Shown piece after piece: positions 1-64,000 of a stretch of DNA of 64,000 nt. Positions within the stretch are counted from its first letter, which is position 1, and every line of letters starts with the position of its first letter. The stretch is from Acidimicrobiia bacterium (GTDB lineage: Bacteria > Actinomycetota > Acidimicrobiia > Acidimicrobiales > Acidimicrobilacustridaceae): positions 1 through 64,000 of the forward strand of contig JAFIEP010000099.1 in assembly GCA_020832495.1 (NCBI GenBank), written 5' to 3'. The notes below the pieces were generated by a model. It made no database searches, had not been told where the DNA came from, and saw only the letters and a list, made by a program, of their open reading frames with translations. Both the position numbers and the translations under genes were made by a program.

Positions 1-280
1 CGACACCACCCGCCACGACGACGACACGACGGCTGCGAGCCGCTCGACCAGTTCGTCGCCGGCGGCGGGTGGGCGACGGGAGCGGGCACGGAGGGACGAC
101 GCAGCACCAGCCGCCGCCCCCCCCCCCGGGGGGGGGGCCCGGGGCCCCCCACCCGGGGGGTGGGCGTCGGCTGGTGCTGCGTCGTCCCTCCGTGCCCGCT
201 CCCGGCGCCCACCCGCCGCCGTCGACGAACTGGTCGAGCGGCTCGCAGCCGTCGTGTCGTCGTCGTGGCGGGTGGTGTCG
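1..280. repeat. 280-bp near-perfect palindrome (fold-back) at the window edge
   Basis: Bases 1-113 are the reverse complement of 168-280 with only two mismatches (59/222 and 76/205). The axis lies between 140 and 141. The centre (114-167) is almost pure C and G runs and pairs poorly. The motif cacggagggacga recurs just outside the right arm at about 283-295. No gene could be supported in this stretch. A long hairpin with a homopolymer centre at a sequence end is typical of a fold-back or assembly artefact, but a true terminal palindrome is not excluded. Confidence 0.9.
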
Positions 281-299
281 GACACGGAGGGACGAACGG

Positions 300-1349
300 T
301 CACTGCTGGGCGTCGAGGTAGGCCTCGGTGAACGAGGAGTCGAACATGTTCGACACGTCGGCTTCCTCGGGGATGAGGCCGCTGTCCACCAGGAACGGGT
401 TGATCAGATCGGCCGTGTAGAGCAGCGACGTGGTGTCGTCACCGGGCTGGAAGGCCTCGAGGGCCTCCTCGGCGGTGAACAACGTGGTGCCGTCGGCCAA
501 CTCGCCGTACTCCTCGACCGAGAGTTCGGCCATCTCCGCCATCACCGCGATGGCGGTCTCGGGGTCCTCGTCGATGAAGTCCATGGTGGCGTACCAGGTG
601 TTCACCAGGCCCTGCACGGTGTCGGGGCACTCGTCGATGAGCTCGGGGGTGACCACCAAGTGGTCGGGGATGGTGCCGGGGAAATCGGCCGAGCTGAACA
701 GCACCTTTGAGCCGGGCCGCTCGAGGGCCTGGAGGGTGAAGGGGGCGAACACTCCAACGGCGTCGAACTCGCCCTCGGCGAACGCAGCTGCCGCCGCGTC
801 GGTCAGCACGCCACGGAAGTCGATGTCGTCCTCGGTGAGTCCGACCGTCTCGAGTCCCTGCAGCAGCAGGAAGTGGTCGACCACGCCGGCTTCGGCGGCC
901 ACCGTCTTGCCCTCGAGGTCTTCGATGGTGTTGATGCTCTCGTCGACGATGATGGCGTCGTTGCCGGTGGAGTTGTCGTTCACCACCACGATGACCTGCT
1001 CACTGCCGCTGGCCACGCCCAACATGGTGTCGTTGAGGGTCTGGCTGTTGGCGTCGAGCTGGCCGGCCACCATGGCGTCGAGCGACCCCAGGTAGTCGGC
1101 GAAGAATGTGAGATCGACGTCCACGCCGTTGGCCTCGAACAGGCCCTGGTCCTCGGCCACGGCCCAGGGGAACCAGCCGGGCCAGGCGCTGTAGCCCAGC
1201 CGCACGGAGCAGTCGTCGCCGCTGGCGGCGGCTTCGCCGTTGTCGCCGGGGGGAGCGTCGTCGCCGCCTCCGTCGTCGCTGCCGCAGGCGCTGGCCAAGA
1301 GCGCTGCGGCGAACAACAGGGCGACCGGTCGTCGTCGGGATCTGGTCAT
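300..1349 (-). CDS. ABC transporter solute-binding lipoprotein (NMT1/SsuA/TauA type)
   Basis: Predicted extracytoplasmic binding protein of an ABC importer, 349 aa. The N-terminus is basic, then hydrophobic, and ends in a lipobox-like ASAC, followed by an acidic/Gly linker. The mature part starts with VRLGYSAWPGWFPWAVAEDQ and has the layout of the NMT1/THI5 and sulfonate/taurine-type binding fold (about 310 residues). The start was set at the ATG preceded by GAGGAG; a longer frame reaches 1496 but lacks a signal sequence. The permease and ATPase genes expected downstream are absent because the palindrome at 1-280 follows directly. Binding proteins of this class commonly accompany urea-carboxylase/DUF1989 clusters, so guanidine, urea or a related nitrogen compound is the inferred ligand. 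Confidence 0.85.
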   Translation of the reverse strand: MTRSRRRPVALLFAAALLASACGSDDGGGDDAPPGDNGEAAASGDDCSVRLGYSAWPGWFPWAVAEDQGLFEANGVDVDLTFFADYLGSLDAMVAGQLDANSQTLNDTMLGVASGSEQVIVVVNDNSTGNDAIIVDESINTIEDLEGKTVAAEAGVVDHFLLLQGLETVGLTEDDIDFRGVLTDAAAAAFAEGEFDAVGVFAPFTLQALERPGSKVLFSSADFPGTIPDHLVVTPELIDECPDTVQGLVNTWYATMDFIDEDPETAIAVMAEMAELSVEEYGELADGTTLFTAEEALEAFQPGDDTTSLLYTADLINPFLVDSGLIPEEADVSNMFDSSFTEAYLDAQQ

Positions 1350-1434
1350 GGGGCTCTCCTCGGCATCGCCACGACCGTGTGCACACGCTGGTGCGCTGAC
1401 ACTGAGGTCGGGGCGACTGCGGGGTTGGAACGGT

Positions 1435-1450
1435 GACGTGGGCTCACGTC
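1435..1450. repeat. 16-bp inverted repeat upstream of the binding-protein gene
   Basis: GACGTG and CACGTC are separated by GGCT. It lies 85-100 nt upstream of the binding-protein start and could be an operator half or a leader hairpin. There is no independent support. Confidence 0.35.
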
Positions 1451-1481
1451 CGGACACCGCGAACGTACGGGTCCGGCGTTC

Positions 1482-1502
1482 CGGTCGAATGTCCATCGAA
1501 AT
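1482..1502 (-). promoter_or_regulatory. Candidate second TetR operator (partial match)
   Basis: Read on the minus strand, this 21-mer shares 14 of 21 bases with the palindrome at 2396-2416, including the AT-rich octamer ATTTCGAT and the TCGA of the other half. It sits in the gap between the TetR gene and the binding-protein gene. If real, it would place the transporter in the same regulon. Confidence 0.45.
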
Positions 1503-1535
1503 AAGGGGACGTGACCGATTGCTGACGTGAACCTG

Positions 1536-2291
1536 TCAGTCCGCGGTGGCGTCGATGGTGTCGGCCTCCACCGCTCGGCGCTCGATGGAGGCCAGGCGGC
1601 GCCGCTCGCGCAGCAGCGAGGACAGGGCGAAGTTGGCCATGGTGCGAGCGATCTCGTCGGGTGCGTAGGGGCCGTCGGTGCCCTGCCGGCCGCGCAGGCG
1701 CCGGTCGCCAACGGGGCGATACCAGTTCTGCACCCCTTCGTTGTTGGCCAGCAGGGTGAGAGCCGTGAGACGCGGGTCGACCTCGCGGAACTCGTCGGCG
1801 GCCACGCCCTCGGCCACCAACTGCTCCACGCCGTCGTTGAGGGCCTGCCGCTCGGTCCAGTACTCGGCGAACGTGTCGGGGTCCTGCGCCGAGATGCGGT
1901 GGATCTCGTTGATGTCGTAGGGGAAGTCGCACAACGTGCGGGTGTCGAAGCGGATCAACCGGTAGAGGCGGAGGGCAGCCGGACCCCCTTCGGCGTTCAC
2001 CCGGGCCAGGTAGGCCAGCGGCACCCGGTTCACCGTGGTGACGATCTCGCGCAGGATCTGTTCCTTGTTGGCGAAGTAGTAGTAGATCGACGACTGCTGC
2101 AGGCCGGCGCCCTCGGCGATGTCGCTCATGCGGGTGGCGGACACCCCGTGGCGAGCGAACAGGTGGCTGGCCGCCGCCACGATCTCCTCGCGTGGTTCGC
2201 GCATCGATGCTCGGGGAGTGGCACGGGGCCGCCCGGCACCGGGTGCTCGGCGGCGTCCCTTCGCCGCTGGTGCTCTCCGGGGGTCGGCCAC
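1536..2291 (-). CDS. TetR-family transcriptional regulator
   Basis: 251-aa one-component repressor. The DNA-binding HTH lies at residues about 30-80 (EEIVAAASHLFARHGVSATR, then MSDIAEGAG and SIYYYFANKEQIL, the classical TetR recognition helix). A long all-helical ligand domain follows. The Arg/Ala/Pro-rich first 28 residues are an extension. The GTG start has TAGCGT six bases upstream and no Shine-Dalgarno, so it is read as leaderless. The gene is divergent from the DUF1989/carboxylase operon and lies between it and the solute-binding gene. This makes it the likely local regulator of nitrogen-compound uptake and breakdown; the ligand is unknown. Confidence 0.9.
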   Translation of the reverse strand: MADPRRAPAAKGRRRAPGAGRPRATPRASMREPREEIVAAASHLFARHGVSATRMSDIAEGAGLQQSSIYYYFANKEQILREIVTTVNRVPLAYLARVNAEGGPAALRLYRLIRFDTRTLCDFPYDINEIHRISAQDPDTFAEYWTERQALNDGVEQLVAEGVAADEFREVDPRLTALTLLANNEGVQNWYRPVGDRRLRGRQGTDGPYAPDEIARTMANFALSSLLRERRRLASIERRAVEADTIDATAD

Positions 2292-2297
2292 CGCGTC

Positions 2298-2303
2298 ACG
2301 CTA
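2298..2303 (-). promoter_or_regulatory. -10 element of leaderless TetR promoter
   Basis: TAGCGT on the minus strand, 6 nt before the GTG start at 2291. Confidence 0.55.
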
Positions 2304-2395
2304 CCGGAGGGTCCGCGGCTCGGACTGTGAACGCTGTGTCAACGGCGGACCCACGTCTTGACGGAACGGGCAGGCGCACCGCATGGTTGGGTGGT

Positions 2396-2416
2396 ATTTC
2401 GATAGCAAGTCGAAAT
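2396..2416. promoter_or_regulatory. Candidate TetR operator: 7-7-7 palindrome
   Basis: ATTTCGA, a 7-nt spacer (TAGCAAG), then TCGAAAT: a perfect 7-bp inverted repeat. It is strikingly AT-rich for this genome and lies between the divergent TetR and DUF1989 genes, 64 nt before the latter. Length and symmetry fit a TetR dimer site. A related site lies at 1482-1502. No guanidine riboswitch core (CTAGGGTTCCG) was found in this leader. Confidence 0.65.
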
Positions 2417-2480
2417 TCCGCTCTGCTGGTGGTCGGAGACGTCCACCGACCCAACCTCGCCAGTCCTGCATCGGAACCCC

Positions 2481-3413
2481 ATGGCACAACCTGACGACCC
2501 GTCCTCGCCCAGTCCCTCAGCCGGCACAGCGCCCGAAGGCGCTCTCCCGGAAACCGCTGTCCCCGACACCTCGACCCCCGAGGCGGCCCGGGCCCACGCC
2601 CGCGCCCAGGCGGCGGCCGCGTCGGCGGCTTGGGTGGTACCGGCCACCGACGCCGGTGACCTCCCCGACGGGGTCGACGCCGCGCAGGTGGTGTGGGACG
2701 AAACCCTGCCGCCGGGGGCGTACACCACGCGTCGGATCGGCCGGGGCACGCACCTGCACCTCACCGACCGGGCAGGCGACGCCTCCGTGGCGCTCGTCGT
2801 GCACAGCGCCGCCAACCCCGCCGAACGCCTCAACGTGGCCGACACCCTCAAGGTCCAGTGGAACGCCTACCTCACCGAGGGGATGCTGCTGCTGTCGGCC
2901 ATGGGGCGGGTGCTGGCCACCGTGGTGAGCGACACCAGCGGTCACCACGACCTGTTGTGTGGTCTGTCCACCGCCGCTGGCAACGACGCCATCTTCGGCG
3001 ACGGTACGCCGTGGGGGCCGTGTCCCAGCGCCGAGGACCGCCTGGCGGTGGCCCTCGCCCGATGGGGTCTCGATCGGCGCGACCTGACGGCCAACGTCAA
3101 CCTGTTCACCGTCGCCCGGGTGGGATCCGACGGCTCGCTGCAGCTCGATCCCGACAGCGTGCGTCCCGGGGCGCACATCTGCCTGCGGGCCGAGATGGAC
3201 CTGCTGGTCAGCCTGGCCCACACGTCGCATCCCCTTGCTGGACCGTCGCAGTACCCGTCAGGAGAGGTGCGGGTGCTGGCCTGGTCGGGGGCACCGGCCG
3301 CGGCCGACGATCCCTGGCGGAGCGTCAGCCCCGAAGCCGAGCGGGCCTTCGCCAACACCGACGACTACCTGGCTGCGGCCGGGGTGACGACCGCCTCGGG
3401 AGCCCCACGATGA
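2481..3413 (+). CDS. DUF1989 protein, urea-carboxylase-associated protein 1 / carboxyguanidine deiminase subunit
   Basis: 310 aa. An N-terminal Pro/Ala-rich extension of about 70 residues precedes a DUF1989 core (residues about 75-300) with the family motifs RIGRGTHLHLTD, QWNAYLTEGMLL and SDTSGHHDLLCG; the His/Cys residues of the last are probable metal ligands. Proteins formerly called urea-carboxylase-associated 1 and 2 have been shown to form carboxyguanidine deiminase, which converts carboxyguanidine to allophanate and ammonia. This is the first gene of a tight operon with the second subunit, the carboxylase and allophanate hydrolase. The ribosome site is weak (GGAA). The family call is firm; the guanidine role is inferred from context. 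Confidence 0.85.
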   Translation: MAQPDDPSSPSPSAGTAPEGALPETAVPDTSTPEAARAHARAQAAAASAAWVVPATDAGDLPDGVDAAQVVWDETLPPGAYTTRRIGRGTHLHLTDRAGDASVALVVHSAANPAERLNVADTLKVQWNAYLTEGMLLLSAMGRVLATVVSDTSGHHDLLCGLSTAAGNDAIFGDGTPWGPCPSAEDRLAVALARWGLDRRDLTANVNLFTVARVGSDGSLQLDPDSVRPGAHICLRAEMDLLVSLAHTSHPLAGPSQYPSGEVRVLAWSGAPAAADDPWRSVSPEAERAFANTDDYLAAAGVTTASGAPR

Positions 3414-3487
3414 CGACGCACCGGGGTGCCGACGACGACCTGGCCGCCGCCGGAGTGGCGGCGTCGAGCGCCGGAGGACGGCCATGA
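3410..3487 (+). CDS. Possible 25-codon ORF bridging two DUF1989 genes
   Basis: An ATG overlaps the stop of the upstream DUF1989 gene (ATGA at 3410-3413). The 25-aa frame closes on the ATGA at the start of the next gene (3484-3487). It exactly fills the spacer, which suggests translational coupling by ribosome passage rather than a functional peptide (MTTHRGADDDLAAAG...). The downstream gene also has its own GGAGG. Confidence 0.25.
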   Translation: MTTHRGADDDLAAAGVAASSAGGRP

Positions 3488-4149
3488 ACCGCGTCGATCC
3501 GACCGATCACCCGACGGTGGCGACCGCCGTGGCCGTGCCCGGCGAGGTGGCGGTCGACGAGGTGGTGCCGGCGCTCGCCTCGTGGTCGACGGTGGTGCCC
3601 GCCGGCGAGACGCTGCGCATGGTCGATCTCCACGGCAATCAGGCGGTGGACTGTCTGCTGTACGCGGCGCACGACACCACCGAGCGCTACAGCGCCCAGG
3701 CCACGGTGGTGGCGCAGCGCAACGTGTACCTCACCACCGGCTCGCCGTTGGTGTCGAACGCCGGCCGCAGCCTCATGCACATCACCGACGACACCTGCGG
3801 CCGTCACGACACCATCGCCGGAGCGTGCTCGCGAGAGTCGAACACGCTGCGCTACGGCCACCACACGATCCACCAGCACGCCTGTCTCGACAACTTCCTC
3901 CACGACCACGCCCAGCGAGGGATGACCGCCAGGGACATGGCGTCGAACATCAACTGGTTCATGAACGTGCCGGTGGAGCCCGACGGCAGCCTGGGCATCG
4001 TCGACGGGTTGTCGGCTCCGGGCAAGTACGTCGACCTGCGTGCCGACGTCGACACCCTCGTCGTGGTGTCGAACTGCCCGCAGGTCAACAACCCCTGCAA
4101 CGCCTTCGATCCGACGCCGGTGCGCATGATCCGCTTCGTCGCTCGATGA
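3484..4149 (+). CDS. DUF1989 protein, urea-carboxylase-associated protein 2 / carboxyguanidine deiminase subunit
   Basis: 221 aa and almost entirely DUF1989 domain. Motifs seen are DLHGNQAVDCLLY, AQRNVYLTTGSPL, TDDTCGRHDTIAGACS (Cys/His, likely zinc ligands), ASNINWFMNVPV and VVSNCPQVNNPCNAF near the C-terminus. It pairs with the preceding gene as the second subunit of the presumed carboxyguanidine deiminase. The start ATG has a good GGAGG. Its stop overlaps the carboxylase start by 4 bp (ATGA), showing coupled translation. Confidence 0.88.
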   Translation: MNRVDPTDHPTVATAVAVPGEVAVDEVVPALASWSTVVPAGETLRMVDLHGNQAVDCLLYAAHDTTERYSAQATVVAQRNVYLTTGSPLVSNAGRSLMHITDDTCGRHDTIAGACSRESNTLRYGHHTIHQHACLDNFLHDHAQRGMTARDMASNINWFMNVPVEPDGSLGIVDGLSAPGKYVDLRADVDTLVVVSNCPQVNNPCNAFDPTPVRMIRFVAR

Positions 4150-7100
4150 GCGACCCGGCTCGCCTTTCCACCACCGACCCGGCCAGCGCCTTCGGGCGAG
4201 TGTTGGTGGCCAACCGCGGTGAGATCGCCGTGCGCGTCCTGCGCACCCTGCGCCGGCTGGGGATCGGCGGGGTGGCCGTCTACTCCGACGCCGACGCCGG
4301 TGCGGCACACGTGCGGATGGCCGACGCCGCCGTGCACCTCGGACCGGCACCGGCGACCGACAGCTACCTACGCATCGACGCCGTGGTGGCCGCCGCGCTC
4401 GAGACCGGCGCTGAGGCCGTGCACCCCGGCTACGGGTTCCTGTCCGAACAGCCGGCCTTCGCCCGCGCGGTGGAGGAGGCCGGGCTGGTGTTCCTGGGCC
4501 CGACCCCCGAACAGTTGGCCACTTTCGGGGACAAGCTGCGGGCGCGAGCGGCCGCCGAGGCCGCCGGCGTCCCGTTGCTGGCCGGCACGGATCTGCTGCA
4601 CTCCGTCGACGAGGCGGTGGCCGCCGCCGACGACCTGGGCTACCCGGTGATGCTGAAGGCGTCGGCCGGCGGTGGTGGGATCGGCATGGCCCGCTGCGAC
4701 GACCCCGCCGCGCTGAGGGCGGCGTGGGAACAGGTGCGCCACACCGCCGAAGCCAGCTTCGGGTCGGTGGACGCCTACCTCGAGCGGGCCGTCACCGAGG
4801 CCCGCCACGTGGAGGTGCAGGTGGTGGGCGACGGTGCCGGCGGGGTGGTGGTGCTCGGCGACCGGGACTGCTCGGCGCAGCGCCGTAACCAGAAGGTGCT
4901 CGAGGAAGCGCCTGCCCCCAACTTGGCAGCGGCGCTGCGCGACCAACTGCACACCGCTGCCCGCGACCTGGCCGCCTCGGTGCACTACCGCTCGGCGGGC
5001 ACGGTCGAGTTCGTGGTCGACGCCGAGCGATCCCAGGCCGCCTTCCTCGAGGTGAACGCCCGCCTGCAGGTGGAGCACCCCGTGACCGAGGCCGTCTACG
5101 GAGTGGACCTCGTCGAGTGGATGGTGCGCATCGGCGCCGGGGACACCTCGCTGGTGACAGGCCCGCCGCCCCCGCCGTCCGGCCACGCCGTCGAGGTGCG
5201 GGTCTACGCCGAGGACCCTGCCCACGACCATCGCCCCAGCGCCGGGCGACTCACCGAGGTCTGCGTGCCCCCGGTGGCGAGCGACGACCAGCCGGCGACC
5301 GTCGATGCGAACTCGGATCGCACCTCGCTGCGGTGGGACGGCTGGGTGCGCACCGGTACCGAGGTCACCCCCTACTACGACCCGCTGCTCGGCAAGCTGG
5401 TGGCCCACGGACCCGACCGGACCGCGGCGCTCGACCAGTTGGCCGGTGGCCTCGACGAACTGCGACTGGCCGGCATCGAGACCAACGTCGACCTGCTGCG
5501 TGCCCTGGTGGCCGACGAACAAACGCGCGCCGGACAGCTCCGGACCCATTCGCTGGCGTCGCTGGCGGTGGCGCGTCCGGTCCTCGACGTGCTCGACCCC
5601 GGCGCCTTCACCACCGTGCAGGACCACCCTGGCCGCCTCGGTGTGTGGTCGGTGGGGGTGCCACCGAGCGGGCCGATGGATCCGCTGTCGTTTCGTCTGG
5701 CCAACCGGGTGGTGGGCAACCCCGCCGACGCGGCGGCCCTCGAGTGCACGGCCGTGGGGCCGACGCTGCGCTTCGCCGTGGCCACCGTGGTGTGCGTGGC
5801 CGGCGCCGACTGTGGCGCCACCCTCGACGATGCACCGGTGCCGCAATGGGCGCCGATCGACGTGCCCGCCGGCGCCACCCTGCGGCTGGGCACCGTGCGC
5901 GGGCCGGGGGTGCGCACCTACGTGGCCGTGCGTGGCGGCATCGACGTGCCGCGCTATCTGGGGAGTCGCAGCACCTTCACCCTCGGCGGGTTCGGTGGCC
6001 ACGCCGGGCGGGCGCTGCGAGCGGGCGATGCCCTGCGCCTGGCCGACGACGCTGCCGCCGTGGCCGACCCGGCGCCGCTGGCCGCCGAGGCCGTGCCCGA
6101 GCTGACCTCGCAGTGGCAGGTGGGAGTCACCGTCGGTCCGCACGCCGCCCCCGACTACTTCACCGACGACGACCTGGCCATGCTGTTCGCCACTGCGTGG
6201 GAGGTGCACCACAACTCGGCGCGCACCGGGGTGCGCCTGCGCGGACCGCGACCCCGCTGGGCGCGTCCCGACGGCGGCGAGGCCGGGTTGCACCCCTCCA
6301 ACATCAACGACACCCCCTACGCCGTGGGGGCGGTGGACTTCACCGGCGACATGCCCATCCTGTTGGGCCCCGACGGACCCAGCCTGGGCGGCTTCGTCTG
6401 CCCGGCCACCACCGTCACCGCCGAACTGTGGAAGCTCGGACAGTTGGCGCCGTCGGACACCGTGCGCTTCGTGCCACTCGACCCGGCCGAGGCCACTGCG
6501 CTCGAGGACTCGCTGGAACAGACCGTGGCCACCCTCGGCCACGCCGGTCCGGTGCTGGCAACGTCGCCGTCGGCACCGTCGGCACCGTCGGCACCGTCGG
6601 CGGGCCGCCGAACCACCGCGACCGACACCACCACCGCCGCCACCGGCGTCACGACCGGCGCCACCACCGGCACCCCGGCGGTGCTGGCCCGCCGCCAGGG
6701 AGGCCCCGACGCCCCCGACGCCGTCTACCGGCGCGGAGGCGACCGCAACCTGCTCGTCGAGTACGGCCCCGACGTGTTGGACCTCGACCTGCGGTTGCGG
6801 GTCCACGCCCTGCACCAGTGGCTCAGCGATGCTGCTCTGCCGGGTGTGGTGGATCTCACCCCCGGCATCCGCAGCCTCCAGGTGCACTTCGACAGCCGAC
6901 GCACCACGCTCGACCGGGTGCTGGACGTGTTGGTGGACGCCGAGGACGAGTTGCCGGCGGTGGCCGACGTGGAGGTGCCCTCGCGCATCGTGCACCTGCC
7001 GCTGTCGTGGGACGACCCGGCCACGATCGAGGCCACCCGCCGCTACGAGTCGACGGTGCGTGCTGATGCCCCGTGGTGCCCGCACAACCTCGAGTTCATC

Positions 7101-7940
7101 CGGCGTAGCAACGGTTTGGCCTCGGTGGACGACGTGTGGCGCATCGTGTTCGACGCCAGCTACCTGGTGCTGGGTCTCGGTGACGTCTATCTCGGGGCCC
7201 CGGTGGCCACCCCCGTCGACCCACGACACCGGCTGGTCACCACCAAGTACAACCCGGCCCGCACCTGGACCCCCGAGAACGCCGTGGGCATCGGCGGTGC
7301 CTATCTGTGCATCTACGGGATGGAAGGTCCCGGGGGCTACCAGTTCGTGGGCCGCACCGTGCCGGTGTGGCGCACCTGGCCCACCGACGACGAACGCTCC
7401 CAGGATCCACCGTGGTTGCTGCGGTGGTTCGACCAACTGCGGTTCCACCCGGTCAGCCACGAGGAACTCGGCGACCTGCGTCGTGACGTGCGCTCGGGCC
7501 AGGCCGAGCTGACCTGGGAGCCGACCACCTTCTCCCGCGCCGCACACCAGGCGTTTCTCGACGACATCGCCGATGAGGCGGCGGAGGCCAGGGCCCGTCA
7601 GCAGGCCGCCTTTGCCGTGGAACGGGCGGCGTGGGAGTCGTCGGGCGAGTTCGAACGGGCCGATGCAGCGGCCGACGCGCTCGGACCGGCCGAGACCACA
7701 GCCGAGGTGGTCGTGCCCGAGGGCGGCACCCGGGTGGATGCGCCCATGGGGGCGAGTGTGTGGCAGGTTGCCGTCCAGCCGGGCGACGACGTCGACGAAG
7801 GTGACGTGGTGGCGGTCCTCGAAGCCATGAAGATGGAGACGGTGGTGCGGTCCCCGGTGGGTGGCACGGTCGAGACCGTGCACTGCACGCCGGGCACGGT
7901 GGTCACCGCCGGCAGCCCCCTGGTGGTGGTGGTGCCGTGA
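4146..7940 (+). CDS. Biotin-dependent guanidine/urea carboxylase
   Basis: 1264 aa. Order of domains: biotin carboxylase (about 16-460; VLVANRGEIAVRVL, glycine-rich ATP loop at 172-181, EHPVTEAVYG), a KipA/AHS2 carboxyltransferase domain (about 480-800; DPGAFTTVQDHPGRLG, GVPPSGPMDPLSFRLANR), a repetitive Ser/Ala/Pro/Thr linker (about 805-850), a KipI/AHS1 domain (about 860-1110; VTTKYNPARTWTPENAVGIG) and a C-terminal biotinyl domain with EAMKM (biotin-Lys about 1229). It carboxylates guanidine or urea with ATP and bicarbonate. The two DUF1989 neighbours favour guanidine. It starts by ATGA overlap with the gene before, and GTGA overlap links it to allophanate hydrolase. There is no fused amidase domain as in yeast DUR1,2. 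Confidence 0.93.
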   Translation: MSDPARLSTTDPASAFGRVLVANRGEIAVRVLRTLRRLGIGGVAVYSDADAGAAHVRMADAAVHLGPAPATDSYLRIDAVVAAALETGAEAVHPGYGFLSEQPAFARAVEEAGLVFLGPTPEQLATFGDKLRARAAAEAAGVPLLAGTDLLHSVDEAVAAADDLGYPVMLKASAGGGGIGMARCDDPAALRAAWEQVRHTAEASFGSVDAYLERAVTEARHVEVQVVGDGAGGVVVLGDRDCSAQRRNQKVLEEAPAPNLAAALRDQLHTAARDLAASVHYRSAGTVEFVVDAERSQAAFLEVNARLQVEHPVTEAVYGVDLVEWMVRIGAGDTSLVTGPPPPPSGHAVEVRVYAEDPAHDHRPSAGRLTEVCVPPVASDDQPATVDANSDRTSLRWDGWVRTGTEVTPYYDPLLGKLVAHGPDRTAALDQLAGGLDELRLAGIETNVDLLRALVADEQTRAGQLRTHSLASLAVARPVLDVLDPGAFTTVQDHPGRLGVWSVGVPPSGPMDPLSFRLANRVVGNPADAAALECTAVGPTLRFAVATVVCVAGADCGATLDDAPVPQWAPIDVPAGATLRLGTVRGPGVRTYVAVRGGIDVPRYLGSRSTFTLGGFGGHAGRALRAGDALRLADDAAAVADPAPLAAEAVPELTSQWQVGVTVGPHAAPDYFTDDDLAMLFATAWEVHHNSARTGVRLRGPRPRWARPDGGEAGLHPSNINDTPYAVGAVDFTGDMPILLGPDGPSLGGFVCPATTVTAELWKLGQLAPSDTVRFVPLDPAEATALEDSLEQTVATLGHAGPVLATSPSAPSAPSAPSAGRRTTATDTTTAATGVTTGATTGTPAVLARRQGGPDAPDAVYRRGGDRNLLVEYGPDVLDLDLRLRVHALHQWLSDAALPGVVDLTPGIRSLQVHFDSRRTTLDRVLDVLVDAEDELPAVADVEVPSRIVHLPLSWDDPATIEATRRYESTVRADAPWCPHNLEFIRRSNGLASVDDVWRIVFDASYLVLGLGDVYLGAPVATPVDPRHRLVTTKYNPARTWTPENAVGIGGAYLCIYGMEGPGGYQFVGRTVPVWRTWPTDDERSQDPPWLLRWFDQLRFHPVSHEELGDLRRDVRSGQAELTWEPTTFSRAAHQAFLDDIADEAAEARARQQAAFAVERAAWESSGEFERADAAADALGPAETTAEVVVPEGGTRVDAPMGASVWQVAVQPGDDVDEGDVVAVLEAMKMETVVRSPVGGTVETVHCTPGTVVTAGSPLVVVVP
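6567..6602 (+). repeat. Four 9-bp tandem repeats in the carboxylase linker
   Basis: The unit ccgtcggca is repeated four times (last copy ends in g) and encodes a Ser-Ala-Pro run between the two carboxyltransferase domains. It lies in a probable flexible linker, where copy number could vary without harm. Confidence 0.85.
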
Positions 7941-9283
7941 CCACCACCGACGTCCCCCTCGGGAACCTCCGGGCGCTGCGGGCGGCCGTCGAGGAGGGCC
8001 TCCCACCTGCAGCGGTGGTGGACGCCGTGCTGGCGCGCATCGACGCCGACTGGGAGCGCAACGCCTGGATCACCGTGGCCGACCCCGACGTGCTGCACGC
8101 CCGTGCGGTGGAGTTGGCCTCGCTGCCCCCCGACCGTCGTGGGCCGCTGCACACCGTGCCGGTGGCGGTGAAGGACAACATCGACGTTGCCGGGCTGCCC
8201 ACCACTGCCGGCTGCCCGGCCTACGCCTACTTCCCGAGCGACGACGCCCCGGTGGTGGCTCGTCTCCTTGCCGCAGGTGCCATCGTGGTGGGCAAGACCA
8301 ACCTCGACCAGTTCGCCACCGGCCTGGTGGGGGTGCGTTCGCCGTACGGGGCGTGCCACAGCGTGCTCGACGAGCGCCTGGTGGCCGGCGGGTCGAGTTC
8401 GGGCTCGGCGGTGGCGGTGGCCGCCGGGCACGTGCCAGTGGCGCTCGGCACCGACACGGCCGGGTCGGGTCGGGTGCCGGCCCAGGCCAACGGACTGGTG
8501 GGGCTGAAGCCGACCAAGGGTCTGGTGCCGCTGCGCGGGGTGGTGCCCGCCTGTTGGTCGCTCGACTGCGTCAGCGTGTTCGCCGCCGACGTCGACGGCG
8601 CCACCGCGGTGCTCGACGTGGTCGCCGGACTCGACCCGCTCGACCGATTCAGCCGCTCGGTGTCGTCGCTGGCCGTGCCCGAGGAGGGCTCGTGGCGCAT
8701 CGGCGTGGCCGCACCGCTCGGTGCGCCGTTCGACAGCGACGACTGGGCCATCGTCGACGAGGCGGCCCGTCGGCTCGCCAGTGCGCTCGGCGCCGCGGGC
8801 GAACCTACGGTCGTGCCGCTCGACGACTTCACCGCCGCCGGCGACCTGCTCTACGGGGGCGCGTGGCTGGCCGAACGCTACGCCTCGGTGGGGACGTTCA
8901 TCGACGACCACCCCGACGAGGTGCACCCCGTCGTGGCCGAACTCATCGGCGGTGCCCGTGACCTGCGCGCCACGCAGGTGTTCGCCGACCAACATCTCCT
9001 GGCCGAACTGCGTCGTCGCACCGCGTCGGTGTGGGACCACATCGACGTGCTCGTCACGCCCACGGCCCCGTCGCTCCCCACCGTCGACGCCGTGTTGGCC
9101 GACCCGATCGCCGAGAACGCCCGGTTGGGAGCGGCCACCACCTTCGTGAACCTGTTGGACCTCGCCGCGCTGTCCCTGCCAGCCGGACGCCGCCCCGACG
9201 GCCGCCCCGCAGGGGTCAGCCTGGTGGCCCCGGCGGGGGCCGACGCGCTGTTGGCCGCCGCGGCCAGAGCCGGCGGGTGGTGA
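7937..9283 (+). CDS. atzF: Allophanate hydrolase, amidase domain only
   Basis: 448 aa, amidase-signature family. The Ser-cisSer-Lys triad is visible: Lys79 (VPVAVKDNID), cis-Ser about 153 (GGSSSGSAVAV) and nucleophile Ser177 (GTDTAGSGRVPAQANGLVGL). The AGSGRVPA form is typical of allophanate hydrolases, which release ammonia and CO2 from allophanate. It is the last gene of the guanidine/urea operon (GTG start in GTGA overlap). Full-length AtzF proteins are about 600 aa and carry a C-terminal domain that completes breakdown of the N-carboxycarbamate intermediate. That domain is absent here and not encoded in the next 140 bp. Confidence 0.9.
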   Translation: MTTTDVPLGNLRALRAAVEEGLPPAAVVDAVLARIDADWERNAWITVADPDVLHARAVELASLPPDRRGPLHTVPVAVKDNIDVAGLPTTAGCPAYAYFPSDDAPVVARLLAAGAIVVGKTNLDQFATGLVGVRSPYGACHSVLDERLVAGGSSSGSAVAVAAGHVPVALGTDTAGSGRVPAQANGLVGLKPTKGLVPLRGVVPACWSLDCVSVFAADVDGATAVLDVVAGLDPLDRFSRSVSSLAVPEEGSWRIGVAAPLGAPFDSDDWAIVDEAARRLASALGAAGEPTVVPLDDFTAAGDLLYGGAWLAERYASVGTFIDDHPDEVHPVVAELIGGARDLRATQVFADQHLLAELRRRTASVWDHIDVLVTPTAPSLPTVDAVLADPIAENARLGAATTFVNLLDLAALSLPAGRRPDGRPAGVSLVAPAGADALLAAAARAGGW

Positions 9284-9307
9284 CCGGCCGCTCGCCTGTC
9301 CACCGAG

Positions 9308-9354
9308 CACGGCACGTCCACCGGCCAGGGCTGGGTCACCGGCCACGGCACGTC
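9308..9354 (+). repeat. Nested short direct repeats after allophanate hydrolase
   Basis: cacggcacgtc occurs at 9308-9318 and 9344-9354, with two copies of caccggcca between. This A-B-B-A order lies in the 144-bp gap before the LLM gene. No function can be assigned. Confidence 0.6.
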
Positions 9355-9371
9355 GCTGATCGGCAGGGTGT

Positions 9372-9385
9372 ACCGCTGCAGCGGT
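9372..9385. promoter_or_regulatory. 14-bp perfect palindrome upstream of the LLM gene
   Basis: ACCGCTGCAGCGGT is its own reverse complement and lies 42 nt before the TTG start. It may be an operator or chance in GC-rich DNA. Confidence 0.3.
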
Positions 9386-9427
9386 GCATTCGACCAGTGT
9401 GCTCAACTGATCGTCGAGGAGGCCCCC

Positions 9428-10366
9428 TTGGCACCGTCGCGTCCGTTCCGTTTCGCCATCACCACCCACGGGGTGCGCACCGCCACCGCCTGGAAACGCT
9501 TGTGTCGGCGCGCCGAGGCGCTCGGCTACGACTCGGTCCTCATGTCGGACCATGCCGACAACCCGCTGTCGCCCGTCCCGGCCTTGGCCGTGGCCGCCCA
9601 GGTCACCCGCACCCTGCGGGTGGGCACGCTCGTGCTGTGTAACGACTTCCGCCACCCTGTGTTCGCGGCCAAGGAATTGGCCACGCTCGACGTGCTGTCG
9701 GGTGGTCGACTCGAGTGGGGTGTGGGCGCTGGCTGGTTACCCAAGGACTACGAGACCACGGGCTTGACCATGGACGAGCGAGGGGTGCGCGTCGAGCGCC
9801 TGGCCGAGTCGATCGCCGCGACCAAGGCGCTGTTCACCGGGGAGCGCGTCACGTTCGATGGCGTCCACGTGCAGGTGCAGGGCCTCGTCGGCCGGCCCGA
9901 ACCGGTGCAGCGCCCCCACCCGCCCCTCTTGATCGGCGGGGCAGGGCCGCGCATGCTGCGGCTGGCCGGACGCGAAGCCGACATCGTGGGCGTGGCACCC
10001 AGCCTTACGACCAAGCCGCTGTTCGGCCGCCCACCACGCGAGACCGTGCCCGAGGCGTTGGACCGCCAGATCGCCGAGGTGCGCCGGGCCGCCGGGGACC
10101 GCTACGAGCAGATCGAGATCAACGTGGTGGCCTTCCCCGCCCAGGTGGTGGACGACCGCCGGGCACGGGCCGAGGAACTGGCCGCACGCGACGGCTCTGA
10201 TCCCGACCAGGTGATGGCGTCGCCCCATGCGCTGTTCGGCAGCGTCGAAGAGATGGTCGACCAGCTGGAACACCAGCGCGAGCGATGGGACATCTCCTAT
10301 GTGGCCGTGCCACATCAGGTGCTCGAGGACCTGGCGCCCGTGGTGGGGCAACTGGCCGGCCGCTGA
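9428..10366 (+). CDS. LLM-class (luciferase-like) F420-dependent oxidoreductase
   Basis: 312 aa, TIM-barrel luciferase-like monooxygenase fold. Seen: PFRFAITTHGVRTATAWK at the N-terminus, GYDSVLMSDHADNPLSPVPAL, RVGTLVLCNDFRHPVFAAKELA, SGGRLEWGVGAGWLPKDYE and PLLIGGAGPRMLRLAGR. This pattern matches the actinobacterial subfamily of probable F420-dependent oxidoreductases. The substrate is unknown. A TTG start at 9428 is preferred because GAGGAGG lies six bases upstream; an ATG at 9368 would add 20 non-conserved residues. It may be co-transcribed with the SnoaL-like gene 40 bp downstream. Confidence 0.88.
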   Translation: MAPSRPFRFAITTHGVRTATAWKRLCRRAEALGYDSVLMSDHADNPLSPVPALAVAAQVTRTLRVGTLVLCNDFRHPVFAAKELATLDVLSGGRLEWGVGAGWLPKDYETTGLTMDERGVRVERLAESIAATKALFTGERVTFDGVHVQVQGLVGRPEPVQRPHPPLLIGGAGPRMLRLAGREADIVGVAPSLTTKPLFGRPPRETVPEALDRQIAEVRRAAGDRYEQIEINVVAFPAQVVDDRRARAEELAARDGSDPDQVMASPHALFGSVEEMVDQLEHQRERWDISYVAVPHQVLEDLAPVVGQLAGR

Positions 10367-10406
10367 GCGGCAGGTGCCACAATGGCCCGACGACCAGGGG
10401 GTGCCA

Positions 10407-10934
10407 ATGGGGGACGAGGGTGCGGGTGACGAGTCGGCGATGACGGCGGTGGCGAGTGCGTCGATCCAGGCGATACAGCGGTGCAAGTACCGCTACCTGC
10501 GGGCGCTCGACCAGAAGGACTGGGACACCCTGGCCGACACGCTCACCGACGACGTCAGTGCTGCCTACGGCGGTGGGGCGCACACCGCCAGCGGGCGCGA
10601 CGCGGTGATGGCCTTCCTGCGTGACGTGCTGGGCGACGAGCGCATCCTCACCAGCCATCGGGTGCACCACCCCGAGATCGAGCTGTTCGGCGACGGCCGG
10701 GCCACAGCCGTGTGGGCCATGGACGACGTGGTGATTCACCAGCCGGCCGGGGTCCTGATCTCCGGCGCGGGCTTCTACGAGGACGAGCTGCGCCGCTGCG
10801 CCGACGGCCAGTGGCGCATCTGTGTGACTGGCTATCGACGCACCTACGAGCAGATGGTGCCCACGGCGTCGATGCCGGGCTGGCAGCTGACGGCGAGCTG
10901 GTGGGAGACCAACGGCCGTTCCTTGCTCGGGTGA
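10407..10934 (+). CDS. SnoaL-like (NTF2 fold) protein
   Basis: 175 aa. It has the conical alpha+beta SnoaL/NTF2-like domain of small polyketide-cyclase or dehydratase relatives: YLRALDQKDWDTLADTLTDD, GRDAVMAFLRDVLG, TSHRVHHPEIELFGDGRATA and the C-terminal strand WRICVTGYRRTYEQM. Members bind or isomerise small hydrophobic compounds, and many have no known function. The start ATG follows AGGGGGTG; an internal ATG at 10440 is a shorter alternative. It lies directly after the LLM oxidoreductase, so a joint role is possible. Confidence 0.75.
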   Translation: MGDEGAGDESAMTAVASASIQAIQRCKYRYLRALDQKDWDTLADTLTDDVSAAYGGGAHTASGRDAVMAFLRDVLGDERILTSHRVHHPEIELFGDGRATAVWAMDDVVIHQPAGVLISGAGFYEDELRRCADGQWRICVTGYRRTYEQMVPTASMPGWQLTASWWETNGRSLLG

Positions 10935-10944
10935 CAGCGCTGGG

Positions 10945-11018
10945 CGCCCTCGACAGGAATCGAACCTGTGGCCTACCGCTTAGGAGGCGGTCGCTCTATC
11001 CAACTGAGCTACGAGGGC
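10945..11018 (-). tRNA. tRNA-Arg(CCU)
   Basis: Full cloverleaf on the minus strand. The acceptor stem GCCCTCG pairs with CGAGGGC. The D arm contains AGCTCAGTTGGATAGAGC. The anticodon stem ACCGC/GCGGT carries the loop CTCCTAA with anticodon CCT, and the T arm is ACAGGTTCGAATCCTGT. The discriminator is G and CCA is not encoded. It reads the rare AGG arginine codon. Confidence 0.97.
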
Positions 11019-11103
11019 GAGCCCGGGACACGACGTAGCGCCGCGCCCGGCGTGTCGATGGTAGCGGCGGGTCGGTGACGCCGAGGAGGTCGGTGTCGCC
11101 GCC

Positions 11104-11802
11104 TCACCGACTGATGCTGTGCGGCGTCCCCCGTCCGCCCGGCAGCGCGCTGTCCGGCCGGTTCGATGTTGGCTCCTGCCCGGCGTGCAGCGCTGCAGCC
11201 GTGACGAGGTGGCTGAGGTTACGAGCCGTCAAGGTCCGCAGTCGCGCCGAGGGCACCGCATCGATCCAGTGGTCGAGTTCCTCGTGGTCGAAGCCCTCGG
11301 GCAGCTCGAGTTCTGGCAGCGTCACCTGCCCGCTGCGCGTCGAGAGCAGATAGACCGTGTCGAAGAGCGCCTTGGCGGGCGTGGCGACCCCCGACCGAAG
11401 GCCGTCGCCCCCGACGAAGCCGCCGAACAGCTCGGGGTGGAGGTGGTGGATCTCGTAGCGATCGAAGGCGGTATCGATGGTCTTTGCCTTGTCCAACGAC
11501 GCAGCGAAGATGTCACGCGGGATCTGTTCGATCATTCCGTGGCGCGACAGGGCGCTCCAGCCGGAGATGTAGCTGGGATAGGGGTCCGTGAGCACCGGGA
11601 GCACCGCGGCGGGGTCGGGCCTGCCGGTCCCCACGTGCCAGACGCCATGTCTGATCTTCGTGATCAGGCCGGTGTTCGCCAGCCGTGCGAGGGTCTTCGA
11701 TGCAACGGGCAGCGACGACCGCCAGGCAGCGGCAGCGTCGTGCGTGGTCACAACCGGGCGTCCGACGCTCACCAGTTGGTGATATCGGTCTGCAGCGCTC
11801 AT
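11104..11802 (-). CDS. abiEi: AbiEi-type antitoxin / transcriptional regulator
   Basis: 232 aa. An N-terminal winged helix (VVTTHDAAAAWRSSLPVASK, LARLANTGLITKIRHGVWHV) precedes the AbiEi C-terminal domain (YPSYISGWSALSRHGMIEQI, VATPAKALFDTVYLLSTRSG). It is the predicted antitoxin of a type IV AbiE system and autorepressor of the operon. The start overlaps the stop of the toxin gene by 4 bp (ATGA) with GGAGG upstream. In characterised AbiE loci the antitoxin comes first; here it follows the toxin. The pair lies beside a tRNA-Arg gene, and codon use looks less GC-extreme than in the neighbours, consistent with transfer. Confidence 0.85.
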   Translation of the reverse strand: MSAADRYHQLVSVGRPVVTTHDAAAAWRSSLPVASKTLARLANTGLITKIRHGVWHVGTGRPDPAAVLPVLTDPYPSYISGWSALSRHGMIEQIPRDIFAASLDKAKTIDTAFDRYEIHHLHPELFGGFVGGDGLRSGVATPAKALFDTVYLLSTRSGQVTLPELELPEGFDHEELDHWIDAVPSARLRTLTARNLSHLVTAAALHAGQEPTSNRPDSALPGGRGTPHSISR

Positions 11803-12629
11803 GTCGTGCCTCCGTTCGGCGGCGTGCCCGCTGCGAGGATCTCCAGATCGCCGGCCACGGCGACGCACATCATGTCCCACTGGGATGCGTCGTAGAGGGC
11901 GGCGAGGTCCGCCTCGATGAACGGGGCGACTTCGCTGACGAAGCTGGCGAACGGGATGGACAGCGCCCGCTCGGCCGCAACGGCGGCGCGTGTGGGGTCG
12001 AGTCCGGTGAGGCCAGATCCGTCTGCGTGGCGCTGTCGGAGCAGAAGGTCGAGATCGAAGACGTCCCGGGCCTTGGTTTCTCGTCGCGTCGCCAGCGCCG
12101 TGATCTTCTGGTTGGTCGCTGCTGTCGGCAGGTAGTGGCGCACGGTCGGTGAGAGGAGCCCGTAGGGCTTCACGACGTCGTTCGGAATCGGCGCGAAGGC
12201 CACGTCGTCGCTCTGGTCGTCTCGACCCGAGAACTCCACCTTCGTTCGGATCAGTTCGTCATGGCCCGTGACGCGCAGTCCGATCTTCCAGCGCAGTGTC
12301 GTGTCGGTCTGCTTGGTGGCGGACACCTCGGCGAGCTCGATCTTGGCCTGCCGTGCGAGCAGTGCCATCTGGGTGCCACCGTCGAGGAGCGCGCCGACCC
12401 GCTTGGCGACCGTCCAGCTCGCCTTACCGTGGAAGTCGAGGTCGACGTCGTTGGAGTAGCGGGGGCTGCCGAAGAAGTAGCGAAGGTTCGCTCCACCCTT
12501 GAGGGTGCACCAGTCAGCGTCACCCGCTACCAGGACGCGCAGGAAGAGCAGGTGGAAGATCTCGATGATCTGTGCCTGACTGCGCTGGGCCACGGCAATA
12601 ACGATGCCAATTGTTGTCCTCTGCGTCAA
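11799..12629 (-). CDS. abiEii: AbiEii-type nucleotidyltransferase toxin
   Basis: 276 aa. It has the DNA-polymerase-beta-like nucleotidyltransferase core of AbiEii toxins: LKGGANLRYFFGSPRYSNDV followed by DLDFHG (metal-binding D-x-D), and LIRTKVEFSGRDD with a further acidic residue. The family transfers nucleotides to RNA targets and blocks growth, giving phage abortive infection. The TTG start lies directly after an in-frame TAG, so nothing longer is possible. A GTG at 12593 is an alternative, and an operator-like inverted repeat overlaps the TTG. No Shine-Dalgarno is visible for either. It is the first gene of the pair. Confidence 0.82.
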   Translation of the reverse strand: MTQRTTIGIVIAVAQRSQAQIIEIFHLLFLRVLVAGDADWCTLKGGANLRYFFGSPRYSNDVDLDFHGKASWTVAKRVGALLDGGTQMALLARQAKIELAEVSATKQTDTTLRWKIGLRVTGHDELIRTKVEFSGRDDQSDDVAFAPIPNDVVKPYGLLSPTVRHYLPTAATNQKITALATRRETKARDVFDLDLLLRQRHADGSGLTGLDPTRAAVAAERALSIPFASFVSEVAPFIEADLAALYDASQWDMMCVAVAGDLEILAAGTPPNGGTT

Positions 12630-12635
12630 CTATTG
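12608..12635. promoter_or_regulatory. Inverted repeat at the AbiE promoter/start
   Basis: CAATTGTTG and CAACTATTG form 9-bp arms (8 of 9 paired) around a 10-nt spacer. It is AT-rich against the background. AbiEi antitoxins autorepress by binding inverted repeats at their promoter, so this is the best operator candidate. Confidence 0.5.
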
Positions 12636-12668
12636 GGAGCGTAAATGCCACCCACCTGCTCGTGTCAC

Positions 12669-15600
12669 TCAGCGGAGCCGCAGGGTGACCAGCTCGAAGG
12701 CCCGTAGCTCCAACTCGACGGTGCTGTCGACCACCGCCACGTCGTCGCCCGGTTGCGGCGCCTCGAGCAGGTCCACGCGCGTGGCGCTGGTGGCGCTGCC
12801 CACGTGCAGCCTGGCCGAGCGGGCGCCGCCGAAGGCCTCGTGGAGCCGCACGATCAGGCCGTCGCCGTCGTCGGCCGCCTTCACCGCGGTGAGGACCACG
12901 CCGGGGTCGTCCACGTCGACGATGGACTGCCGGCTGGGCAGCGTGTTGTCGCTGTGTGCGATCGGCCGCACGTGCAGCGGGGCGTTGAAGGCGTGGGCCT
13001 CGGCGATCACACCACCGTCGGTGGGCCCACCGCCGTGGGGGTACACGGCGTAGGCCAGCTCGTGGTGTCCCCGGTCGGCCACGGGGTCGGGCCATGTGGG
13101 GGATCGCAGCAGCGAGATGCGCACCGTCGAACCGACCACGTCGTGGCCGTAGCGCGAGTCGTTCAGTACGGCCACCCCGAAGCCGTCCTCGCTGACGTCC
13201 ACCCAGGTGTGGGCGCAGGTCTCGAAGCGGGCCCGGTCCCAGCTGGTGTTGCGGTGCGTCGGCCGCACCACGTGGCCGAACTGGATCTCGTGCGTGGCCG
13301 CGGTGGCGCGCACATTGCACGGGAAGGCCACCTTGAGCAGCTTGTGCTCCTCGTGCCAGTCGATGGCACACCGCACCTCCAGCCGCTGCGAGCCACGTGC
13401 CAGCACCAGGTGTTGCTCCACCCGAGAGTCGCCGAACCGGCGGAGCACCTCGAGCACGGCGCGGTGCTCGCTCGACTCGACCAGCTCGACGTGGTCCACG
13501 TCAACGAGGTCGACGCCCGTGTCCATTGCTTCGACGTCGACGTCCCAAGCATCCCACTCGCGCGGTCGGTCCTCGAGCAACTGCAGGACGTTGGCGGCGG
13601 CGCCGGGTGCGACCGCCTCGCGCCCGGTCGGCTGATGCACGATCGAACGCACCAGCCCGGCGTCGTCCCATTCGACGCGCAGCAGCCCGTTCTCCATACA
13701 CCCGTCGCCGGCGCGCACCGGCGGTCCGAGGTCGTCGAGTGGAGCATCGAGGTCGACGACCGCCCAGCCGCACGCCGGGGCGCTGGCGCGCACGAGCGCA
13801 CCGTCGAGCTCGACCACCTCATCGCGGGCGAACCCCAGCCCGTTGGCCACCAGCGCCGGGCGGGCCACGTCGCCGGCGTCGACTCGGGTGGCCAGCGCGT
13901 CGAGCGCCGCGTCGCGCAGGCGCGCAGTGGTGGCTCGCAGCGCCGCGTAGTCGGCGTGGGTGTCCTCGTAGACCCAGTTGATCGACGATCCCGGGATGAT
14001 GTCGTGGAACTGGTGCAACAGCAGCGTCTCCCAGGCCTGCGCCAGTTCGGCGGAGGGGAGGGGTTCGCCGAGCAGCGAGTGCGCGGCGTACGCCCACAGC
14101 TCGACGTCGAACAGCGCACGCTCGAGCTGACGGTTGCCCTTCTTCACCTCGGCGTGGGTGGTGTAGGTGCCGCGGTGCAACTCGAGGTAGAGCTCACCCA
14201 CCCACACCGGTAGGTCGCCGCCGTTGGCCTCGTAGTCGGCGGCCTCGGCGCGTAGCGCGGCGATGGCGTCTGCGGCGGTGGTGCGTTCGACACGGCCGAC
14301 GCCGGCCAGGTCGGCCATGGCGCCGCTGCGCCACAGCATGTCGGCGTCGGGGCCGCCACCGCCGTCGCCGTGTCCGTAGAGGTAGACCTGTCGTTGGAGG
14401 ACGTCACGCTGGGCGTACCCGTCGCCGGCATGGCGCAGGTTCGGTACCGAGAAGTCGCCGTTGTAGGTGTCCGCCGGCGGGAAGTGGGTGAAGATCCGTG
14501 TGCCGTCGATGCCCTCCCACCAGAAGGTGTGGTGCGGGAAGCGGTTGGTGTCGTTCCACGACAGCTTCTGGGTGAGGAACCAGTCAACGCCTGCCGCAGC
14601 GAGGATCTGGGGGAGCGCGGCCGAGTACCCGAACACGTCGGGGAGCCACAGGCCGTCGACCTCGACGCCGAGTTCGTCGCGCCAGAAGCGCATGCCGTGC
14701 ACCAACTGGCGGACGAGCGATTCGCCCGAGGGCACGTTGCAGTCCGGTTCGACCCACATGGCGCCCACGGGTTCGAAGCGTCCGGCGGCGACGTGCGTTC
14801 GCAGGCGTTCCCACAGTTCGGGCTGGGTGTCACGCACCCAGGCCAGTTGCTGGGGTTGCGACGCGGCGAAGGCGTAGGCGGGGTCGCGTTCGATGAAGGT
14901 GGCAGCGGTGGAGAAGGTGCGCACCACCTTCCGCTTCGTCTCCCGGAGCGGCCACAGCCACGCCGTGTCGATGTGGGCGTTGCCGACCGCCTGGAACCGT
15001 GGGGCCCACCCGTTGCAGCCGACCTCGAGCACGGCACCGAGCACCGCAGTGGCAGCGGCCACGGCCGTCGGCGTCAAACCCTCGGCGTCGATGGTCGCGC
15101 ACGCTGCCTCGAGCGCGGCGCTCGCCTCGTCGGCTCGCTCACCGCCGACCCATGTCGCCACCTCTCGGGCCACCTGCCACCGGCGGACCAACTCCTCGAC
15201 GTCCCGGTCGACGATCGCCAGGTGGCAGCGCCGCAACACCAGCTTCGGTTCGCCGTGGTGGTCAGGTGCCAACAAGGCGCCCGGATCGCCCGGCAGCGCC
15301 GGGGGGTTGGCTGCCGCCTCGATGTAGAGATCGACCGGTTCGCCGCCGGCTGCGGGCGAGGCCACCAGCACCTCGCGGTGGTTGGGGCTGATGCCCTGGG
15401 TGGGTGTGCCGTCGATCCAGACCTGGCCTTCGGCGCCGAACCCGGTGGCGCCCCCGAAGCCGAGGTGCACCACCAACGCGACCTCCCGCCCGGCCCATTC
15501 ATCGGGCACGGTGGTGGTCACGTGGAACCAGGTGGTGTCCCAGTCGGGACCCCAGGGGTCACCCTCGGCGAACGGCTCGAATGATCCGGCGACCGCCTCG

Positions 15601-15737
15601 GCGAAGGGCACGGGTTCACCGTGGAGATGGTTCGCGGTGACGGTGACGTCTCGGCGGTCGGGCCACCGTCCGGGCTTGACGACCGTGGCCAACATGTGGT
15701 CGACGTGTTCGAGGCGCTCAGCGCTTGTCGTGGTCAC
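12669..15737 (-). CDS. GH38 alpha-mannosidase
   Basis: 1022 aa, full length for bacterial class II-type alpha-mannosidases. An N-terminal beta domain (1-240) is followed by the catalytic barrel. This has zinc ligands His255 and Asp257 (GNAHIDTAWLWPLRETKRK), nucleophile Asp367 (GLWLPDVFGYSAALPQI) and His456 (YGHGDGGGG). A long beta-sandwich C-terminal half follows (RVEQHLVLARGSQRLEVRCA). It hydrolyses alpha-mannosides. No signal peptide is seen, so it is probably cytoplasmic and acts on imported or internal mannosyl oligosaccharides. The GTG start has TAGCCT six bases upstream and no ribosome site (leaderless). It is monocistronic. Confidence 0.95.
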   Translation of the reverse strand: MTTTSAERLEHVDHMLATVVKPGRWPDRRDVTVTANHLHGEPVPFAEAVAGSFEPFAEGDPWGPDWDTTWFHVTTTVPDEWAGREVALVVHLGFGGATGFGAEGQVWIDGTPTQGISPNHREVLVASPAAGGEPVDLYIEAAANPPALPGDPGALLAPDHHGEPKLVLRRCHLAIVDRDVEELVRRWQVAREVATWVGGERADEASAALEAACATIDAEGLTPTAVAAATAVLGAVLEVGCNGWAPRFQAVGNAHIDTAWLWPLRETKRKVVRTFSTAATFIERDPAYAFAASQPQQLAWVRDTQPELWERLRTHVAAGRFEPVGAMWVEPDCNVPSGESLVRQLVHGMRFWRDELGVEVDGLWLPDVFGYSAALPQILAAAGVDWFLTQKLSWNDTNRFPHHTFWWEGIDGTRIFTHFPPADTYNGDFSVPNLRHAGDGYAQRDVLQRQVYLYGHGDGGGGPDADMLWRSGAMADLAGVGRVERTTAADAIAALRAEAADYEANGGDLPVWVGELYLELHRGTYTTHAEVKKGNRQLERALFDVELWAYAAHSLLGEPLPSAELAQAWETLLLHQFHDIIPGSSINWVYEDTHADYAALRATTARLRDAALDALATRVDAGDVARPALVANGLGFARDEVVELDGALVRASAPACGWAVVDLDAPLDDLGPPVRAGDGCMENGLLRVEWDDAGLVRSIVHQPTGREAVAPGAAANVLQLLEDRPREWDAWDVDVEAMDTGVDLVDVDHVELVESSEHRAVLEVLRRFGDSRVEQHLVLARGSQRLEVRCAIDWHEEHKLLKVAFPCNVRATAATHEIQFGHVVRPTHRNTSWDRARFETCAHTWVDVSEDGFGVAVLNDSRYGHDVVGSTVRISLLRSPTWPDPVADRGHHELAYAVYPHGGGPTDGGVIAEAHAFNAPLHVRPIAHSDNTLPSRQSIVDVDDPGVVLTAVKAADDGDGLIVRLHEAFGGARSARLHVGSATSATRVDLLEAPQPGDDVAVVDSTVELELRAFELVTLRLR

Positions 15738-15743
15738 CCTCGC

Positions 15744-15749
15744 AGGCTA
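15744..15749 (-). promoter_or_regulatory. -10 element of leaderless mannosidase promoter
   Basis: TAGCCT on the minus strand, 6 nt before the GTG at 15737. Confidence 0.55.
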
Positions 15750-15831
15750 ATCGTGCGCCGCGGCACCATTTCCGTGTCCGCTGGGTGGTGGTCGTGGTGC
15801 TCGTGCTGGTGCTGGTGCACCCGCGGTCACG

Positions 15832-15837
15832 TACTGT
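15832..15837 (+). promoter_or_regulatory. -10-like element for the 99-aa membrane protein gene
   Basis: TACTGT 57 nt before the ATG at 15895. This would give a leader of about 50 nt carrying the GAGGAGGAG ribosome site. The -35 is not clear. Confidence 0.35.
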
Positions 15838-15894
15838 GGGATGTGGAGCCTGTGGGCCACGCCGCTCGGGTCCGACCACGACGAGGAGGAGAGC

Positions 15895-16194
15895 ATGGTG
15901 CTCACGATCGAGGATGCGTTGGATCTGGTGCACGAGAAGGGACCGTCACTGCGCCCCGTCTTCGACGAGGCGCGCGAGAAGGTGAGCGACGTTGCCGGCT
16001 CGGTGCGTCCCACCATCAGTGGGCCTTCCCGCCCCACGATCGGGGACGCGGTGGACCTGGTGCGCAGTGACCCCCGGGCACGGCTGGCGGTGGTGTTCGT
16101 CGCCGCGTTCGCCTTCTCGGCCGGTTTCGTGATGGGAACCGTCCTGGCGCAGGCCGCTGGCGACGACGAACCCGCGGACGCCGCTGATCGCTGA
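15895..16194 (+). CDS. Small single-pass membrane protein, unknown function
   Basis: 99 aa. A polar N-terminal part (LTIEDALDLVHEKGPSLRP) is followed by one transmembrane helix at about residues 63-85 (ARLAVVFVAAFAFSAGFVMG) and an acidic C-tail. The phrase IxDAxDLVxxxP appears twice (residues 4-15 and 49-60), suggesting a short internal duplication. The ATG follows GAGGAGGAG; an upstream in-frame ATG at 15841 lacks a ribosome site. No family is recognised. Confidence 0.7.
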   Translation: MVLTIEDALDLVHEKGPSLRPVFDEAREKVSDVAGSVRPTISGPSRPTIGDAVDLVRSDPRARLAVVFVAAFAFSAGFVMGTVLAQAAGDDEPADAADR

Positions 16195-16255
16195 GCCTCG
16201 GCGGCTGACTGTCGACCGTTGCCCGCCGACCGGTGCGGTCGTTGGGTGACTCTGT

Positions 16256-16759
16256 TCAGGCTTCAGCGGCCAGTCGATCCATGGTGGCCAACGCCCGCCG
16301 ACACACCGCCAGGTAGGGCGCGGCTGGCCACGGCACGCCGAACCCGACACGGCAGCGGTCCAGTCCGAGCGACGTCACCTCGTGGTCGGTGGCCGGCACA
16401 CCCGCGACCCTCCACGACCAGCGATGGAGGTCGACCCATTCGGTGATCTCGAAGGGCAGCCGGACGCCGGCGGCGGTGACGACCTGCCCGGTGGCGCCGG
16501 TGCAGAGCGGACCCCCACCGTCCACCGAAGCCGAGCGCACCGACGGACCCCACTGCGGCCACAGGTCGACCTCGGCGAACAAGCGCCAGAGGTCGACGGC
16601 GGGGGCGTCGATGGTGCGATGGGCCCACACATGGCGGCGGAGGGGTGCGGCGAGGTCGATATCGGGGTCAACCCCCCGATCGGCCCGGACGTTCCCATGG
16701 CCCGTGGCTCCCGGGCGGTCCGGGGCGCGCCACCCGCGGGCAGCGGCAGTCAGTTCCAC
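16256..16759 (-). CDS. SRPBCC/polyketide-cyclase-like protein
   Basis: 167 aa. The N-terminal 35 residues are Arg/Ala-rich. The rest resembles a START/SRPBCC ligand-binding fold: HVWAHRTIDAPAVDLWRLFA, VDLWPQWGPSVRSASVDGGG, GQVVTAAGVRLPFEITEWV and a final helix RALATMDRLAAEA. This fold binds hydrophobic ligands; substrate and role are unknown. The GTG start lies inside the end of the upstream gene (10-bp overlap), indicating coupled translation. Confidence 0.7.
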   Translation of the reverse strand: MELTAAARGWRAPDRPGATGHGNVRADRGVDPDIDLAAPLRRHVWAHRTIDAPAVDLWRLFAEVDLWPQWGPSVRSASVDGGGPLCTGATGQVVTAAGVRLPFEITEWVDLHRWSWRVAGVPATDHEVTSLGLDRCRVGFGVPWPAAPYLAVCRRALATMDRLAAEA

Positions 16760-17232
16760 ATGGCCGCCACCTCGAAGGGATTCGGCTCGGTGACGTAGGA
16801 CTGCGCTGCCTGGCGTGCCTCGATCATCTCCTCGAGCTGCCCCTCCGAAAGGGCCCTGCCCTTCGCCGCCTCGGCCAACGCCCGGTCACCGATGTCCCAC
16901 AACGCCCCGGCGAGTAGAAAAGCCCCTTCGGCGCGCAGCACGTACTTGGGTGACACCATGGTGCCGTTGGACCCATCCTCCTCGATCACGGGCATCCGAA
17001 AGCTGATCTCGGCTCGGGCACACGAGGGCTCGTCGTCGGTCGACTCCTCGTCAGTGGCCAATGAGACGAGCACACCGATGACCGTCATCGGTGGGAATGG
17101 GCAGGCCGCCACCTGGTCTTCGATTTCGTCCGAGTTGTCGCTCAGCCCGTCCGTGTCGGCGTCGTGCTCCTCCTCGGCGTCCTGATCAGCCGAGAAGTGG
17201 TCGTCGCCACCGGGGTCGCTACTGTCGCTCAT
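16750..17232 (-). CDS. Hypothetical acidic protein
   Basis: 160 aa, no family recognised. The first 50 residues are strongly acidic and probably disordered (MSDSSDPGGDDHFSADQDAE...). A small folded region follows (MTVIGVLVSLATDEES, SCARAEISFRMPVIEEDG) and a helical end (LEEMIEARQAAQSYVTEPNP). The start was chosen at the ATG preceded by GAGGAGG; a longer frame to 17580 runs into low-complexity sequence antisense to the CpaE-like gene. It is coupled to the downstream SRPBCC-like gene and divergent from the ATPase gene. Confidence 0.65.
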   Translation of the reverse strand: MSDSSDPGGDDHFSADQDAEEEHDADTDGLSDNSDEIEDQVAACPFPPMTVIGVLVSLATDEESTDDEPSCARAEISFRMPVIEEDGSNGTMVSPKYVLRAEGAFLLAGALWDIGDRALAEAAKGRALSEGQLEEMIEARQAAQSYVTEPNPFEVAAMWN

Positions 17233-17398
17233 GGAGTCCTCCTCTGCCGCATCGCTACGAGGAGTATGCGCCGGGGGTGTGACACTCAGATTGGCCGGCT
17301 GCTGCGTTGCCGGCGAGGGCGCAGCCGGGGTCGAACGTCCGGTGTCCGGCTGGTTCGTCACGACTCTCTCCGATTCCGCGTCTGTCGAGGACGCTCGG

Positions 17399-17404
17399 TA
17401 CGAT
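17399..17404 (+). promoter_or_regulatory. -10-like element upstream of the CpaE-like gene
   Basis: TACGAT, 33 nt before the chosen TTG start, within the 205-bp divergent gap. Confidence 0.4.
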
Positions 17405-17437
17405 CGGAGTGGCGAGTGTCTGGTGACGAGGGAGCAG

Positions 17438-18667
17438 TTGAGCGGTGGCAACGGCGGAGTGGGCGGCAACAACACCGGTGGCGGTGTACCGACCGTGACG
17501 AACTCGTTCCTCTCCGACCCCATCACGCCGCTCGAGGTGGCGGTCGTCGACTCCGATCTGCTCCGCCGAGTCGAGATCATGAACGCAGCGAGCCCGCTCT
17601 ACGCGGACGACTTCGCCACCGTGCAGGCAGTCACTGATCGGCTGCACCCGGGCGATCGGACCGTGGTCGTCCTCGGTCCGGGCCTTTCCCCTCAGTCGCC
17701 GGAGCAGCTCATCGCGCTCCGTGCCGCACACCCTGGCGTCGCCGTCGTCGCCGTGGCCAGCGACGTGGTGCCGACCGAGGGCATGTCCGGTGTGGACCGG
17801 GTGCTCGATCGGGACTGCACGATCGACGACCTGGTGGAGGAGACCCGCCGGGTGGTGGCCGACCGTTGCGAACCGGCAGCTCCCGAGGAGGACCGAACGG
17901 CCACCGATCTGACGATGCTGGCCGAGCCGACCGAGACCCGGTTGGTGCTGGTCACTTCGGCCAAGGGCGGGGTCGGTCGCTCGACCGTGGCGCTCAATCT
18001 GGCCACCGCCCTTGCGGTCGGCCACAGCGGACAGAGGGTTGCGCTCGTCGAGACCGACCCGGTGTACGGCGACATCGGCATCATGTTGGGACTTCCGGGG
18101 CCTTCCGTCGACGACGACGTGATGGTCGTCGACGAGGACGTGGTGCGTGAGCTGTGCACGTTCCGCGTCGAGAGCGTCGGGCTGGACGTGGTCCTGCCCC
18201 CGAGGTCCCACGATCCATGGTTCACCGTCGGCCACGACCAGGTGCGGGTACTGCTCGGCGCTCCGGCGCTGGACCATGAGTGGCTGGTGGTGGACATCTC
18301 CCCGACGCTGCTGTGCGGGTCGGACCTACTCGAGATGGCCGACCGCGTGTACCTGGTGAGTCCGACCGATGTCGCTGGTCTGAAGAACGCCTCGATCCTG
18401 CAGGCAGCGTTGCGGGACCAGCTCGCCCGTCGTGATCTCGTCGAGCTGGTGCTGGTGGACCGGGTCGAACAGGACCGGGCGACCGGCCCCGTGGCCAAAG
18501 CCACCGGTGCGCCGGTGGCTGCGGTGGTGCCCCACGACCGGCGGGTGGCCCTCGACGCCGAGCTGCACCGCCCGATCGTCGACCGTCGTCCCCATCTCGC
18601 GGCCAGCCGAGTGTTCCGAAAACTGGCCGAGCGCACCTTCAAGACCCTCGGGGCCCCCGTGTCCTGA
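17438..18667 (+). CDS. CpaE/TadZ-like ParA-superfamily ATPase
   Basis: About 409 aa. An N-terminal receiver-like domain (LEVAVVDSDLLRRVEIMNAA to about residue 130) lacks an obvious phospho-acceptor set. A MinD/ParA ATPase domain follows, with deviant Walker A SAKGGVGRSTVALNLATA, switch-like VALVETDPVYGDIGIMLGLP and WLVVDISPTLLCGSDLLEMA. CpaE/TadZ proteins localise Tad pilus or other polar machinery. No tad genes lie in this window. The start is uncertain: TTG 17438 (GAGGGAG upstream) was chosen over GTG 17495; the open frame reaches back to 17231. Confidence 0.8.
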   Translation: MSGGNGGVGGNNTGGGVPTVTNSFLSDPITPLEVAVVDSDLLRRVEIMNAASPLYADDFATVQAVTDRLHPGDRTVVVLGPGLSPQSPEQLIALRAAHPGVAVVAVASDVVPTEGMSGVDRVLDRDCTIDDLVEETRRVVADRCEPAAPEEDRTATDLTMLAEPTETRLVLVTSAKGGVGRSTVALNLATALAVGHSGQRVALVETDPVYGDIGIMLGLPGPSVDDDVMVVDEDVVRELCTFRVESVGLDVVLPPRSHDPWFTVGHDQVRVLLGAPALDHEWLVVDISPTLLCGSDLLEMADRVYLVSPTDVAGLKNASILQAALRDQLARRDLVELVLVDRVEQDRATGPVAKATGAPVAAVVPHDRRVALDAELHRPIVDRRPHLAASRVFRKLAERTFKTLGAPVS

Positions 18668-18763
18668 CAACGGTCCACGGCAACTGCTTGCCGACCACCT
18701 GTTGCAGCTGGTGGTTCGTTCTGCGACCCTCGAAGCGTCGTTGCGTCGAATCGAGGTTCCACC

Positions 18764-20644
18764 ATGCGTCGTCGAACTGCCCGTTGCGTGGCCATCGCGG
18801 TTGCACTCGCCTGCGGGATGGCCGTCGTGCCCCTGTCGGTGGTGAGCGCATCGGGTTTCCCCGATGTGCCCGCAGGCCACCAGTTCGGGGTGCCGATTGC
18901 CTGGGCGGTGGATCAGCGCATCACGACCGGGTACGACGACGGCATGTTCCGGCCGACCGAATCGGTGAGCCGCCAGGCGTTGGCGGCGTTCATGTATCGC
19001 GCCGACGCCACCGGAGACGCCCAGCCGGCGTGCGAGGGTGACGCCCCGTTCTCCGATGTGCCGGTGTCGCATCCGTTCTGTGGTCACATCGAGTGGTTGG
19101 TGGGCGAGGGGTTGGCCACCGGGTTCGACGACGGGACGTTCCGCCCGACGGCGGCCATCAGTCGCCAAGCCATGGCTGCCTTCCTGGCACGTGCCGAACT
19201 GGGCGAGTCGGTGCCGGCGTGCGACGGTGACGCCCCGTTCTCCGATGTGTCGGTGTCGCATCCGTTCTGTGGTCACATCGAGTGGTTGGTGGGCGAGGGG
19301 TTGGCCACCGGGTTCGACGACGGGACGTTCCGCCCGACGGACGCGATCAGCCGCCAAGCAGCGGCTACCTTCCTGTGGCGTCGAGCCGGGGAGCCCACCG
19401 GGTCGACCGTGCGGGTGAGCGTGGCCGAGGACGGCACCGAGTCAGAGGTCACCCTTCTCGGCGGGGCCATCTCCGGCAACGGCAACACCGTGGCCTTCCG
19501 CTATCCGGGTACCAAGCTGGTGCCGGGTGTGAGCGGTGACGTGGCCCACCTGCTGGTCCACGACCTCGACAGCGGGGTGACCACCCGGATCACCGAGGCG
19601 ATCGGAGGTGGCGAGCCCGACGCTTCCGTCTCCCCGACAGTGAGCCTTTCCCACGACGGCCAAGTGGTGGCCTTCCTCTCGGCCGCCAGCGATCTGGTAC
19701 CGGACACCACCAACGATGCGCCGGACGTCTTCGTGCACGATCGCACTGCTGGCACCATTGAGCGGGTCTCGCTCACGAGCGATGGGGACGAGATCGACGA
19801 TGTCGGCCTCACCGTGCTGCTCTCCGCCGACGGACGTCACGTCGTGTTCAGCTCGGAGTCATCGCTGCTCGGGCCCGGCATAACCAACGACGTGAGTGAC
19901 ATCTTCGTACACGATCGGGTCTCGGGAACAACCGAGCGGGTGTCGGTCGCGACCGGCGGCGACGAAGCCAACGACCACAGCTGGCCGGACGGCGTCTCTG
20001 CTGACGGGCGCTACATCACCTTCACCTCGATGGCCACGAACCTCGTGCCTGAGGACACAGGCGACGACTGGCAGGTCTTCGTGCGGGATCGAGTGGCCGG
20101 CACCACCGAATTGGTGTCGGTCAACTCCGATGGCCAGCCGGCAGCCGGCCATCAGGAGAATCAAGGCCTGGGCATATCGGCGGACGGGCGGGTGGCGCTG
20201 TTCAGGTCGCGAGCCACCAACCTGGTGGATGACGACACGGGCGGTGACCGCCATGTCTACGTTCGTGATCGGGTGGCCGGTGTGACCGAACTGGTGTCGG
20301 TGGCTCCCGGTGGCGCTCCCGCCAATGACTCTTCGAGCGGCGCGAACCACGCGTTGTCGTCGGACGGTCGGTACGTCCTGTTCACGTCCAGCGCGACTGA
20401 CCTCGTGCCCGGCGTCACCAACGACGAGAACGACGTGTTCGTGCGTGACCGGGTCACCGGCACCACCGAGCGGGTGTCGGTGTCAACCAGTGGAGCCGAG
20501 GCAACTGGCGGGAACTCATCGGGGCTCGGTATCTCGGCCGATGGTTCTCGGGTGCTCATCGGATCATCAGCCACCAACCTGGTGCCCGACGTGACGAACG
20601 AGACAACCGACCTCTACGTTCGAACCCGTTACGGGGTGCGCTGA
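18764..20644 (+). CDS. Secreted SLH-domain protein with PD40-type beta-propeller
   Basis: 626 aa. A signal peptide (MRRRTARCVAIAVALACGMA) is followed by three SLH domains (about 27-210) of the form FxDVPxxHxFxxxIxWxxxxGxxxGxxDGTFRPTxxxSRQAxAAFLxR. A chain of about six 55-residue repeats follows with the motif DVFVHDRxxGTxERVSVxxxG and LSADGRYVxFxS, typical of PD40/TolB-like propeller blades. SLH domains should anchor it to the cell-wall polymer and the propeller faces outward, probably for binding. SLH 2 and 3 come from a recent 189-bp duplication. The ATG has GAGG upstream. Confidence 0.88.
   Translation: MRRRTARCVAIAVALACGMAVVPLSVVSASGFPDVPAGHQFGVPIAWAVDQRITTGYDDGMFRPTESVSRQALAAFMYRADATGDAQPACEGDAPFSDVPVSHPFCGHIEWLVGEGLATGFDDGTFRPTAAISRQAMAAFLARAELGESVPACDGDAPFSDVSVSHPFCGHIEWLVGEGLATGFDDGTFRPTDAISRQAAATFLWRRAGEPTGSTVRVSVAEDGTESEVTLLGGAISGNGNTVAFRYPGTKLVPGVSGDVAHLLVHDLDSGVTTRITEAIGGGEPDASVSPTVSLSHDGQVVAFLSAASDLVPDTTNDAPDVFVHDRTAGTIERVSLTSDGDEIDDVGLTVLLSADGRHVVFSSESSLLGPGITNDVSDIFVHDRVSGTTERVSVATGGDEANDHSWPDGVSADGRYITFTSMATNLVPEDTGDDWQVFVRDRVAGTTELVSVNSDGQPAAGHQENQGLGISADGRVALFRSRATNLVDDDTGGDRHVYVRDRVAGVTELVSVAPGGAPANDSSSGANHALSSDGRYVLFTSSATDLVPGVTNDENDVFVRDRVTGTTERVSVSTSGAEATGGNSSGLGISADGSRVLIGSSATNLVPDVTNETTDLYVRTRYGVR
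19037..19340 (+). repeat. Recent 189-bp duplication of an SLH module
   Basis: 19037-19151 and 19226-19340 are identical over 115 bp except at 19061/19250. The offset of 189 bp equals one 63-residue SLH domain. Confidence 0.92.
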
Positions 20645-20726
20645 GCATCGCGACCAGCCACGCGGTGCGTGCCCGATCCTCCCGCCGTCCGAGCGCGCGC
20701 TCTCTGATCAGTGCGACACTGCGGGC

Positions 20727-22130
20727 ATGGATCGACTGAGCGCTCTCGACGCCGAGTTCCTGCATCTCGAGGACGGCATCGCCCACATGCACATCGCCGG
20801 CATGTGTGTGTTCGACGGGCCGGCCCCGGGCCACGACGACGTGGTCGCCCTGCTCGAGGCCCGGCTGGATCGCATCCCCCGCTACCGTCAACGTGTCCGG
20901 TCGGTGCCGCTCGAATTGGGTCGACCGGTGTGGGTGGACGACCCCCACTTCTCACTCGAATACCACGTGCGGGCCACCGCGCTGGCCCCGCCGGCTGACG
21001 ACGCCGTGCTGTGTCGTCTCATGGGTCGGCTGATGAGCCAGCCCCTCGACCGGGACCGACCGCTGTGGGAGACCTGGGTGGTGTACGGCCTGCCCGACGA
21101 CCAGTGGGCGCTCGTGTGCAAGGTGCACCACTGCATGGTGGACGGCGTGGCCGGCGTCGACCTGCTCACGGCCCTGCTGTCGCTCGACCCCGACGAGGCG
21201 CTGCCGGAGCCGACACCGTGGTCACCGTCGCCCGAGCCGTCGGGTGCGGCCAAGGTGGTCGACGCCTGGGCGGGACTCGGCGGCGACGTGGCCGAGGTCC
21301 TCGGGCGACTGCCCGCGGTGGCCACGCGGCCTGCCGGACTCGTGCGATCGTTGCGTGACACGGGTGTCGGCATCGTCCGTTTCGGTGAGCACCTGGTGCC
21401 CACGCCACCGTCGTCCATCGAGGGGCCGATCGGCCCGCACCGGGTGTGGGCCCACACCGAGGTACCGCTCGAACAGGTGAAGGTGGTTCGACGAGCCCTG
21501 GGAGGGACGGTCAACGACGTGGTGCTCGCCGCGGTGGCCAACGGCTACCGATCACTGCTCCTGCACCGTGGAGAGGATCCCGACGGGGCGGTGGTACGCA
21601 CCCTCGTGCCGGTCTCGGTGCGCACAGGTGATGCCCACGGGGTGACCGACAACCGAGTCTCGGGCATGCTCTACGAGTTGCCGGTGCACCTCGCCGACCC
21701 ACGGGAGCGTCTCGACACGGTCATGGCCGAGATGGGAGCGCTGAAGGGCTCCCACATGCCCGAGGCGGGGGAGGTGGTGACCACGGTGGGCGACCTGGCC
21801 CCGCCCATGCTGCTCGGCGCAGTGAGTCGAATGGCCATCCGGACGTTGCGCACCATGTCGCAGCAGTCGGTCAACACGGTCACCACCAACGTGCCGGGCC
21901 CGCAGTTCCCGCTCTACTGCCTCGGACGGGAGATGCGTGAGTATCGGCCGTTCGTGCCGCTGTCGCACGGCGTGCGGGTGGGCACCGCCATCCTGTCCTA
22001 CAACGGCACGCTTTCGTTCGGCGTGACCGGTGACCTCGACACCGCTTCTGACGTCGACGTGCTCGCTGGGGGCATCGTGGCCGGCGTGGACGAACTGGTG
22101 GCCGCAGCCCACCGAGAAGACATTTCATAA
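20727..22130 (+). CDS. WS/DGAT-type O-acyltransferase
   Basis: 467 aa. The condensing-enzyme motif HHCMVDG is at residues 134-140, with the N-terminal start MDRLSALDAEFLHLED and the C-terminal family motifs TVNDVVLAAVANGYR and NVPGPQFPLYCLGREM. These enzymes transfer acyl groups from acyl-CoA to diacylglycerol or fatty alcohols, making storage triacylglycerol or wax esters; they are abundant in lipid-accumulating actinobacteria. There is no Shine-Dalgarno. GACACT lies six bases before the ATG, so transcription may be leaderless. Confidence 0.92.
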   Translation: MDRLSALDAEFLHLEDGIAHMHIAGMCVFDGPAPGHDDVVALLEARLDRIPRYRQRVRSVPLELGRPVWVDDPHFSLEYHVRATALAPPADDAVLCRLMGRLMSQPLDRDRPLWETWVVYGLPDDQWALVCKVHHCMVDGVAGVDLLTALLSLDPDEALPEPTPWSPSPEPSGAAKVVDAWAGLGGDVAEVLGRLPAVATRPAGLVRSLRDTGVGIVRFGEHLVPTPPSSIEGPIGPHRVWAHTEVPLEQVKVVRRALGGTVNDVVLAAVANGYRSLLLHRGEDPDGAVVRTLVPVSVRTGDAHGVTDNRVSGMLYELPVHLADPRERLDTVMAEMGALKGSHMPEAGEVVTTVGDLAPPMLLGAVSRMAIRTLRTMSQQSVNTVTTNVPGPQFPLYCLGREMREYRPFVPLSHGVRVGTAILSYNGTLSFGVTGDLDTASDVDVLAGGIVAGVDELVAAAHREDIS

Positions 22131-22131
22131 C

Positions 22132-22148
22132 GGAATGAGAATCATTCC
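22132..22148. promoter_or_regulatory. Fur-family-like operator
   Basis: GGAATGA-GAA-TCATTCC is a perfect 7-bp inverted repeat with a 3-nt centre. It contains TGAGAATCATT, close to Fur/Zur box half-sites. It covers the expected -35 region of the promoter whose -10 is at 22159, an arrangement fit for repression. Confidence 0.6.
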
Positions 22149-22158
22149 TATTTATTGC

Positions 22159-22164
22159 TAGGCT
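22159..22164 (+). promoter_or_regulatory. -10 element of leaderless promoter
   Basis: TAGGCT, 6 nt before the ATG at 22171, downstream of the Fur-like box. Confidence 0.55.
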
Positions 22165-22170
22165 GGCGGC

Positions 22171-23352
22171 ATGGCCACCACGAACGCCGACCACGCCACC
22201 GGTGTCAGCCGACCTCGGTCCGCAACGAGCTCAGCCGACGTCGACGCAGGCTTCGCCGAGCGGCTGGCATTCTTCGACGATGTGCTTCGGAGATGGCTGA
22301 GGTCACCAGACACAACGGTGGCGTGCGGCTCGTGGGCTGATGGTGCCATTGCCGAGTTCGTTCCCGGCGGGAGCGCCGAGTTGCTCCCGCCGGCATACAG
22401 CGGCTGTTTCGAGGGGGTGCGAGAGCTGCGTCTTCCCCACTGTGAGCATCACCTTCATGTTGACCTCGGACGCGTACACCGGCTGGTCTGCAGCGTCGCT
22501 CCGAGCGTCTGTTTCGGCGGCCGACCGTCGTTCGAGGTGCGATTCCTGACGACTGGTGCCGGCGGAGCCCCGAGCAGTCGTTGGTTGTTGTCGTGCATGC
22601 TCACTGCTCCCTATGAGGGCGACCTGCTGGTCACCGATCCGGTGCGCTGGTACCTCGAGACAGCGCTCGAGGACCAGCGGCGGCACCCTGATCTCGTCCG
22701 ATTCGAGTTCGACGAGATGGTGTTCGACGATCCCGTGTGTGACGACCTGCGCCTCGTGGCGGCCGTCGAGATGGGCATGCCCGACACGGCGAGTTGGCCA
22801 CAAGTGCTCGATGCCCTGCAGCCTGCCGTTCCCGCGTCGGTGTCGATGCCGCCGCTCGAACCCTGCGTCCTTGGAATCCTCGACGATGCGCTGCGCCTGG
22901 CTGATGCTTCGCTGGTGATCTATCGGGATCGATTGCTCGTGGAGCTTCAGACCGAGCAACTCGACGGCGTGCACCGCTACGTCGAGGACGGGCACGTCTC
23001 GTGGCAGGTAGGCGCCACCCACGATCACCATTGTCACCTCGCCCTCGGAGCTGTCACCCACGTCGAGTTCACCGCTGAGCCGGTTCCCTGCCAGGGCGGG
23101 CGGGCCAACTACACCGTGTGGTTCCTCGTGCCCGGACGGTGCGGCAATCCCTACCGGGTCGACGGCTACTTCTCGGTGGTGCTCAACCGCCCTTATGTCG
23201 GCGGGGAAGAACGCCTCGACGTCATCGAGCCCATGCTCGAGCTCTATCGGCGGTATGCCTCGTCGCCGTGGGTGACGGCCAACGAGGCGTTTCTGGTTCG
23301 CGTCAACGAGTGTGGCGTCGAAGGGGGTGGCCATGCCTCGTCTCAGCCGTGA
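22171..23352 (+). CDS. Metal-regulated protein with duplicated module, possibly heme-related
   Basis: 393 aa, soluble, no signal peptide. Two copies of a module of about 100 residues are seen. The first (about 84-165) has ELRLPHCEHHLHVDLGRVHR then GRPSFEVRFL. The second (about 276-365) has VGATHDHHCHLALGAVTHVE then GRANYTVWFLVP. Each is His-rich at its start and ends with a helix (DPVRWYLETALE; IEPMLELYRRYA). The layout recalls the heme-binding repeat of HutX/ChuX/HemS proteins, which are Fur-controlled and, in HemS, tandemly duplicated. That link is from memory of the pattern and is unproven. A Fur-like palindrome covers the promoter. It overlaps the next small gene by 20 bp. Confidence 0.6.
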   Translation: MATTNADHATGVSRPRSATSSADVDAGFAERLAFFDDVLRRWLRSPDTTVACGSWADGAIAEFVPGGSAELLPPAYSGCFEGVRELRLPHCEHHLHVDLGRVHRLVCSVAPSVCFGGRPSFEVRFLTTGAGGAPSSRWLLSCMLTAPYEGDLLVTDPVRWYLETALEDQRRHPDLVRFEFDEMVFDDPVCDDLRLVAAVEMGMPDTASWPQVLDALQPAVPASVSMPPLEPCVLGILDDALRLADASLVIYRDRLLVELQTEQLDGVHRYVEDGHVSWQVGATHDHHCHLALGAVTHVEFTAEPVPCQGGRANYTVWFLVPGRCGNPYRVDGYFSVVLNRPYVGGEERLDVIEPMLELYRRYASSPWVTANEAFLVRVNECGVEGGGHASSQP

Positions 23353-23605
23353 CGACGCACGTGTGCTGATCGCTCACCTCGAGGCGAGCATCGGCCCTTG
23401 TGAACCAGTCGTGGAGGACGAGCGGCTCCGTGTCGTGCTCGAGCGACTCCGTCAGCGGTTGGTCCAAGCAGAGCAGAACCCGGAGGGGCATCCCTATCCG
23501 CAACGCCGTCGTGTTGGTGGGCACGATGATCGGAGCGGTCGTCACTCGACCCGTGCCGAATCGGCGGATCGGTCGTTCCACGGGAGGCCGACCGTCACCG
23601 ACTGA
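23333..23605 (+). CDS. Small hypothetical protein
   Basis: 90 aa. A predicted helical N-terminal half (MPRLSRDDARVLIAHLEASI, LRVVLERLRQRLVQAEQ) is followed by a basic, low-complexity tail that may be non-conserved. The ATG follows GGGGGTGG and lies inside the end of the Fur-box gene (20-bp overlap), so it is likely co-expressed with it. No family is recognised; the helical core is more convincing than the tail. Confidence 0.5.
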   Translation: MPRLSRDDARVLIAHLEASIGPCEPVVEDERLRVVLERLRQRLVQAEQNPEGHPYPQRRRVGGHDDRSGRHSTRAESADRSFHGRPTVTD

Positions 23606-23742
23606 AGGCGCGCTGGGGAAACCTCGCCGGCCGCCGGCTGGGCCTTCCGCGCTCCCGATGACCCCCAGGAGGCCATGCTGGCGACTGCTTGCGAACAGTG
23701 GCGATCATCTTGTCCGCCCTGGAGGCCGTTCGAGTCGTCCGG

Positions 23743-26700
23743 TCAAGGGGCCGATCGAAGCTCTTGGGCGGTGGGGTCCCTCGGCGCAGCACGCCGCGTG
23801 CCCGCGCCGTCGACGAGCTCGATGACTGCCGCGGTCGGCCGTGCCGTGGTGATGGCCGACACGGTGCGCTCCGAGGCGGTGAAGAGAATGAGCTGGAGCT
23901 GCTCGGACATCCGAGCCAGCTCGCGGGCGATGGCCAACGCCCGATCGTCGTCGGCGTTGACCAGGACGTCGTCGAGCAACATGGGCAATGCCGTCGACTG
24001 CTCGGCGTGGCTGGCGGCCAGCGCCAGACGCATCGACAGGTAGAGCTGGTCGAGGGTGCCGCTGCTCAACCGCTCGCTGGGCAGCTCAGCACCCCCGGTG
24101 GAGGCCACCGCAACGTCGTCGTCCCCGGGTCGCAGGCCGGTCCACCGCTCGCCCGTGGCACCGGCGAACAGCTCGGTGGCATGGCGCACCACGGCCGGCT
24201 GCCGTTCCCGTTCGAACTCGCCGAGCGTGAGGTCGATGGCGCCGCGGGCCACGCTCAGTGCCAGCCAGTGGCGAAGATCGGCGTCGAGCTCGGCCCGCAG
24301 CGCAGCCACCTTGGCGTCGAGGGTGGCCACGTCGGCCGACTGCTGGGTGGCCGACAGAGTCCCGGCGGCATCGTGGTGACGGCGCACCGCTTCGTCGAGT
24401 TCGTGGGCCACCGACTGGAGCTGCTCGTCCATGCCGGCTCGTTCGTGGCGCCAGGCTGCCGGGTCCGCAGTGGCCAGCGCAGCGCGAGCGTCGTCGAGCG
24501 GGGCGCCAACCCCGAACGCCGCCCGGAGCGCCCCCTCGGCTTCGTCGAGCAGCCTGGACAGTTGGGCTCGTCGCTCGACTTGGGCAACCACCGTGCGGTA
24601 GCTGTCGGCGTCGTTGACCCCGGCTCGACCCAGCCGCTCGGCCAGGTCTCGGACGGCGGTGTCGACCCCGACGGTGGCGTCGTCATGTGCCCGGGTTGCC
24701 TGGTCGATCCTCGTCTCGAGGTCGGCGAGTTGTCGGCGAGCGGCGTCGTCGTCCTGGCATCGGCGAAGCGCCAGCCGAATGGCGTCGGCCCGCGCCGCGT
24801 CGTCCAGCTCCTCGAGGCCTGGACCTGCGTCGTCCGTGTGGCCGACGCCCCCCACCTCGCGCAGGACTGCCAGCTGTTCAGCGACGTCTGCCTCCAGTCT
24901 GGCGAGGGCATCGTCGTGTGCTGCCACCGCACTGCGATGCTCGTCGACCTCGCTGCGCAGGTGAGTGAGCTGGTCGAGCACGCTGATGGTCTGGTCCGGC
25001 GACAGCGAGGTGGGAAGCCCGAGCTCGTCGAGCAGCCCCGACCACGCCTGCGCGGCGTCGGTCGCCGCCGCCTCGGCCCGTGCAGCGGCCGTCCGGCACG
25101 CCTCGACCGCAGCGACGGCGTGTGCCCGTCGCCGCGCATGGTCCTCGGCGTCAGCTGCCCGCCGGACGTGGTGGTCGAGCGCCTCGAGTCGGGCCTGCAC
25201 CTCGTCTGGCCGTGGCTCGGTGGCGAACCCGCAGCGAGCAGCCACGGTGGTCACCTCCGCCGCCTGCCGTTCAGCCTCGGCTACCGCCGTCGCCACGGCC
25301 GGACCACCCTCCGCCGTCGCAGCGGCTGTCGACCCGTCCCCGGGCGGAACGGAGGTCGGGGAGGTGACATTGCGCCGGGCGAGGAAGGTCACGGCGGCCA
25401 ACACCACGGCCAGCACACCGGCGAGAACGACCACGGGCACCTCACCGGCAAGGCCACCAGCGCCGGCCACGACCGCCGCGCCGGCGGCGCTGGCCCCCAG
25501 CACCCCGAGCAACCAGCTCGGCACCGTCGTGGTGGCAGGGGCCTGCCCGGCGGTGAGGGCGGCTCGCTCGGCGGCCATTCGCTGTTCGTTCGCAGCGGTG
25601 CTGCGGGCGGCGTTCAGGCGGGGCAGGGCAGCAACCAGCCACCGCAGGTCGCGACGGGCCTGGTCGACGTCGGTGCCAGCCGGCAACCCCGATGCAGCGG
25701 GGTCGGGGAGTGGGAGCGGCTGACCGAGACGCTCGAGATGGTCGCTGGCGCGGTCCAGTTCGGCGACCGCTCGCTCGACGTCGGCCCGTGTGGCGTGCAC
25801 GTCGTCTGCAGCGGCGTCGAGCCGTTGGCGGGCCACCACCGACACGTCGATCCCGTCGAGCGCTCGCAACTCGGCGGAGGCGCCGAGCAACTGGCGACAT
25901 TGGCCCAGCAACTGATCACCTCGCCGGTGGAGCCGGTCGCTGTCCTGGGTGCACCGCTGTCGGCGTTCGGCGAAGCTGCCCAGCCCATCGGCGATCCGTT
26001 CCAGTCGGGTGTGCAGCGGGGGAAGCGTGTCGTCGATGGTCACGCGTTCTCGTTCGGCGGTGAGGTCGGCCAGGGCGCCAGCACAGCCGGCCAGCGTTGT
26101 TTCGGCGGTGGCCAGCGCCTCGACCTCGCGGTCGAGCGCGCCGAGCGGATCGGGCCCCAGATCGAGGTCAGGGAGCTCGGCCAGCTCGGTTCGCCACTCG
26201 TCGACCGACGAGGTGCGCTCCCAGTGGGCCAGCAACCGGTCGAGGTGGTCGGCGCGTTGCTGCACTCGGCGCTCGGTCGCCCGTGCGGCGGCCACTGCCT
26301 CGGCTGCAGTGTCCACCGCATGCTGCAGGTCGGGCAGCGTGCCGGCCACGCGTCGAGCGTCAGCGAGCTGGGCTTCGAGGTCGACGAGCTCACGGCGGCG
26401 CTCACGGATCCGACCGCGCTGCGGCCGCAGCAGCGCTGCCCGCCGGGTGTCGAGTTCGGCCAGCGCGCTGCGAGCCGAGCGGCGACCACCGGTGATGCCG
26501 GCGGCGAAGATCTTCTCGCGCACCGCGTCGCTGTCGAGACCGTCGAAGCGCAACTCGGTGGCGCTGACGGCGAACACCGCCTCGAAGAGCTCGCGGGTGG
26601 CGCCGCCCAGGATGTCCGACAACGTGAGGTCTGTGAGCACCGAACCGTCGGCGGTGAGCAGCCGATGCTTCCGGGCCCCTCGTTCGACGAGGATTCGGCG

Positions 26701-26937
26701 GCCGTCGTGGAGGAGCTCGACTCGACCCCCGATGGTGGGTCCGTCGGGTCTGAAGCGCCGCGCCAGCTTGCTGTGCCCGGCCGGCCAGCCGAAGAGGGCG
26801 CCGCGCAAGAAGTAGTGGGTGGTCGACTTCCCGGACTCGTTGGGACCGACCACCACCGTGAGCTCGGGGTCGATCTCAGGCACGCCCACGTTGCGCAGGT
26901 GCCCGCAGGCGTCGATGTGCCAGCCGAGCAGCTTCAC
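23743..26937 (-). CDS. YhaN-like SMC/Rad50-type ATPase (SbcC-like)
   Basis: 1064 aa. The N-terminal Walker A is GPNESGKST (31-39) after the start MKLLGWHIDACGHLRNVGVP. Long coiled coils are interrupted by a hydrophobic hairpin at about 470-522 (two membrane-like segments, VPSWLLGVLGASAAGAAVV and VVVLAGVLAVVLAAV). The C-terminal ABC signature/Walker B region has LSSGTLDQLYLSMRLALA and LPMLLDDVLVNADDDRA. YhaN-type proteins pair with a YhaO nuclease and are presumed to process DNA ends. The GTG start overlaps the nuclease stop (GTGA), so the two are one operon. Confidence 0.88.
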   Translation of the reverse strand: MKLLGWHIDACGHLRNVGVPEIDPELTVVVGPNESGKSTTHYFLRGALFGWPAGHSKLARRFRPDGPTIGGRVELLHDGRRILVERGARKHRLLTADGSVLTDLTLSDILGGATRELFEAVFAVSATELRFDGLDSDAVREKIFAAGITGGRRSARSALAELDTRRAALLRPQRGRIRERRRELVDLEAQLADARRVAGTLPDLQHAVDTAAEAVAAARATERRVQQRADHLDRLLAHWERTSSVDEWRTELAELPDLDLGPDPLGALDREVEALATAETTLAGCAGALADLTAERERVTIDDTLPPLHTRLERIADGLGSFAERRQRCTQDSDRLHRRGDQLLGQCRQLLGASAELRALDGIDVSVVARQRLDAAADDVHATRADVERAVAELDRASDHLERLGQPLPLPDPAASGLPAGTDVDQARRDLRWLVAALPRLNAARSTAANEQRMAAERAALTAGQAPATTTVPSWLLGVLGASAAGAAVVAGAGGLAGEVPVVVLAGVLAVVLAAVTFLARRNVTSPTSVPPGDGSTAAATAEGGPAVATAVAEAERQAAEVTTVAARCGFATEPRPDEVQARLEALDHHVRRAADAEDHARRRAHAVAAVEACRTAAARAEAAATDAAQAWSGLLDELGLPTSLSPDQTISVLDQLTHLRSEVDEHRSAVAAHDDALARLEADVAEQLAVLREVGGVGHTDDAGPGLEELDDAARADAIRLALRRCQDDDAARRQLADLETRIDQATRAHDDATVGVDTAVRDLAERLGRAGVNDADSYRTVVAQVERRAQLSRLLDEAEGALRAAFGVGAPLDDARAALATADPAAWRHERAGMDEQLQSVAHELDEAVRRHHDAAGTLSATQQSADVATLDAKVAALRAELDADLRHWLALSVARGAIDLTLGEFERERQPAVVRHATELFAGATGERWTGLRPGDDDVAVASTGGAELPSERLSSGTLDQLYLSMRLALAASHAEQSTALPMLLDDVLVNADDDRALAIARELARMSEQLQLILFTASERTVSAITTARPTAAVIELVDGAGTRRAAPRDPTAQELRSAP

Positions 26938-28184
26938 GTGTTCTCCTCGGTGAGCAGGTCGAAGGCGAGGAGCCGGGCAGCGTCGAGGAGGGCCGGGTCG
27001 TCGACGGCGGGAACGGCCAGGCCCCACCTGTCGAGGTCGGCCGGCAGCTCGTCGCCGAACAGGGCGTCGATCTCGGACAACGCGCCGCCCTCGGCGCTCA
27101 ACGCCCGCAGGACATGGCCGAGGAGGTCGTCGTTTCGGGCGGCGTCGTCGAGGTCGACCGCTGGGGCTGTCCGGTCTGTGATGCGATCCCACCAGACGAA
27201 CGGTTCGACACCAGCCGACTGCACGCTGTCTCGCAACTCGTCGAGTGTGCCCGGCCGACTCAGATCGGATCGCCAGTGCACCCGACCCACCAGCTCGGCG
27301 CGTAGCACGAGCGACCGCCCGTCGCTGTCGGCTCGAAGCGTGCCGGCCTGCTCGACCAGTAGATCCCTGACATCGCCCACGTCGGCGGCATCGCTGACGT
27401 CGACGGTCAGCGTCTCGAAACGCACCACGTCGAACGGCAGGAACGTCGGCGCACGGGGGATGCCTCCCGGCTCGATGCTCACCACCACGGCGCCCTTCGC
27501 CCCGTGTTCGGATCGTCGTGGGCTCCGACCCTGGAGGTTGCCCGGATAGACCACCCACGGGTGTGGGCCGGCGAGGGTCTGGCGGGTGTGGACGTGACCC
27601 AGTGCCCAGTAGTCGAGCCCCACCGCCCGCAGGTCGTCCAGGCTGCACGGGGCGTAGGGGGCGTGGCCCGGCTGGTCGCCGACGTTGGTGTGCAACACGC
27701 CGATCTGCACCGGGGCGTCGGCGGTGCGGCGGAAACGGCTCGCCAGGTTGTCCGTGGTGGCCCGGGTGGCGTAGCTCACACCGTGGATGGCCAGGTCCCC
27801 GACCTCGGTGGGTAGCTGGTGGGTCTGCGGTTCACCCGGCTCGAACACCACTACCCGATCGGGCCAGGTTCGGATGGCCGTCCAGCCTTCCTCCACCGGG
27901 TCGTGGTTGCCGTGGACCAGGTAGGACCAGATGCCTGCCTCGCTCAGCCGGTCGAGGCCCTCGCGAAGGCGGAGCTGTGCTCGCAGCCCTCGCTCGGCCC
28001 CGTCGTAGATGTCGCCGGCGAACACACACGCCACCACCCCCCGTTCGACGGCGGTGTCCACCAGCGCGTCGAAGGCCCGCAGTGACGCGTCGCGGAGCAC
28101 GTTGCCCACCAGGTCCGGGTAGGCGCGCAGTTCGCTGGGCTGTGTGTCGAGGTGGAGGTCGGCGGCGTGGAGGATCTCGGTCAC
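26934..28184 (-). CDS. YhaO-like DNA repair exonuclease (SbcD-like metallophosphoesterase)
   Basis: 416 aa. The calcineurin-like phosphoesterase motifs are complete: ILHAADLHLD, FAGDIYDG, LVHGNHD, IGVLHTNVG and WALGHVHTRQ, covering residues 1-240. A C-terminal capping region follows. It is predicted to be the Mn-dependent nuclease partner of the downstream YhaN-like ATPase. The GTG start follows TACCTT at 8 nt with no ribosome site, so near-leaderless expression is likely; the open frame upstream to 28781 is antisense to the zinc-ribbon gene. Confidence 0.9.
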   Translation of the reverse strand: MTEILHAADLHLDTQPSELRAYPDLVGNVLRDASLRAFDALVDTAVERGVVACVFAGDIYDGAERGLRAQLRLREGLDRLSEAGIWSYLVHGNHDPVEEGWTAIRTWPDRVVVFEPGEPQTHQLPTEVGDLAIHGVSYATRATTDNLASRFRRTADAPVQIGVLHTNVGDQPGHAPYAPCSLDDLRAVGLDYWALGHVHTRQTLAGPHPWVVYPGNLQGRSPRRSEHGAKGAVVVSIEPGGIPRAPTFLPFDVVRFETLTVDVSDAADVGDVRDLLVEQAGTLRADSDGRSLVLRAELVGRVHWRSDLSRPGTLDELRDSVQSAGVEPFVWWDRITDRTAPAVDLDDAARNDDLLGHVLRALSAEGGALSEIDALFGDELPADLDRWGLAVPAVDDPALLDAARLLAFDLLTEENT

Positions 28185-28192
28185 TGCAAGCG

Positions 28193-28198
28193 AAGGTA
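28193..28198 (-). promoter_or_regulatory. -10-like element of the yhaO-yhaN operon
   Basis: TACCTT on the minus strand, 8 nt before the GTG at 28184. Confidence 0.4.
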
Positions 28199-28257
28199 GC
28201 GGCAGGGTGTGACGGGATCGTTCGTGCCGCTCGACCTGCTCGGGTGTCAGCCCGTCC

Positions 28258-29532
28258 TCAGGAGCAGAGCATGGCGGCCGACTCGGAGTTGAGCGGGGTG
28301 ATGGTGGGGAAGTCCTGGGTGGCGAAGTCCACCGTGTACAGGGCCCACCACTCCATGCCGGGTTCGATCTGCACGTGCATCTCGACCTGGTAGAGGTCGG
28401 GTTCCAGCTCGAAGGAACGCCACCCCACCACATAAAGGAGGTCACACGCGGCGCCCTGCACCCAGGTGATGGCCTCCTCGGCTCGATCCGGGCCGCGTGG
28501 CGGCGTCGGTGCAGGAGTCGCTGGCGGTGCGGTGGTCGGCGCGGTTGTCGGTGTCGGCGCAGTGGTCGTCGGTGTTTCGGTGGTGGCCGGTCCGCCCGGG
28601 GCAGGGCCGTCGGTGTGCCCGGCCGTGCCGGTGGGACGGCCGAATGGCTCACCCGTGCGCACCTCGATGAGCACGAAGATGTCGATGCGGACGTCGATCC
28701 GGACGGTGACGATGCGTTCGGGCTGGAAGGCCGCCCAACGCGGTCCCACATAGCGGGTGCGCGACGTGACGGGGGGAGCATCGCCGAGCGGGTTGCCGCA
28801 GCTGCACTTCACCCGCGGTGTGCCGAAGTCGTCGACGAGGACGGCCGTACCCGCCTGGAGCACGGCAGGGCGAGGTGTGGCCCGGCCGTTGTCGTAGCCG
28901 TGGTTCATCACCCTGGTGTCCCATCGCAGCACCACCGGCGTGAGCCCGGCCACGTAGTCGGCGATGTCGTCGGGCTCGATGCCGACCACGCCCGCCCAGG
29001 CACGCGCCTTGGACGGTTCGGACTCGAGGAAGGCGACCAGTTGCGTGCGGTCGCACGACGACTCGTCGAGCGTGCCTCCGTAGAGGCCGGGTGTGGAGCC
29101 GGTGACCGCCCCGCCTGCTGCGCCGGCGCGGGCCAGCGGATCGTCGTCGGTTTGTGACACGAGCGCTGCCTCTGCGACGGCCACGTCCGCAGTGAAGGGG
29201 TCCGGGATCTCGATGCCCACTGGTTCGAGCACCACCTCGTCCTCGCCCACGGTGGTGGGGATGGCCCGAGCGTCGCCGCTGTCGCCGCCCCGGCCGACCA
29301 GGACGACGACACCGATGCCCACCAGCAAGAGCACGAGCGCGCCGAGGACACCTGCCACCACCCAACCGGCAGTGCTCGAGCCCTTCGACGCCGGCGGCTG
29401 GCTCGGCGGAGTGCCGGAGGGAACGAACGGCGGCGGAGCCCCAGGAGCATCGAGTGCCGCACCGCAGGCGACGCAGAAGTGCGCGTCAGGGGGCACCTGG
29501 GCCCCACAGCTCGGACAGAACCGTCCGCTCAT
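28258..29532 (-). CDS. Zinc-ribbon membrane protein with DUF6777-like domain
   Basis: 424 aa. A double-Cys zinc ribbon (FCPSCGAQVPPDAHFCVACG, residues 5-24) is followed by a Pro linker, one transmembrane helix (about 57-80) and an extracellular domain. The latter has GLYGGTLDESSCDRTQLVAF, VLRWDTRVMNHGYDNGRATP and VDDFGTPRVKCSCGNPLG, matching the DUF6777 pattern. A Thr/Pro/Ala-rich linker and a C-terminal domain of about 80 residues (WVQGAACDLLYVVGWRSFEL) follow. Function is unknown. The ATG has GGAGG upstream. Confidence 0.78.
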   Translation of the reverse strand: MSGRFCPSCGAQVPPDAHFCVACGAALDAPGAPPPFVPSGTPPSQPPASKGSSTAGWVVAGVLGALVLLLVGIGVVVLVGRGGDSGDARAIPTTVGEDEVVLEPVGIEIPDPFTADVAVAEAALVSQTDDDPLARAGAAGGAVTGSTPGLYGGTLDESSCDRTQLVAFLESEPSKARAWAGVVGIEPDDIADYVAGLTPVVLRWDTRVMNHGYDNGRATPRPAVLQAGTAVLVDDFGTPRVKCSCGNPLGDAPPVTSRTRYVGPRWAAFQPERIVTVRIDVRIDIFVLIEVRTGEPFGRPTGTAGHTDGPAPGGPATTETPTTTAPTPTTAPTTAPPATPAPTPPRGPDRAEEAITWVQGAACDLLYVVGWRSFELEPDLYQVEMHVQIEPGMEWWALYTVDFATQDFPTITPLNSESAAMLCS

Positions 29533-29676
29533 GATCCTCCGTTCGTCGCCACGCCTGACCTCAGGATGTCGGCGCCGCGGTCGGTCCCCTAGGGCCGAAC
29601 GGCCTTGGTGAGTCGCCGACAGTCCTCGGGTGTGGGTCCGTCGGCCACGCCTGGTGTCGACGCGCTGCCACGTTGT

Positions 29677-30126
29677 TCAGCGCTCGGCTGGGATGGCGTA
29701 GGTGACGCTGGCGTCGGCGACGAGCACGGGGTCACCCCCGACCGGCATGCTCGAGATGCACACGTCGGTCACCGCAAGGCGTCGACCCAGCTTGCGGAGT
29801 TCCACCTCGGCGTCGAGCGCTGCCGGCTCGGGTTTGCGGAGGAAGTTGATCGACAGGCTCGAGGTCACGGCCAGCGGCACCCACCCGATGTGGGCCAGGA
29901 CCACCACCCACGCGGCGGCATCGGCCAGCATCATCAGCGTCGGTCCCGACACGGTGCCGCCGGGGCGCACGACGGTGGCTTCGACCGGGAGTCGCAGTTT
30001 CGCCCGGCCGGGTCCGACCTCCACCACCTCGTACGGGCGTCCCTGTTCGAAGGCGGTGGACAACCGGTCGTTCAGCTCGTCGGTGGTCATCACGGGTTGG
30101 ATCTCGACTCGGGCACCAGACGCCAT
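29677..30126 (-). CDS. PaaI-type hotdog thioesterase
   Basis: 149 aa, single hotdog domain. LRLPVEATVVRPGGTVSGPT, LMMLADAAAWVVVLAHIG, SLSINFLRKPEPAALDAEVE and the GRRLAVTDVCI strand match PaaI/YbgC-like acyl-CoA thioesterases, where the residue after the GGTVSGP turn region is catalytic. Likely substrates are aryl- or acyl-CoA esters. The ATG is preceded by GGAAGGA. It is divergent from the SLH gene at 30185. Confidence 0.85.
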   Translation of the reverse strand: MASGARVEIQPVMTTDELNDRLSTAFEQGRPYEVVEVGPGRAKLRLPVEATVVRPGGTVSGPTLMMLADAAAWVVVLAHIGWVPLAVTSSLSINFLRKPEPAALDAEVELRKLGRRLAVTDVCISSMPVGGDPVLVADASVTYAIPAER

Positions 30127-30184
30127 GACGAGATCCTTCCACGCCTGGCTGTGCTACCAAAGGGCAGACGCCAGGAGGTGCGAC

Positions 30185-31921
30185 GTGGTCCAGATCCCGC
30201 TGGTTGCGCGCGTTCGACGCTGCCGGGCCGTCCTGCGGCTCGTCGTGGTGAGCTTGGTCGTCGCGCTCGTGGCAGGACCGCCCGCCGGTGGGGTCGAGGT
30301 CGACGACCGGCCTGTCATCCCGACCGAGCGACCAGGGGCCCCGCCCTTCGATGATCCGCTCGACCCGGCGAGCATCGAGGCGGTGGGCGCTCCCGTCGTC
30401 GACGGGTGGCGTTGGGCAGCCGCGCGCGTCGCCGATGCCGAGTTCGAACCGGGACCCTGCAGCGGCGACGGACCCGGCCCGTTCCCCGACGTGGGCGCCA
30501 CCCATCCGTTCTGCACCGAGATCGAGTGGCTCGCCGAGGAGGGAGTGAGCGGTGGCTACGCCGATGGGACGTTCCGGCCCACGGCGTCGACCACCCGCCA
30601 GGCCATGGCTGCCTTCCTGTGGCGGGTCGAAGGTGAGCCCCCGGTGGATGTACCCGACCCGGGCGAGCCGACCTTCGCCGACGTCGGTGCCGACCACCCG
30701 TTCTTCGAACCCATCGAGTGGATGGCCACCAGCGGGCTGGCCTCGGGCACGGCCCAACCCGACGGAACCGTGCGGTACCTGCCGGGTGCACCGGTGAGTC
30801 GCCAGGCCATGGCTGCCTTCCTGTGGCGGGGTGAAGGGGAGCCTGCGCCACCGACAGTGCAACCTCACTTCGCCGACGTGCCCGCCGCCCATCCCTTCTT
30901 CGACGCCGTGCAGTGGATGGCCATGTCGGGGCTGTCCACCGGATCCCCACGTCCGGGGGCACGTCCCGACTACCGCCCTGTCGACCCGGTGAGTCGCCAG
31001 GCCATGGCAGCGTTCCTGTTCCGCTCCAACCGACTCGGTTCGGTGGAGTGCGACGCGGCGGCGACACTCGGGCAGATCGACGCCACCGTGTCGCTGGCAC
31101 GGCTCACCCCCGCCGGCACATGGCAGGTCGACGGGCCGACCACCGCCTTCGACGGCCGCACGTCGAGCGCCGAGGTGTTCCGGGATCGTCTCGGCTTCGA
31201 CTGCGGGCTGCGGGCCACCCAGGTCGGCGCCGAGGGCGAGCGACACGTGGTGGCGGCGTGGACCGGCACCCGGTTGGCCGCCGTCGTGCAGGCCAGCGAT
31301 GCCCCGACTGCGCCCTACGCACCGCAGGCGCTGTTCGACCTGCTCGTCGAAGTCGCGCGCGGTGAGCACCTCGAGGGCGGCACGTACCGCAACCCCGAGC
31401 GCACGTCGTGGGCTGCGACGCTGGCCGGAGGCGAGAGCATCGTGGTGATGGCGCTCGACACCGCCATGGGGGCGACGGCCAAGGCGTGGGTGGCCGACGT
31501 CGACCCTGGCTCCACCGACCACCTCATTTCCCTCCCGTCGGAGCAGTTCGGCATCGACACGCTCCGGGCGGTGGGAGCGCGCAACGTCGGGCTGGCCGAA
31601 CTACCCGAGATCGGCTCCGAGATCGGGACACTCGCCGCCGTCAGCCCCACCGGGCAGCTGCTCGAGGTGCGGGTGGCGCCGCTCGGTTGGATCGATCCGA
31701 CCACGGACTGGCTCGGCACCGGCACCTCCGCCCAGCAGGTCGCCGGTCTCGAGGTGTGGGTGGTCGACGGAGGACCCGACGACGGCCCGCTGTCGTTCGA
31801 CGTGGCACACGTGAGCTTCGAGTGCGGCCCATGGGTCTGGCACGTGATCACCGGCTACGGCACCACCCAGGAGGTGGTGGACTTCGTGGCGGTGGTCATC
31901 GGGTCGCTCGCCTGCTCGTGA
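30185..31921 (+). CDS. Secreted SLH-domain protein, unknown C-terminal domain
   Basis: 578 aa. The signal peptide is VVQIPLVARV then LRLVVVSLVVALVA. Three SLH domains lie at about residues 95-285, each ending in TRQAMAAFLWR or SRQAMAAFLxR. The remaining 290 residues (LGQIDATVSLARLTPAGTWQ, VVAAWTGTRLAAVVQASDAP, WVADVDPGSTDHLISLPSEQ) match no family recognised here. The GTG start has AGGAGG seven bases upstream. It is probably a cell-surface protein held by the SLH trio; neighbours give no clear functional clue. Confidence 0.82.
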   Translation: MVQIPLVARVRRCRAVLRLVVVSLVVALVAGPPAGGVEVDDRPVIPTERPGAPPFDDPLDPASIEAVGAPVVDGWRWAAARVADAEFEPGPCSGDGPGPFPDVGATHPFCTEIEWLAEEGVSGGYADGTFRPTASTTRQAMAAFLWRVEGEPPVDVPDPGEPTFADVGADHPFFEPIEWMATSGLASGTAQPDGTVRYLPGAPVSRQAMAAFLWRGEGEPAPPTVQPHFADVPAAHPFFDAVQWMAMSGLSTGSPRPGARPDYRPVDPVSRQAMAAFLFRSNRLGSVECDAAATLGQIDATVSLARLTPAGTWQVDGPTTAFDGRTSSAEVFRDRLGFDCGLRATQVGAEGERHVVAAWTGTRLAAVVQASDAPTAPYAPQALFDLLVEVARGEHLEGGTYRNPERTSWAATLAGGESIVVMALDTAMGATAKAWVADVDPGSTDHLISLPSEQFGIDTLRAVGARNVGLAELPEIGSEIGTLAAVSPTGQLLEVRVAPLGWIDPTTDWLGTGTSAQQVAGLEVWVVDGGPDDGPLSFDVAHVSFECGPWVWHVITGYGTTQEVVDFVAVVIGSLACS

Positions 31922-32005
31922 CCGCCGGCTGCGGCGGGTCCGGGTGGGCCTTCGGGACATGTCCCGGCGTCCCCGGCCCGCTGAGGCAGCGTCGGACGCC
32001 TCCGC

Positions 32006-32011
32006 TACCGT
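32006..32011 (+). promoter_or_regulatory. -10 element of leaderless rhodanese-nagZ promoter
   Basis: TACCGT, 7 nt before the GTG at 32019. Confidence 0.55.
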
Positions 32012-32018
32012 GGACGCG

Positions 32019-32510
32019 GTGACCGGCAACCCTTCCAGTTCACCCAGCACCGTCGGACTCCGGTGGCTCGTCGTGGCGCTCGTTGCGGTGGTCGCCGTGC
32101 TGGCTGTCGGCTGCGCATCCGGCGAGGGGGCGGCGTCCGCCGATGAGGCCGGACTGGGTGCAGCTGGGTCCGACGAGGGCCCGATCACCTTGCTCGAGCC
32201 CGACGAGTTCGAGGCCCTGCTCGACGAGCGTCCCGATCTCGACCTGATCAACGTGCACATCCCCTACGAGGGGCACCTCGAGGGCACCACCCACTTCGTG
32301 GACTACCGCGAGCTGGCGGCGTGGGACGGGTTGCCCGACGACCTCGACGCCGAGATCGTTCTCTACTGCCGCACGGGCCGTATGTCCGGCGAGGTCAGCG
32401 CCGAGCTGGCGGACCTGGGGTACACCGACATCACCGATCTCGGTGGGGGTTTCGTGGCCTGGGAACAGTCGGGTCGCGAGCTGCTGCTCGATCCGACCGT
32501 CGCCGAGTGA
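32019..32510 (+). CDS. Rhodanese-domain lipoprotein
   Basis: 163 aa. The signal sequence (LRWLVVALVAVVAVLAVGCA) ends in a lipobox with Cys. A rhodanese domain follows (ITLLEPDEFEALLDERPDLD to the end) with active-site loop YCRTGRMSGEVSAELADLGY; the Cys starts the CRTGRMS loop. It is expected to act outside the membrane in sulfur transfer or thiol chemistry. GTG 32019 was chosen because TACCGT lies 7 nt upstream (leaderless); an ATG at 31959 is an alternative. The stop overlaps the NagZ start (GTGA). Confidence 0.83.
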   Translation: MTGNPSSSPSTVGLRWLVVALVAVVAVLAVGCASGEGAASADEAGLGAAGSDEGPITLLEPDEFEALLDERPDLDLINVHIPYEGHLEGTTHFVDYRELAAWDGLPDDLDAEIVLYCRTGRMSGEVSAELADLGYTDITDLGGGFVAWEQSGRELLLDPTVAE

Positions 32511-33838
32511 CCGACACCCGTCGTCACGGGGGACCGGACGCGCCGGTGTGGTCCGACCGCGACGGGCACCGGCCGACCATCGTGACAGTGGCGCTCCTGG
32601 TCGTGGTGCTCCTGCTGGCGGGCAGCTGTGCAGCCGACGACGGCAGTGGTGCCGACGCTGCGGCACCGCCCGACCCCGACACTCCGTTCGACGACGACGG
32701 CGCTGGTGACGTGTACGACGATCCGACCGCGCGGGAGGGCACCGACGCAGCTGCCCCTCCGTTCGACGACCCCGACGGTCCGACCGACACGTCGCCCCCG
32801 GCCGACGACGTCCCGACCGCCGAGGCGGCCGGGCGCTGCTGGGTGGACGACTGGTCGCTCGACCGCCAGCTCCGGACGTTGGTGTTCGCCACCGTCACCA
32901 CCGCCAGCCGCACCGAGCTGGACAGCGCCCTGGGGCGTGACGTCGGTGGCGTGTTCATCAGCTCCGCAGCCGTGCCCCTCGTCGTCTCCGGTGACGTGGC
33001 GTCGGCCACCGCCACCGCCACCGCCGCCGCAGCCCTGACCCCACTGGTGGCCATCGACGAAGAGGGCGGACGGGTGCAGCGGCTCCGCGGCCACCTCGGC
33101 GCCGTCCCCAGCGCCCGGTCGATGGCGGGCTCGATGTCGGTCGACGAGGTGCGCGACCTCGCCCGCCGACACGGCCGGGAACTGCGGGCGCTGGGCATCA
33201 CCGTCAACTTCGCGCCGGTCGTCGATGTCAGCTCACAACCGGCCGGCGCGGTCATCGGTGACCGCTCGTTCGCGGCCGACCCCGCTGCCGTGGTGGCCTA
33301 CGCCGGGGCGTTCGCCGAAGGGCTCGAGGCTGCTGGGGTGATCCCCACTCTGAAGCACTTCCCGGGCCACGGGCGGGCGTCGGGCGACTCCCACGACGAG
33401 GTCGTGACCACGCCACCGCTGACCGACCTCGACGCCGACCTGCGCCCCTACCGCGAGCTGCTGGGACGGCTCGAGGCACCGATGGTCATGGTCGGTCACC
33501 TGCGGGTGCCGGGGTCGGGCAGCAGCGAGGTCGCCACCACCTCGCCGGAGCTGGTCACGGGCTTGCTGCGCGGCGACCTGGGCTTCGACGGCGTGGTCGT
33601 GAGCGACGACCTCGGGGCCATGCGCGGCATCCTCGACCTCTACTCGGTGGAGGAGGCATCGGTGCGGGCGGTTGCCGCCGGCGTCGACATGGTCCTCGTG
33701 CCCACCGCTTCGATCGACAGCGTGGTCGACGCACTTCGTAGCGGCGTGGCCGATGGGCGCCTCTCTGCCGAACAGGTGGCGGACGCCGCCGAGCGGGTGG
33801 TGTGGATGCGGGCCGGTGGCGTCTGCCCGGCTCGCTGA
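32507..33838 (+). CDS. nagZ: GH3 beta-N-acetylhexosaminidase lipoprotein (NagZ type)
   Basis: 443 aa. The lipoprotein signal is LVVVLLLAGSCAADD, followed by an acidic Pro/Asp linker (about 45-105) and the GH3 barrel. Motifs: AIDEEGGRVQRL, VNFAPVVDVSSQPAGAVIGD, LKHFPGHGRASGDSHDEV (catalytic acid/base His loop of NagZ) and VVVSDDLGAMRGI with the nucleophile Asp. It should remove GlcNAc from peptidoglycan or chitin fragments. The lipobox places it on the outer face of the membrane, as for secreted Gram-positive NagZ. It is translationally coupled to the rhodanese gene. Confidence 0.9.
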   Translation: MTDTRRHGGPDAPVWSDRDGHRPTIVTVALLVVVLLLAGSCAADDGSGADAAAPPDPDTPFDDDGAGDVYDDPTAREGTDAAAPPFDDPDGPTDTSPPADDVPTAEAAGRCWVDDWSLDRQLRTLVFATVTTASRTELDSALGRDVGGVFISSAAVPLVVSGDVASATATATAAAALTPLVAIDEEGGRVQRLRGHLGAVPSARSMAGSMSVDEVRDLARRHGRELRALGITVNFAPVVDVSSQPAGAVIGDRSFAADPAAVVAYAGAFAEGLEAAGVIPTLKHFPGHGRASGDSHDEVVTTPPLTDLDADLRPYRELLGRLEAPMVMVGHLRVPGSGSSEVATTSPELVTGLLRGDLGFDGVVVSDDLGAMRGILDLYSVEEASVRAVAAGVDMVLVPTASIDSVVDALRSGVADGRLSAEQVADAAERVVWMRAGGVCPAR

Positions 33839-33927
33839 TGGCGCGGGGTGCGCCGTCGACCCCCTCAGCCGGCCCCAGCAGTTGGTCGGCCTGCATCATG
33901 TCCTTGTTCGCCGATCCGGTTCGAGCA

Positions 33928-33979
33928 CGAACTGACACGAGAAACGGTGCCATAGAGCACCACAACGTGTGTCAGTTCG
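33928..33979. repeat. Nested palindrome between convergent genes
   Basis: The outer 11-bp perfect stem CGAACTGACAC (33928-33938) pairs with GTGTCAGTTCG (33969-33979). Inside, GGTGC (33946-33950) pairs with GCACC (33957-33961) around CATAGA. It is AT-richer than its surroundings. It may be a bidirectional terminator or a small mobile or structured element; the 172-bp gap otherwise shows no gene. Confidence 0.7.
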
Positions 33980-34010
33980 CTGCGAGGCTCCGCCCATCCG
34001 GCGGCGTTCC

Positions 34011-34853
34011 TCAGCTCTCCGCCGTCCAGGCCTCGCTGCGCTTCCAGAGTTCGGCGGCCAGCGCCGGGGTGGCCACCGCGCTGGGTTCCTTCGGCTGGCA
34101 GTCGGCAAAGTAGTCGCCGCTGTGGCCCTCCATGTCGGGGGCGGTGGCGCAGTAGAGCGACGTCTGTGCTCCCTGCTCCACCGACGCCATGCGTCGGGTC
34201 ATGATTGCCCGTACCGGGCGCGGTACCTGCCGCCACACGTCGGAGGCGATGACCCCGGGGTGCAGCGCCACCGTCGTGACCTCCGAGGCGGGGATGCGGC
34301 GGGCCAGTTCCTGGGCGAACAACACGTTGGCCAGCTTGCTGACGGCGTACTCCCGCAGTCCCGTGATCGACCGGGTGCTGCGGCGGAGGTCGTCGAAGGG
34401 GATGCCCTTGGCCTGGTAGTGCGAGTCGCTCGACACCACCACCACGCGGGCGGGGGCGGAGGAGCGCAGCAGGTCACAGAGCATGGTGGTGAACAGGAAG
34501 TGGCCGAGGTGGTTCGTCCCGAAGGCCAGCTCGAACCCTTGGGTGGTGACACCCCGTTTGCCGGCCAGCCCGGCGTTCGCCACCAGCACGTGCAGCGGCT
34601 CGCCGTCCTCGAGCAGGGTCCGTCCCGCTCGACGCACCGACGTGAGATCAGCCAGGTCCAGCTCGAGGAAGCTCACGTCGTCGTTGTCCGTGGTGGCCCG
34701 GATGTCGTCGATGACCGGGGTGGTCTTCTCCGCCGAGCGGCAGGCCAACACCACTCGGCCGCCCCGACGAGCGAGTTCGCGAGCCGTCACCCGGCCGATG
34801 CCCGTGTTGGCGCCGGTCACGAGAAACGTGCGGCCGTCGGTCGTCGAGTCCAT
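34011..34853 (-). CDS. Short-chain dehydrogenase/reductase (retinol-dehydrogenase-like)
   Basis: 280 aa. The NAD(P)-binding Rossmann motif TGANTGIG is at residues 13-20, the NAG motif in VLVANAGLAG, a catalytic Ser in VVVVSSDSH and YxxxK in YAVSKLANVLF. CRSAEK after strand 2 suggests NADP preference. The closest pattern is retinol-dehydrogenase/WWOX-type SDRs acting on hydrophobic alcohols or ketones; the true substrate is unknown. The ATG has GGAGGGG upstream, and TAGGGT about 35 nt upstream is a probable -10. Confidence 0.9.
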   Translation of the reverse strand: MDSTTDGRTFLVTGANTGIGRVTARELARRGGRVVLACRSAEKTTPVIDDIRATTDNDDVSFLELDLADLTSVRRAGRTLLEDGEPLHVLVANAGLAGKRGVTTQGFELAFGTNHLGHFLFTTMLCDLLRSSAPARVVVVSSDSHYQAKGIPFDDLRRSTRSITGLREYAVSKLANVLFAQELARRIPASEVTTVALHPGVIASDVWRQVPRPVRAIMTRRMASVEQGAQTSLYCATAPDMEGHSGDYFADCQPKEPSAVATPALAAELWKRSEAWTAES

Positions 34854-34909
34854 GGTTGCCCCCTCCGTGCTCGGGCCAGCACCCTACCGGCCGCTCGGTG
34901 TGGAGGTCG

Positions 34910-34937
34910 CTGACGGCTGCAGCGGTGGCGCTACGGT
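34910..34937 (+). promoter_or_regulatory. Promoter of the SNF2-SWIM operon
   Basis: CTGACG (34910-34915), 16-nt spacer, TACGGT (34932-34937), then 7 nt to the ATG at 34945. Predicted leaderless. Confidence 0.6.
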
Positions 34938-34944
34938 CGCGCCG

Positions 34945-37806
34945 ATGCCCAGCGTTGCCGAGCACCCGTCCGACCACCGGTTGGTTCCGCTGAGTACTCC
35001 CGAGCTGCAGGCAACCGTGCTGCTGCCGCCACCGGGCGCCCCGGCCCGCCACCTGCAGGTGGCGGTGTGGCACGCCGACGGTGACCTGTCGGGGCTCGGG
35101 CCGAGGGTCGAGCCGGAGCCGGTCGACGTGGTCCTGCCCACGGCCAGGTCGGTGCGACGACGGTCGGTACGAGCCGCCGTCTACCCGCTGGCCGCCGTGC
35201 TCGACGAACTGGTCGACCGGGCCGGGGATGCGTCGCCATCGCCGTCGATGGCGGCGGTGGGATCGGCCGTCGCCTTCTCGCTCGGTCTGGTGGCTCGTGG
35301 CCGCCTGTTGCCCTCGATCACGTCAGCCGGGCTCGACACCTGGCGGCTGGGGCCGCTCGACCCCGACGACCATGCCTGGGCCGCTCAGTGGTGCGCTGCC
35401 GTCCCCCCGGTGGTGCACGCCACACCGATGCCCGTCACTCGGCCGGTGCGCATCGCCTCGCCCGAGGCCGTGCTGGCGGCCATCGGCGACGCCGTGGCCG
35501 ACTCGATGGTGCGAACCGCGGCGGCCCCGATGTGGGGCCGTGCCTTCGCCGAGAGCGAGCCGGTCGACGTGTCGGCGGCAGCCGAGTGGTTGGTGGGTGC
35601 GGGCGCCGGCGGCGAGCACGAGGCGTCGGTGGCGCTGCGGCTGCAGCCACCTGGGGATGCGGACCTCGACGGCGGGCTGGACGGGTGCCTGGCCGTGCTG
35701 CAGGTGCGCAGCGTGGTCGACCCGAGCCTGGTGGTGGATGCGGCTGAGTTGTGGGACGCCGCACCCGTCGTGCTGGCGCGCTTCGGTTCGGACGTGGAGA
35801 CCGCTGTGCTGCTGGCGTTGCGCCGAGGCGCCCGGGTGTGGCCTCCCCTCGGTCGCCTGCTGGAGCAGGCTCGTCCCGAGATGGTGGAACTGGACGACCT
35901 CGAGGCCTCCGATCTGCTGGGGTCGGTGGTCGATGACCTGGCTGCCGCAGGGATCACCGTTCTGTGGCCCCAGGACCTGATCCGCCCGCTGTCGCTCAGC
36001 GCCTCGGTGACCGAGACGCCTGACGACGCCGGCGGCTCAGCCATGTTCACCATGGACCAACTGCTCGAGGTGCACGTCACGGCCACCCTCGACGGCCAGG
36101 TGCTCACCGAGGCCGAACTCGAGGCCCTCGCCGAGGCCAAGCGCAGCGTCGTGCGGCTACGGGGACAATGGGTACAGGTGGATGCCGAGGTGCTCGCCCA
36201 GCTACGTCGCCGTCGGGAGGTGACCGCCGCCTCGGCACTGGGTCTGGCGCTCGGTGGCACCATCGAGGTGGCGGGCCAAACGGTGGAAGTCCGGGTCGAC
36301 GGTGCGCTCGGTCGACTGACCGAGCGCCTGGCCAACGTGGCGGACAGCCCTCGGGAGTTGGAACCAGCCGGGCTGGAGGCCACCCTGCGGCCCTACCAGC
36401 GCCGCGGTGTGGCCTGGCTGGCCGAGATGACCGAGTTGGGTCTCGGCGGGATCCTGGCCGACGACATGGGTCTCGGCAAGACCGTGCAGCTGTTGGGGCT
36501 CCACCTCCACCGGCTGGCCGAACGGCCTTCGACCGGCCCCACCCTGGTCGTGTGCCCGGTGACGCTGATGGCCAACTGGGAACGGGAGGCCGAGCGCTTC
36601 GCGCCCGACATCGACGTGCACCGTTTCCATGGCACGGACCGTTCCCTCGACGACGTCGGCCCTGGTGACCTGGTGCTCACCACCTACGGCGTGGTGCGAC
36701 GCGACGCCGAGACCTTGGCCGGGGTGGATTGGGGCCTGGTGGTGGCCGACGAGGCCCAGGCGGTGAAGAATCCCTTGGCGCGCACGGCCCGTCGTCTGCG
36801 CACCATCGGTGCGCCGGCCCGCGTGGCGTTGACGGGCACACCGGTGGAGAATCGCCTCAGCGAACTGTGGGCGCTGCTCGACTGGACGACGCCCGGGCTG
36901 CTGGGTCCGCTCGAGCGCTTCCGCAGCGAGGTGGCCGTGCCGGTGGAGCGCCACCGCGACCCGGAGGCCACCGAGGCGCTCGCCCGTCTCGTACGACCCT
37001 TCGTGTTGCGGCGCCGCAAGGTGGACCCGGGGGTGGCCGACGACCTGCCACCGAAGACCGAGACCGACCAGATGGTGCTCCTCACCACCGAACAGGCAAC
37101 GCTCTACCGGGCGCTCACCGCCGAGGTGCTGGCTGCCATCGAGGCAAAGGGTGACGACTCGGCCATGGCTCGCCGCGGCCTCATCTTCAAGTTGCTGGGC
37201 GGGCTCAAGCAGATCTGCGACCACCCGGCGCTCTATCTCGGCCAGGACGGGCCGCTGCGTGGTCGGTCCGGCAAGCTGGCGGCCACTCTCGACCTGCTCG
37301 ACGTGGTGGTCGAGGAGGGCGAGGCTGCGCTGGTGTTCACCCAGTACGTGGGCATGGGCAAACTGCTCGAGCGATCGCTCCGCGAGGCGGGACGGCGGGT
37401 GGAGTTCCTGCACGGCCGGGTCCCGGTTCGCCGCCGCCAGGAGATGGTCGATGCCTTCCAGGCCCGCCAGCTCGACGTGCTGGTCGTCTCCATCAAGGCG
37501 GGCGGCACCGGGCTGAACCTCACCGCCGCCACGCACGTGGTGCACTACGACCGTTGGTGGAACCCCGCCGTCGAGGACCAGGCCAGTGACCGGGCGTGGC
37601 GCATCGGGCAGGACCGCGCCGTGCAGGTCCACCGCATGGTGTGTGAGGGCACACTCGAGGAGCGCATTGCGCAGATGCTCGAGTCGAAGCGTGCACTGGC
37701 CGAAGCCGTGGTGGGCGCGGGTGAGGGATGGATCACCGAGCTCGACGATGCTGAGCTCCGCGCCCTTGTCTCGCTGTCAGGTGCCGACGGAGACGAGGCT
37801 CGATGA
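34945..37806 (+). CDS. SNF2-family DEAD/DEAH helicase
   Basis: 953 aa. An N-terminal region of about 450 residues (accessory domain typical of bacterial SNF2 proteins) is followed by RecA-like domain 1: LADDMGLGKTVQLLGL (Walker A), VVADEAQAVKNPLARTA (DEAQ box) and ALTGTPVENRLSELWALLDW. Domain 2 has LVFTQYVGMGKLLERSL, FLHGRVPVRRRQEMVDAF, VSIKAGGTGLNLTAATHVVH and DRAWRIGQDRAVQVHR. It is a predicted ATP-dependent DNA or RNA-polymerase translocase. The ATG was placed at 34945 by the leaderless promoter; a longer frame to 34483 is antisense to the SDR. It overlaps the SWIM gene (ATGA). Confidence 0.93.
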   Translation: MPSVAEHPSDHRLVPLSTPELQATVLLPPPGAPARHLQVAVWHADGDLSGLGPRVEPEPVDVVLPTARSVRRRSVRAAVYPLAAVLDELVDRAGDASPSPSMAAVGSAVAFSLGLVARGRLLPSITSAGLDTWRLGPLDPDDHAWAAQWCAAVPPVVHATPMPVTRPVRIASPEAVLAAIGDAVADSMVRTAAAPMWGRAFAESEPVDVSAAAEWLVGAGAGGEHEASVALRLQPPGDADLDGGLDGCLAVLQVRSVVDPSLVVDAAELWDAAPVVLARFGSDVETAVLLALRRGARVWPPLGRLLEQARPEMVELDDLEASDLLGSVVDDLAAAGITVLWPQDLIRPLSLSASVTETPDDAGGSAMFTMDQLLEVHVTATLDGQVLTEAELEALAEAKRSVVRLRGQWVQVDAEVLAQLRRRREVTAASALGLALGGTIEVAGQTVEVRVDGALGRLTERLANVADSPRELEPAGLEATLRPYQRRGVAWLAEMTELGLGGILADDMGLGKTVQLLGLHLHRLAERPSTGPTLVVCPVTLMANWEREAERFAPDIDVHRFHGTDRSLDDVGPGDLVLTTYGVVRRDAETLAGVDWGLVVADEAQAVKNPLARTARRLRTIGAPARVALTGTPVENRLSELWALLDWTTPGLLGPLERFRSEVAVPVERHRDPEATEALARLVRPFVLRRRKVDPGVADDLPPKTETDQMVLLTTEQATLYRALTAEVLAAIEAKGDDSAMARRGLIFKLLGGLKQICDHPALYLGQDGPLRGRSGKLAATLDLLDVVVEEGEAALVFTQYVGMGKLLERSLREAGRRVEFLHGRVPVRRRQEMVDAFQARQLDVLVVSIKAGGTGLNLTAATHVVHYDRWWNPAVEDQASDRAWRIGQDRAVQVHRMVCEGTLEERIAQMLESKRALAEAVVGAGEGWITELDDAELRALVSLSGADGDEAR

Positions 37807-39203
37807 CCCCCTCGTCGTGGGATCGGTTCCCCTCGAGACGACGACCCCCACCACCGGGCGGGCGTCAGGCGCCCGAGCGCGCCAAGCGTGGCAGTCGGGG
37901 TTTCTCGAGCACCTGGTGGGGTGCGGCGTGGGTGGAGGCGCTGGAGCAGCGCGCCCGCCTGGATCCGAACCGGTTGCCGCGGGGCCGCACCTACGCCCGT
38001 CAAGGCCATGTGCTCGACATCGACCTGGCGGCGGGCTCGATCACCGCCGAGGTCGCCGGCAGCCGGGCCACGCCGTACACGGTGACCATCCGGCTCCGCA
38101 CCTTCGACGACGTCGAGTGGGCCAGGGTGGCCGATGCCATCGCCTCGAAGGCGGCGCATGCTGCGGCCCTGCTCGACGGTGAGTTGGACCCGGGGGTGGT
38201 GGACGACGCTCGCGCCGTGGGCGTCGAGTTGCTGCCCGACGCCGGTGATCTCCAACCGCGCTGCACCTGTCCCGACTGGGCCGACCCCTGCAAGCACGCG
38301 GCAGCGGTCTGCTACCTGGTGGCCCCGTTGCTCGACGAGGACCCCTTCGAGCTGTTTGCCTTGCGGGGTCGCACCCGTGCGGAGCTGTTGGCCGCGGTGC
38401 GGGAGCGGCGCAGCGGCGGGCCGGGGCCCGGCGACGCCGGCGGCCGGTCCGGCCGGTCCGGCCCGCCAGCTGCGGGTGGCGGTGAACCGACGTCGGCACC
38501 CGACGCCGGCCACGACGAGTCAGACCATGCGGCGGCGTCCCCGGCCGAGCGGGACGCAGGTGTGGTGGCGCGAGCAGCCTGGGAGCGGGCAGCCGACGGG
38601 TCGGGCGGCCCGCCACCGGTCCTGCCCCCGGTCCCGGCGGCGGCACCCCGTCCTGGATCGCCGGCACCCTGGCCGTCGGAACCGCCGGCCGAGTTGGCCA
38701 CATCGGGGCGAGCCCTCCGCAACCTGGCGGCCGACGCCGCTGCTCGTGCGTGGGGGATGGTCCGCCAGGGTGACGCCAGTGGGCTCCACCTCGACGCAGC
38801 GTCCGATCTGGCCCGTCGCGCCGCTGCGGCCATGGGCACCGAGCGTTGGGAGGAGGTGGTGTCCCGTTGCGACCTGGCCCCGAGGGACCTCGCCGCGGTG
38901 GCCATTGCCTATCGCCACGGGGGCGCCGAGGGGGTGGCCCTGCTCGATGCCCCCGCGTGGTCCCCGCCGCCAGCGGCCATGGCCGAGGCCCGAACGGCAC
39001 TCGAGGCCTCCGGTCTGCCGGCCCGTTCGTTGCGTGTCAGCCAGAACCGGGTGACGGTGGCGCGCTGGCGGGCGCAGCTCCGGGTGGACCGGGACGGACG
39101 CTGGTGGGGGTTCGCCAAGCAGGGCAACCGCTGGCAGCTGGCCACCCCGGGCCATCTCGACATCGACGACGCCATCGACGCGCTGGCCTCGGCCGTGGAG
39201 TGA
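37803..39203 (+). CDS. SWIM zinc-finger protein
   Basis: 466 aa. The SWIM motif CTCPDWADPCKHAAAVCYL (CxCx6CxH; about 157-175) sits after an N-terminal domain with STWWGAAWVEALEQR and GRTYARQGHVLDIDL. A Pro/Gly-rich low-complexity linker (about 210-300) leads to a C-terminal domain (RVTVARWRAQLRVDRDGRWW). Such SWIM proteins regularly neighbour SNF2 helicases in actinobacteria and probably act with them on nucleic acid or protein partners. The ATGA overlap with the helicase indicates fixed stoichiometry. Confidence 0.88.
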   Translation: MTPSSWDRFPSRRRPPPPGGRQAPERAKRGSRGFSSTWWGAAWVEALEQRARLDPNRLPRGRTYARQGHVLDIDLAAGSITAEVAGSRATPYTVTIRLRTFDDVEWARVADAIASKAAHAAALLDGELDPGVVDDARAVGVELLPDAGDLQPRCTCPDWADPCKHAAAVCYLVAPLLDEDPFELFALRGRTRAELLAAVRERRSGGPGPGDAGGRSGRSGPPAAGGGEPTSAPDAGHDESDHAAASPAERDAGVVARAAWERAADGSGGPPPVLPPVPAAAPRPGSPAPWPSEPPAELATSGRALRNLAADAAARAWGMVRQGDASGLHLDAASDLARRAAAAMGTERWEEVVSRCDLAPRDLAAVAIAYRHGGAEGVALLDAPAWSPPPAAMAEARTALEASGLPARSLRVSQNRVTVARWRAQLRVDRDGRWWGFAKQGNRWQLATPGHLDIDDAIDALASAVE

Positions 39204-39242
39204 CCGCGCCCGGCTACGTGGCCACGCTCGTCGGATGGAGCG

Positions 39243-39316
39243 GATCAGCAGGTCGAGCGGATCAGGAGCGGGCGCCGATCAGGAGCCGACCTCGATCAGG
39301 AGCCGACCTCGATCAG
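39243..39316 (+). repeat. 17-bp tandem repeats between convergent genes
   Basis: Units start at 39243, 39260, 39277 and 39294 with a partial unit at 39311. The last two full copies are identical (gatcaggagccgacctc); the first two have diverged. The array ends on the stop codon of the beta-helix gene and fills the 109-bp gap. Confidence 0.9.
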
Positions 39317-41400
39317 AACGTTGCGTCGCGGCCGCTGATCTGGTTGGTGCCGACAATGGTGGTCGGGACGCTGGCACCGCAGCCTGGCCCCGGCCAGCAA
39401 CGGGAGCCGATGCCGGCGGCGTTGAACCAGATGAAGTAGGTGCCGTCGCCCAGACCGGCCACCGTGTAGCGGCCGGCCCCGTCGGTGAGGGCCAGGCGCA
39501 TGGTCGAGAAGCCCGGGGTCACCACCCACACCTGCACGCCGGCGATGGGATCGCCACCGCGGTCGGTGACCGCACCGGAGATCGATCCACCGTCGGCGAT
39601 CGCCAGGCGGGCGTCGATGCCGGTGGTGGTGGCCCCGGCGTCCACCCTCACCAGGTTCCGTCCGATCGGGTTGCAGAACGGATCGTCGAGGTAACACGTG
39701 GCCGTCGTGGTGGCGCTCGTGAAGTGCACCCGGTACTCGCCCTCGGCCAGGTCCTCGACGCTGAAGGTGCCGTCCACATCCGTGGTGGTGGCGCGGATCG
39801 AGCCGGTGTCACCCGGTACGCCCACGAGGACGGTCACGTCGCCGAGTGGGTCGCCCTCGGTGTCGGTGACCGTGCCGGCGACGGCGCCGGTCGTGGGATC
39901 GACGCCGGCGGGACACGCAGGCTGTGCCACGGGTGGGAGCGGTGGCGGTGGCGTCAGGTCCTGCGGTGGCGGCGACGCCGCGGCGACGACGAACAGGGCC
40001 TGGTTGATCCGAGGTTGCGCTCCCTCGCACCAGCCGACCACCGAGCCTCGACTCCGGTTGGGTCCGAACGTGCTGTCGACCTGCGACGGGATCCACCGGT
40101 ACGGGTGGTCGACGCCGGCCAGATCGGCGTCGTTGCCGGTGACCAGCGTGTGGGCCACCGGTCGCCCCGCGAGCTCCGCTCGCACCTTGGTGCCCACCAC
40201 CACGGCGAGGGCGGCGGGGCGCTCGCTCGTGAACGAATTGCCGACCACCTGGGTGTGGTCGTCCTCGACCCGTACGCCGTAGAGCACGTCGTCGAAGACG
40301 TTGTGGCGAACGATGTTCCGTTCCGCTGGGTCGAGGTGGTAGCTCACGAGCGGCGCGGTCCCGTAGGCGTCGTCGGTGCACTCCATGAAGAACTGGTTCT
40401 CGGCTTGCCGCGATGCCACCCACACGCCGTGGTCCTCGCCCCGGATGGTGTTGCGTTCGATGACGTTGTCGTGCGAACCGGAGAATCGCGGCCACCAGCG
40501 GTCCGGGTTCCGTTCGGGGTACTCGCCACAGTTCTTGTAGACGAAGATGCCACCGGCGACGTTGTCCTCGACGATGTTGTGGGCGATGCGGTTCTCACTG
40601 GAGCCGTCGATGGCGATGCCCTCCCGGCCGGTGCCCCAGAACCAGACCTGCGTGGCTCCGATGGTCCACAGCCGGCCGGCGGGGCCGTTCTCGCGGTGGC
40701 CATTGGCGTGGATGTGCGACCGCTGCACGGTGGTGCGACGGGAGTCCGTCTCGAGGTAGATGCCGACGCTGCCGGCTTCGGCGACCTCGGTGTCCTCGAT
40801 CGTGACCCCGCTCACGAAGCCGTCGACGAAGATCCCGACCCCGTGGGAGGCGAACGACCGCACGTTGCGCACCACCACATTCGAGAACTCGTGGTCGTAG
40901 CCGTCGTCAGGGGTGAGCGAGCGGAACCCCTGGCGGGTGAGCTTGATGTTGTTGAGGAAGCCGCTGATGTGGCAGTTGCGCACGAGAACGTTCTCGAGCG
41001 CTGTCCGCTCGGGTGCTTCGACGAGGACGCCGACGCCGCCCGTGGTGGGACGGGCCACCGTGGCACCGCGGCAGTCGAGGACGGTGTCGGACGTGGCGAT
41101 GTCGAATCCGGCCGTCCAGGTGCAAGAGGGGTCCAGATGGACCTCGCCGCTGACCGTGACCCGCTCGTGGGCGCGTTCGCAGCCGAGGAGGTGCGACGAG
41201 GGGGACGGCGTGCCGTCCAGCGATCCGAGAGGTAGGTCGGCTACGGACGCCGCTGGTGCGGCACGGAGCGGTGTGCTCTCGGCGGGCACGTTCTGTGCGG
41301 AGGACGGTGGGCCCGTCGTCAGCGGTACCACCAGGGCGGCGAGGGCGATCAACACCGCGGCGCAGCGTCCGCCCCGCCAGGCTCGATCGGTGCTGCGCAC
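39313..41400 (-). CDS. Secreted parallel beta-helix protein with Cna_B-like repeats
   Basis: 695 aa. Signal peptide: ARG-rich start, then CAAVLIALAALVVPLTTG. A right-handed beta-helix follows (about 50-450) with repeated N-x-I turns such as NVLVRNCHISGF, GVTIEDTEVAEAGSVGIYLE, NRIAHNIVEDNVAGGIFVYK and NIVRHNVFDDVLYGVRVEDD. Two carboxypeptidase-regulatory/Cna_B-like beta-sandwiches are at the C-terminus (GAVAGTVTDTEGDPLGDVTV; GSISGAVTDRGGDPIAGVQV). It is probably a surface or released polysaccharide-binding or -degrading protein; catalytic residues were not identified. The GTG start at 41400 was set by TAGGAT 7 nt upstream. Confidence 0.85.
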   Translation of the reverse strand: MRSTDRAWRGGRCAAVLIALAALVVPLTTGPPSSAQNVPAESTPLRAAPAASVADLPLGSLDGTPSPSSHLLGCERAHERVTVSGEVHLDPSCTWTAGFDIATSDTVLDCRGATVARPTTGGVGVLVEAPERTALENVLVRNCHISGFLNNIKLTRQGFRSLTPDDGYDHEFSNVVVRNVRSFASHGVGIFVDGFVSGVTIEDTEVAEAGSVGIYLETDSRRTTVQRSHIHANGHRENGPAGRLWTIGATQVWFWGTGREGIAIDGSSENRIAHNIVEDNVAGGIFVYKNCGEYPERNPDRWWPRFSGSHDNVIERNTIRGEDHGVWVASRQAENQFFMECTDDAYGTAPLVSYHLDPAERNIVRHNVFDDVLYGVRVEDDHTQVVGNSFTSERPAALAVVVGTKVRAELAGRPVAHTLVTGNDADLAGVDHPYRWIPSQVDSTFGPNRSRGSVVGWCEGAQPRINQALFVVAAASPPPQDLTPPPPLPPVAQPACPAGVDPTTGAVAGTVTDTEGDPLGDVTVLVGVPGDTGSIRATTTDVDGTFSVEDLAEGEYRVHFTSATTTATCYLDDPFCNPIGRNLVRVDAGATTTGIDARLAIADGGSISGAVTDRGGDPIAGVQVWVVTPGFSTMRLALTDGAGRYTVAGLGDGTYFIWFNAAGIGSRCWPGPGCGASVPTTIVGTNQISGRDATF

Positions 41401-41407
41401 GCCCGGG

Positions 41408-41413
41408 ATCCTA
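41408..41413 (-). promoter_or_regulatory. -10 element of leaderless beta-helix gene promoter
   Basis: TAGGAT on the minus strand, 7 nt before the GTG at 41400. Confidence 0.55.
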
Positions 41414-41530
41414 ACCCTCCTGGCCACGGGTCGTCCGGGTGGGTGCGGGAGTACTGGGGAGGGACCGTGGTCGACTCCGGGCAGCCCCGGCTCAGGACCT
41501 TCGTCACTGGGCGCCACCCCCGACGTGGAC

Positions 41531-41536
41531 TACCGT
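41531..41536 (+). promoter_or_regulatory. -10 element of leaderless ABC exporter promoter
   Basis: TACCGT, 7 nt before the ATG at 41544. Confidence 0.55.
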
Positions 41537-41543
41537 GCCGCGC

Positions 41544-42485
41544 ATGGCCAACCATGTCCTTGTCTGCGACGGCCTGCGCAAGCGCTTCGGCGACCGGGTC
41601 GTCGTCGATGGCGTCTCCTTCCACATCGACGAGGGTGAGACCTACGGACTGCTCGGTCCCAACGGTGCCGGCAAGACCACCACGATCTCGATGCTGTGTG
41701 GGCTCCTGGCACCCGACGAGGGGACGACCGAGGTCGGGGGCGTCACCATGGGGCCGTCGGCGCTCGAGGCCCGAGCGCTCATCGGCTACGTCCCGCAGGA
41801 CCTGGCGCTCTACCCGGACCTGTCGGCCAAGGAGAACCTGGCGTTCTTCGGGAAACTGCAGGGCCTGCGTGGTGCTGACCTGAGTGAACGACTCGATGAG
41901 GTGCTCGAGGTCGTCGGGCTCGCCGAGCGGGCCGACGAGCGGATCGACACCTACTCGGGGGGCATGAAGCGCCGGGCCAACATCGCCGTCGGGTTGTTGC
42001 ACCGGCCACGCCTGCTCGTGCTGGACGAACCCACGGTGGGCGTCGACCCACAGAGCCGCAACGCCATCCTCGAGGCCATTGCCGCCCTCGGTGGCGAGGG
42101 CCTCTCGGTGCTGTACACCACCCACTACATGGAAGAAGCCGAACGGCTCTGTCACCGGGTGGGCATCCTCGACGAGGGCCGTCTCGTGGCGCAGGGTACG
42201 AGAGCCGAGTTGGTGGCGCAGGTGGGCGAGAAGGCCCGGGTCCGAGTGTCCACCGGCAACGACGCAACCCCGCTGGCCGGTGCGCTCGAGACGCTGGGGA
42301 CCGTGGTGGAGGCCTCGTCGTCGGGCGGCGCGCTCGAGTTGCTGGTGGACGACACCCGGAGCGTCTTGGCGCCGTTGGTCGAGACCGCCGAGCGCGTCGG
42401 CGTCGACATCAGTTCCATCGACGTGCACGAACCCGACCTCGAGTCGGTGTTCCTGCACCTGACCGGCAAAGCGCTCCGGGACTGA
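41544..42485 (+). CDS. ABC-2 type transporter ATPase (DrrA/CcmA-like)
   Basis: 313 aa. Walker A LLGPNGAGKTTTISML, Q-loop region VPQDLALYPDLSAKENL, signature TYSGGMKRRANIAVGLL, Walker B LLVLDEPTVGVDPQSR and the H-loop TTHYMEEAERLC are all present, followed by a C-terminal extension of about 80 residues as in drug-resistance ATPases. It energises the two permeases encoded immediately downstream. The leaderless ATG at 41544 was chosen; upstream in-frame codons to 41439 lack support. Confidence 0.95.
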   Translation: MANHVLVCDGLRKRFGDRVVVDGVSFHIDEGETYGLLGPNGAGKTTTISMLCGLLAPDEGTTEVGGVTMGPSALEARALIGYVPQDLALYPDLSAKENLAFFGKLQGLRGADLSERLDEVLEVVGLAERADERIDTYSGGMKRRANIAVGLLHRPRLLVLDEPTVGVDPQSRNAILEAIAALGGEGLSVLYTTHYMEEAERLCHRVGILDEGRLVAQGTRAELVAQVGEKARVRVSTGNDATPLAGALETLGTVVEASSSGGALELLVDDTRSVLAPLVETAERVGVDISSIDVHEPDLESVFLHLTGKALRD

Positions 42486-42496
42486 GCGGTACTGCC

Positions 42497-43687
42497 GTGC
42501 GTGCGTCGGCCACCATTGCTGCGCTCGAGTTGCGCCGTCGGTTGCGCGACCGGTCGGTGATCATCCAGGCGGTGGTGGCGCCCATCGTCATCGCCGCCAT
42601 CATCGGCGCCGCTTTCGGCGGGGGGTTCAGTTTCTCGGCGACAGTGGGGATCGCCGATCAGGATGGCTCGCCACTGTCGGCCGAACTTGTCGGCGCGCTC
42701 GTCGGACTGGACGAGGAGGACGTGCCCATCACCTTCGTGGCCGTCGATCCGGATGACCCGGCGGCGGCCGTCCGCTCCGAGGAAGCCACGGCGGTGATCG
42801 TCATACCCGACGGGTTCGCCGAGGCGGCCACGGGTGGCACGGATGTGCCGCCCCTGGCCGTGCTGGCCGATGCGGGCTCGCCCATCACTGCCGATGTGAC
42901 GACGTCGGTCGCCCGACGCATCGGTGCGCAGGTCGACCTGTCGCGCCTGGTGGCCGCCTCGGTGTTGGCCGCACCTGTTGATGGGGACGAAACGGCCGTG
43001 AGCCCCGAACTCGTCGAGGTGGCGGTGGAGGCAGCCACGAACGCGGTGGCACCCATCGTGGTGGAGGTCACCGAGGCGGGCGAACCGTACGACCCCATTG
43101 CCTACTTCGCTCCCGGCATGGCAATGCTCTTCCTCTTCTTCGCCGTGGGCGTCAGCGCCCGCAGCCTCATCAGCGAGCGGCGCGACGGCACGCTGGCTCG
43201 CATCCGGGCGGCTCCGGTGCCCTCGAGTTCGGTGGTGGTCGGCAAGAGCGGTGCCGTGCTGGTGCTCGGCATGGCTGCCATGACGACGGTGTGGGTGGTC
43301 ACCTCGTTCGTGTTCGGGGCCGACTGGGGTGACCCCGTGGCGGTGGTGGCGATCATCGGCGCCGTCGTGCTGGCCATTGCCGGCGTGTCGGTGGCGGTCA
43401 CCGGTTTCGCCCGCACCGACGCACAAGCCGACGGACTCACCGGCATGGTGGCCTTCGGTTTCGCCCTCTTGGGCGGTAGCTTCCTCCAACCGGGGACCAT
43501 GCCGCCGCTGTTGGCGCAGATCTCGTTGTTCACCCCCAACGGACAGGCGTTGCGGGCGTTCACCGAGGTCGGGGCCGGCGGCGGCGATCTGCTCGACGTG
43601 CTCCCGGCCATCGGCGTGCTGGTGGCCATGGGGCTGGGCACCGGCCTGGCCGGGCTGGCCGCACTGTCCCGTCGGGGTGTGGCATGA
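42497..43687 (+). CDS. ABC-2 type permease
   Basis: 396 aa. The topology is that of YhaP/NatB-like ABC-2 permeases. One N-terminal transmembrane helix (VIIQAVVAPIVIAAIIGAAF) is followed by a large extracellular domain (about 45-205) with GIADQDGSPLSAELV and VIVIPDGFAEAATGG. Five C-terminal helices begin near PYDPIAYFAPGMAMLFLFFA and include GSFLQPGTMPPLLAQISLFT. It forms the export channel with the neighbouring permease and ATPase. GTG start 11 bp after the ATPase; its end overlaps the next gene by 4 bp. Confidence 0.9.
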   Translation: MRASATIAALELRRRLRDRSVIIQAVVAPIVIAAIIGAAFGGGFSFSATVGIADQDGSPLSAELVGALVGLDEEDVPITFVAVDPDDPAAAVRSEEATAVIVIPDGFAEAATGGTDVPPLAVLADAGSPITADVTTSVARRIGAQVDLSRLVAASVLAAPVDGDETAVSPELVEVAVEAATNAVAPIVVEVTEAGEPYDPIAYFAPGMAMLFLFFAVGVSARSLISERRDGTLARIRAAPVPSSSVVVGKSGAVLVLGMAAMTTVWVVTSFVFGADWGDPVAVVAIIGAVVLAIAGVSVAVTGFARTDAQADGLTGMVAFGFALLGGSFLQPGTMPPLLAQISLFTPNGQALRAFTEVGAGGGDLLDVLPAIGVLVAMGLGTGLAGLAALSRRGVA

Positions 43688-44874
43688 CGGCGCCGCCACG
43701 TGCGCAGGTGGCGGCTGCCATCGTCGGCACCGAACTGCGACGCGTCAGCCGGGACCGCACCGGGCTGTTCTTCATCGTGGTGTTGCCCGTGGTCATCATC
43801 ATCGTGATCGGAGCCACCATCGGTGCGGCACCCGGCGCCCTGCCGCTCGGGGTCCTCGATGCCGATCGCAGCGCGGCATCGGAAGCGCTCGTGGCGGCAC
43901 TCGATGCGGACCCGGCCGTGGACCTGCAGCGGTTCGACGACCTCGAGGACCTCCGCCAACAGGTCCGCACCGCCACGGTGGTGGGTGGGCTGGAGATCCC
44001 CGAAGGCTTCGGTGCTGACCTCGGGGCGGGCGAACAGGTCGAGCTGTCGCTCCAGAGCGGGGACCCCCAGACCGGCCAGGCCGCCGCCGAGGTGGTGTCG
44101 GCCATCACCGACGAGCTCGGATCCCGGCTGCAGGCGGCGTCGGTGCTGGTCGACGGGCTCGGCCTCGCCGAGGACGACGCAGAGCAGCTCGTGTCCCGGA
44201 CGGCAGGGGACCTGGTGGCGGTGGAGGTGACCCTCGAGACGGTGGGCGAGGCCGCCACCCTGACCGGCGAGAACCAGTACGCCTACACGGCGCCGTCGAA
44301 CCTCGTGCTGTTCGTGTTCATCAACTCGTTGGCGGTCGGTGGTGTGCTGATCGAGACCCGACGGCTGGGGGTGGCCCGCCGCATGATGGCGGCGCCCATC
44401 ACGGTGGGCACGATCCTGGTGGGGACCGGCGCCACCCGGTTCCTGTTCGCCCTGTTGCAGTCGGTGCTGATCGTGGCGGTCGGTCGCCTGTTGTTCGACG
44501 TCCGGTGGGGTGAGACCGTGGCCGTGGCCGCCCTGGTCGTGGCGTTCTCCCTGGTGGGGACGGGTGCGGGTCTGCTGGTGGGCGCCGTGGCCCGCAACGC
44601 GGAGCAGGCCCAGTCGATCGGCATACCGGTGGCGGTGGCGCTGGCCATGTTGGGCGGTTGCATGTGGCCACTCGAGATCGTGCCGCCCGCCATGGTGGTC
44701 ATCGGCCACCTGACGCCGCACGCCTGGGCCATGAACGGGTGGATCGCCCTCATCTTCGAAGGTGGAGGGCTGCGCGACATCGCGCTCGAACTGGGCGTGC
44801 TGGTGGCCTATGGCGGCGCACTCGTGGTGGTGGCCATGCTCGTGCTCCGCCGACGGCTCCTCGCCGGCACCTGA
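43684..44874 (+). CDS. ABC-2 type permease
   Basis: 396 aa, same length and architecture as the preceding permease, so probably an ancient duplication forming a heterodimer. First helix: TGLFFIVVLPVVIIIVIGAT. The extracellular domain has LPLGVLDADRSAASEALVAA and LEIPEGFGADLGAGEQVELS. The C-terminal membrane block contains APSNLVLFVFINSLAVGGVL, GGCMWPLEIVPPAMVVIGHL and PHAWAMNGWIALIFEGGG. The exported substrate (lipid, antibiotic or ion) cannot be deduced. ATG start inside an ATGA overlap. Confidence 0.9.
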   Translation: MTAPPRAQVAAAIVGTELRRVSRDRTGLFFIVVLPVVIIIVIGATIGAAPGALPLGVLDADRSAASEALVAALDADPAVDLQRFDDLEDLRQQVRTATVVGGLEIPEGFGADLGAGEQVELSLQSGDPQTGQAAAEVVSAITDELGSRLQAASVLVDGLGLAEDDAEQLVSRTAGDLVAVEVTLETVGEAATLTGENQYAYTAPSNLVLFVFINSLAVGGVLIETRRLGVARRMMAAPITVGTILVGTGATRFLFALLQSVLIVAVGRLLFDVRWGETVAVAALVVAFSLVGTGAGLLVGAVARNAEQAQSIGIPVAVALAMLGGCMWPLEIVPPAMVVIGHLTPHAWAMNGWIALIFEGGGLRDIALELGVLVAYGGALVVVAMLVLRRRLLAGT

Positions 44875-44952
44875 GGAGCATCTGCGCCCGACCGCTGCAC
44901 CCGAGACCTGCCCGGCTGGCGTGCGGCGGCTGACGAGCAGGGCAGCGTCCCC

Positions 44953-44958
44953 TACGGT
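44953..44958 (+). promoter_or_regulatory. -10-like element of the DUF2817 gene
   Basis: TACGGT, 9 nt before the ATG at 44968; leader absent or 2-3 nt. Confidence 0.45.
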
Positions 44959-44967
44959 GGGCGGCCG

Positions 44968-46065
44968 ATGACCCCGATCGAGCCCCTGCGCCGCACCTAC
45001 ACCCACGCTCGCCAGGCGTTCCTCGCCGCGGCCGACGATGTCGGCGCAGAGGTGACGACCGACGTGCATCCCCTCGACGGACCGGCCGGGGAGGAACTGG
45101 CAGTGGATGTCGCCTGGACCGGTCCCCGTGCGGCCCAGCGTGTGCTCCTCGTGGTGTCCGCCACCCACGGCGTCGAAGGCTTCGCCGGGTCCGCGCTGCA
45201 GTCCCACTGGCTCGCCCACCACGTGGTCGACCAACCCGACGACGTGGCGGTGGTGCACGTCCACGCCTTCAACCCCTACGGCTTCGCCTGGGTGCGTCGG
45301 GTGAACGAGGACAACGTCGATCTCAACCGGAACTTCGTGGACTGGGACCACCCTCCACCGACCAACGCCGACTACGGCCGCTTGGCCGACGCGCTGGTGC
45401 CCGAGCGGTGGGATGACGAGTCCCGCGGGGCTGCGGTACGAGTCCTGGCCGAGGCCACCGCCGAGTTCGGCATGGCCGGCATGCAACAGGTCGTCTCGGG
45501 CGGGCAGTACGACCATCCGACGGGGATCTTCTACGGCGGCGCCGGACCGGTGTGGTCCCACCGGTGGCTCCGAGGCTGGGCCGCCGACACCCTGTCAGGG
45601 GTGGCGCACCTCGGTGTGGTCGACCTGCACACCGGGTTGGGGCCGTGGGGACACGGCGAACTGATCAGCCACGAGCACGCCGGGTCGCCCGGCTACCAGC
45701 GCGCCACGGCGTGGTGGGACGAGGTCCGCTCGCAACTCGACGGCGAGAGCGTATCCGCCTCGTTGACCGGCGACTGGCTGGGTGTCGTCGGTCAGTTGGC
45801 CCCAAACGCTGAGATCACCGCCGCCGCCCTCGAGTTCGGGACGGTGGACACGCTCACGGTGCTCGACGCCCTACGGGCCGACGCCTGGCTGCATGCCCAC
45901 GGAGATCCTCGCAGTCCCGACGCCACCGAGATCCGTGCACAGCTGCGCGCTGCGTTCGCCGACGACGACCCGGCGTGGTTGGAAGCGTTGTGGGAGCGGT
46001 TCGCCTGGGTGGCGGAACGGGCGCTGACCAATTTGACCGACGTGCGGACACCTTCCACTCGCTGA
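44968..46065 (+). CDS. DUF2817 / M14-like carboxypeptidase family protein
   Basis: 365 aa. It resembles the DUF2817 branch of the zinc carboxypeptidase (M14) fold. Zinc-site elements are SATHGVEGFAGS (His67, Glu70) and VVDLHTGLGPWG (His about 210). NVDLNRNFVDWD resembles the substrate-carboxylate Arg motif, and a C-terminal Glu is in AALEFGTVDTLTVLDALR. It is probably a cytoplasmic amidohydrolase or carboxypeptidase of unknown substrate. There is no signal peptide. It is monocistronic between the exporter and a lipoprotein gene. Confidence 0.85.
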   Translation: MTPIEPLRRTYTHARQAFLAAADDVGAEVTTDVHPLDGPAGEELAVDVAWTGPRAAQRVLLVVSATHGVEGFAGSALQSHWLAHHVVDQPDDVAVVHVHAFNPYGFAWVRRVNEDNVDLNRNFVDWDHPPPTNADYGRLADALVPERWDDESRGAAVRVLAEATAEFGMAGMQQVVSGGQYDHPTGIFYGGAGPVWSHRWLRGWAADTLSGVAHLGVVDLHTGLGPWGHGELISHEHAGSPGYQRATAWWDEVRSQLDGESVSASLTGDWLGVVGQLAPNAEITAAALEFGTVDTLTVLDALRADAWLHAHGDPRSPDATEIRAQLRAAFADDDPAWLEALWERFAWVAERALTNLTDVRTPSTR

Positions 46066-46094
46066 GCCGACCACCGGAAATGTCGGTCCCGCGC

Positions 46095-46122
46095 TTGCGC
46101 GAGCGCCTTGCGGGACTACGGT
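46095..46122 (+). promoter_or_regulatory. Promoter of the 46.2-kb lipoprotein gene
   Basis: TTGCGC (46095-46100), 16-nt spacer, TACGGT (46117-46122). The gene starts at 46193 with its own GGAG, giving a leader of about 65 nt. Confidence 0.5.
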
Positions 46123-46192
46123 CGCGGAGTGCGGATCGCGGTCGGTCGGTCGTGACCGCCGAGAACAACGAGGCCGCCACGAAGGAGTTCTC

Positions 46193-47257
46193 ATGACCCG
46201 CCGTCTGCTGTTCAGTGTCGTCGCCGTGATCGCACTACTGCTCGCCGCCTGTGGAGGTGACGATGCCTCGTCGGAAGCCACCGCGGAGCGCCCCGAGCGC
46301 ACCGAACGCGACAAGGACGACGAGGGCGAGGACACCACCGGTGCCCCCACGGCTGCGTCGGTGGCGCTCATGCAGCAGGCTGCTGACAACACCGGCGAGA
46401 TCACCTCAGGTCGCTTCGAGATGGTCATGGCCCTCGAAGGCGGATCGGTGGAGGGCGAACTGCTCCGAGCCGAGGGAGCGTTCGACGAGACCTCCGGGCG
46501 CAGCTCGATGACGATGGACATGTCGGGGTTCATGACCTTCCTGTCGCCCGAGGACATGGCCGGTGTCAGCCAGGAAGATGCCGAGATGGCCATGGCCATG
46601 TTCGACGAGCCGTGGGAGATCATCACCGACGGCGACACGGCCTACATGCGCATGGCGCTCTTCAGCGCCATGTTCGGCGCAGGCGACAGCTGGATCCAGT
46701 TCGAGGACGACACCAACGAGTTCACCGGTGACGCTGCCTTCATGGACGCCGACTTCAGCGGCGAGGTGCTCGAGGCCCTCAAGGGTGCCGGCGACGTCGA
46801 GGAGGTCGGGTCGGAGACCGTGCGCGGTGCCGACACCACCCGCTACTCCGTGGAACTCGACCCCGAACTGCTCGCCGCCGAGGTGGGTGACCCCGAGATC
46901 GCCGAGATGGCCCAGGGTGCTGCGGTCATGGACGTGTGGATCGACGGTGACGACTTGGTCCGCCGCATCGAGATGGTCGTCGACGTCGACGCCTTCGGGG
47001 ACCTCGACGACATGGGCGAACTCGACGGTGACATCCGGGTGACGATCGAGATGTACGACCTGGGCGAGCCGGTGGACATCGAGCTGCCCGACCCCGCCGA
47101 CGTCATCACCGAGGACGAGCTGTTCGCCGGGATGTTCGGTGGCGCCGGCGGCTTCGGCCTCGAGGAGTTCGAGCAGTTCGGTGTCGACATGGAGGGTTTC
47201 GACCTCGGTGAGCTCGAGGCCGAGCTGGACCAGCTCCTCGAGCAGGTCCCGTCCTGA
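46193..47257 (+). CDS. Acidic lipoprotein, LppX/LprG-like
   Basis: 354 aa. Signal and lipobox: RRLLFSVVAVIALLLAACGG. A Glu/Arg/Asp linker leads to a domain with TSGRFEMVMALEGGSVEGEL, DGDTAYMRMALFSAM, VRGADTTRYSVELDPELLAA and VWIDGDDLVRRIEMVVDV. This curved beta-sheet sequence is like LppX/LprAFG lipoproteins that carry lipids to the cell surface. The C-terminal tail of about 60 residues is very acidic and Phe/Gly-rich. The protein is Met- and Asp-rich throughout. The ATG follows GAAGGAG. Function is inferred only from the fold pattern. Confidence 0.75.
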   Translation: MTRRLLFSVVAVIALLLAACGGDDASSEATAERPERTERDKDDEGEDTTGAPTAASVALMQQAADNTGEITSGRFEMVMALEGGSVEGELLRAEGAFDETSGRSSMTMDMSGFMTFLSPEDMAGVSQEDAEMAMAMFDEPWEIITDGDTAYMRMALFSAMFGAGDSWIQFEDDTNEFTGDAAFMDADFSGEVLEALKGAGDVEEVGSETVRGADTTRYSVELDPELLAAEVGDPEIAEMAQGAAVMDVWIDGDDLVRRIEMVVDVDAFGDLDDMGELDGDIRVTIEMYDLGEPVDIELPDPADVITEDELFAGMFGGAGGFGLEEFEQFGVDMEGFDLGELEAELDQLLEQVPS

Positions 47258-47270
47258 TCGAGTTCCCCGT

Positions 47271-48893
47271 TCAGCCCCGCGGTTCGGCCCAGAACCGGTC
47301 GCGCACCTGACGCCGGTAGAGCTTGCCGTTGGGTTGGCGGGGGAGCGTGGCCACCACCTCGTAGCGGCGAGGGACCTTGTAGCCGGCCAGTGATGCCCGG
47401 GCCAGGGTCTCGAGTTCGCCGACCAGTCGGTCGACATCGACGGTTGGTCCGTCGGTCCAGTCGGGTACCGAGGTCTCCAACTCCACCACGGCGACGACCA
47501 CCTCTCCCCATTCGGGATCGGGCGCGCCCACCACGGCCACGTCGGCCACCGCCGGGTGTCCGGCCAGCACCTGCTCGACCTCGGCCGGGTAGACGTTGAC
47601 CCCGCCCGAGATGATCATCTCCGACGCCCGGTCGACGAGGTGGACGAACCCGTCGTCGTCCACCCACCCGATGTCGCCCAGGGTGTACTCGCCCGGACCG
47701 AGGTGGGCGGCGTCGGTGGCGGCCTCGTTGCCGTGGTAGCGGAACGCCCGCTCGACGCCCGGGTGATGGGCGTAGAGCAGCCCCACCTCGCCGGGGTCGA
47801 GCGGTTGTCCGTCATCGCCGACCGCTCGTACCGTCCGCCCACCGATGGGTCGACCCACCGTGCCCGGACGTGTCTCCCATTCGGCGCTGGTGGCCAGCGT
47901 GACGACCCCGCCCTCGCTGCCGCCCCAGTACTCCACGAGCACCGGGCCCCACCAGGCGATCATGGCTGCCTTCACCGCCTTGGGCATGGGGGCGGCGCCG
48001 TGCAGCACCAGTCGCAGCCTGGAGGGGTCGAAGGCCGCTCGACGCTCGGGGTCGAGGCGGAGCAGTCGCACGCACATGGTGGGTACCAGGTGGGTGGTGG
48101 TGATCTCGTGGGTGGTGACGGCGTCGAGCGCCCCAGCGGCGTCCCAGCGTTCCATGAGGACCACCGGTGCCCCGTTGCACAGGTCCATGAGGGCGAACCC
48201 GAGGGGGGCGGCGTGCGACAGGGGGCCGGTCACCAGGTGAGGTCCGTTGCCCTCGAGCCCGAGCGAGCGCCCGTTCGCCGCCAGGGCGGCGAGCTGAGCA
48301 GCGGCGGAGGCGGCACCACTCCGGCGGACGCCCTTGGGGCGCCCGGTGGTGCCGCTGGTGTAGACCATGGTCCCGCCGGGCGGACCGTCGGTGGGGGCCG
48401 GACGGTCCGAGACGCCGGTCAGGTGCCGGTCGAGTTCGTCGCCGAACCGGACGACGAGCACGCGAGCGGCATCGAGGGCGGGCAGCGCTCCAGTGGCGTC
48501 GGTGGTGCCGGTGGCGTCGGCTGTGTCGGGTTGGGCCAGCGCAGCGCGGACCACGCCGTCGTGGCGTTCGTCGGTGAGCACCAGCGCAGCGTCGCTGTCA
48601 GTGAGGATGAACCGGACCTCGGCGGCGGTGAGTCGGGGGTTGACCGGCGTGAGCCATCGGCCGGCGAGCACGGCGGCCAGCAGGACCTCGAGGATCTCCA
48701 CCCGGTTGTCGGCCATCACCGCCACCACGCCGCCGGGTGGGGTGATCGCCCGCACCCAGTTGGCGGTGCGGGCCACCCGGTCGCCGAGTTCGCCCACGGT
48801 GCGCACCTGGGTGTCGTCGCGGGCGATGACGGTCCCCTCGCGAACCGAGCCCAGCGGGACCGAGCCGAACAGGCGCTCGCCGGCGTCAGCCAT
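47271..48893 (-). CDS. Acyl-CoA synthetase (AMP-binding, fadD type)
   Basis: 540 aa, ANL superfamily. Motifs: MVYTSGTTGRPKGVRRSG (P-loop), VEYWGGSEGGVVTLATSAEW (A5 region), YTLGDIGWVDDDGFVHLVDR (A7/A8), MIISGGVNVYPAEVE and the catalytic Lys near the end in LPRQPNGKLYRRQVR. It activates a carboxylate with ATP and CoA; the actinobacterial relatives act on fatty or aromatic acids. Its ATG lies 8 bp inside the end of the upstream serine-hydrolase gene, so the two are co-translated and perhaps process a shared ester or amide substrate. Confidence 0.92.
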   Translation of the reverse strand: MADAGERLFGSVPLGSVREGTVIARDDTQVRTVGELGDRVARTANWVRAITPPGGVVAVMADNRVEILEVLLAAVLAGRWLTPVNPRLTAAEVRFILTDSDAALVLTDERHDGVVRAALAQPDTADATGTTDATGALPALDAARVLVVRFGDELDRHLTGVSDRPAPTDGPPGGTMVYTSGTTGRPKGVRRSGAASAAAQLAALAANGRSLGLEGNGPHLVTGPLSHAAPLGFALMDLCNGAPVVLMERWDAAGALDAVTTHEITTTHLVPTMCVRLLRLDPERRAAFDPSRLRLVLHGAAPMPKAVKAAMIAWWGPVLVEYWGGSEGGVVTLATSAEWETRPGTVGRPIGGRTVRAVGDDGQPLDPGEVGLLYAHHPGVERAFRYHGNEAATDAAHLGPGEYTLGDIGWVDDDGFVHLVDRASEMIISGGVNVYPAEVEQVLAGHPAVADVAVVGAPDPEWGEVVVAVVELETSVPDWTDGPTVDVDRLVGELETLARASLAGYKVPRRYEVVATLPRQPNGKLYRRQVRDRFWAEPRG

Positions 48894-50088
48894 GGCTGCG
48901 GTGGGTGGCGGCGCTGGTTCCGGCGGCGCCCTCACCCCCGGGGGTCGGTGCCAACGCCGCATCGATGCCCTCGGCGATGTCCCGAGCGGAGAAGGGTGGG
49001 GCGTCGTCGGCGGTGCTCATGCGGGTCACGACGATACCGTCCTCGGGGAAGACGGCGACCACCTGGCCTCCCAGCCCGACCCCTGCCACCATCTCACGGT
49101 CGACGTCGGGGGCCAACTCGTCCCCGTGCCCGCCGACGTCCTCGAGGGCGATACCACCTGGTCGGTTCAACCACCACAGGTGGCCGTAAGCAGGATTGAG
49201 GTCCTGCGAGGGGAACGTGGCCCGCCGCACCCACTCCGAGGACACCACCTGGGTGCCGTCCCACTCGCCGTCGGCGAGGAGCAACAGCCCGAGTCGGGCC
49301 AGGTCCCTGCAGGTGGAGGTTGCCCCGGTGAAGGTCATCGTGTCACCCACGCCATCGGTCACCATTTCGGTGTGGTGCATGCCCAGCGGGGCGAACAGTG
49401 CCTCCTCGGCGAACTCCCGGGTGGGCTGTCCGGTGGCGGCCACGAGCACGGCATCGAGCACCTGGACCGCCGCGTTGTTGTACTCCCACACCTCGTCCGG
49501 GTCGTGCAGGGGTGCCAGGTCGGTGGCGTCCTCGGTGGCCTCCTCCACGAAGATGCTGAAGTCGTCCCCGCCGTCGGGAAGCCCCGAGGTGTTGCTCAAC
49601 AGGTGGCGCACACGGATCGGCTCGCCGGGTGGGTCGACCCAGTCCTCGACGTGGGTGGCGACGGGGTCGTCCACGTCGAGCAACCCCCGGTCAGAGGCGA
49701 TGCCCACCAGGAGCGAGGTGATGGACTTCGTCACCGAGAACGTGTTGCTCGGGTCGTCGGGTCCCTCGTCGCCCCACGTGCCCTCGGCCACGACGTGACC
49801 GTTGGCGGTCACCACCAGGCATCGGCTCTCGGCTGCCGCCGCCTGGGTCACCAGCGCGGCGATGGCCGCCGGGTCGAGGCCGGCATCGCCGGGATCAGTG
49901 GTCGACCAGGTGTCCGACGGCCACACCTGTTCGTCGGCGCCCGGGGACCCGACGAGTCCACAGGCGGCGGTGAACACCAGGGCCCCGAGCGCGGCACAGG
50001 CCGGAACCGCACTGATGGAGTGGACAGCGCGGGTCGTCCCGACAGTGCGGGAGTCGTTGGTTGTGCGGGGAGGCGACGAGGGTGCCAT
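48886..50088 (-). CDS. Serine beta-lactamase-like hydrolase lipoprotein (class C / esterase family)
   Basis: 400 aa. A lipoprotein signal (CAALGALVFTAACG) is followed by a class C beta-lactamase/penicillin-binding-like fold. The SxxK motif is in NTFSVTKSITSLLVGIASDR, the YxN motif in VWEYNNAAVQVLDAVLVAAT, and a C-terminal HG(D) turn in VGGHGDELAPDVD in place of KTG. Members include esterases and D-aminopeptidases as well as lactamases, and the lack of KTG favours an esterase-like role. ATG 50088 with GGAGGA was chosen; the open frame reaches 50226. It is the first gene of the pair with the acyl-CoA synthetase. Confidence 0.87.
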   Translation of the reverse strand: MAPSSPPRTTNDSRTVGTTRAVHSISAVPACAALGALVFTAACGLVGSPGADEQVWPSDTWSTTDPGDAGLDPAAIAALVTQAAAAESRCLVVTANGHVVAEGTWGDEGPDDPSNTFSVTKSITSLLVGIASDRGLLDVDDPVATHVEDWVDPPGEPIRVRHLLSNTSGLPDGGDDFSIFVEEATEDATDLAPLHDPDEVWEYNNAAVQVLDAVLVAATGQPTREFAEEALFAPLGMHHTEMVTDGVGDTMTFTGATSTCRDLARLGLLLLADGEWDGTQVVSSEWVRRATFPSQDLNPAYGHLWWLNRPGGIALEDVGGHGDELAPDVDREMVAGVGLGGQVVAVFPEDGIVVTRMSTADDAPPFSARDIAEGIDAALAPTPGGEGAAGTSAATHRSHG

Positions 50089-50234
50089 CGGGTCATCCTC
50101 CCCACCCGACAGCTCGGACATGTCCCCCGACCGCGAAACGTCGCACCCTGCGTGCTGCCCCGACGTACATCGGAGGTTGCCGCGGACGGGTCTCGGGCAC
50201 GGCCGTCCGTGGTGCGATGCGGGCATCGCCGGGG

Positions 50235-50240
50235 CACACT
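50235..50240 (+). promoter_or_regulatory. -10-like element before the 134-aa protein
   Basis: CACACT, 6 nt before the ATG at 50247; no ribosome site. Weaker match than the TAnnnT examples. Confidence 0.3.
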
Positions 50241-50246
50241 TGAGCC

Positions 50247-50651
50247 ATGGCAGTGCAGGTGGTGGTCCGGGATCTGGCGGTCGACGTGGAGATCAGCGGC
50301 GTCCTCGACGTGGCGGCGTGTCTCAGCACGGGCATGCGGATCCCACTCGACGACGTCGAATGGGCTCGACCGATCAGCTGGGACGAGGCGCGAACCGAGC
50401 TGGGCTGGCGGCTGTTCGGTGCCTACGTGCCGGGGCAGCTGGCCACCGGGTGGTACACGACCCCTGGCCGGAAAGGGGCCCGCCAGTTCTGGGCCGTGTT
50501 CCGCGACCGCAGTTCGCTGCTCGAGATCCGCACTCGCCTGGAGCGACCGAGTCGGCTGGTGCTGGCCCACGAGGATCGCGACCGTCTGGCGTGGTGGATC
50601 AACGAGCGCGTGCATCCCGCCGACGGCTTCGAGCGCCGGGCGGACGGCTGA
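50247..50651 (+). CDS. Hypothetical protein, possible PH-like fold
   Basis: 134 aa, soluble. Alternating beta-strand pattern with a final helix: VQVVVRDLAVDVEISGVLDV, STGMRIPLDDVEWA, FWAVFRDRSSLLEIRTRLER and LAWWINERVHPAD. The order (strand, PLDDVE, then RLVLA and a C-terminal amphipathic helix) resembles small bacterial PH-domain proteins, but no known family was identified with certainty. It is probably leaderless and is divergent from the lactamase/synthetase pair. Confidence 0.65.
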   Translation: MAVQVVVRDLAVDVEISGVLDVAACLSTGMRIPLDDVEWARPISWDEARTELGWRLFGAYVPGQLATGWYTTPGRKGARQFWAVFRDRSSLLEIRTRLERPSRLVLAHEDRDRLAWWINERVHPADGFERRADG

Positions 50652-50683
50652 GCGTCGCCTGCGGACTAAGCTTCCGGCGTCCG

Positions 50684-50712
50684 TTGAGGTAGCGGTCGGC
50701 CCGCCGTAGGTT
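50684..50712 (+). promoter_or_regulatory. Sigma70-type promoter of the cNMP-binding gene
   Basis: TTGAGG (50684-50689), 17-nt spacer, TAGGTT (50707-50712). The leader of about 38 nt carries AGGGGAG before the ATG at 50756. Confidence 0.6.
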
Positions 50713-50755
50713 GCAGGCTGGCGCGGCTGGTGCCGCTGGTGCAAGGGGAGAGTCC

Positions 50756-51187
50756 ATGGGATCGATGAGTACTCGCAAGGAGTACGTGGAGAAGTTGCAG
50801 TCGATTCCCCTGTTCGCCTCCTGCACCAAGAAGGACCTCACCATGCTGGCCCGCATGACCGAACCCGTGTCGGTCACCACCGGGACCGAGCTGGTGGTCG
50901 AGGGTGAGCGGGGTGGTGACTTCTACGTGGTGGCCGGAGGTCGGGCCACCGTCACCCGTTCCGGCAAAGAGGTGGCCACGCTGCGCAAAGGTGACCACTT
51001 CGGTGAGTTGAGCCCGTTGCTCGACGTCCCACGGAACGCCACGATCACGGCCGCCTCCGACCTGGACCTGGTCGTGCTCCGGGGACGGGTGTTCCTCGAT
51101 GCGCTGTCGGAGATCCCCGGTCTGTCCCTCGGGATCATCCGCTCGATGGCGGCGCGCCTGCACGACCTCGACGACGTCGAGATCTGA
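50756..51187 (+). CDS. Cyclic-nucleotide-binding domain protein
   Basis: 143 aa, a single CAP/cNMP-binding domain: YVEKLQSIPLFASCTKKDL, ELVVEGERGGDFYVVAGGRA, and the phosphate-binding cassette region GDHFGELSPLLDVPRNATIT with the Glu and Arg expected for cNMP contact. The C-terminal helices end without a DNA-binding domain, so it is not a complete CRP-type regulator. It could be a sensor subunit acting by protein contact. ATG 50756 with AGGGGAG; a second ATG 9 nt downstream is an alternative. Confidence 0.88.
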   Translation: MGSMSTRKEYVEKLQSIPLFASCTKKDLTMLARMTEPVSVTTGTELVVEGERGGDFYVVAGGRATVTRSGKEVATLRKGDHFGELSPLLDVPRNATITAASDLDLVVLRGRVFLDALSEIPGLSLGIIRSMAARLHDLDDVEI

Positions 51188-51213
51188 ACCCGGCGGTCCG
51201 AACCCAGCCCCGC

Positions 51214-52872
51214 TCAGGACGGCCCGAGGACGCTCTCGGGCCACCCGGTGGGTGAGGTGCGTTCGATCCCGGCGCGGCTCGGATCCAGTCGGAAGGTGGC
51301 CAGCACCTCCACATCGGAGGTGGGTGCTCGGATGGTGAGCGGCGACCGGTACTCGACCTCGGCACCGTCGGGCCGGAAGGTGAGTAGCCCGTAGCCGTGA
51401 CGGTCGCCGTCGAAGTAGCGCACGTAGTTCTCGTTGGCCGGGCCGAATGCCCGCATCAGGTTGGCCGTCTGCGGTTCGTCGGTGCCCAGCTGTTCGTCGG
51501 CGTTCGACGAGGAGATGCCGCCGCAGAGGAAGTCCACCATGATCGGCGGACTGTCGGGGTCGTCGAGGTCGCGGGGCACGTCTGCTGCCCAGAACCAGTG
51601 CATGTAGCCCGACACCGCCACCACGCCGGTGAGGCCGAGGCGCTCCACCTCGTCGAGAACGGCCAGCCGTTCGGCCTGATAGCCGTCCCACTGTTTCATG
51701 TTGGCGTAGTGCCCGGCGTTGAGCACGGCGGGGTCGTCGTGAGCGGCCAGCCGTAGGGGTGAGAACTGCAGTGACGAGCCCAGCACCTGCCAGGTGGTGT
51801 GGCTGTCGGCCAGACCATCGAAGAGCCACTGGCGCTGTTCGTCACCGAGATAGGTGACCTGCGGATCCATCATCTCGGTGTCGTTGTTGGTGTCGCCCGA
51901 ACCACGGTCGCCTTCGGAGCGCCACCGGTAGAGATCGAGCATCCAGAGATCGACGAGGTTGCCCCACTCGAGGTGGCGGTGGGTGGCGAGGGGATCGGAC
52001 GGGTCCCGACGTACCGGCATCTTCTCGAAGAACGCCTCGTGGGCGCCGGGGTACTTGCGATCGGTCGCACGATGCGAGCCGTCGTGGTTGTCGGGTATGG
52101 CCACGAGCGGGCTGACCCGGTGCACTTCCTGGAGGTTCACGTCGCTGCGGTAGTGCTCGTACTTGCGGCGGAACTCATCGAGGGTGGTGGCGTCGTCGAT
52201 GGGGTCGTTGCGGGTGGGGATGTCCACCCCGTCGGCCTCGGCAGTCTCGTAGACGTAGTCGCCGAGGCAGATCACCAGGTCGGGTGCCTGGCGGGCCAGG
52301 TCGGCATGGGCCGTGTAGTAGCCGTGCGTCCAGCGCTGACAACTGAACACGGCCATCGTCAGTTGCGTCACCGGGGCACCCGGGGCGGGCGCCGTCCGGG
52401 TCAGGCCGATGGGGCTGGTGGCCTCGCCCATGCGGAACCGGTACACGTAGCTGGTGGCCGGGTCGAGCCCGTCGACGTCGAAGTGGGTGGCGCCCTCCAC
52501 GTCGGGGTCGGGCACGGCGCTCGCCGTGGCCACGACGGTAGCGAACTCGACATCGGTGGCCACCTCGGCCACGAGGTCGGCCCCGGTGGCGACGAGCTCA
52601 GGAGATGGTCGGGTCCACAGTACGACCCCGTCCGCCGTGGGGTCGCCCGACATGACGCCTTCGGGGAAGTCGGCGCTCGGCTCGTAGGGCGGGAGGTCGG
52701 CAGCGACCGGGCCCGCGCTCGTGGTCGGCGCGTCGTCGGGCTCACCGGTCGACGCATCGCCGTTCGTTGCCTGCTCGGCGTCGCCGTCGGCACAGGCGAC
52801 GCCCACCACTCCGGCCACCGAGGCGGCCACACCCATGGCCAACAGTTCCCGACGAGTCCATCGTTGCGTCAT
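51214..52872 (-). CDS. phoD: PhoD-type alkaline phosphatase, Tat-exported
   Basis: 552 aa. A Tat signal (RWTRRELLAMGVAASVAGVV) with Cys-Ala-Asp at the end suggests a lipoprotein variant. The N-terminal PhoD beta-domain (FPEGVMSGDPTADGVVLWTR) precedes the metallophosphatase core: FSCQRW, DLVICLGDYVYE, VAIPDNHDGSH, VLGSSLQFSP and VVAVSGYMHWFWAADVPRDL. It is a secreted phosphomonoesterase/diesterase for phosphate acquisition, usually Ca/Fe dependent. ATG 52872 with AGGTGAG. A 12-bp hairpin abuts this ribosome site, suggesting control of translation. Confidence 0.9.
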   Translation of the reverse strand: MTQRWTRRELLAMGVAASVAGVVGVACADGDAEQATNGDASTGEPDDAPTTSAGPVAADLPPYEPSADFPEGVMSGDPTADGVVLWTRPSPELVATGADLVAEVATDVEFATVVATASAVPDPDVEGATHFDVDGLDPATSYVYRFRMGEATSPIGLTRTAPAPGAPVTQLTMAVFSCQRWTHGYYTAHADLARQAPDLVICLGDYVYETAEADGVDIPTRNDPIDDATTLDEFRRKYEHYRSDVNLQEVHRVSPLVAIPDNHDGSHRATDRKYPGAHEAFFEKMPVRRDPSDPLATHRHLEWGNLVDLWMLDLYRWRSEGDRGSGDTNNDTEMMDPQVTYLGDEQRQWLFDGLADSHTTWQVLGSSLQFSPLRLAAHDDPAVLNAGHYANMKQWDGYQAERLAVLDEVERLGLTGVVAVSGYMHWFWAADVPRDLDDPDSPPIMVDFLCGGISSSNADEQLGTDEPQTANLMRAFGPANENYVRYFDGDRHGYGLLTFRPDGAEVEYRSPLTIRAPTSDVEVLATFRLDPSRAGIERTSPTGWPESVLGPS

Positions 52873-52878
52873 GCTCAC

Positions 52879-52911
52879 CTGCCACCGACGTGTCGGCCGT
52901 CGTGGTGGCAG
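52879..52911 (-). promoter_or_regulatory. Hairpin next to the phoD ribosome-binding site
   Basis: In the phoD leader, CTGCCACC pairs with GGTGGCAG (8 bp) and, after a 2-nt bulge, GACG with CGTC, closing a 7-nt loop. The 3' end of the stem runs into the AGGTGAG ribosome site. Confidence 0.5.
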
Positions 52912-53022
52912 CATCGACGCCACGGGTAGGACCGACGGGTGCTCCCGCGCCGCTCCGGACCGTACCGGCGAGGGGTGGCCCCACGGTTGCGGCCACGTGT
53001 CGTCCGGTTGGCGACGGGATGG

Positions 53023-54375
53023 CTATTCCCCCAACGGCGCGTCGTCGTCGGTGTCGGGTTCCTGCGGCGGCTGACCTGGGTCGGCCTCCGGGGTGGTCCC
53101 TGGGTCGGCGTGGCGCTCGTCCAGTGTGGCCACCAGCGCGGCGACGCCGGGCAAGGTCTCGAGTGGCGGCACGTCACCACCCGGGACGCCGTCGTCGCCC
53201 CCGCTCCCGCTCCCGCTCCCGGTCGTGTCGTCGCCGGGTGGTCCTCGATCGGTGAGCTGGCGGCGCCACTCGTCGTGTGTGGCGACGGCCACTGCGGTGA
53301 GGGGCACGGCGAGTAGCGCCCCGAGCAGTCCGGCCACGACGGCGCCGGCGGTGAGGGCCAGCAGGATGACCACGGCGTGCAGGTTGAGGGCCTTGGCCAT
53401 CACGACAGGAGCGAGCACGTTCGATTCGGTCTGTTGGACGGCAATGACCAAGATGAGCACCAGCACCATGTCGCCCACCCCGCCGGTGACGAAGGCCACG
53501 GCCGCGGCCAGGAGCCCGGCCACCGTGGCGCCCACGATGGGGAAGAAGGCGGCGAAGAAGGTGATGATGGCGAGTGGGACCACCAGTGGGACGCCGATGG
53601 CCCACAACCCGATGCCGATGAACGTGGCGTCGACCAGCCCGACGATGGCCGTGCCCCGGAGATACGCGCTCGTGGTGCCCCAGGCCCGCAGGGCGGCAGC
53701 GCGGGCAGCGCGTTGCCGGTCGCTGGGGAGACGGTCCGCCGCCCAGTCGCCGATGCGATCGGCATCCTTGACCAAGAAGAAGGTGAGCACGAGGGCCAGC
53801 ACCACCGCAGCCAGTACCTCGAAGACCAGGCGGGCCCCGACCGCTGCCTGGCTGCCGATGGCCGAGGCGTTGTCGCTGAGGAGACCGGAACCCTGCTCGA
53901 CGAAGTCCTCGACCGCCTCGGGGTCGAGCCCCAACGGTCCCTCCACCAGCCAGTCCTGCAACTCGTCCCACGACCGCTCCAAGTCGTCGCCCAGGTCGGC
54001 GAACTCGGCTCGCAGTCGAGCGGCGAACAACCACACCAGCCCGGCCAGGGCGGCGAAGATGCCGCCGAAGACGGTGGCGGTGGCAACGGCCGGAGGGAAT
54101 CCTCGCTGACGCAACCAGCGGGTGGGTGGGACCACCACGGTGGCCAGGGCCAAGGCCAGGAGGATGGGCACCACCACCAACTGCAGTTCGCGCAACAGGA
54201 CGGCGGCCAGCAGGATGGCGGCCACCACCACGATGAAGCGCCACGAGATGGCCGCCCAGCGCACGAGGCCCTCGGGAACCCCCGGCGGCGCGGCGCGCCC
54301 CGACCGATGTTCGACGGCGTCGGCACTCGACGCGGGACCGCGGAGCGGCTCAGCAGGTCCTTGCTCGGGATTCAC
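53023..54375 (-). CDS. AI-2E family (PerM-like) transporter
   Basis: 450 aa. Hydrophobic profile of about 8 membrane helices: paired helices at the N-terminus (FIVVVAAILLAAVLLRELQL, VVPILLALALATVVVPPTRW), one around residue 80-100, and a C-terminal block with LVFEVLAAVVLALVLTFFLV, GLVDATFIGIGLWAIGVPLV and ITFFAAFFPIVGATVAGLLA. This order matches the AI-2E/PerM family of putative exporters or ion antiporters. The cytosolic tail is Gly/Asp/Pro-rich. The GTG start has TAGCGT 9 nt upstream and no ribosome site. Confidence 0.9.
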   Translation of the reverse strand: MNPEQGPAEPLRGPASSADAVEHRSGRAAPPGVPEGLVRWAAISWRFIVVVAAILLAAVLLRELQLVVVPILLALALATVVVPPTRWLRQRGFPPAVATATVFGGIFAALAGLVWLFAARLRAEFADLGDDLERSWDELQDWLVEGPLGLDPEAVEDFVEQGSGLLSDNASAIGSQAAVGARLVFEVLAAVVLALVLTFFLVKDADRIGDWAADRLPSDRQRAARAAALRAWGTTSAYLRGTAIVGLVDATFIGIGLWAIGVPLVVPLAIITFFAAFFPIVGATVAGLLAAAVAFVTGGVGDMVLVLILVIAVQQTESNVLAPVVMAKALNLHAVVILLALTAGAVVAGLLGALLAVPLTAVAVATHDEWRRQLTDRGPPGDDTTGSGSGSGGDDGVPGGDVPPLETLPGVAALVATLDERHADPGTTPEADPGQPPQEPDTDDDAPLGE

Positions 54376-54384
54376 CGAGAAGCG

Positions 54385-54390
54385 ACGCTA
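54385..54390 (-). promoter_or_regulatory. -10-like element of the AI-2E transporter gene
   Basis: TAGCGT on the minus strand, 9 nt before the GTG at 54375. Confidence 0.45.
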
Positions 54391-54466
54391 GCAGCGGGCT
54401 CCGATCGCTGACGGGAGGTGTGGCGGCCGATGGCGCCGCCTCGACCGACGGCAGGGCCGGGGTGCG

Positions 54467-55504
54467 TCAGGGAGCGGGTGCTTCCTCGCGGCCGTCGGCG
54501 TGGCGGGCGAAGCGGGACCAGGAGGCGTCGTGCACCGGGTCGTCGCGGTCCCAGGGCCACCCGCCGAAGCCGGTGCGTTGGTAGTCCTCCACCGCAGCGT
54601 GGATCTCGGCCCGGGTGTTCATGACGAACGGGCCGTACTGGGCGACCGGTTGGCTGATGGGCCGACCCTGCAACATCAGCACCTCGGCGCCACCGTCGCT
54701 GGTCAGCGACACCGGCTCGTCGGTGCGGACGACAGCCGCCGTCGAGCGCGCCACTTCCCGAGCGGCGGCGCCGACGGTCACACCTTGGCCGTCGAACACG
54801 TACAGCGTTCGGTTGGTGTCGTCGTGGCGCGTCGGGGGGAGGACCCAACGGGCGCCGGGTTCGAGGCGGATGTGCCAGATGGCCACCTCGGCATCGTGCC
54901 GGCCGGCCCACGACCTCGGGGGCGGCGCCGGCGGGGTGAGCCCGTCGAGCTCGCCGGCGATCACCGTGACCTCGGCGTCACCGCCGTCACCCGGCACCAC
55001 CAGGCGTGGGATGTCGGTGTCCCACAGCATGGCGAAGTGCGGCTCGACGAGCTTGTCCTCGGCGGGAAGGTTCAGCCAGATCTGGAACAACTCGACAGTG
55101 TTGGGTCCCTCGGTGTCGAGGAGCGGGAACATCTCCGAGTGCACGACGCCGCCTCCGGCCGTCATCCACTGGACGTCGCCTCGCCCGAAACGGGCGGCAG
55201 CACCCATCGAGTCGCTGTGGTCGATGTACCCCTGACGGGCATAGGTCACGGTCTCGAAACCCCGGTGCGGGTGGGAGGGGAACCCGGGGATCTCGGTGCC
55301 GTGGTACATCCGCCAGCCGTCCCGATCCTCGAAGTCGGACCCGATCTGGCGGCCGTCGAGGCTGGCAGCGGGGCCGAAGCGGCCGTTGCCGGCGGGGTAG
55401 CGGTCGAGATGGTGCACACAGAACAGGAAGGGGTCCACAGTGGGCCACTGGAACCCCAGCTCGACCGTCTGCAGGACCGGGTCGGCGACGTCGATCTCGG
55501 ACAT
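54467..55504 (-). CDS. Pirin-family bicupin protein
   Basis: 345 aa. The N-terminal cupin has the metal-binding pattern FPSHPHRGFETVTYARQGYI (two His) with later His and Glu in GGGVVHSEMFPL. FQIWLNLPAEDKLVEPHF closes the domain. The C-terminal cupin (TLYVFDGQGVTVGAAAREV) lacks metal ligands. Pirins are iron proteins with quercetinase or regulatory roles. The ATG at 55504 has TAGCCT 7 nt upstream (leaderless). It is divergent from the membrane protein gene at 55633. Confidence 0.9.
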   Translation of the reverse strand: MSEIDVADPVLQTVELGFQWPTVDPFLFCVHHLDRYPAGNGRFGPAASLDGRQIGSDFEDRDGWRMYHGTEIPGFPSHPHRGFETVTYARQGYIDHSDSMGAAARFGRGDVQWMTAGGGVVHSEMFPLLDTEGPNTVELFQIWLNLPAEDKLVEPHFAMLWDTDIPRLVVPGDGGDAEVTVIAGELDGLTPPAPPPRSWAGRHDAEVAIWHIRLEPGARWVLPPTRHDDTNRTLYVFDGQGVTVGAAAREVARSTAAVVRTDEPVSLTSDGGAEVLMLQGRPISQPVAQYGPFVMNTRAEIHAAVEDYQRTGFGGWPWDRDDPVHDASWSRFARHADGREEAPAP

Positions 55505-55511
55505 GGCATCC

Positions 55512-55517
55512 AGGCTA
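55512..55517 (-). promoter_or_regulatory. -10 element of leaderless pirin promoter
   Basis: TAGCCT on the minus strand, 7 nt before the ATG at 55504. Confidence 0.55.
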
Positions 55518-55619
55518 GAGGTGGTTGGCGCAGATGGCTTCTGGCGAGCGGGCGGGGCGTGGCGCGGGTGGCGTGGCACTCGGCGTGGTCGCGTCCGGCA
55601 GCTGGTCCCAACGGTCCGG

Positions 55620-55625
55620 TAGCCT
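55620..55625 (+). promoter_or_regulatory. -10 element of leaderless membrane-protein promoter
   Basis: TAGCCT, 7 nt before the ATG at 55633. Confidence 0.55.
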
Positions 55626-55632
55626 TCGTCTC

Positions 55633-56436
55633 ATGTCGTTGTTGTTCTTGGTCCTGGCCGTGGTGGTGACGGTGGTAGCTGCGGTGCGGTCGACGTGGTC
55701 GCCCTGTGGCGTGTCGATGCTGTCGAGCCTCACCCCGCTGTCCGAGCGCGGCCGCGGACACCGCTGGGGGGCCACGGCAGCGTGGTTCGTGGCCGGGGCG
55801 ATCCTCGGTGGTGCCATGCTGGGTGCGGCCGCAGCCGGTCTGGCCGCCGTGGTCGGCGCCGCCGGTCTCACCGGGTCGTTGACCCTGGTGCTGTTCGGTG
55901 CCGCCGCCCTGGTGGCGGCCGCATCCGATGCTCGTGTCGGCGGAGTGCGCCTGCCGGGGCACACGCGGCAGGTCAACGAGCTGTGGTTCGGTCGCTACCG
56001 GGCCTGGGTGTACGGCGGCGGCTTCGGTTGGCAGATCGGTGTGGGCCTGGCCACCTTCATCACCACCGCAGCGGTGTACGTGGTGGTGGTCGCTGCCGTG
56101 GTGAGCGGTTCGCCTCCGGCGGCCTTCGGGCTGTGTGTGGTGTTCGGGCTGGTTCGCGGACTGGCTGTGCTGGCCGGTCGCCGGCTGGTCGACCCGGCCG
56201 CCCTGGCCTCGTTCCACCGCCGCTTCGACGCCCTGGCCGAGCCGAGCCGTCGAGCGACGGCCGCGGTACTCGCCGTGGTGGGGGTGACCGCCGTCGTGGC
56301 CGCCGGTCCTGAAGCTCTGCTGCTGCTCGCCGTCGTCGGGCTCGCGGTTCTGCTGGCTGGCGTGGTGCGCGGCTTCCGTGGTCACGCCGAGCAGCCGAGC
56401 GAGCCCACCTCACCCTCGACCGCAGCCGCCAGCTGA
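55633..56436 (+). CDS. Polytopic membrane protein, possibly CcdA/MauF-like
   Basis: 267 aa, about 6 transmembrane helices. After the first helix comes TWSPCGVSMLSSLTPLSERG (Cys25), then helices AWFVAGAILGGAMLGAAAAG and SLTLVLFGAAALVAAAS, a polar loop with RQVNELWFGRYRAWVYGGGF, and helices including AAFGLCVVFGLVRGLAVLAG (Cys168). A Ser-Pro-Cys in an early helix and a second Cys in a later helix recall CcdA/DsbD electron carriers, to which MauF is related. That relation is inference; homologues are usually listed as unknown. ATG set by the leaderless promoter. Confidence 0.65.
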   Translation: MSLLFLVLAVVVTVVAAVRSTWSPCGVSMLSSLTPLSERGRGHRWGATAAWFVAGAILGGAMLGAAAAGLAAVVGAAGLTGSLTLVLFGAAALVAAASDARVGGVRLPGHTRQVNELWFGRYRAWVYGGGFGWQIGVGLATFITTAAVYVVVVAAVVSGSPPAAFGLCVVFGLVRGLAVLAGRRLVDPAALASFHRRFDALAEPSRRATAAVLAVVGVTAVVAAGPEALLLLAVVGLAVLLAGVVRGFRGHAEQPSEPTSPSTAAAS

Positions 56437-56499
56437 TCCACCGGCGTCACCTGTCCCGCTGGCTCACCTGATCCACCGGCGTCACGTGTCGCTCTGGCG

Positions 56500-58647
56500 T
56501 CAGTCGAACCGCTGGCTCAGCCGCCACAGGACGGCGGCCGCCGCCTGGCGGCTGAGTGGTGCCGTCGGGCGGAAGGTGCCGTCGTCGTACCCGGTGGCCA
56601 ACCCAGCGCCGGCCACGGCGGCGATCTCGGCGGCAAAGGGGTGGGCCTCGTCCACGTCGGTGAACTGACCGGGTGGCTCGTCGGGGAGGGGCTCGGCCAC
56701 CGCTGCGGTCCAGCGGGTCACGAGGGCGGCCAGCGCCTGACGGGTGACCGCTACCGTCGGGCGGAAGGTGCCATCGTCATAGCCGGAGATGATCCCGACC
56801 GCTGCCGCCCAGGTGATCGGATCGGCGAAGGGATGGTCCGGACCGACATCGCTGAAGCCGTGTCCTCGTGTGGCGCTCCCCGGGTGGTCACCGGTGTCGA
56901 GGGGCTGCTCGGCGTGCTCGGGCGCGGGACTGCCGGCCAGTCGCCACAGGAAGGCCACGGCGGCTTGGCGGCTGACGGCGGTGGTCGGTCGGAACGTTCC
57001 GTCGTCGAAGCCGCCGATCACGCCGGCGTCGGCCATGGCGGCGATGGCGTCGTGGAACGGTGCCGTGCTCAACAGGTCCCTGAAGGCGGCGTCGGGGTCC
57101 ACCACCCACCGGACGGCGCAGCCCAGCGTGCGATCCACGCCGACCGACCCGGGGTGGTTGCGGGCCACCACACAGAGCCGTCGGTTGCCGGGCGCGGCGT
57201 CGACGGTGGTCACGAAGCCCCGGGCCGATCCGGCCCACGGGAAGGCCGCACCGACGTCGGGTCGCGAGCGGTCCGCTGGCCCCTCGGCCGCGACGACCCC
57301 GTCGAGTTCGAGGCGCACCGTCACCGGCCCGTCGCCGTCGGGGTCGATGGCCCAGCCGGCGGCCCGGAGGGCCCGCTCACCGTGGGGTTCGACGGCATCG
57401 AGGGAGCCGAACGGTGAGCCGTCGAGCAGGTCGACCTGCGGGCAGCCCAGCAAGCGGGTGCTCTGGGAGCCGAGCGCGTAGACGCAGACAGGCACGCGGC
57501 CCTGCAACATGCCGCTACCCGCCAGTGCGTCGAACCCGTGGTGGTCCCCGACGTCGCTGTAGGCAGCTCCCACGTCGGGGCGATGTGCCGTGGCCGGCCC
57601 CAGGTTGGTGCCCACCACCCCAGGGGTGCCGACCGGGCCTCCGACGTACACGTGGATGCCCACCGAGCGGCCGGGCGAGTCGGCGTCCACCGCCCAGCCG
57701 CGGACGCGTACCCGCCCGACCGCGGGCAGTGCCGGGGCGTGGGCGGCATCGAGCGAGCCCACCGCACCGCGCACGCGACTGCGCTCGGTTCCCACGAAGA
57801 CGTACTCCCAGGGTTCGGGGTTCGGACCCTGCTGGCCGCCGTCGGGTGGATAGCTGGGCAGGAAGCCGAAGCGGCGGGCGTTGCGGTAGTTGTCGGCGGC
57901 CAACCACCGGAAGGCGGCGGTGAACTCGAAGCCACCCACGGTGCCGTTGCCCTGTACCACGTCCACTGCGTAGCCGGTCTGGTGCTTCGAGTACCCCGGG
58001 GGCGCCACCCAGGCCAGCAGGGAGTCGACAGCGCCGTCGGCCTGCCCGGCGGCGATCTGCGAGGGTGACACCGACAAGCGGCTGAGGAACGAGCGGCGCT
58101 GGTCGTCCACGGACCGATAGGCGCTCACCGCACGCAGCTGCACGCCGACCTCGGCGGCCAGGGCGGCCTTCATCTCGTGGTAGGCACCGGCGGCGCGCGG
58201 GTGCATGGGGAGGCCGTCGGCGCTGCCGAACGGTCCGGTGGCCTGCGGTCGACGCGAGTAGCCGCGCCGCTCGGCCAGCAGTCGGATGCGGTCGTCGGCG
58301 GCGGCGTTGCCCGTGATCGGCGGAGGTGGGCCGGTGGGTGGGGTGGTGTCGGGCAGCGCCAACTGATCGAAAATGGCCAGGAACTGCGGTCCGCTGAGGT
58401 GTGGGTAAGCGATCGATGCCCGACCTGTTGTCCGGCCCGAAACGCCAGCATGGTCGACTGCTCCGGCGGCTGCTCCGGCGGCACTCGTTGCGATGTCCGC
58501 CCCTGGTGCGGAGGTGGTGTCGGTCGCAGGGGTGGCTGCCGCCAGCGGTGCGCTGACGAGGATCCCCGCCATCAGTGCGATCGCCACCGCACAGGCTGTT
58601 GCCGATCTGGCCGCCGCCAGCGCCGCCGGTGTCCGTGGTCGCTGCAC
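56500..58647 (-). CDS. Secreted M15/VanY-like peptidase with SLH domains
   Basis: 715 aa. Signal peptide: ATACAVAIALMAGILVSAPL-like stretch. An M15B domain follows (about 110-310) with LRAVSAYRSVDDQRRSF and GYSKHQTGYAVDVVQG (zinc His and Asp). Two repeats of about 90 residues with RGWAxDxD and RPDVGAAx lie at about 315-500, and three SLH domains at about 515-715, ending in SRQAxxAFLWR-like motifs. It should trim peptidoglycan stem peptides while held on the wall. The usual EPWH zinc His is Glu here (EPWEYVFVG), so activity is uncertain. GTG 58647 was chosen from TACGGT 7 nt upstream. Confidence 0.87.
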   Translation of the reverse strand: MQRPRTPAALAAARSATACAVAIALMAGILVSAPLAAATPATDTTSAPGADIATSAAGAAAGAVDHAGVSGRTTGRASIAYPHLSGPQFLAIFDQLALPDTTPPTGPPPPITGNAAADDRIRLLAERRGYSRRPQATGPFGSADGLPMHPRAAGAYHEMKAALAAEVGVQLRAVSAYRSVDDQRRSFLSRLSVSPSQIAAGQADGAVDSLLAWVAPPGYSKHQTGYAVDVVQGNGTVGGFEFTAAFRWLAADNYRNARRFGFLPSYPPDGGQQGPNPEPWEYVFVGTERSRVRGAVGSLDAAHAPALPAVGRVRVRGWAVDADSPGRSVGIHVYVGGPVGTPGVVGTNLGPATAHRPDVGAAYSDVGDHHGFDALAGSGMLQGRVPVCVYALGSQSTRLLGCPQVDLLDGSPFGSLDAVEPHGERALRAAGWAIDPDGDGPVTVRLELDGVVAAEGPADRSRPDVGAAFPWAGSARGFVTTVDAAPGNRRLCVVARNHPGSVGVDRTLGCAVRWVVDPDAAFRDLLSTAPFHDAIAAMADAGVIGGFDDGTFRPTTAVSRQAAVAFLWRLAGSPAPEHAEQPLDTGDHPGSATRGHGFSDVGPDHPFADPITWAAAVGIISGYDDGTFRPTVAVTRQALAALVTRWTAAVAEPLPDEPPGQFTDVDEAHPFAAEIAAVAGAGLATGYDDGTFRPTAPLSRQAAAAVLWRLSQRFD

Positions 58648-58654
58648 GCCCGCC

Positions 58655-58660
58655 ACCGTA
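58655..58660 (-). promoter_or_regulatory. -10 element of leaderless M15-SLH promoter
   Basis: TACGGT on the minus strand, 7 nt before the GTG at 58647. Confidence 0.55.
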
Positions 58661-58744
58661 GCGAACGGGGCGCCGCGACCCGGCGTCGCTGCAACGTTGT
58701 CCATGTCGTGGGCGCTGACCCAGCGGCGGTCTGGTCTGAACCCG

Positions 58745-59209
58745 TCAGGCGATGTCGATGGCGGCCAGCACGTCGTTCACATCCGACAGGTACATGGCTC
58801 GCATCCGGTGGCTGCCCAACACCACGTAGAGGCAGAAGGCCCGGCCCCGCACGCTGAAGAAGCGTTGGCAGCCGCTCTGTCCGGCGATGGTCCGTTGCAT
58901 CTGCTGGGGGGCGAAGTCGCTCTCGCGTAGCGGCCAGGGCACCCGGCGGAGTGCGAACAGGGCGGTGTCCGCTTCGGCAGGGTCGTGCTCGAGCAGCGAG
59001 ATGAACAGGTCGCCGCGACCCATGAGCTCCACGGCGCCACCGCCGTAGTCGCCTCGCTGGGCGGGCAGCGCGAAGTTGGCCAGGTGCAGCACCGGCACGG
59101 GCGTGCCGGCTGCTCGACCGAACGACGCCGGCTCGGGCGGACGGACGTAGATCTCGCCTTCCCACCCGTCGGGTGCGTCGGCGGCCAGCCCTTCGGACGA
59201 GATGCGCAT
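58745..59209 (-). CDS. Conserved-looking hypothetical protein of the Mau-like operon
   Basis: 154 aa, soluble, no signal peptide. Starts MRISSEGLAADAPDGWEGEI (a strand pair typical of a small alpha/beta domain), then VPVLHLANFALPAQRGDYGG and, near the end, GCQRFFSVRGRAFCLYVVLG and a final helix. It begins 9 bp after the stop of the MauD-like thioredoxin gene, so it is the fourth gene of that operon. It has two Cys and no known catalytic motif. It may be a chaperone or quality-control factor for the cysteine-rich protein; function is not established. Confidence 0.72.
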   Translation of the reverse strand: MRISSEGLAADAPDGWEGEIYVRPPEPASFGRAAGTPVPVLHLANFALPAQRGDYGGGAVELMGRGDLFISLLEHDPAEADTALFALRRVPWPLRESDFAPQQMQRTIAGQSGCQRFFSVRGRAFCLYVVLGSHRMRAMYLSDVNDVLAAIDIA

Positions 59210-59218
59210 CAGCGGGCC

Positions 59219-60130
59219 TCAGTCACGACTCGGCTCGGGTGCCGGCGCACCGTCGTCGGTGCGCCCGGCGTCAGTCCGGGCGTCCGGCGCGGCGGGGTCG
59301 GCGGGAGCGGCGTCGGGCGACGGACCGCCAGGGGCGGCGGTGGGGTAGAGGCTCTGATGCCCCGGTCCGATACCAGCCGCTGCCAACTCGGCATCGGCCC
59401 GTGCTTCGCGCTGGCGGCCTCCTTCGCGGACCCGGCGGCGGGACTCGCTGTCGAGGCTGGCGCCGTCGACCACCATGCCGCCGTCCGCTGCGGCCTGCTC
59501 GAGGAGGTTCCGCACCTGCGGCCAGCTGCCCGCTGCGCCCTCGCCCACGATCTGCGAGGTCGGGCCGTCGACCAGGATGAAGTAGGGGCTGACCGGCACC
59601 CCGTAGGCCTCGTAGGCATCGCTCGACATGATGGTGGTGCAGGTGGTCGGAGCGAGGCCCGCCACGGCGGCGGGGCTCTCGGCCTCCGGCCCCTTCGTGA
59701 CGATGACGAGCCGGGTGTCCGTGCCGGGGAGACGGTCCGCCTCACCCCCGGCAAATGCCTGCCAGAACGCCCCACACGTACCGCAGCCGCTGGAGAGGAA
59801 GGCCAGCAACGTGGTGTTGGTCGTGCCCGCCACGCGCACGGTCTTGGCCCCGCCCTGCGGCGTGGAACCCACCAGGTCCACCACGTCGGTGGACTCGGTG
59901 CGCGGTTCGGGAACACCGGGGCGCGTGCGGATCTCGTCGGGATCGTCGGTGACCTGCGCCCGGGGCGTGGCGGCGGCCGGTCGGGTGGCTGGTCGGTCGT
60001 CGTCCTCGTAGACCCCGGCGCCCAGTTCGTGCAGTCGGCGGAGGATCTCGGCGTGGCTGCGCAGCAGTCCGACGACCAGCACGGCCAGGAGCACCACGAC
60101 CGCGGCCAGCGTGGCCACGACCACCGTCAT
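59219..60130 (-). CDS. MauD-like membrane-anchored thioredoxin
   Basis: 303 aa. An N-terminal membrane anchor (VVVATLAAVVVLLAVLVVGL) precedes a Pro/Arg/Asp-rich linker and a thioredoxin-like domain (about 95-245) with active site CGTC at 116-119 (LLAFLSSGCGTCGAFWQAF), YGVPVSPYFILVDGPTSQIV (cis-Pro region) and SWPQVRNLLEQA. The tail after 250 is disordered. MauD proteins assist disulfide formation in methylamine dehydrogenase light chain. Here the adjacent genes encode a light-chain-like protein and a MauE-like protein, with ATGA overlap to the former, so the same maturation job is inferred. Confidence 0.85.
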   Translation of the reverse strand: MTVVVATLAAVVVLLAVLVVGLLRSHAEILRRLHELGAGVYEDDDRPATRPAAATPRAQVTDDPDEIRTRPGVPEPRTESTDVVDLVGSTPQGGAKTVRVAGTTNTTLLAFLSSGCGTCGAFWQAFAGGEADRLPGTDTRLVIVTKGPEAESPAAVAGLAPTTCTTIMSSDAYEAYGVPVSPYFILVDGPTSQIVGEGAAGSWPQVRNLLEQAAADGGMVVDGASLDSESRRRVREGGRQREARADAELAAAGIGPGHQSLYPTAAPGGPSPDAAPADPAAPDARTDAGRTDDGAPAPEPSRD

Positions 60131-61935
60131 GGGGCAGCCCGCTCGTGGAGGCGGTGCAGGAAGGCGGCCATGGCCTGACGGCTCACCGGTGCGCCCGGTC
60201 GGAAGGTCCCGTCGGCGAAGCCCTGGGCGATGCCGGAACCGGCCAGCCAGGCGATCTCCGCAGCGAAGGGATGGTCGGGGCCGACGTCGCTGAACGGCGA
60301 GGTGCTCGCAGGGATCTCCTCGTCGCTGACCCAGGGCCAGAACCGCTGCAGGAACGCCGCCATCGCCTGACGGCTCACGGCTTCGGCCGCCCGGAAGGTG
60401 CCATCGGGGAACCCCTGGGCGATCCCCGTGGCGGCCAGCCAGCCGATCTCCGTGAAGAAGGGGTCCTGGGGTCCGACGTCGTCGAAGGCAGGGGCCGGCC
60501 CGGGTGCAGCAGCGCCGAGGAGACCGGCCAGACGCTGGAGGAAGGCGGCCATGGCCTGGCGACTCACCGGCGCCGTCGGTCGGAAGGTGCCGTCGGGATA
60601 GCCGCCGGCCACGCTGGCACCCACCAGCCAGACCACGTCGTCCGCGAAGGGGTTGTTGACCGACACGTCGGAGAAGCCGGCCACGCCGCCCACGGTGGCG
60701 GTGGTGCAAGCCAACAGGGCGTTGCCCTGTGCGCTGGTGGAGACGATCTCGGCGCAGACCGTGCGGGTGCCCGGGTCGAGACCGGTCACGGTGACGTCGA
60801 AGCCACGGTTCGAGCCGTACTGCGGGAAGGCGGCCCCCACGTCGGGTCGCGACAAGTTGGCGCGCGCGGTGGCCACGTGCGCGCCGTTGGCCAGGATGCG
60901 CACGTCGACGGCGCCCGAGAAGCCGTTGAGCACGGCCCAGCCGCGCACCCGCAGCGTGCCCGCGCCGCCAGTGGCCTCGTCGATCGTGCCGATGGCGCGG
61001 TTGAACGTCGTGGTGCACCCGAGATCGGCGTTCTGCGACCCGAAGCCCACGTTGCGAGCGGTGACGCACACCTGGCGGGGCACCACGCCACCGACGCTGA
61101 TGGTGACGTCGAAGCCTCGCCGGTCCCCCCAGCCCACGAAGGCGTTGGCCACGTCGGGTCGGGGCCGGTCGGCGATCACACTGCTGACCAGCGCCCCGTC
61201 GACGCGGACGTCGATGGGCACGGGGTCGACCACGTCGAAGTCGAGGCCCCAACCCTGGATGCGCACCTGCCGGCCACTGGTCGTGATGGTCTCGGTGATC
61301 GTGTCCACGTTGCCGATGGGTACGTGCAGGCACGGGCGGTCGTGGTTGGCCGTGTTGTTGTCCACGCGCACCGTGGTGGTACAGGTGGCGTCAAGCGCCC
61401 AAGGTGGCACGCAGGTCACCACCCGGCAGACGATGGGGCCGATGCAGGCGATCTGCTGGTTGCACTGCCCGTAGCGGAACTCGGTGCAGCCGGCCTTGCG
61501 GTTGTTGCAGCTGCCGTTGGCGCAGCCGCACGGTGTGCCCGAGCAGGCCCCCGAGCAGATGCCGTTGGCGCCGCAGCCGCAGCCGCCACAGGGGGTGTTG
61601 CAGTCCATGTAGTAGCGGGGTCCGCCGCAGAAGGCGGTGCCGTCCACCTTCCACCATCCTCCGAGGATGGTGCCGGCCGGGCAGGTGTTGTGGCCGGTGA
61701 GGGTGCAGCAGAACTCCGTGTAGCCGTCGCAGCACAGCGACCCGCACGGACACGACGACCCGCTGCAGTTGCAGATGGCCCGGTAGGCGTCGACCGGCTG
61801 CAGCGCGTAGGCCAGCGGGTTGGTGGCCAGCGCGCTCCCCGCGACCGCCGTGCCCGCCAGGAAGCCTCGGCGGCCGAAGCGGTTGGCCAGCAGCCCGGCG
61901 GCCCGATCGACCAGTCGGGCGGTGGGGGCGCTCAC
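60127..61935 (-). CDS. Cys-rich Tat-exported protein: MADH light-chain-like domain plus SLH domains
   Basis: 602 aa. Tat signal FGRRGFLAG (RR 22-23). Residues 55-185 hold 25 cysteines, with CNCSGSSCPCGSLCCDGYTE, FCCTLTGHNTCPAGT, GGWWKVDGTAFCGGPRYYMD and later CGC and CxGxC runs. Order and spacing resemble methylamine dehydrogenase light chain, including CPxGT before a Trp, but the second cofactor Trp position reads QQIACIGP (Ala). Two RGWxxD...RPDV repeats (about 205-405) and three SLH domains (about 415-600, SRQAMAAFLxR) follow. It is probably a disulfide-rich surface protein matured by the MauE/MauD-like neighbours. GTG start in GTGA overlap with the MauE-like gene. Confidence 0.8.
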   Translation of the reverse strand: MSAPTARLVDRAAGLLANRFGRRGFLAGTAVAGSALATNPLAYALQPVDAYRAICNCSGSSCPCGSLCCDGYTEFCCTLTGHNTCPAGTILGGWWKVDGTAFCGGPRYYMDCNTPCGGCGCGANGICSGACSGTPCGCANGSCNNRKAGCTEFRYGQCNQQIACIGPIVCRVVTCVPPWALDATCTTTVRVDNNTANHDRPCLHVPIGNVDTITETITTSGRQVRIQGWGLDFDVVDPVPIDVRVDGALVSSVIADRPRPDVANAFVGWGDRRGFDVTISVGGVVPRQVCVTARNVGFGSQNADLGCTTTFNRAIGTIDEATGGAGTLRVRGWAVLNGFSGAVDVRILANGAHVATARANLSRPDVGAAFPQYGSNRGFDVTVTGLDPGTRTVCAEIVSTSAQGNALLACTTATVGGVAGFSDVSVNNPFADDVVWLVGASVAGGYPDGTFRPTAPVSRQAMAAFLQRLAGLLGAAAPGPAPAFDDVGPQDPFFTEIGWLAATGIAQGFPDGTFRAAEAVSRQAMAAFLQRFWPWVSDEEIPASTSPFSDVGPDHPFAAEIAWLAGSGIAQGFADGTFRPGAPVSRQAMAAFLHRLHERAAP

Positions 61936-62528
61936 GAGGAGGCCGCCGGGGTCGGGCGCTCGATGCGTCGGGGCGGCGCAACCAGGGCGAAGGACGGCGC
62001 CGCGGTGGTGGAGGACCGGTCTCGGCGGGTGGTGGCCATGGTGGCGGGGAGCACGGTCATGGCCACCACGAACAACCAGGTGCCCACCACGATGAGGGCA
62101 CCGAGCGTGAGGGCGCCGACGGTCGATCCGGCGGCGGCGTCGAGCAGGCTCGGTGCCGAGGTCACCGCCGCCGCCCCGGCCACGAACGCGCCGCTCACGT
62201 CGGCACCCACGTGCCATGCCGTGGGCGGGCTCGACAGTGATCCGAAGCAACCGCATGACGCCGCGGCGTCGCCCTTGCGGACCAGCACCACCATGAGTGC
62301 CGAGAAGAGGGCGTAGGCCACGGCCACGGCCAGCCAGGTGAGGCCGCCCATCACGACGGCGACTACCCCGGCGGTGATCTCGACCGCGCCGATGCCGGCC
62401 ACGACCAGCGTGGACGACGGCAGGCGCAGGGTGCGCAGCATGGCTCGGGTGGGCTCGGGGTCGCGCAACTTGAAGACGCCAGCCACCACCAGGGCGGCGG
62501 CCACGATGACTGCCGGGCCGACCATCAC
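61932..62528 (-). CDS. MauE-like (DoxX-related) membrane protein
   Basis: 198 aa, about 4-5 transmembrane helices. It starts MVGPAVIVAAALVVAGVFKL, which is the DoxX/MauE first helix with the FKLRDP motif. Helices TLVVAGIGAVEITAGVVAVV and WLAVAVAYALFSALMVVLVR follow, then the Cys motif SCGCFGS (92-97), as in MauE and VKOR-like thiol proteins, and a long C-terminal tail. MauE passes redox equivalents for disulfide formation in the periplasmic light chain. It is the first gene of the four-gene operon. The GTG start has TAGCGT 7 nt upstream (leaderless); the next codon is ATG. Confidence 0.85.
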   Translation of the reverse strand: MMVGPAVIVAAALVVAGVFKLRDPEPTRAMLRTLRLPSSTLVVAGIGAVEITAGVVAVVMGGLTWLAVAVAYALFSALMVVLVRKGDAAASCGCFGSLSSPPTAWHVGADVSGAFVAGAAAVTSAPSLLDAAAGSTVGALTLGALIVVGTWLFVVAMTVLPATMATTRRDRSSTTAAPSFALVAPPRRIERPTPAASS

Positions 62529-62535
62529 ACTCCGC

Positions 62536-62541
62536 ACGCTA
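62536..62541 (-). promoter_or_regulatory. -10 element of the leaderless Mau-like operon promoter
   Basis: TAGCGT on the minus strand, 7 nt before the GTG at 62528. Confidence 0.55.
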
Positions 62542-62641
62542 GTGCAGGAGGCCACCGCGATCGGTGTCGGCGGCTCGACCCCGACGGCACTGCAGCGGGG
62601 CGACACGCGACACGATGCGAGGATGGGCCCGTCCCCGACGG

Positions 62642-62647
62642 TAGGAT
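62642..62647 (+). promoter_or_regulatory. -10-like element of the helicase gene
   Basis: TAGGAT, 136 nt before the GTG at 62784, implying a long 5' leader of about 130 nt. Confidence 0.4.
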
Positions 62648-62687
62648 GGGTGTGCGCTGGCACGTGCTGGCGCGGGTCTGTTCGAGC

Positions 62688-62740
62688 AGTGCTCTGGAAG
62701 TGATCTGGAAGTGCTCTGAATCGGCCGCTCAATGGGCCGA
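62688..62740 (+). repeat. 11-bp tandem repeats and hairpin in the helicase leader
   Basis: Three 11-bp units (agtgctctgga type) run from 62688 to 62720, followed at once by TCGGCC (62721-62726) pairing with GGCCGA (62735-62740) around an 8-nt loop. Both lie in the predicted 5' leader of the DEAD-box helicase gene. Confidence 0.65.
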
Positions 62741-62783
62741 GTTCGTCCTGACCTCTTCCTTCCCACTTTCCGACAGGAGCATT

Positions 62784-64000
62784 GTGACTTTCGAATCCCT
62801 CGGCGTGCCTGCCGCGCTGTGTCGCTCGTTGGCGGCCCGCCGCATCGACGCCCCGTTCCCCATCCAAGAGGCCACCGTGCCGCCGGCGCTGGCCGGTCGT
62901 GACGTCTGTGGCAAGGCTCCGACAGGTTCGGGCAAGACCCTGGCGTTCGGTCTGGCCATCGCCGTCCGGCTCGGTGCCCCCGTCCAGCGGGTCGGCGCTC
63001 GTCGACCCCGCGCCTTGGTGCTGGTCCCCACCCGCGAGCTGGCCACGCAGGTGGCCGAGGAGCTCGCCCTCCTGTTGGGTTCGCCCTCGGAGGTGGCCGC
63101 TGTGTTCGGCGGCACCGGCTACGGACCCCAGCGCAAGGCGCTGCAGCGTGGTGTGCCCGTGCTGGTCGCCTGCCCTGGTCGGCTCGAAGACCTCATCTCC
63201 AGTGGCGACGTGATCCTCGACGCCGTGGAGATCGCCGTGCTCGACGAGGCGGACCGCATGGCCGACATGGGGTTCCTCCCGGCGGTGCGCCGCATCCTGG
63301 ACCTGACGGCCGACGAACGCCAGACGCTGCTGTTCTCGGCCACGCTCGACGGCGACGTCGACGCCGTCGTCCGGCGCTACCAGGACCGTCCGGTCCGTCA
63401 CGAGGTGCCCGGCGACGAGTCCGATGGCACCCGGGTGCGGACGGTGTTCTGGTCGGTCGAGCGAGGTGACCGGGTGTCGGTCACGGCGGATCTCGTGCGT
63501 GCGCACGGTCCGACCATCGTGTTCTCTCGCACCCGCCACGGGGCCGATCGGCTCACCCGCCAGCTCGAACGAGCAGGTGTGAAGGGGGCGGCGCTCCACG
63601 GGGCCCGCAGCCAGTCACAACGTGAGCGGGCCCTGGCCGCCTTCACCGCCGGTCGGGTCCAGGCCCTGGTGGCCACCGACGTGGCCGCTCGCGGCATTCA
63701 CGTCGACGACGTGGCCTGCGTGGTCCACTTCGACCTCCCCGAGGACCCGAAGGACTTCGTGCACCGATCCGGGCGAACCGGTAGAGCCGGGGCCGAAGGT
63801 CTGGTGGTGGCCATGGCCACGCCCGACCGGGCCAAGCTCGCCGGCGAGCTCCAACGGGCCCTCGGCCTGCCCAAGGGGCTCGATGCGCCGTCAGTGCTGG
63901 CTCGGTCAACGGCGCGACCTGCGCGTGCGAACGGCGCAGCGGCCCGCTCGAACGGCACCGAGGCTGCGGCCAGGCCCGATCCGGTGAGCAGCCCCGGGCG
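62784..64000 (+). CDS. DEAD-box ATP-dependent RNA helicase (partial, runs off the window)
   Basis: At least 405 residues, 3' end outside the window. All helicase motifs are present: FPIQEATVPPALAGRDVCGK (Q motif), APTGSGKT (I), VLVPTRELATQV (Ia), VACPGRLEDLI (Ib), VLDEADRMADMGF (II), LLFSATLDGD (III), IVFSRTRHGADRL (IV), ALVATDVAARGIHVDDV (V) and HRSGRTGRAG (VI). The visible tail is Arg/Ala-rich. It is a RhlE/DeaD-like RNA helicase for ribosome assembly or mRNA remodelling. GTG start with AGGAG upstream; the long leader with repeats and a hairpin suggests post-transcriptional control. Confidence 0.93.
   Translation, partial: MTFESLGVPAALCRSLAARRIDAPFPIQEATVPPALAGRDVCGKAPTGSGKTLAFGLAIAVRLGAPVQRVGARRPRALVLVPTRELATQVAEELALLLGSPSEVAAVFGGTGYGPQRKALQRGVPVLVACPGRLEDLISSGDVILDAVEIAVLDEADRMADMGFLPAVRRILDLTADERQTLLFSATLDGDVDAVVRRYQDRPVRHEVPGDESDGTRVRTVFWSVERGDRVSVTADLVRAHGPTIVFSRTRHGADRLTRQLERAGVKGAALHGARSQSQRERALAAFTAGRVQALVATDVAARGIHVDDVACVVHFDLPEDPKDFVHRSGRTGRAGAEGLVVAMATPDRAKLAGELQRALGLPKGLDAPSVLARSTARPARANGAAARSNGTEAAARPDPVSSPG

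Follow-up and report, generated by a model that had tools for sequence, protein, structure and literature searches.

The locus described here raises the question of what homologues of the Mau maturation proteins do beside a cysteine-rich protein in a genome in which methylamine dehydrogenase itself is not found. It lies in a contig of an Acidimicrobiia bacterium (JAFIEP010000099.1), of which the whole analysed stretch of 64,000 nucleotides is referred to as the window. A reading made earlier from the sequence alone (the sequence-only reading) had proposed a MauE-like, a light-chain-like, a MauD-like and a small gene, together forming an export and oxidative-folding system for a wall-bound protein.

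Organization of the locus

Four minus-strand genes, overlapping or nearly so, were located as that reading had claimed. Gene E (61932-62528) encodes a predicted membrane protein of 198 aa belonging to the DoxX/MauE family, with an invariant K, an invariant E and a CGC(FG) motif. It overlaps by a few bp with A (60127-61935), whose translation is a cysteine-rich, Tat-type exported protein of 602 aa with C-terminal SLH repeats, and A overlaps similarly with D (59222-60130), a MauD homologue predicted to be a membrane-anchored thioredoxin-like protein with a CGTC motif. A short gap separates D from U (58745-59209), which encodes a conserved 154-aa protein of unassigned family with no visible signal or membrane segment.

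Three parts are recognizable in A, all encoded on the minus strand. Residues 1-46 (61798-61935) comprise a long n-region, a twin-arginine motif and a hydrophobic stretch; residues 47-203 (61327-61797) form a cysteine-rich domain with 26 cysteines and the invariant motifs WW, RY..DC and FRYG; and the C-terminal region (approximately 60166-60680) contains three stretches of SLH repeat (PF00395), a lineage-specific anchor.

The sequence-only reading held that there was no MauF. A MauF homologue, F, is encoded within the window on the plus strand (55633-56436; cysteine form, RSTWSPCGVSML), beyond the coordinates covered by that reading, and by this comparison the Mau resemblance of the locus is stronger than had been supposed. 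Because F lies apart from the other genes and is read from the opposite strand, it would not share a transcript with E-A-D-U, and the case for its connection to A in the window draws on the relatives described below. Between U and F, about 40 bp past U, lies a minus-strand gene (56500-58704) for a VanY-type peptidase that carries RPDV..GF-like repeats as well as SLH repeats similar to those of A. It was rejected as a member of the module, being absent from the most recurrent neighbours when the neighbours at other loci were clustered.

Relationships of E, D, F and U

E matches the MauE family PF07291 with an E-value of 2.8e-15 and 57.2 bits (curated cut-off 27), and the residues K20, E50, C92 and C94 are invariant in its family, including Paracoccus MauE. 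Profiles of the E, D, F, A and U families were built without Paracoccus sequences and then run against the Paracoccus mau locus. MauE was found by the E profile (5.5e-10), MauD by the D profile (3.6e-10) and MauF by the F profile (3.9e-19); the A and U profiles gave no significant match there. D by itself has no match in Pfam, and comparison of its family with MauD by hhalign gives 97.7% (E-value 2.2e-12) over 176 columns, membrane anchor included, with both CxxC cysteines, C116 and C119, invariant in 43 sequences. The STWSPCG motif is identical in the F of the window and in Paracoccus MauF, and among members of the F family 16 of 45 match DsbD_2 (best 6.3e-7) and four match DsbD_TM, which points to a protein of the DsbD/CcdA kind. 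Judged by these profiles, E is a genuine MauE and D and F are homologues of MauD and MauF; the MauE-like and MauD-like assignments of the sequence-only reading thus hold.

The U family has 70 sequences and yields a confident AlphaFold2 model (pLDDT 96). No match to U was found in Pfam or the PDB, and the fold search gave only weak resemblance to MucB and to PsbP/LpqN/EagT6-type proteins, at E-values of at least 0.06.

A five-gene module in Actinomycetota

The synteny of the genes was surveyed with one genome per species, giving 68 loci with A. The linkage of E, A, D and U expected from the window recurs across Actinomycetota, and clustering of the neighbours uncovered F as a further member, located in most relatives inside the operon between D and U. 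The gene order is E-A-D-F-U in approximately 30 loci, D-F-U-E-A in seven, E-D-F-U-A in four and D-U-E-A-F in four; F is elsewhere in the genome in a few cases, and most of the other loci end at contig edges. A is present in 77 of the 298 genomes of the order and also in some genomes of other classes.

Among 148 genomes of the class, A and U are each present in 29, with 28 common to both; strong F matches occur in 28, all of them genomes with A, and strong D matches in 27, so that the sets of genomes carrying A, U, F and D are nearly identical. That the five genes have been reshuffled yet not broken up is strong evidence, at the level of gene content and order, for a joint function. One genome with the main module also carries a second, diverged F-like gene (E-value 1e-18) adjoining a D-like gene (1e-12) at locus L175 (G688:C8:192700-194900); the two may be a MauD/MauF pair that serves some other substrate.

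The cysteine-rich protein A

The twin arginine of A, placed before the hydrophobic stretch, is invariant in 76 of 76 relatives, and the N-terminus scores just below the cut-off of TIGR01409. From the invariant RR we infer that A is a Tat-type precursor exported by the Tat route.

The sequence-only reading took fusion to SLH domains as part of the system. The three SLH repeats of A in the window are clear (PF00395, E-value 1.2e-30), and no SLH pattern was found in A of the 68 relatives in their genome contigs, so the fusion stands for the window and is rejected as a general property. In the relatives the domain is followed by LGFP, ricin-type lectin, DUF4214, FG-GAP-like or unclassified repeats, or by nothing; loci L061, L070, L090, L095 and L125, for example, have the same cysteine-rich domain fused to very different display or binding modules, among them DUF4214, propeller-like, ricin-type lectin, FG-GAP-like and LGFP sequences. 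A TGA codon that appears to lie inside A in loci L134-L137 was considered as a recoding site and rejected; we read it as the normal stop codon of stand-alone proteins that finish just past the domain.

The alignment of the domain contains 67 sequences. Across 100 different sequences the domain has between 16 and 28 cysteines; the count is even in 95 of them and odd in five, although, these being mutually related, the chance probability of an even count is not to be taken literally. Cysteine columns are gained or lost pairwise (77/202, 136/150 and 68/138). Both the even number and the pairwise changes indicate that the cysteines of A are paired. In loci L097, L098 and L116-L133, from other actinobacterial lineages, U is directly upstream of A and several of the extra cysteine columns of the window type are jointly absent.

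A different reading of these cysteines is that they bind metal and that E, D and F keep them reduced, A being a metallothionein-like surface protein. Such a role would suit F as a member of the DsbD/CcdA superfamily, which is known above all for carriers of reductant. On the other side, disulfides agree better with the even parity and pairwise loss, A seems to be an exported protein, and a link between MauE and the formation of disulfides has been drawn (PMC7794033, in its discussion). We regard metal binding as distinctly improbable and take the cysteines to form disulfides.

The domain also has many invariant residues other than cysteine (W94, W95, R107, Y108, D111, F153-R154-Y155-G156, R171 and T195), so that a role beyond its own structural stability is probable.

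A and the methylamine dehydrogenase light chain

A had been described as light-chain-like. Profile comparison with the light-chain family gave no match for any of 59 members (PF02975), although Paracoccus MauA is detected at 2e-53 with this library, and a search of the PDB with the A family profile returned nothing even at an E-value of 10. A Foldseek search with the AlphaFold2 model of the domain (pLDDT 86, pTM 0.81) returned no light chain and nothing significant. When the cysteine domain alone is compared with MauA, the alignment is mainly at CPPGT, and its score is reached by three of 300 column permutations; mature MauA does not outscore shuffled MauA and falls below the best shuffles. 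These tests leave a short motif alone, CPPGT...W, common to A and MauA. Kinship of A with the light chain is accordingly not supported by the sequence or fold searches.

Could A still be a true, diverged MauA that has kept its maturation factors and lost the heavy chain and the TTQ cofactor? Both proteins have a long RR-type N-terminus, and a profile comparison of the full lengths gives 94% with an E-value of 1.2e-7; they share the CPPGT...W motif and the same partners E, D and F, and the order E-D-(F-U)-A is seen in four loci. The full-length score, however, is due for the most part to the Tat-like N-terminus; generic Tat signals, used as controls, score in this part too, with the MauA signals ranking top. 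Nor do the co-lost cysteine pairs point to the disulfide pattern of the light chain. Together with the results of the profile, PDB, Foldseek, shuffle and permutation tests, this makes descent from MauA unlikely, and we continue to treat A as a separate cysteine-rich protein.

Profiles of the heavy chain, light chain and MauG were run against the 4.46 Mb genome (96.9% complete), and none scored over its cut-off; in this search the MauG positive controls were detected and the heavy-chain controls were silent, although the Pfam heavy-chain model does find Paracoccus MauB. With this qualification, the sequence-only reading was right that heavy chain and MauG are lacking. Of the residues that form TTQ, Trp57 may correspond to W95, and the Trp108 column of A contains A, P, R or S and never Trp. 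Since no MauG was found, TTQ in A is very unlikely.

A could alternatively be an enzyme or electron carrier with a Trp-based, protein-derived cofactor, formed with the help of E, D and F as in the amine dehydrogenases. The invariant residues listed above would be in keeping with this. Against it are the lack of a MauG-type gene in the genome and of Trp at the Trp108-aligned position, the lack of a conserved electron-acceptor gene among the recurrent neighbours, and the C-terminal modules of A, which are display or binding domains. Such a cofactor seems to us quite unlikely. The central idea of the sequence-only reading, that a thiol-redox system of the Mau type serves an exported cysteine-rich protein and not methylamine dehydrogenase, is well supported through the linkage of MauE, MauD and MauF homologues to A and the parity of its cysteines. 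Of the oxidative-folding system originally proposed, the Mau-type redox set and its exported cysteine-rich protein remain, and general wall anchoring through SLH does not.

An apparent selenocysteine form of F

The open reading frames of the in-operon F genes all start exactly one residue past the position of the motif cysteine. The codon at that position is TGA in 60 of 60 cases, and never TAA or TAG. Over all fetched loci there are 82 rows with TGA and 19 with cysteine (n=101), the latter including Paracoccus MauF, and the TGA coincides with the cysteine of the MauF motif STWSPCG. The frame before the TGA encodes RSTWSP, as in the cysteine forms and Paracoccus MauF, and is always in frame; the residues flanking the TGA on both sides are conserved with those of the cysteine forms. 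Examples of the TGA form can be seen at L035:7446, L036:7729, L062, L117 and L152.

Two hairpins are present just 3' of the TGA. The main type comprises 43 sequences, in which 98.2% of the pair cells are paired and 28 double-sided changes occur at three of the pairs, a result unmatched by any shuffled or slid version; one example is the covariation between a base in a Leu/Phe codon and the silent base of a Glu codon close to it. The other 15 sequences have an alternative hairpin with the loop GGTC. Consensus folding of all 58 SECIS regions together gave no covariation because the two hairpin registers are mixed, and the slide control, equivocal for all 58, is clear after the GGTC type is set apart. 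A paired serine codon is AGC in 73 of 73 TGA forms versus one of 18 cysteine forms.

The genomes were also compared for the selenocysteine machinery. SelA scores over its cut-off in 19 of 19 genomes with the TGA form versus four of nine with the cysteine form (p 0.0013, class set), and tRNA-Sec does so in 18 of the 19 TGA-form genomes, the exception being a fragmented assembly. In a tree of F the 18 actinobacterial cysteine forms constitute one clade (100/99) nested among the TGA forms, which suggests that Sec was replaced by Cys once; the tree is to be read with caution, given the very long branch that leads to the Paracoccus row. The F of the window has a TGT cysteine codon, which fits with a genome in which no SelA was found.

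If the TGA were an ordinary stop codon, it would close the frame of a short peptide, and the sequence downstream would be a gene of its own that begins with the ATG of GESML; an ATG is indeed located a few codons past the TGA. Such an arrangement sits poorly with the RSTWSP encoded in frame ahead of the TGA, the exclusive use of TGA, the SECIS-like covariation and the presence of SelA in all checked TGA carriers, and we consider it highly improbable. In most relatives, then, F is apparently a selenoprotein, as far as codon, RNA structure and gene content can tell. The main texts of three papers that review or survey prokaryotic selenoproteins (PMC13188914, PMC12013277 and PMC9312934) make no mention of Mau proteins; by these texts the family is apparently so far unlisted, and it could hide in surveys as 'hypothetical protein'.

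Proposed mechanism

We propose that the locus encodes a dedicated extracytoplasmic thiol-redox maturation module with A as its one substrate, a reading that we hold to be probable in the following form. A would be carried across the membrane by the Tat system, as its invariant RR implies, and outside its 16-28 cysteines would be converted to disulfides. E, as a member of the DoxX/MauE family, may be a quinone-linked membrane oxidant through which the quinone pool receives the electrons set free as disulfides form; D, with its CxxC and membrane anchor, may be the thioredoxin-like exchanger that swaps disulfides with A; and F, a putative transmembrane thiol carrier of the DsbD/CcdA type with one conserved Cys or Sec, may carry electrons from thiols across the membrane for use in shuffling, or else may reset D. 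The three would form a chain for oxidation and shuffling; the sequences are compatible with electron flow towards oxidation as well as towards reduction or isomerisation. For MauF, the redox residue in most relatives would be Sec, inserted at a UGA with a SECIS-like RNA. U has no signal or membrane segments and for this reason is placed in the cytoplasm, where, at a guess, it could be a chaperone of A before export. The finished domain would be displayed by the C-terminal module of each lineage, SLH in this case. In the discussion of PMC7794033, MauE is likewise thought to be active in disulfide formation, and the role of MauD is called unclear.

Comparison with known systems

The mau cluster of Paracoccus denitrificans (mauFBEDACJG) likewise has MauE, MauD and MauF beside a cysteine-rich protein with an RR signal, and its order is kept in those relatives with E-D-(F-U)-A. 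The module differs in having no heavy chain, amicyanin or MauG, in the extra gene U, in the surface-display domains of its substrate, which is not demonstrably MauA, and in a MauF that is apparently a selenoprotein in most members. An amine dehydrogenase cluster on a Haematobacter plasmid also has MauE and MauD together with a disulfide-rich light chain; there the large subunit and cytochromes are present, and MauF is absent from the stretch examined. Candidate RiPP clusters of Streptomyces (PMC7794033) resemble the module in that MauE/MauD occur apart from the rest of the mau genes, close to small predicted precursors; these precursors are small peptides and not a Tat protein, and neither F nor U is described in the passages considered. 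DsbD/CcdA-type transmembrane thiol carriers (PF13386 and PF02683) are related to F in that members of its family match both models, and differ in that F has one conserved redox residue, Sec in most cases, within the MauF-specific motif STWSP(C/U)G.

What MauF, MauE and MauD do has remained obscure, since these proteins have been known chiefly next to methylamine dehydrogenase. Finding the trio with a different cysteine-rich, Tat-type protein would make their function separable from amine oxidation and TTQ, and testable as such. Selenocysteine at the sole conserved redox position of MauF would point to the catalytic residue, and the candidate selenoprotein family is one whose genes standard gene callers would cut at the TGA. 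We lean, with some reserve, towards the broader view that MauD, MauE and MauF are a general oxidative-folding machine for cysteine-rich Tat substrates, with methylamine dehydrogenase as just one of its clients; the Actinomycetota would use it for an uncharacterised surface protein, and MauF would there be ancestrally a selenoprotein, of an unlisted family. The module may thereby bear on how a Tat-exported protein acquires many disulfides.
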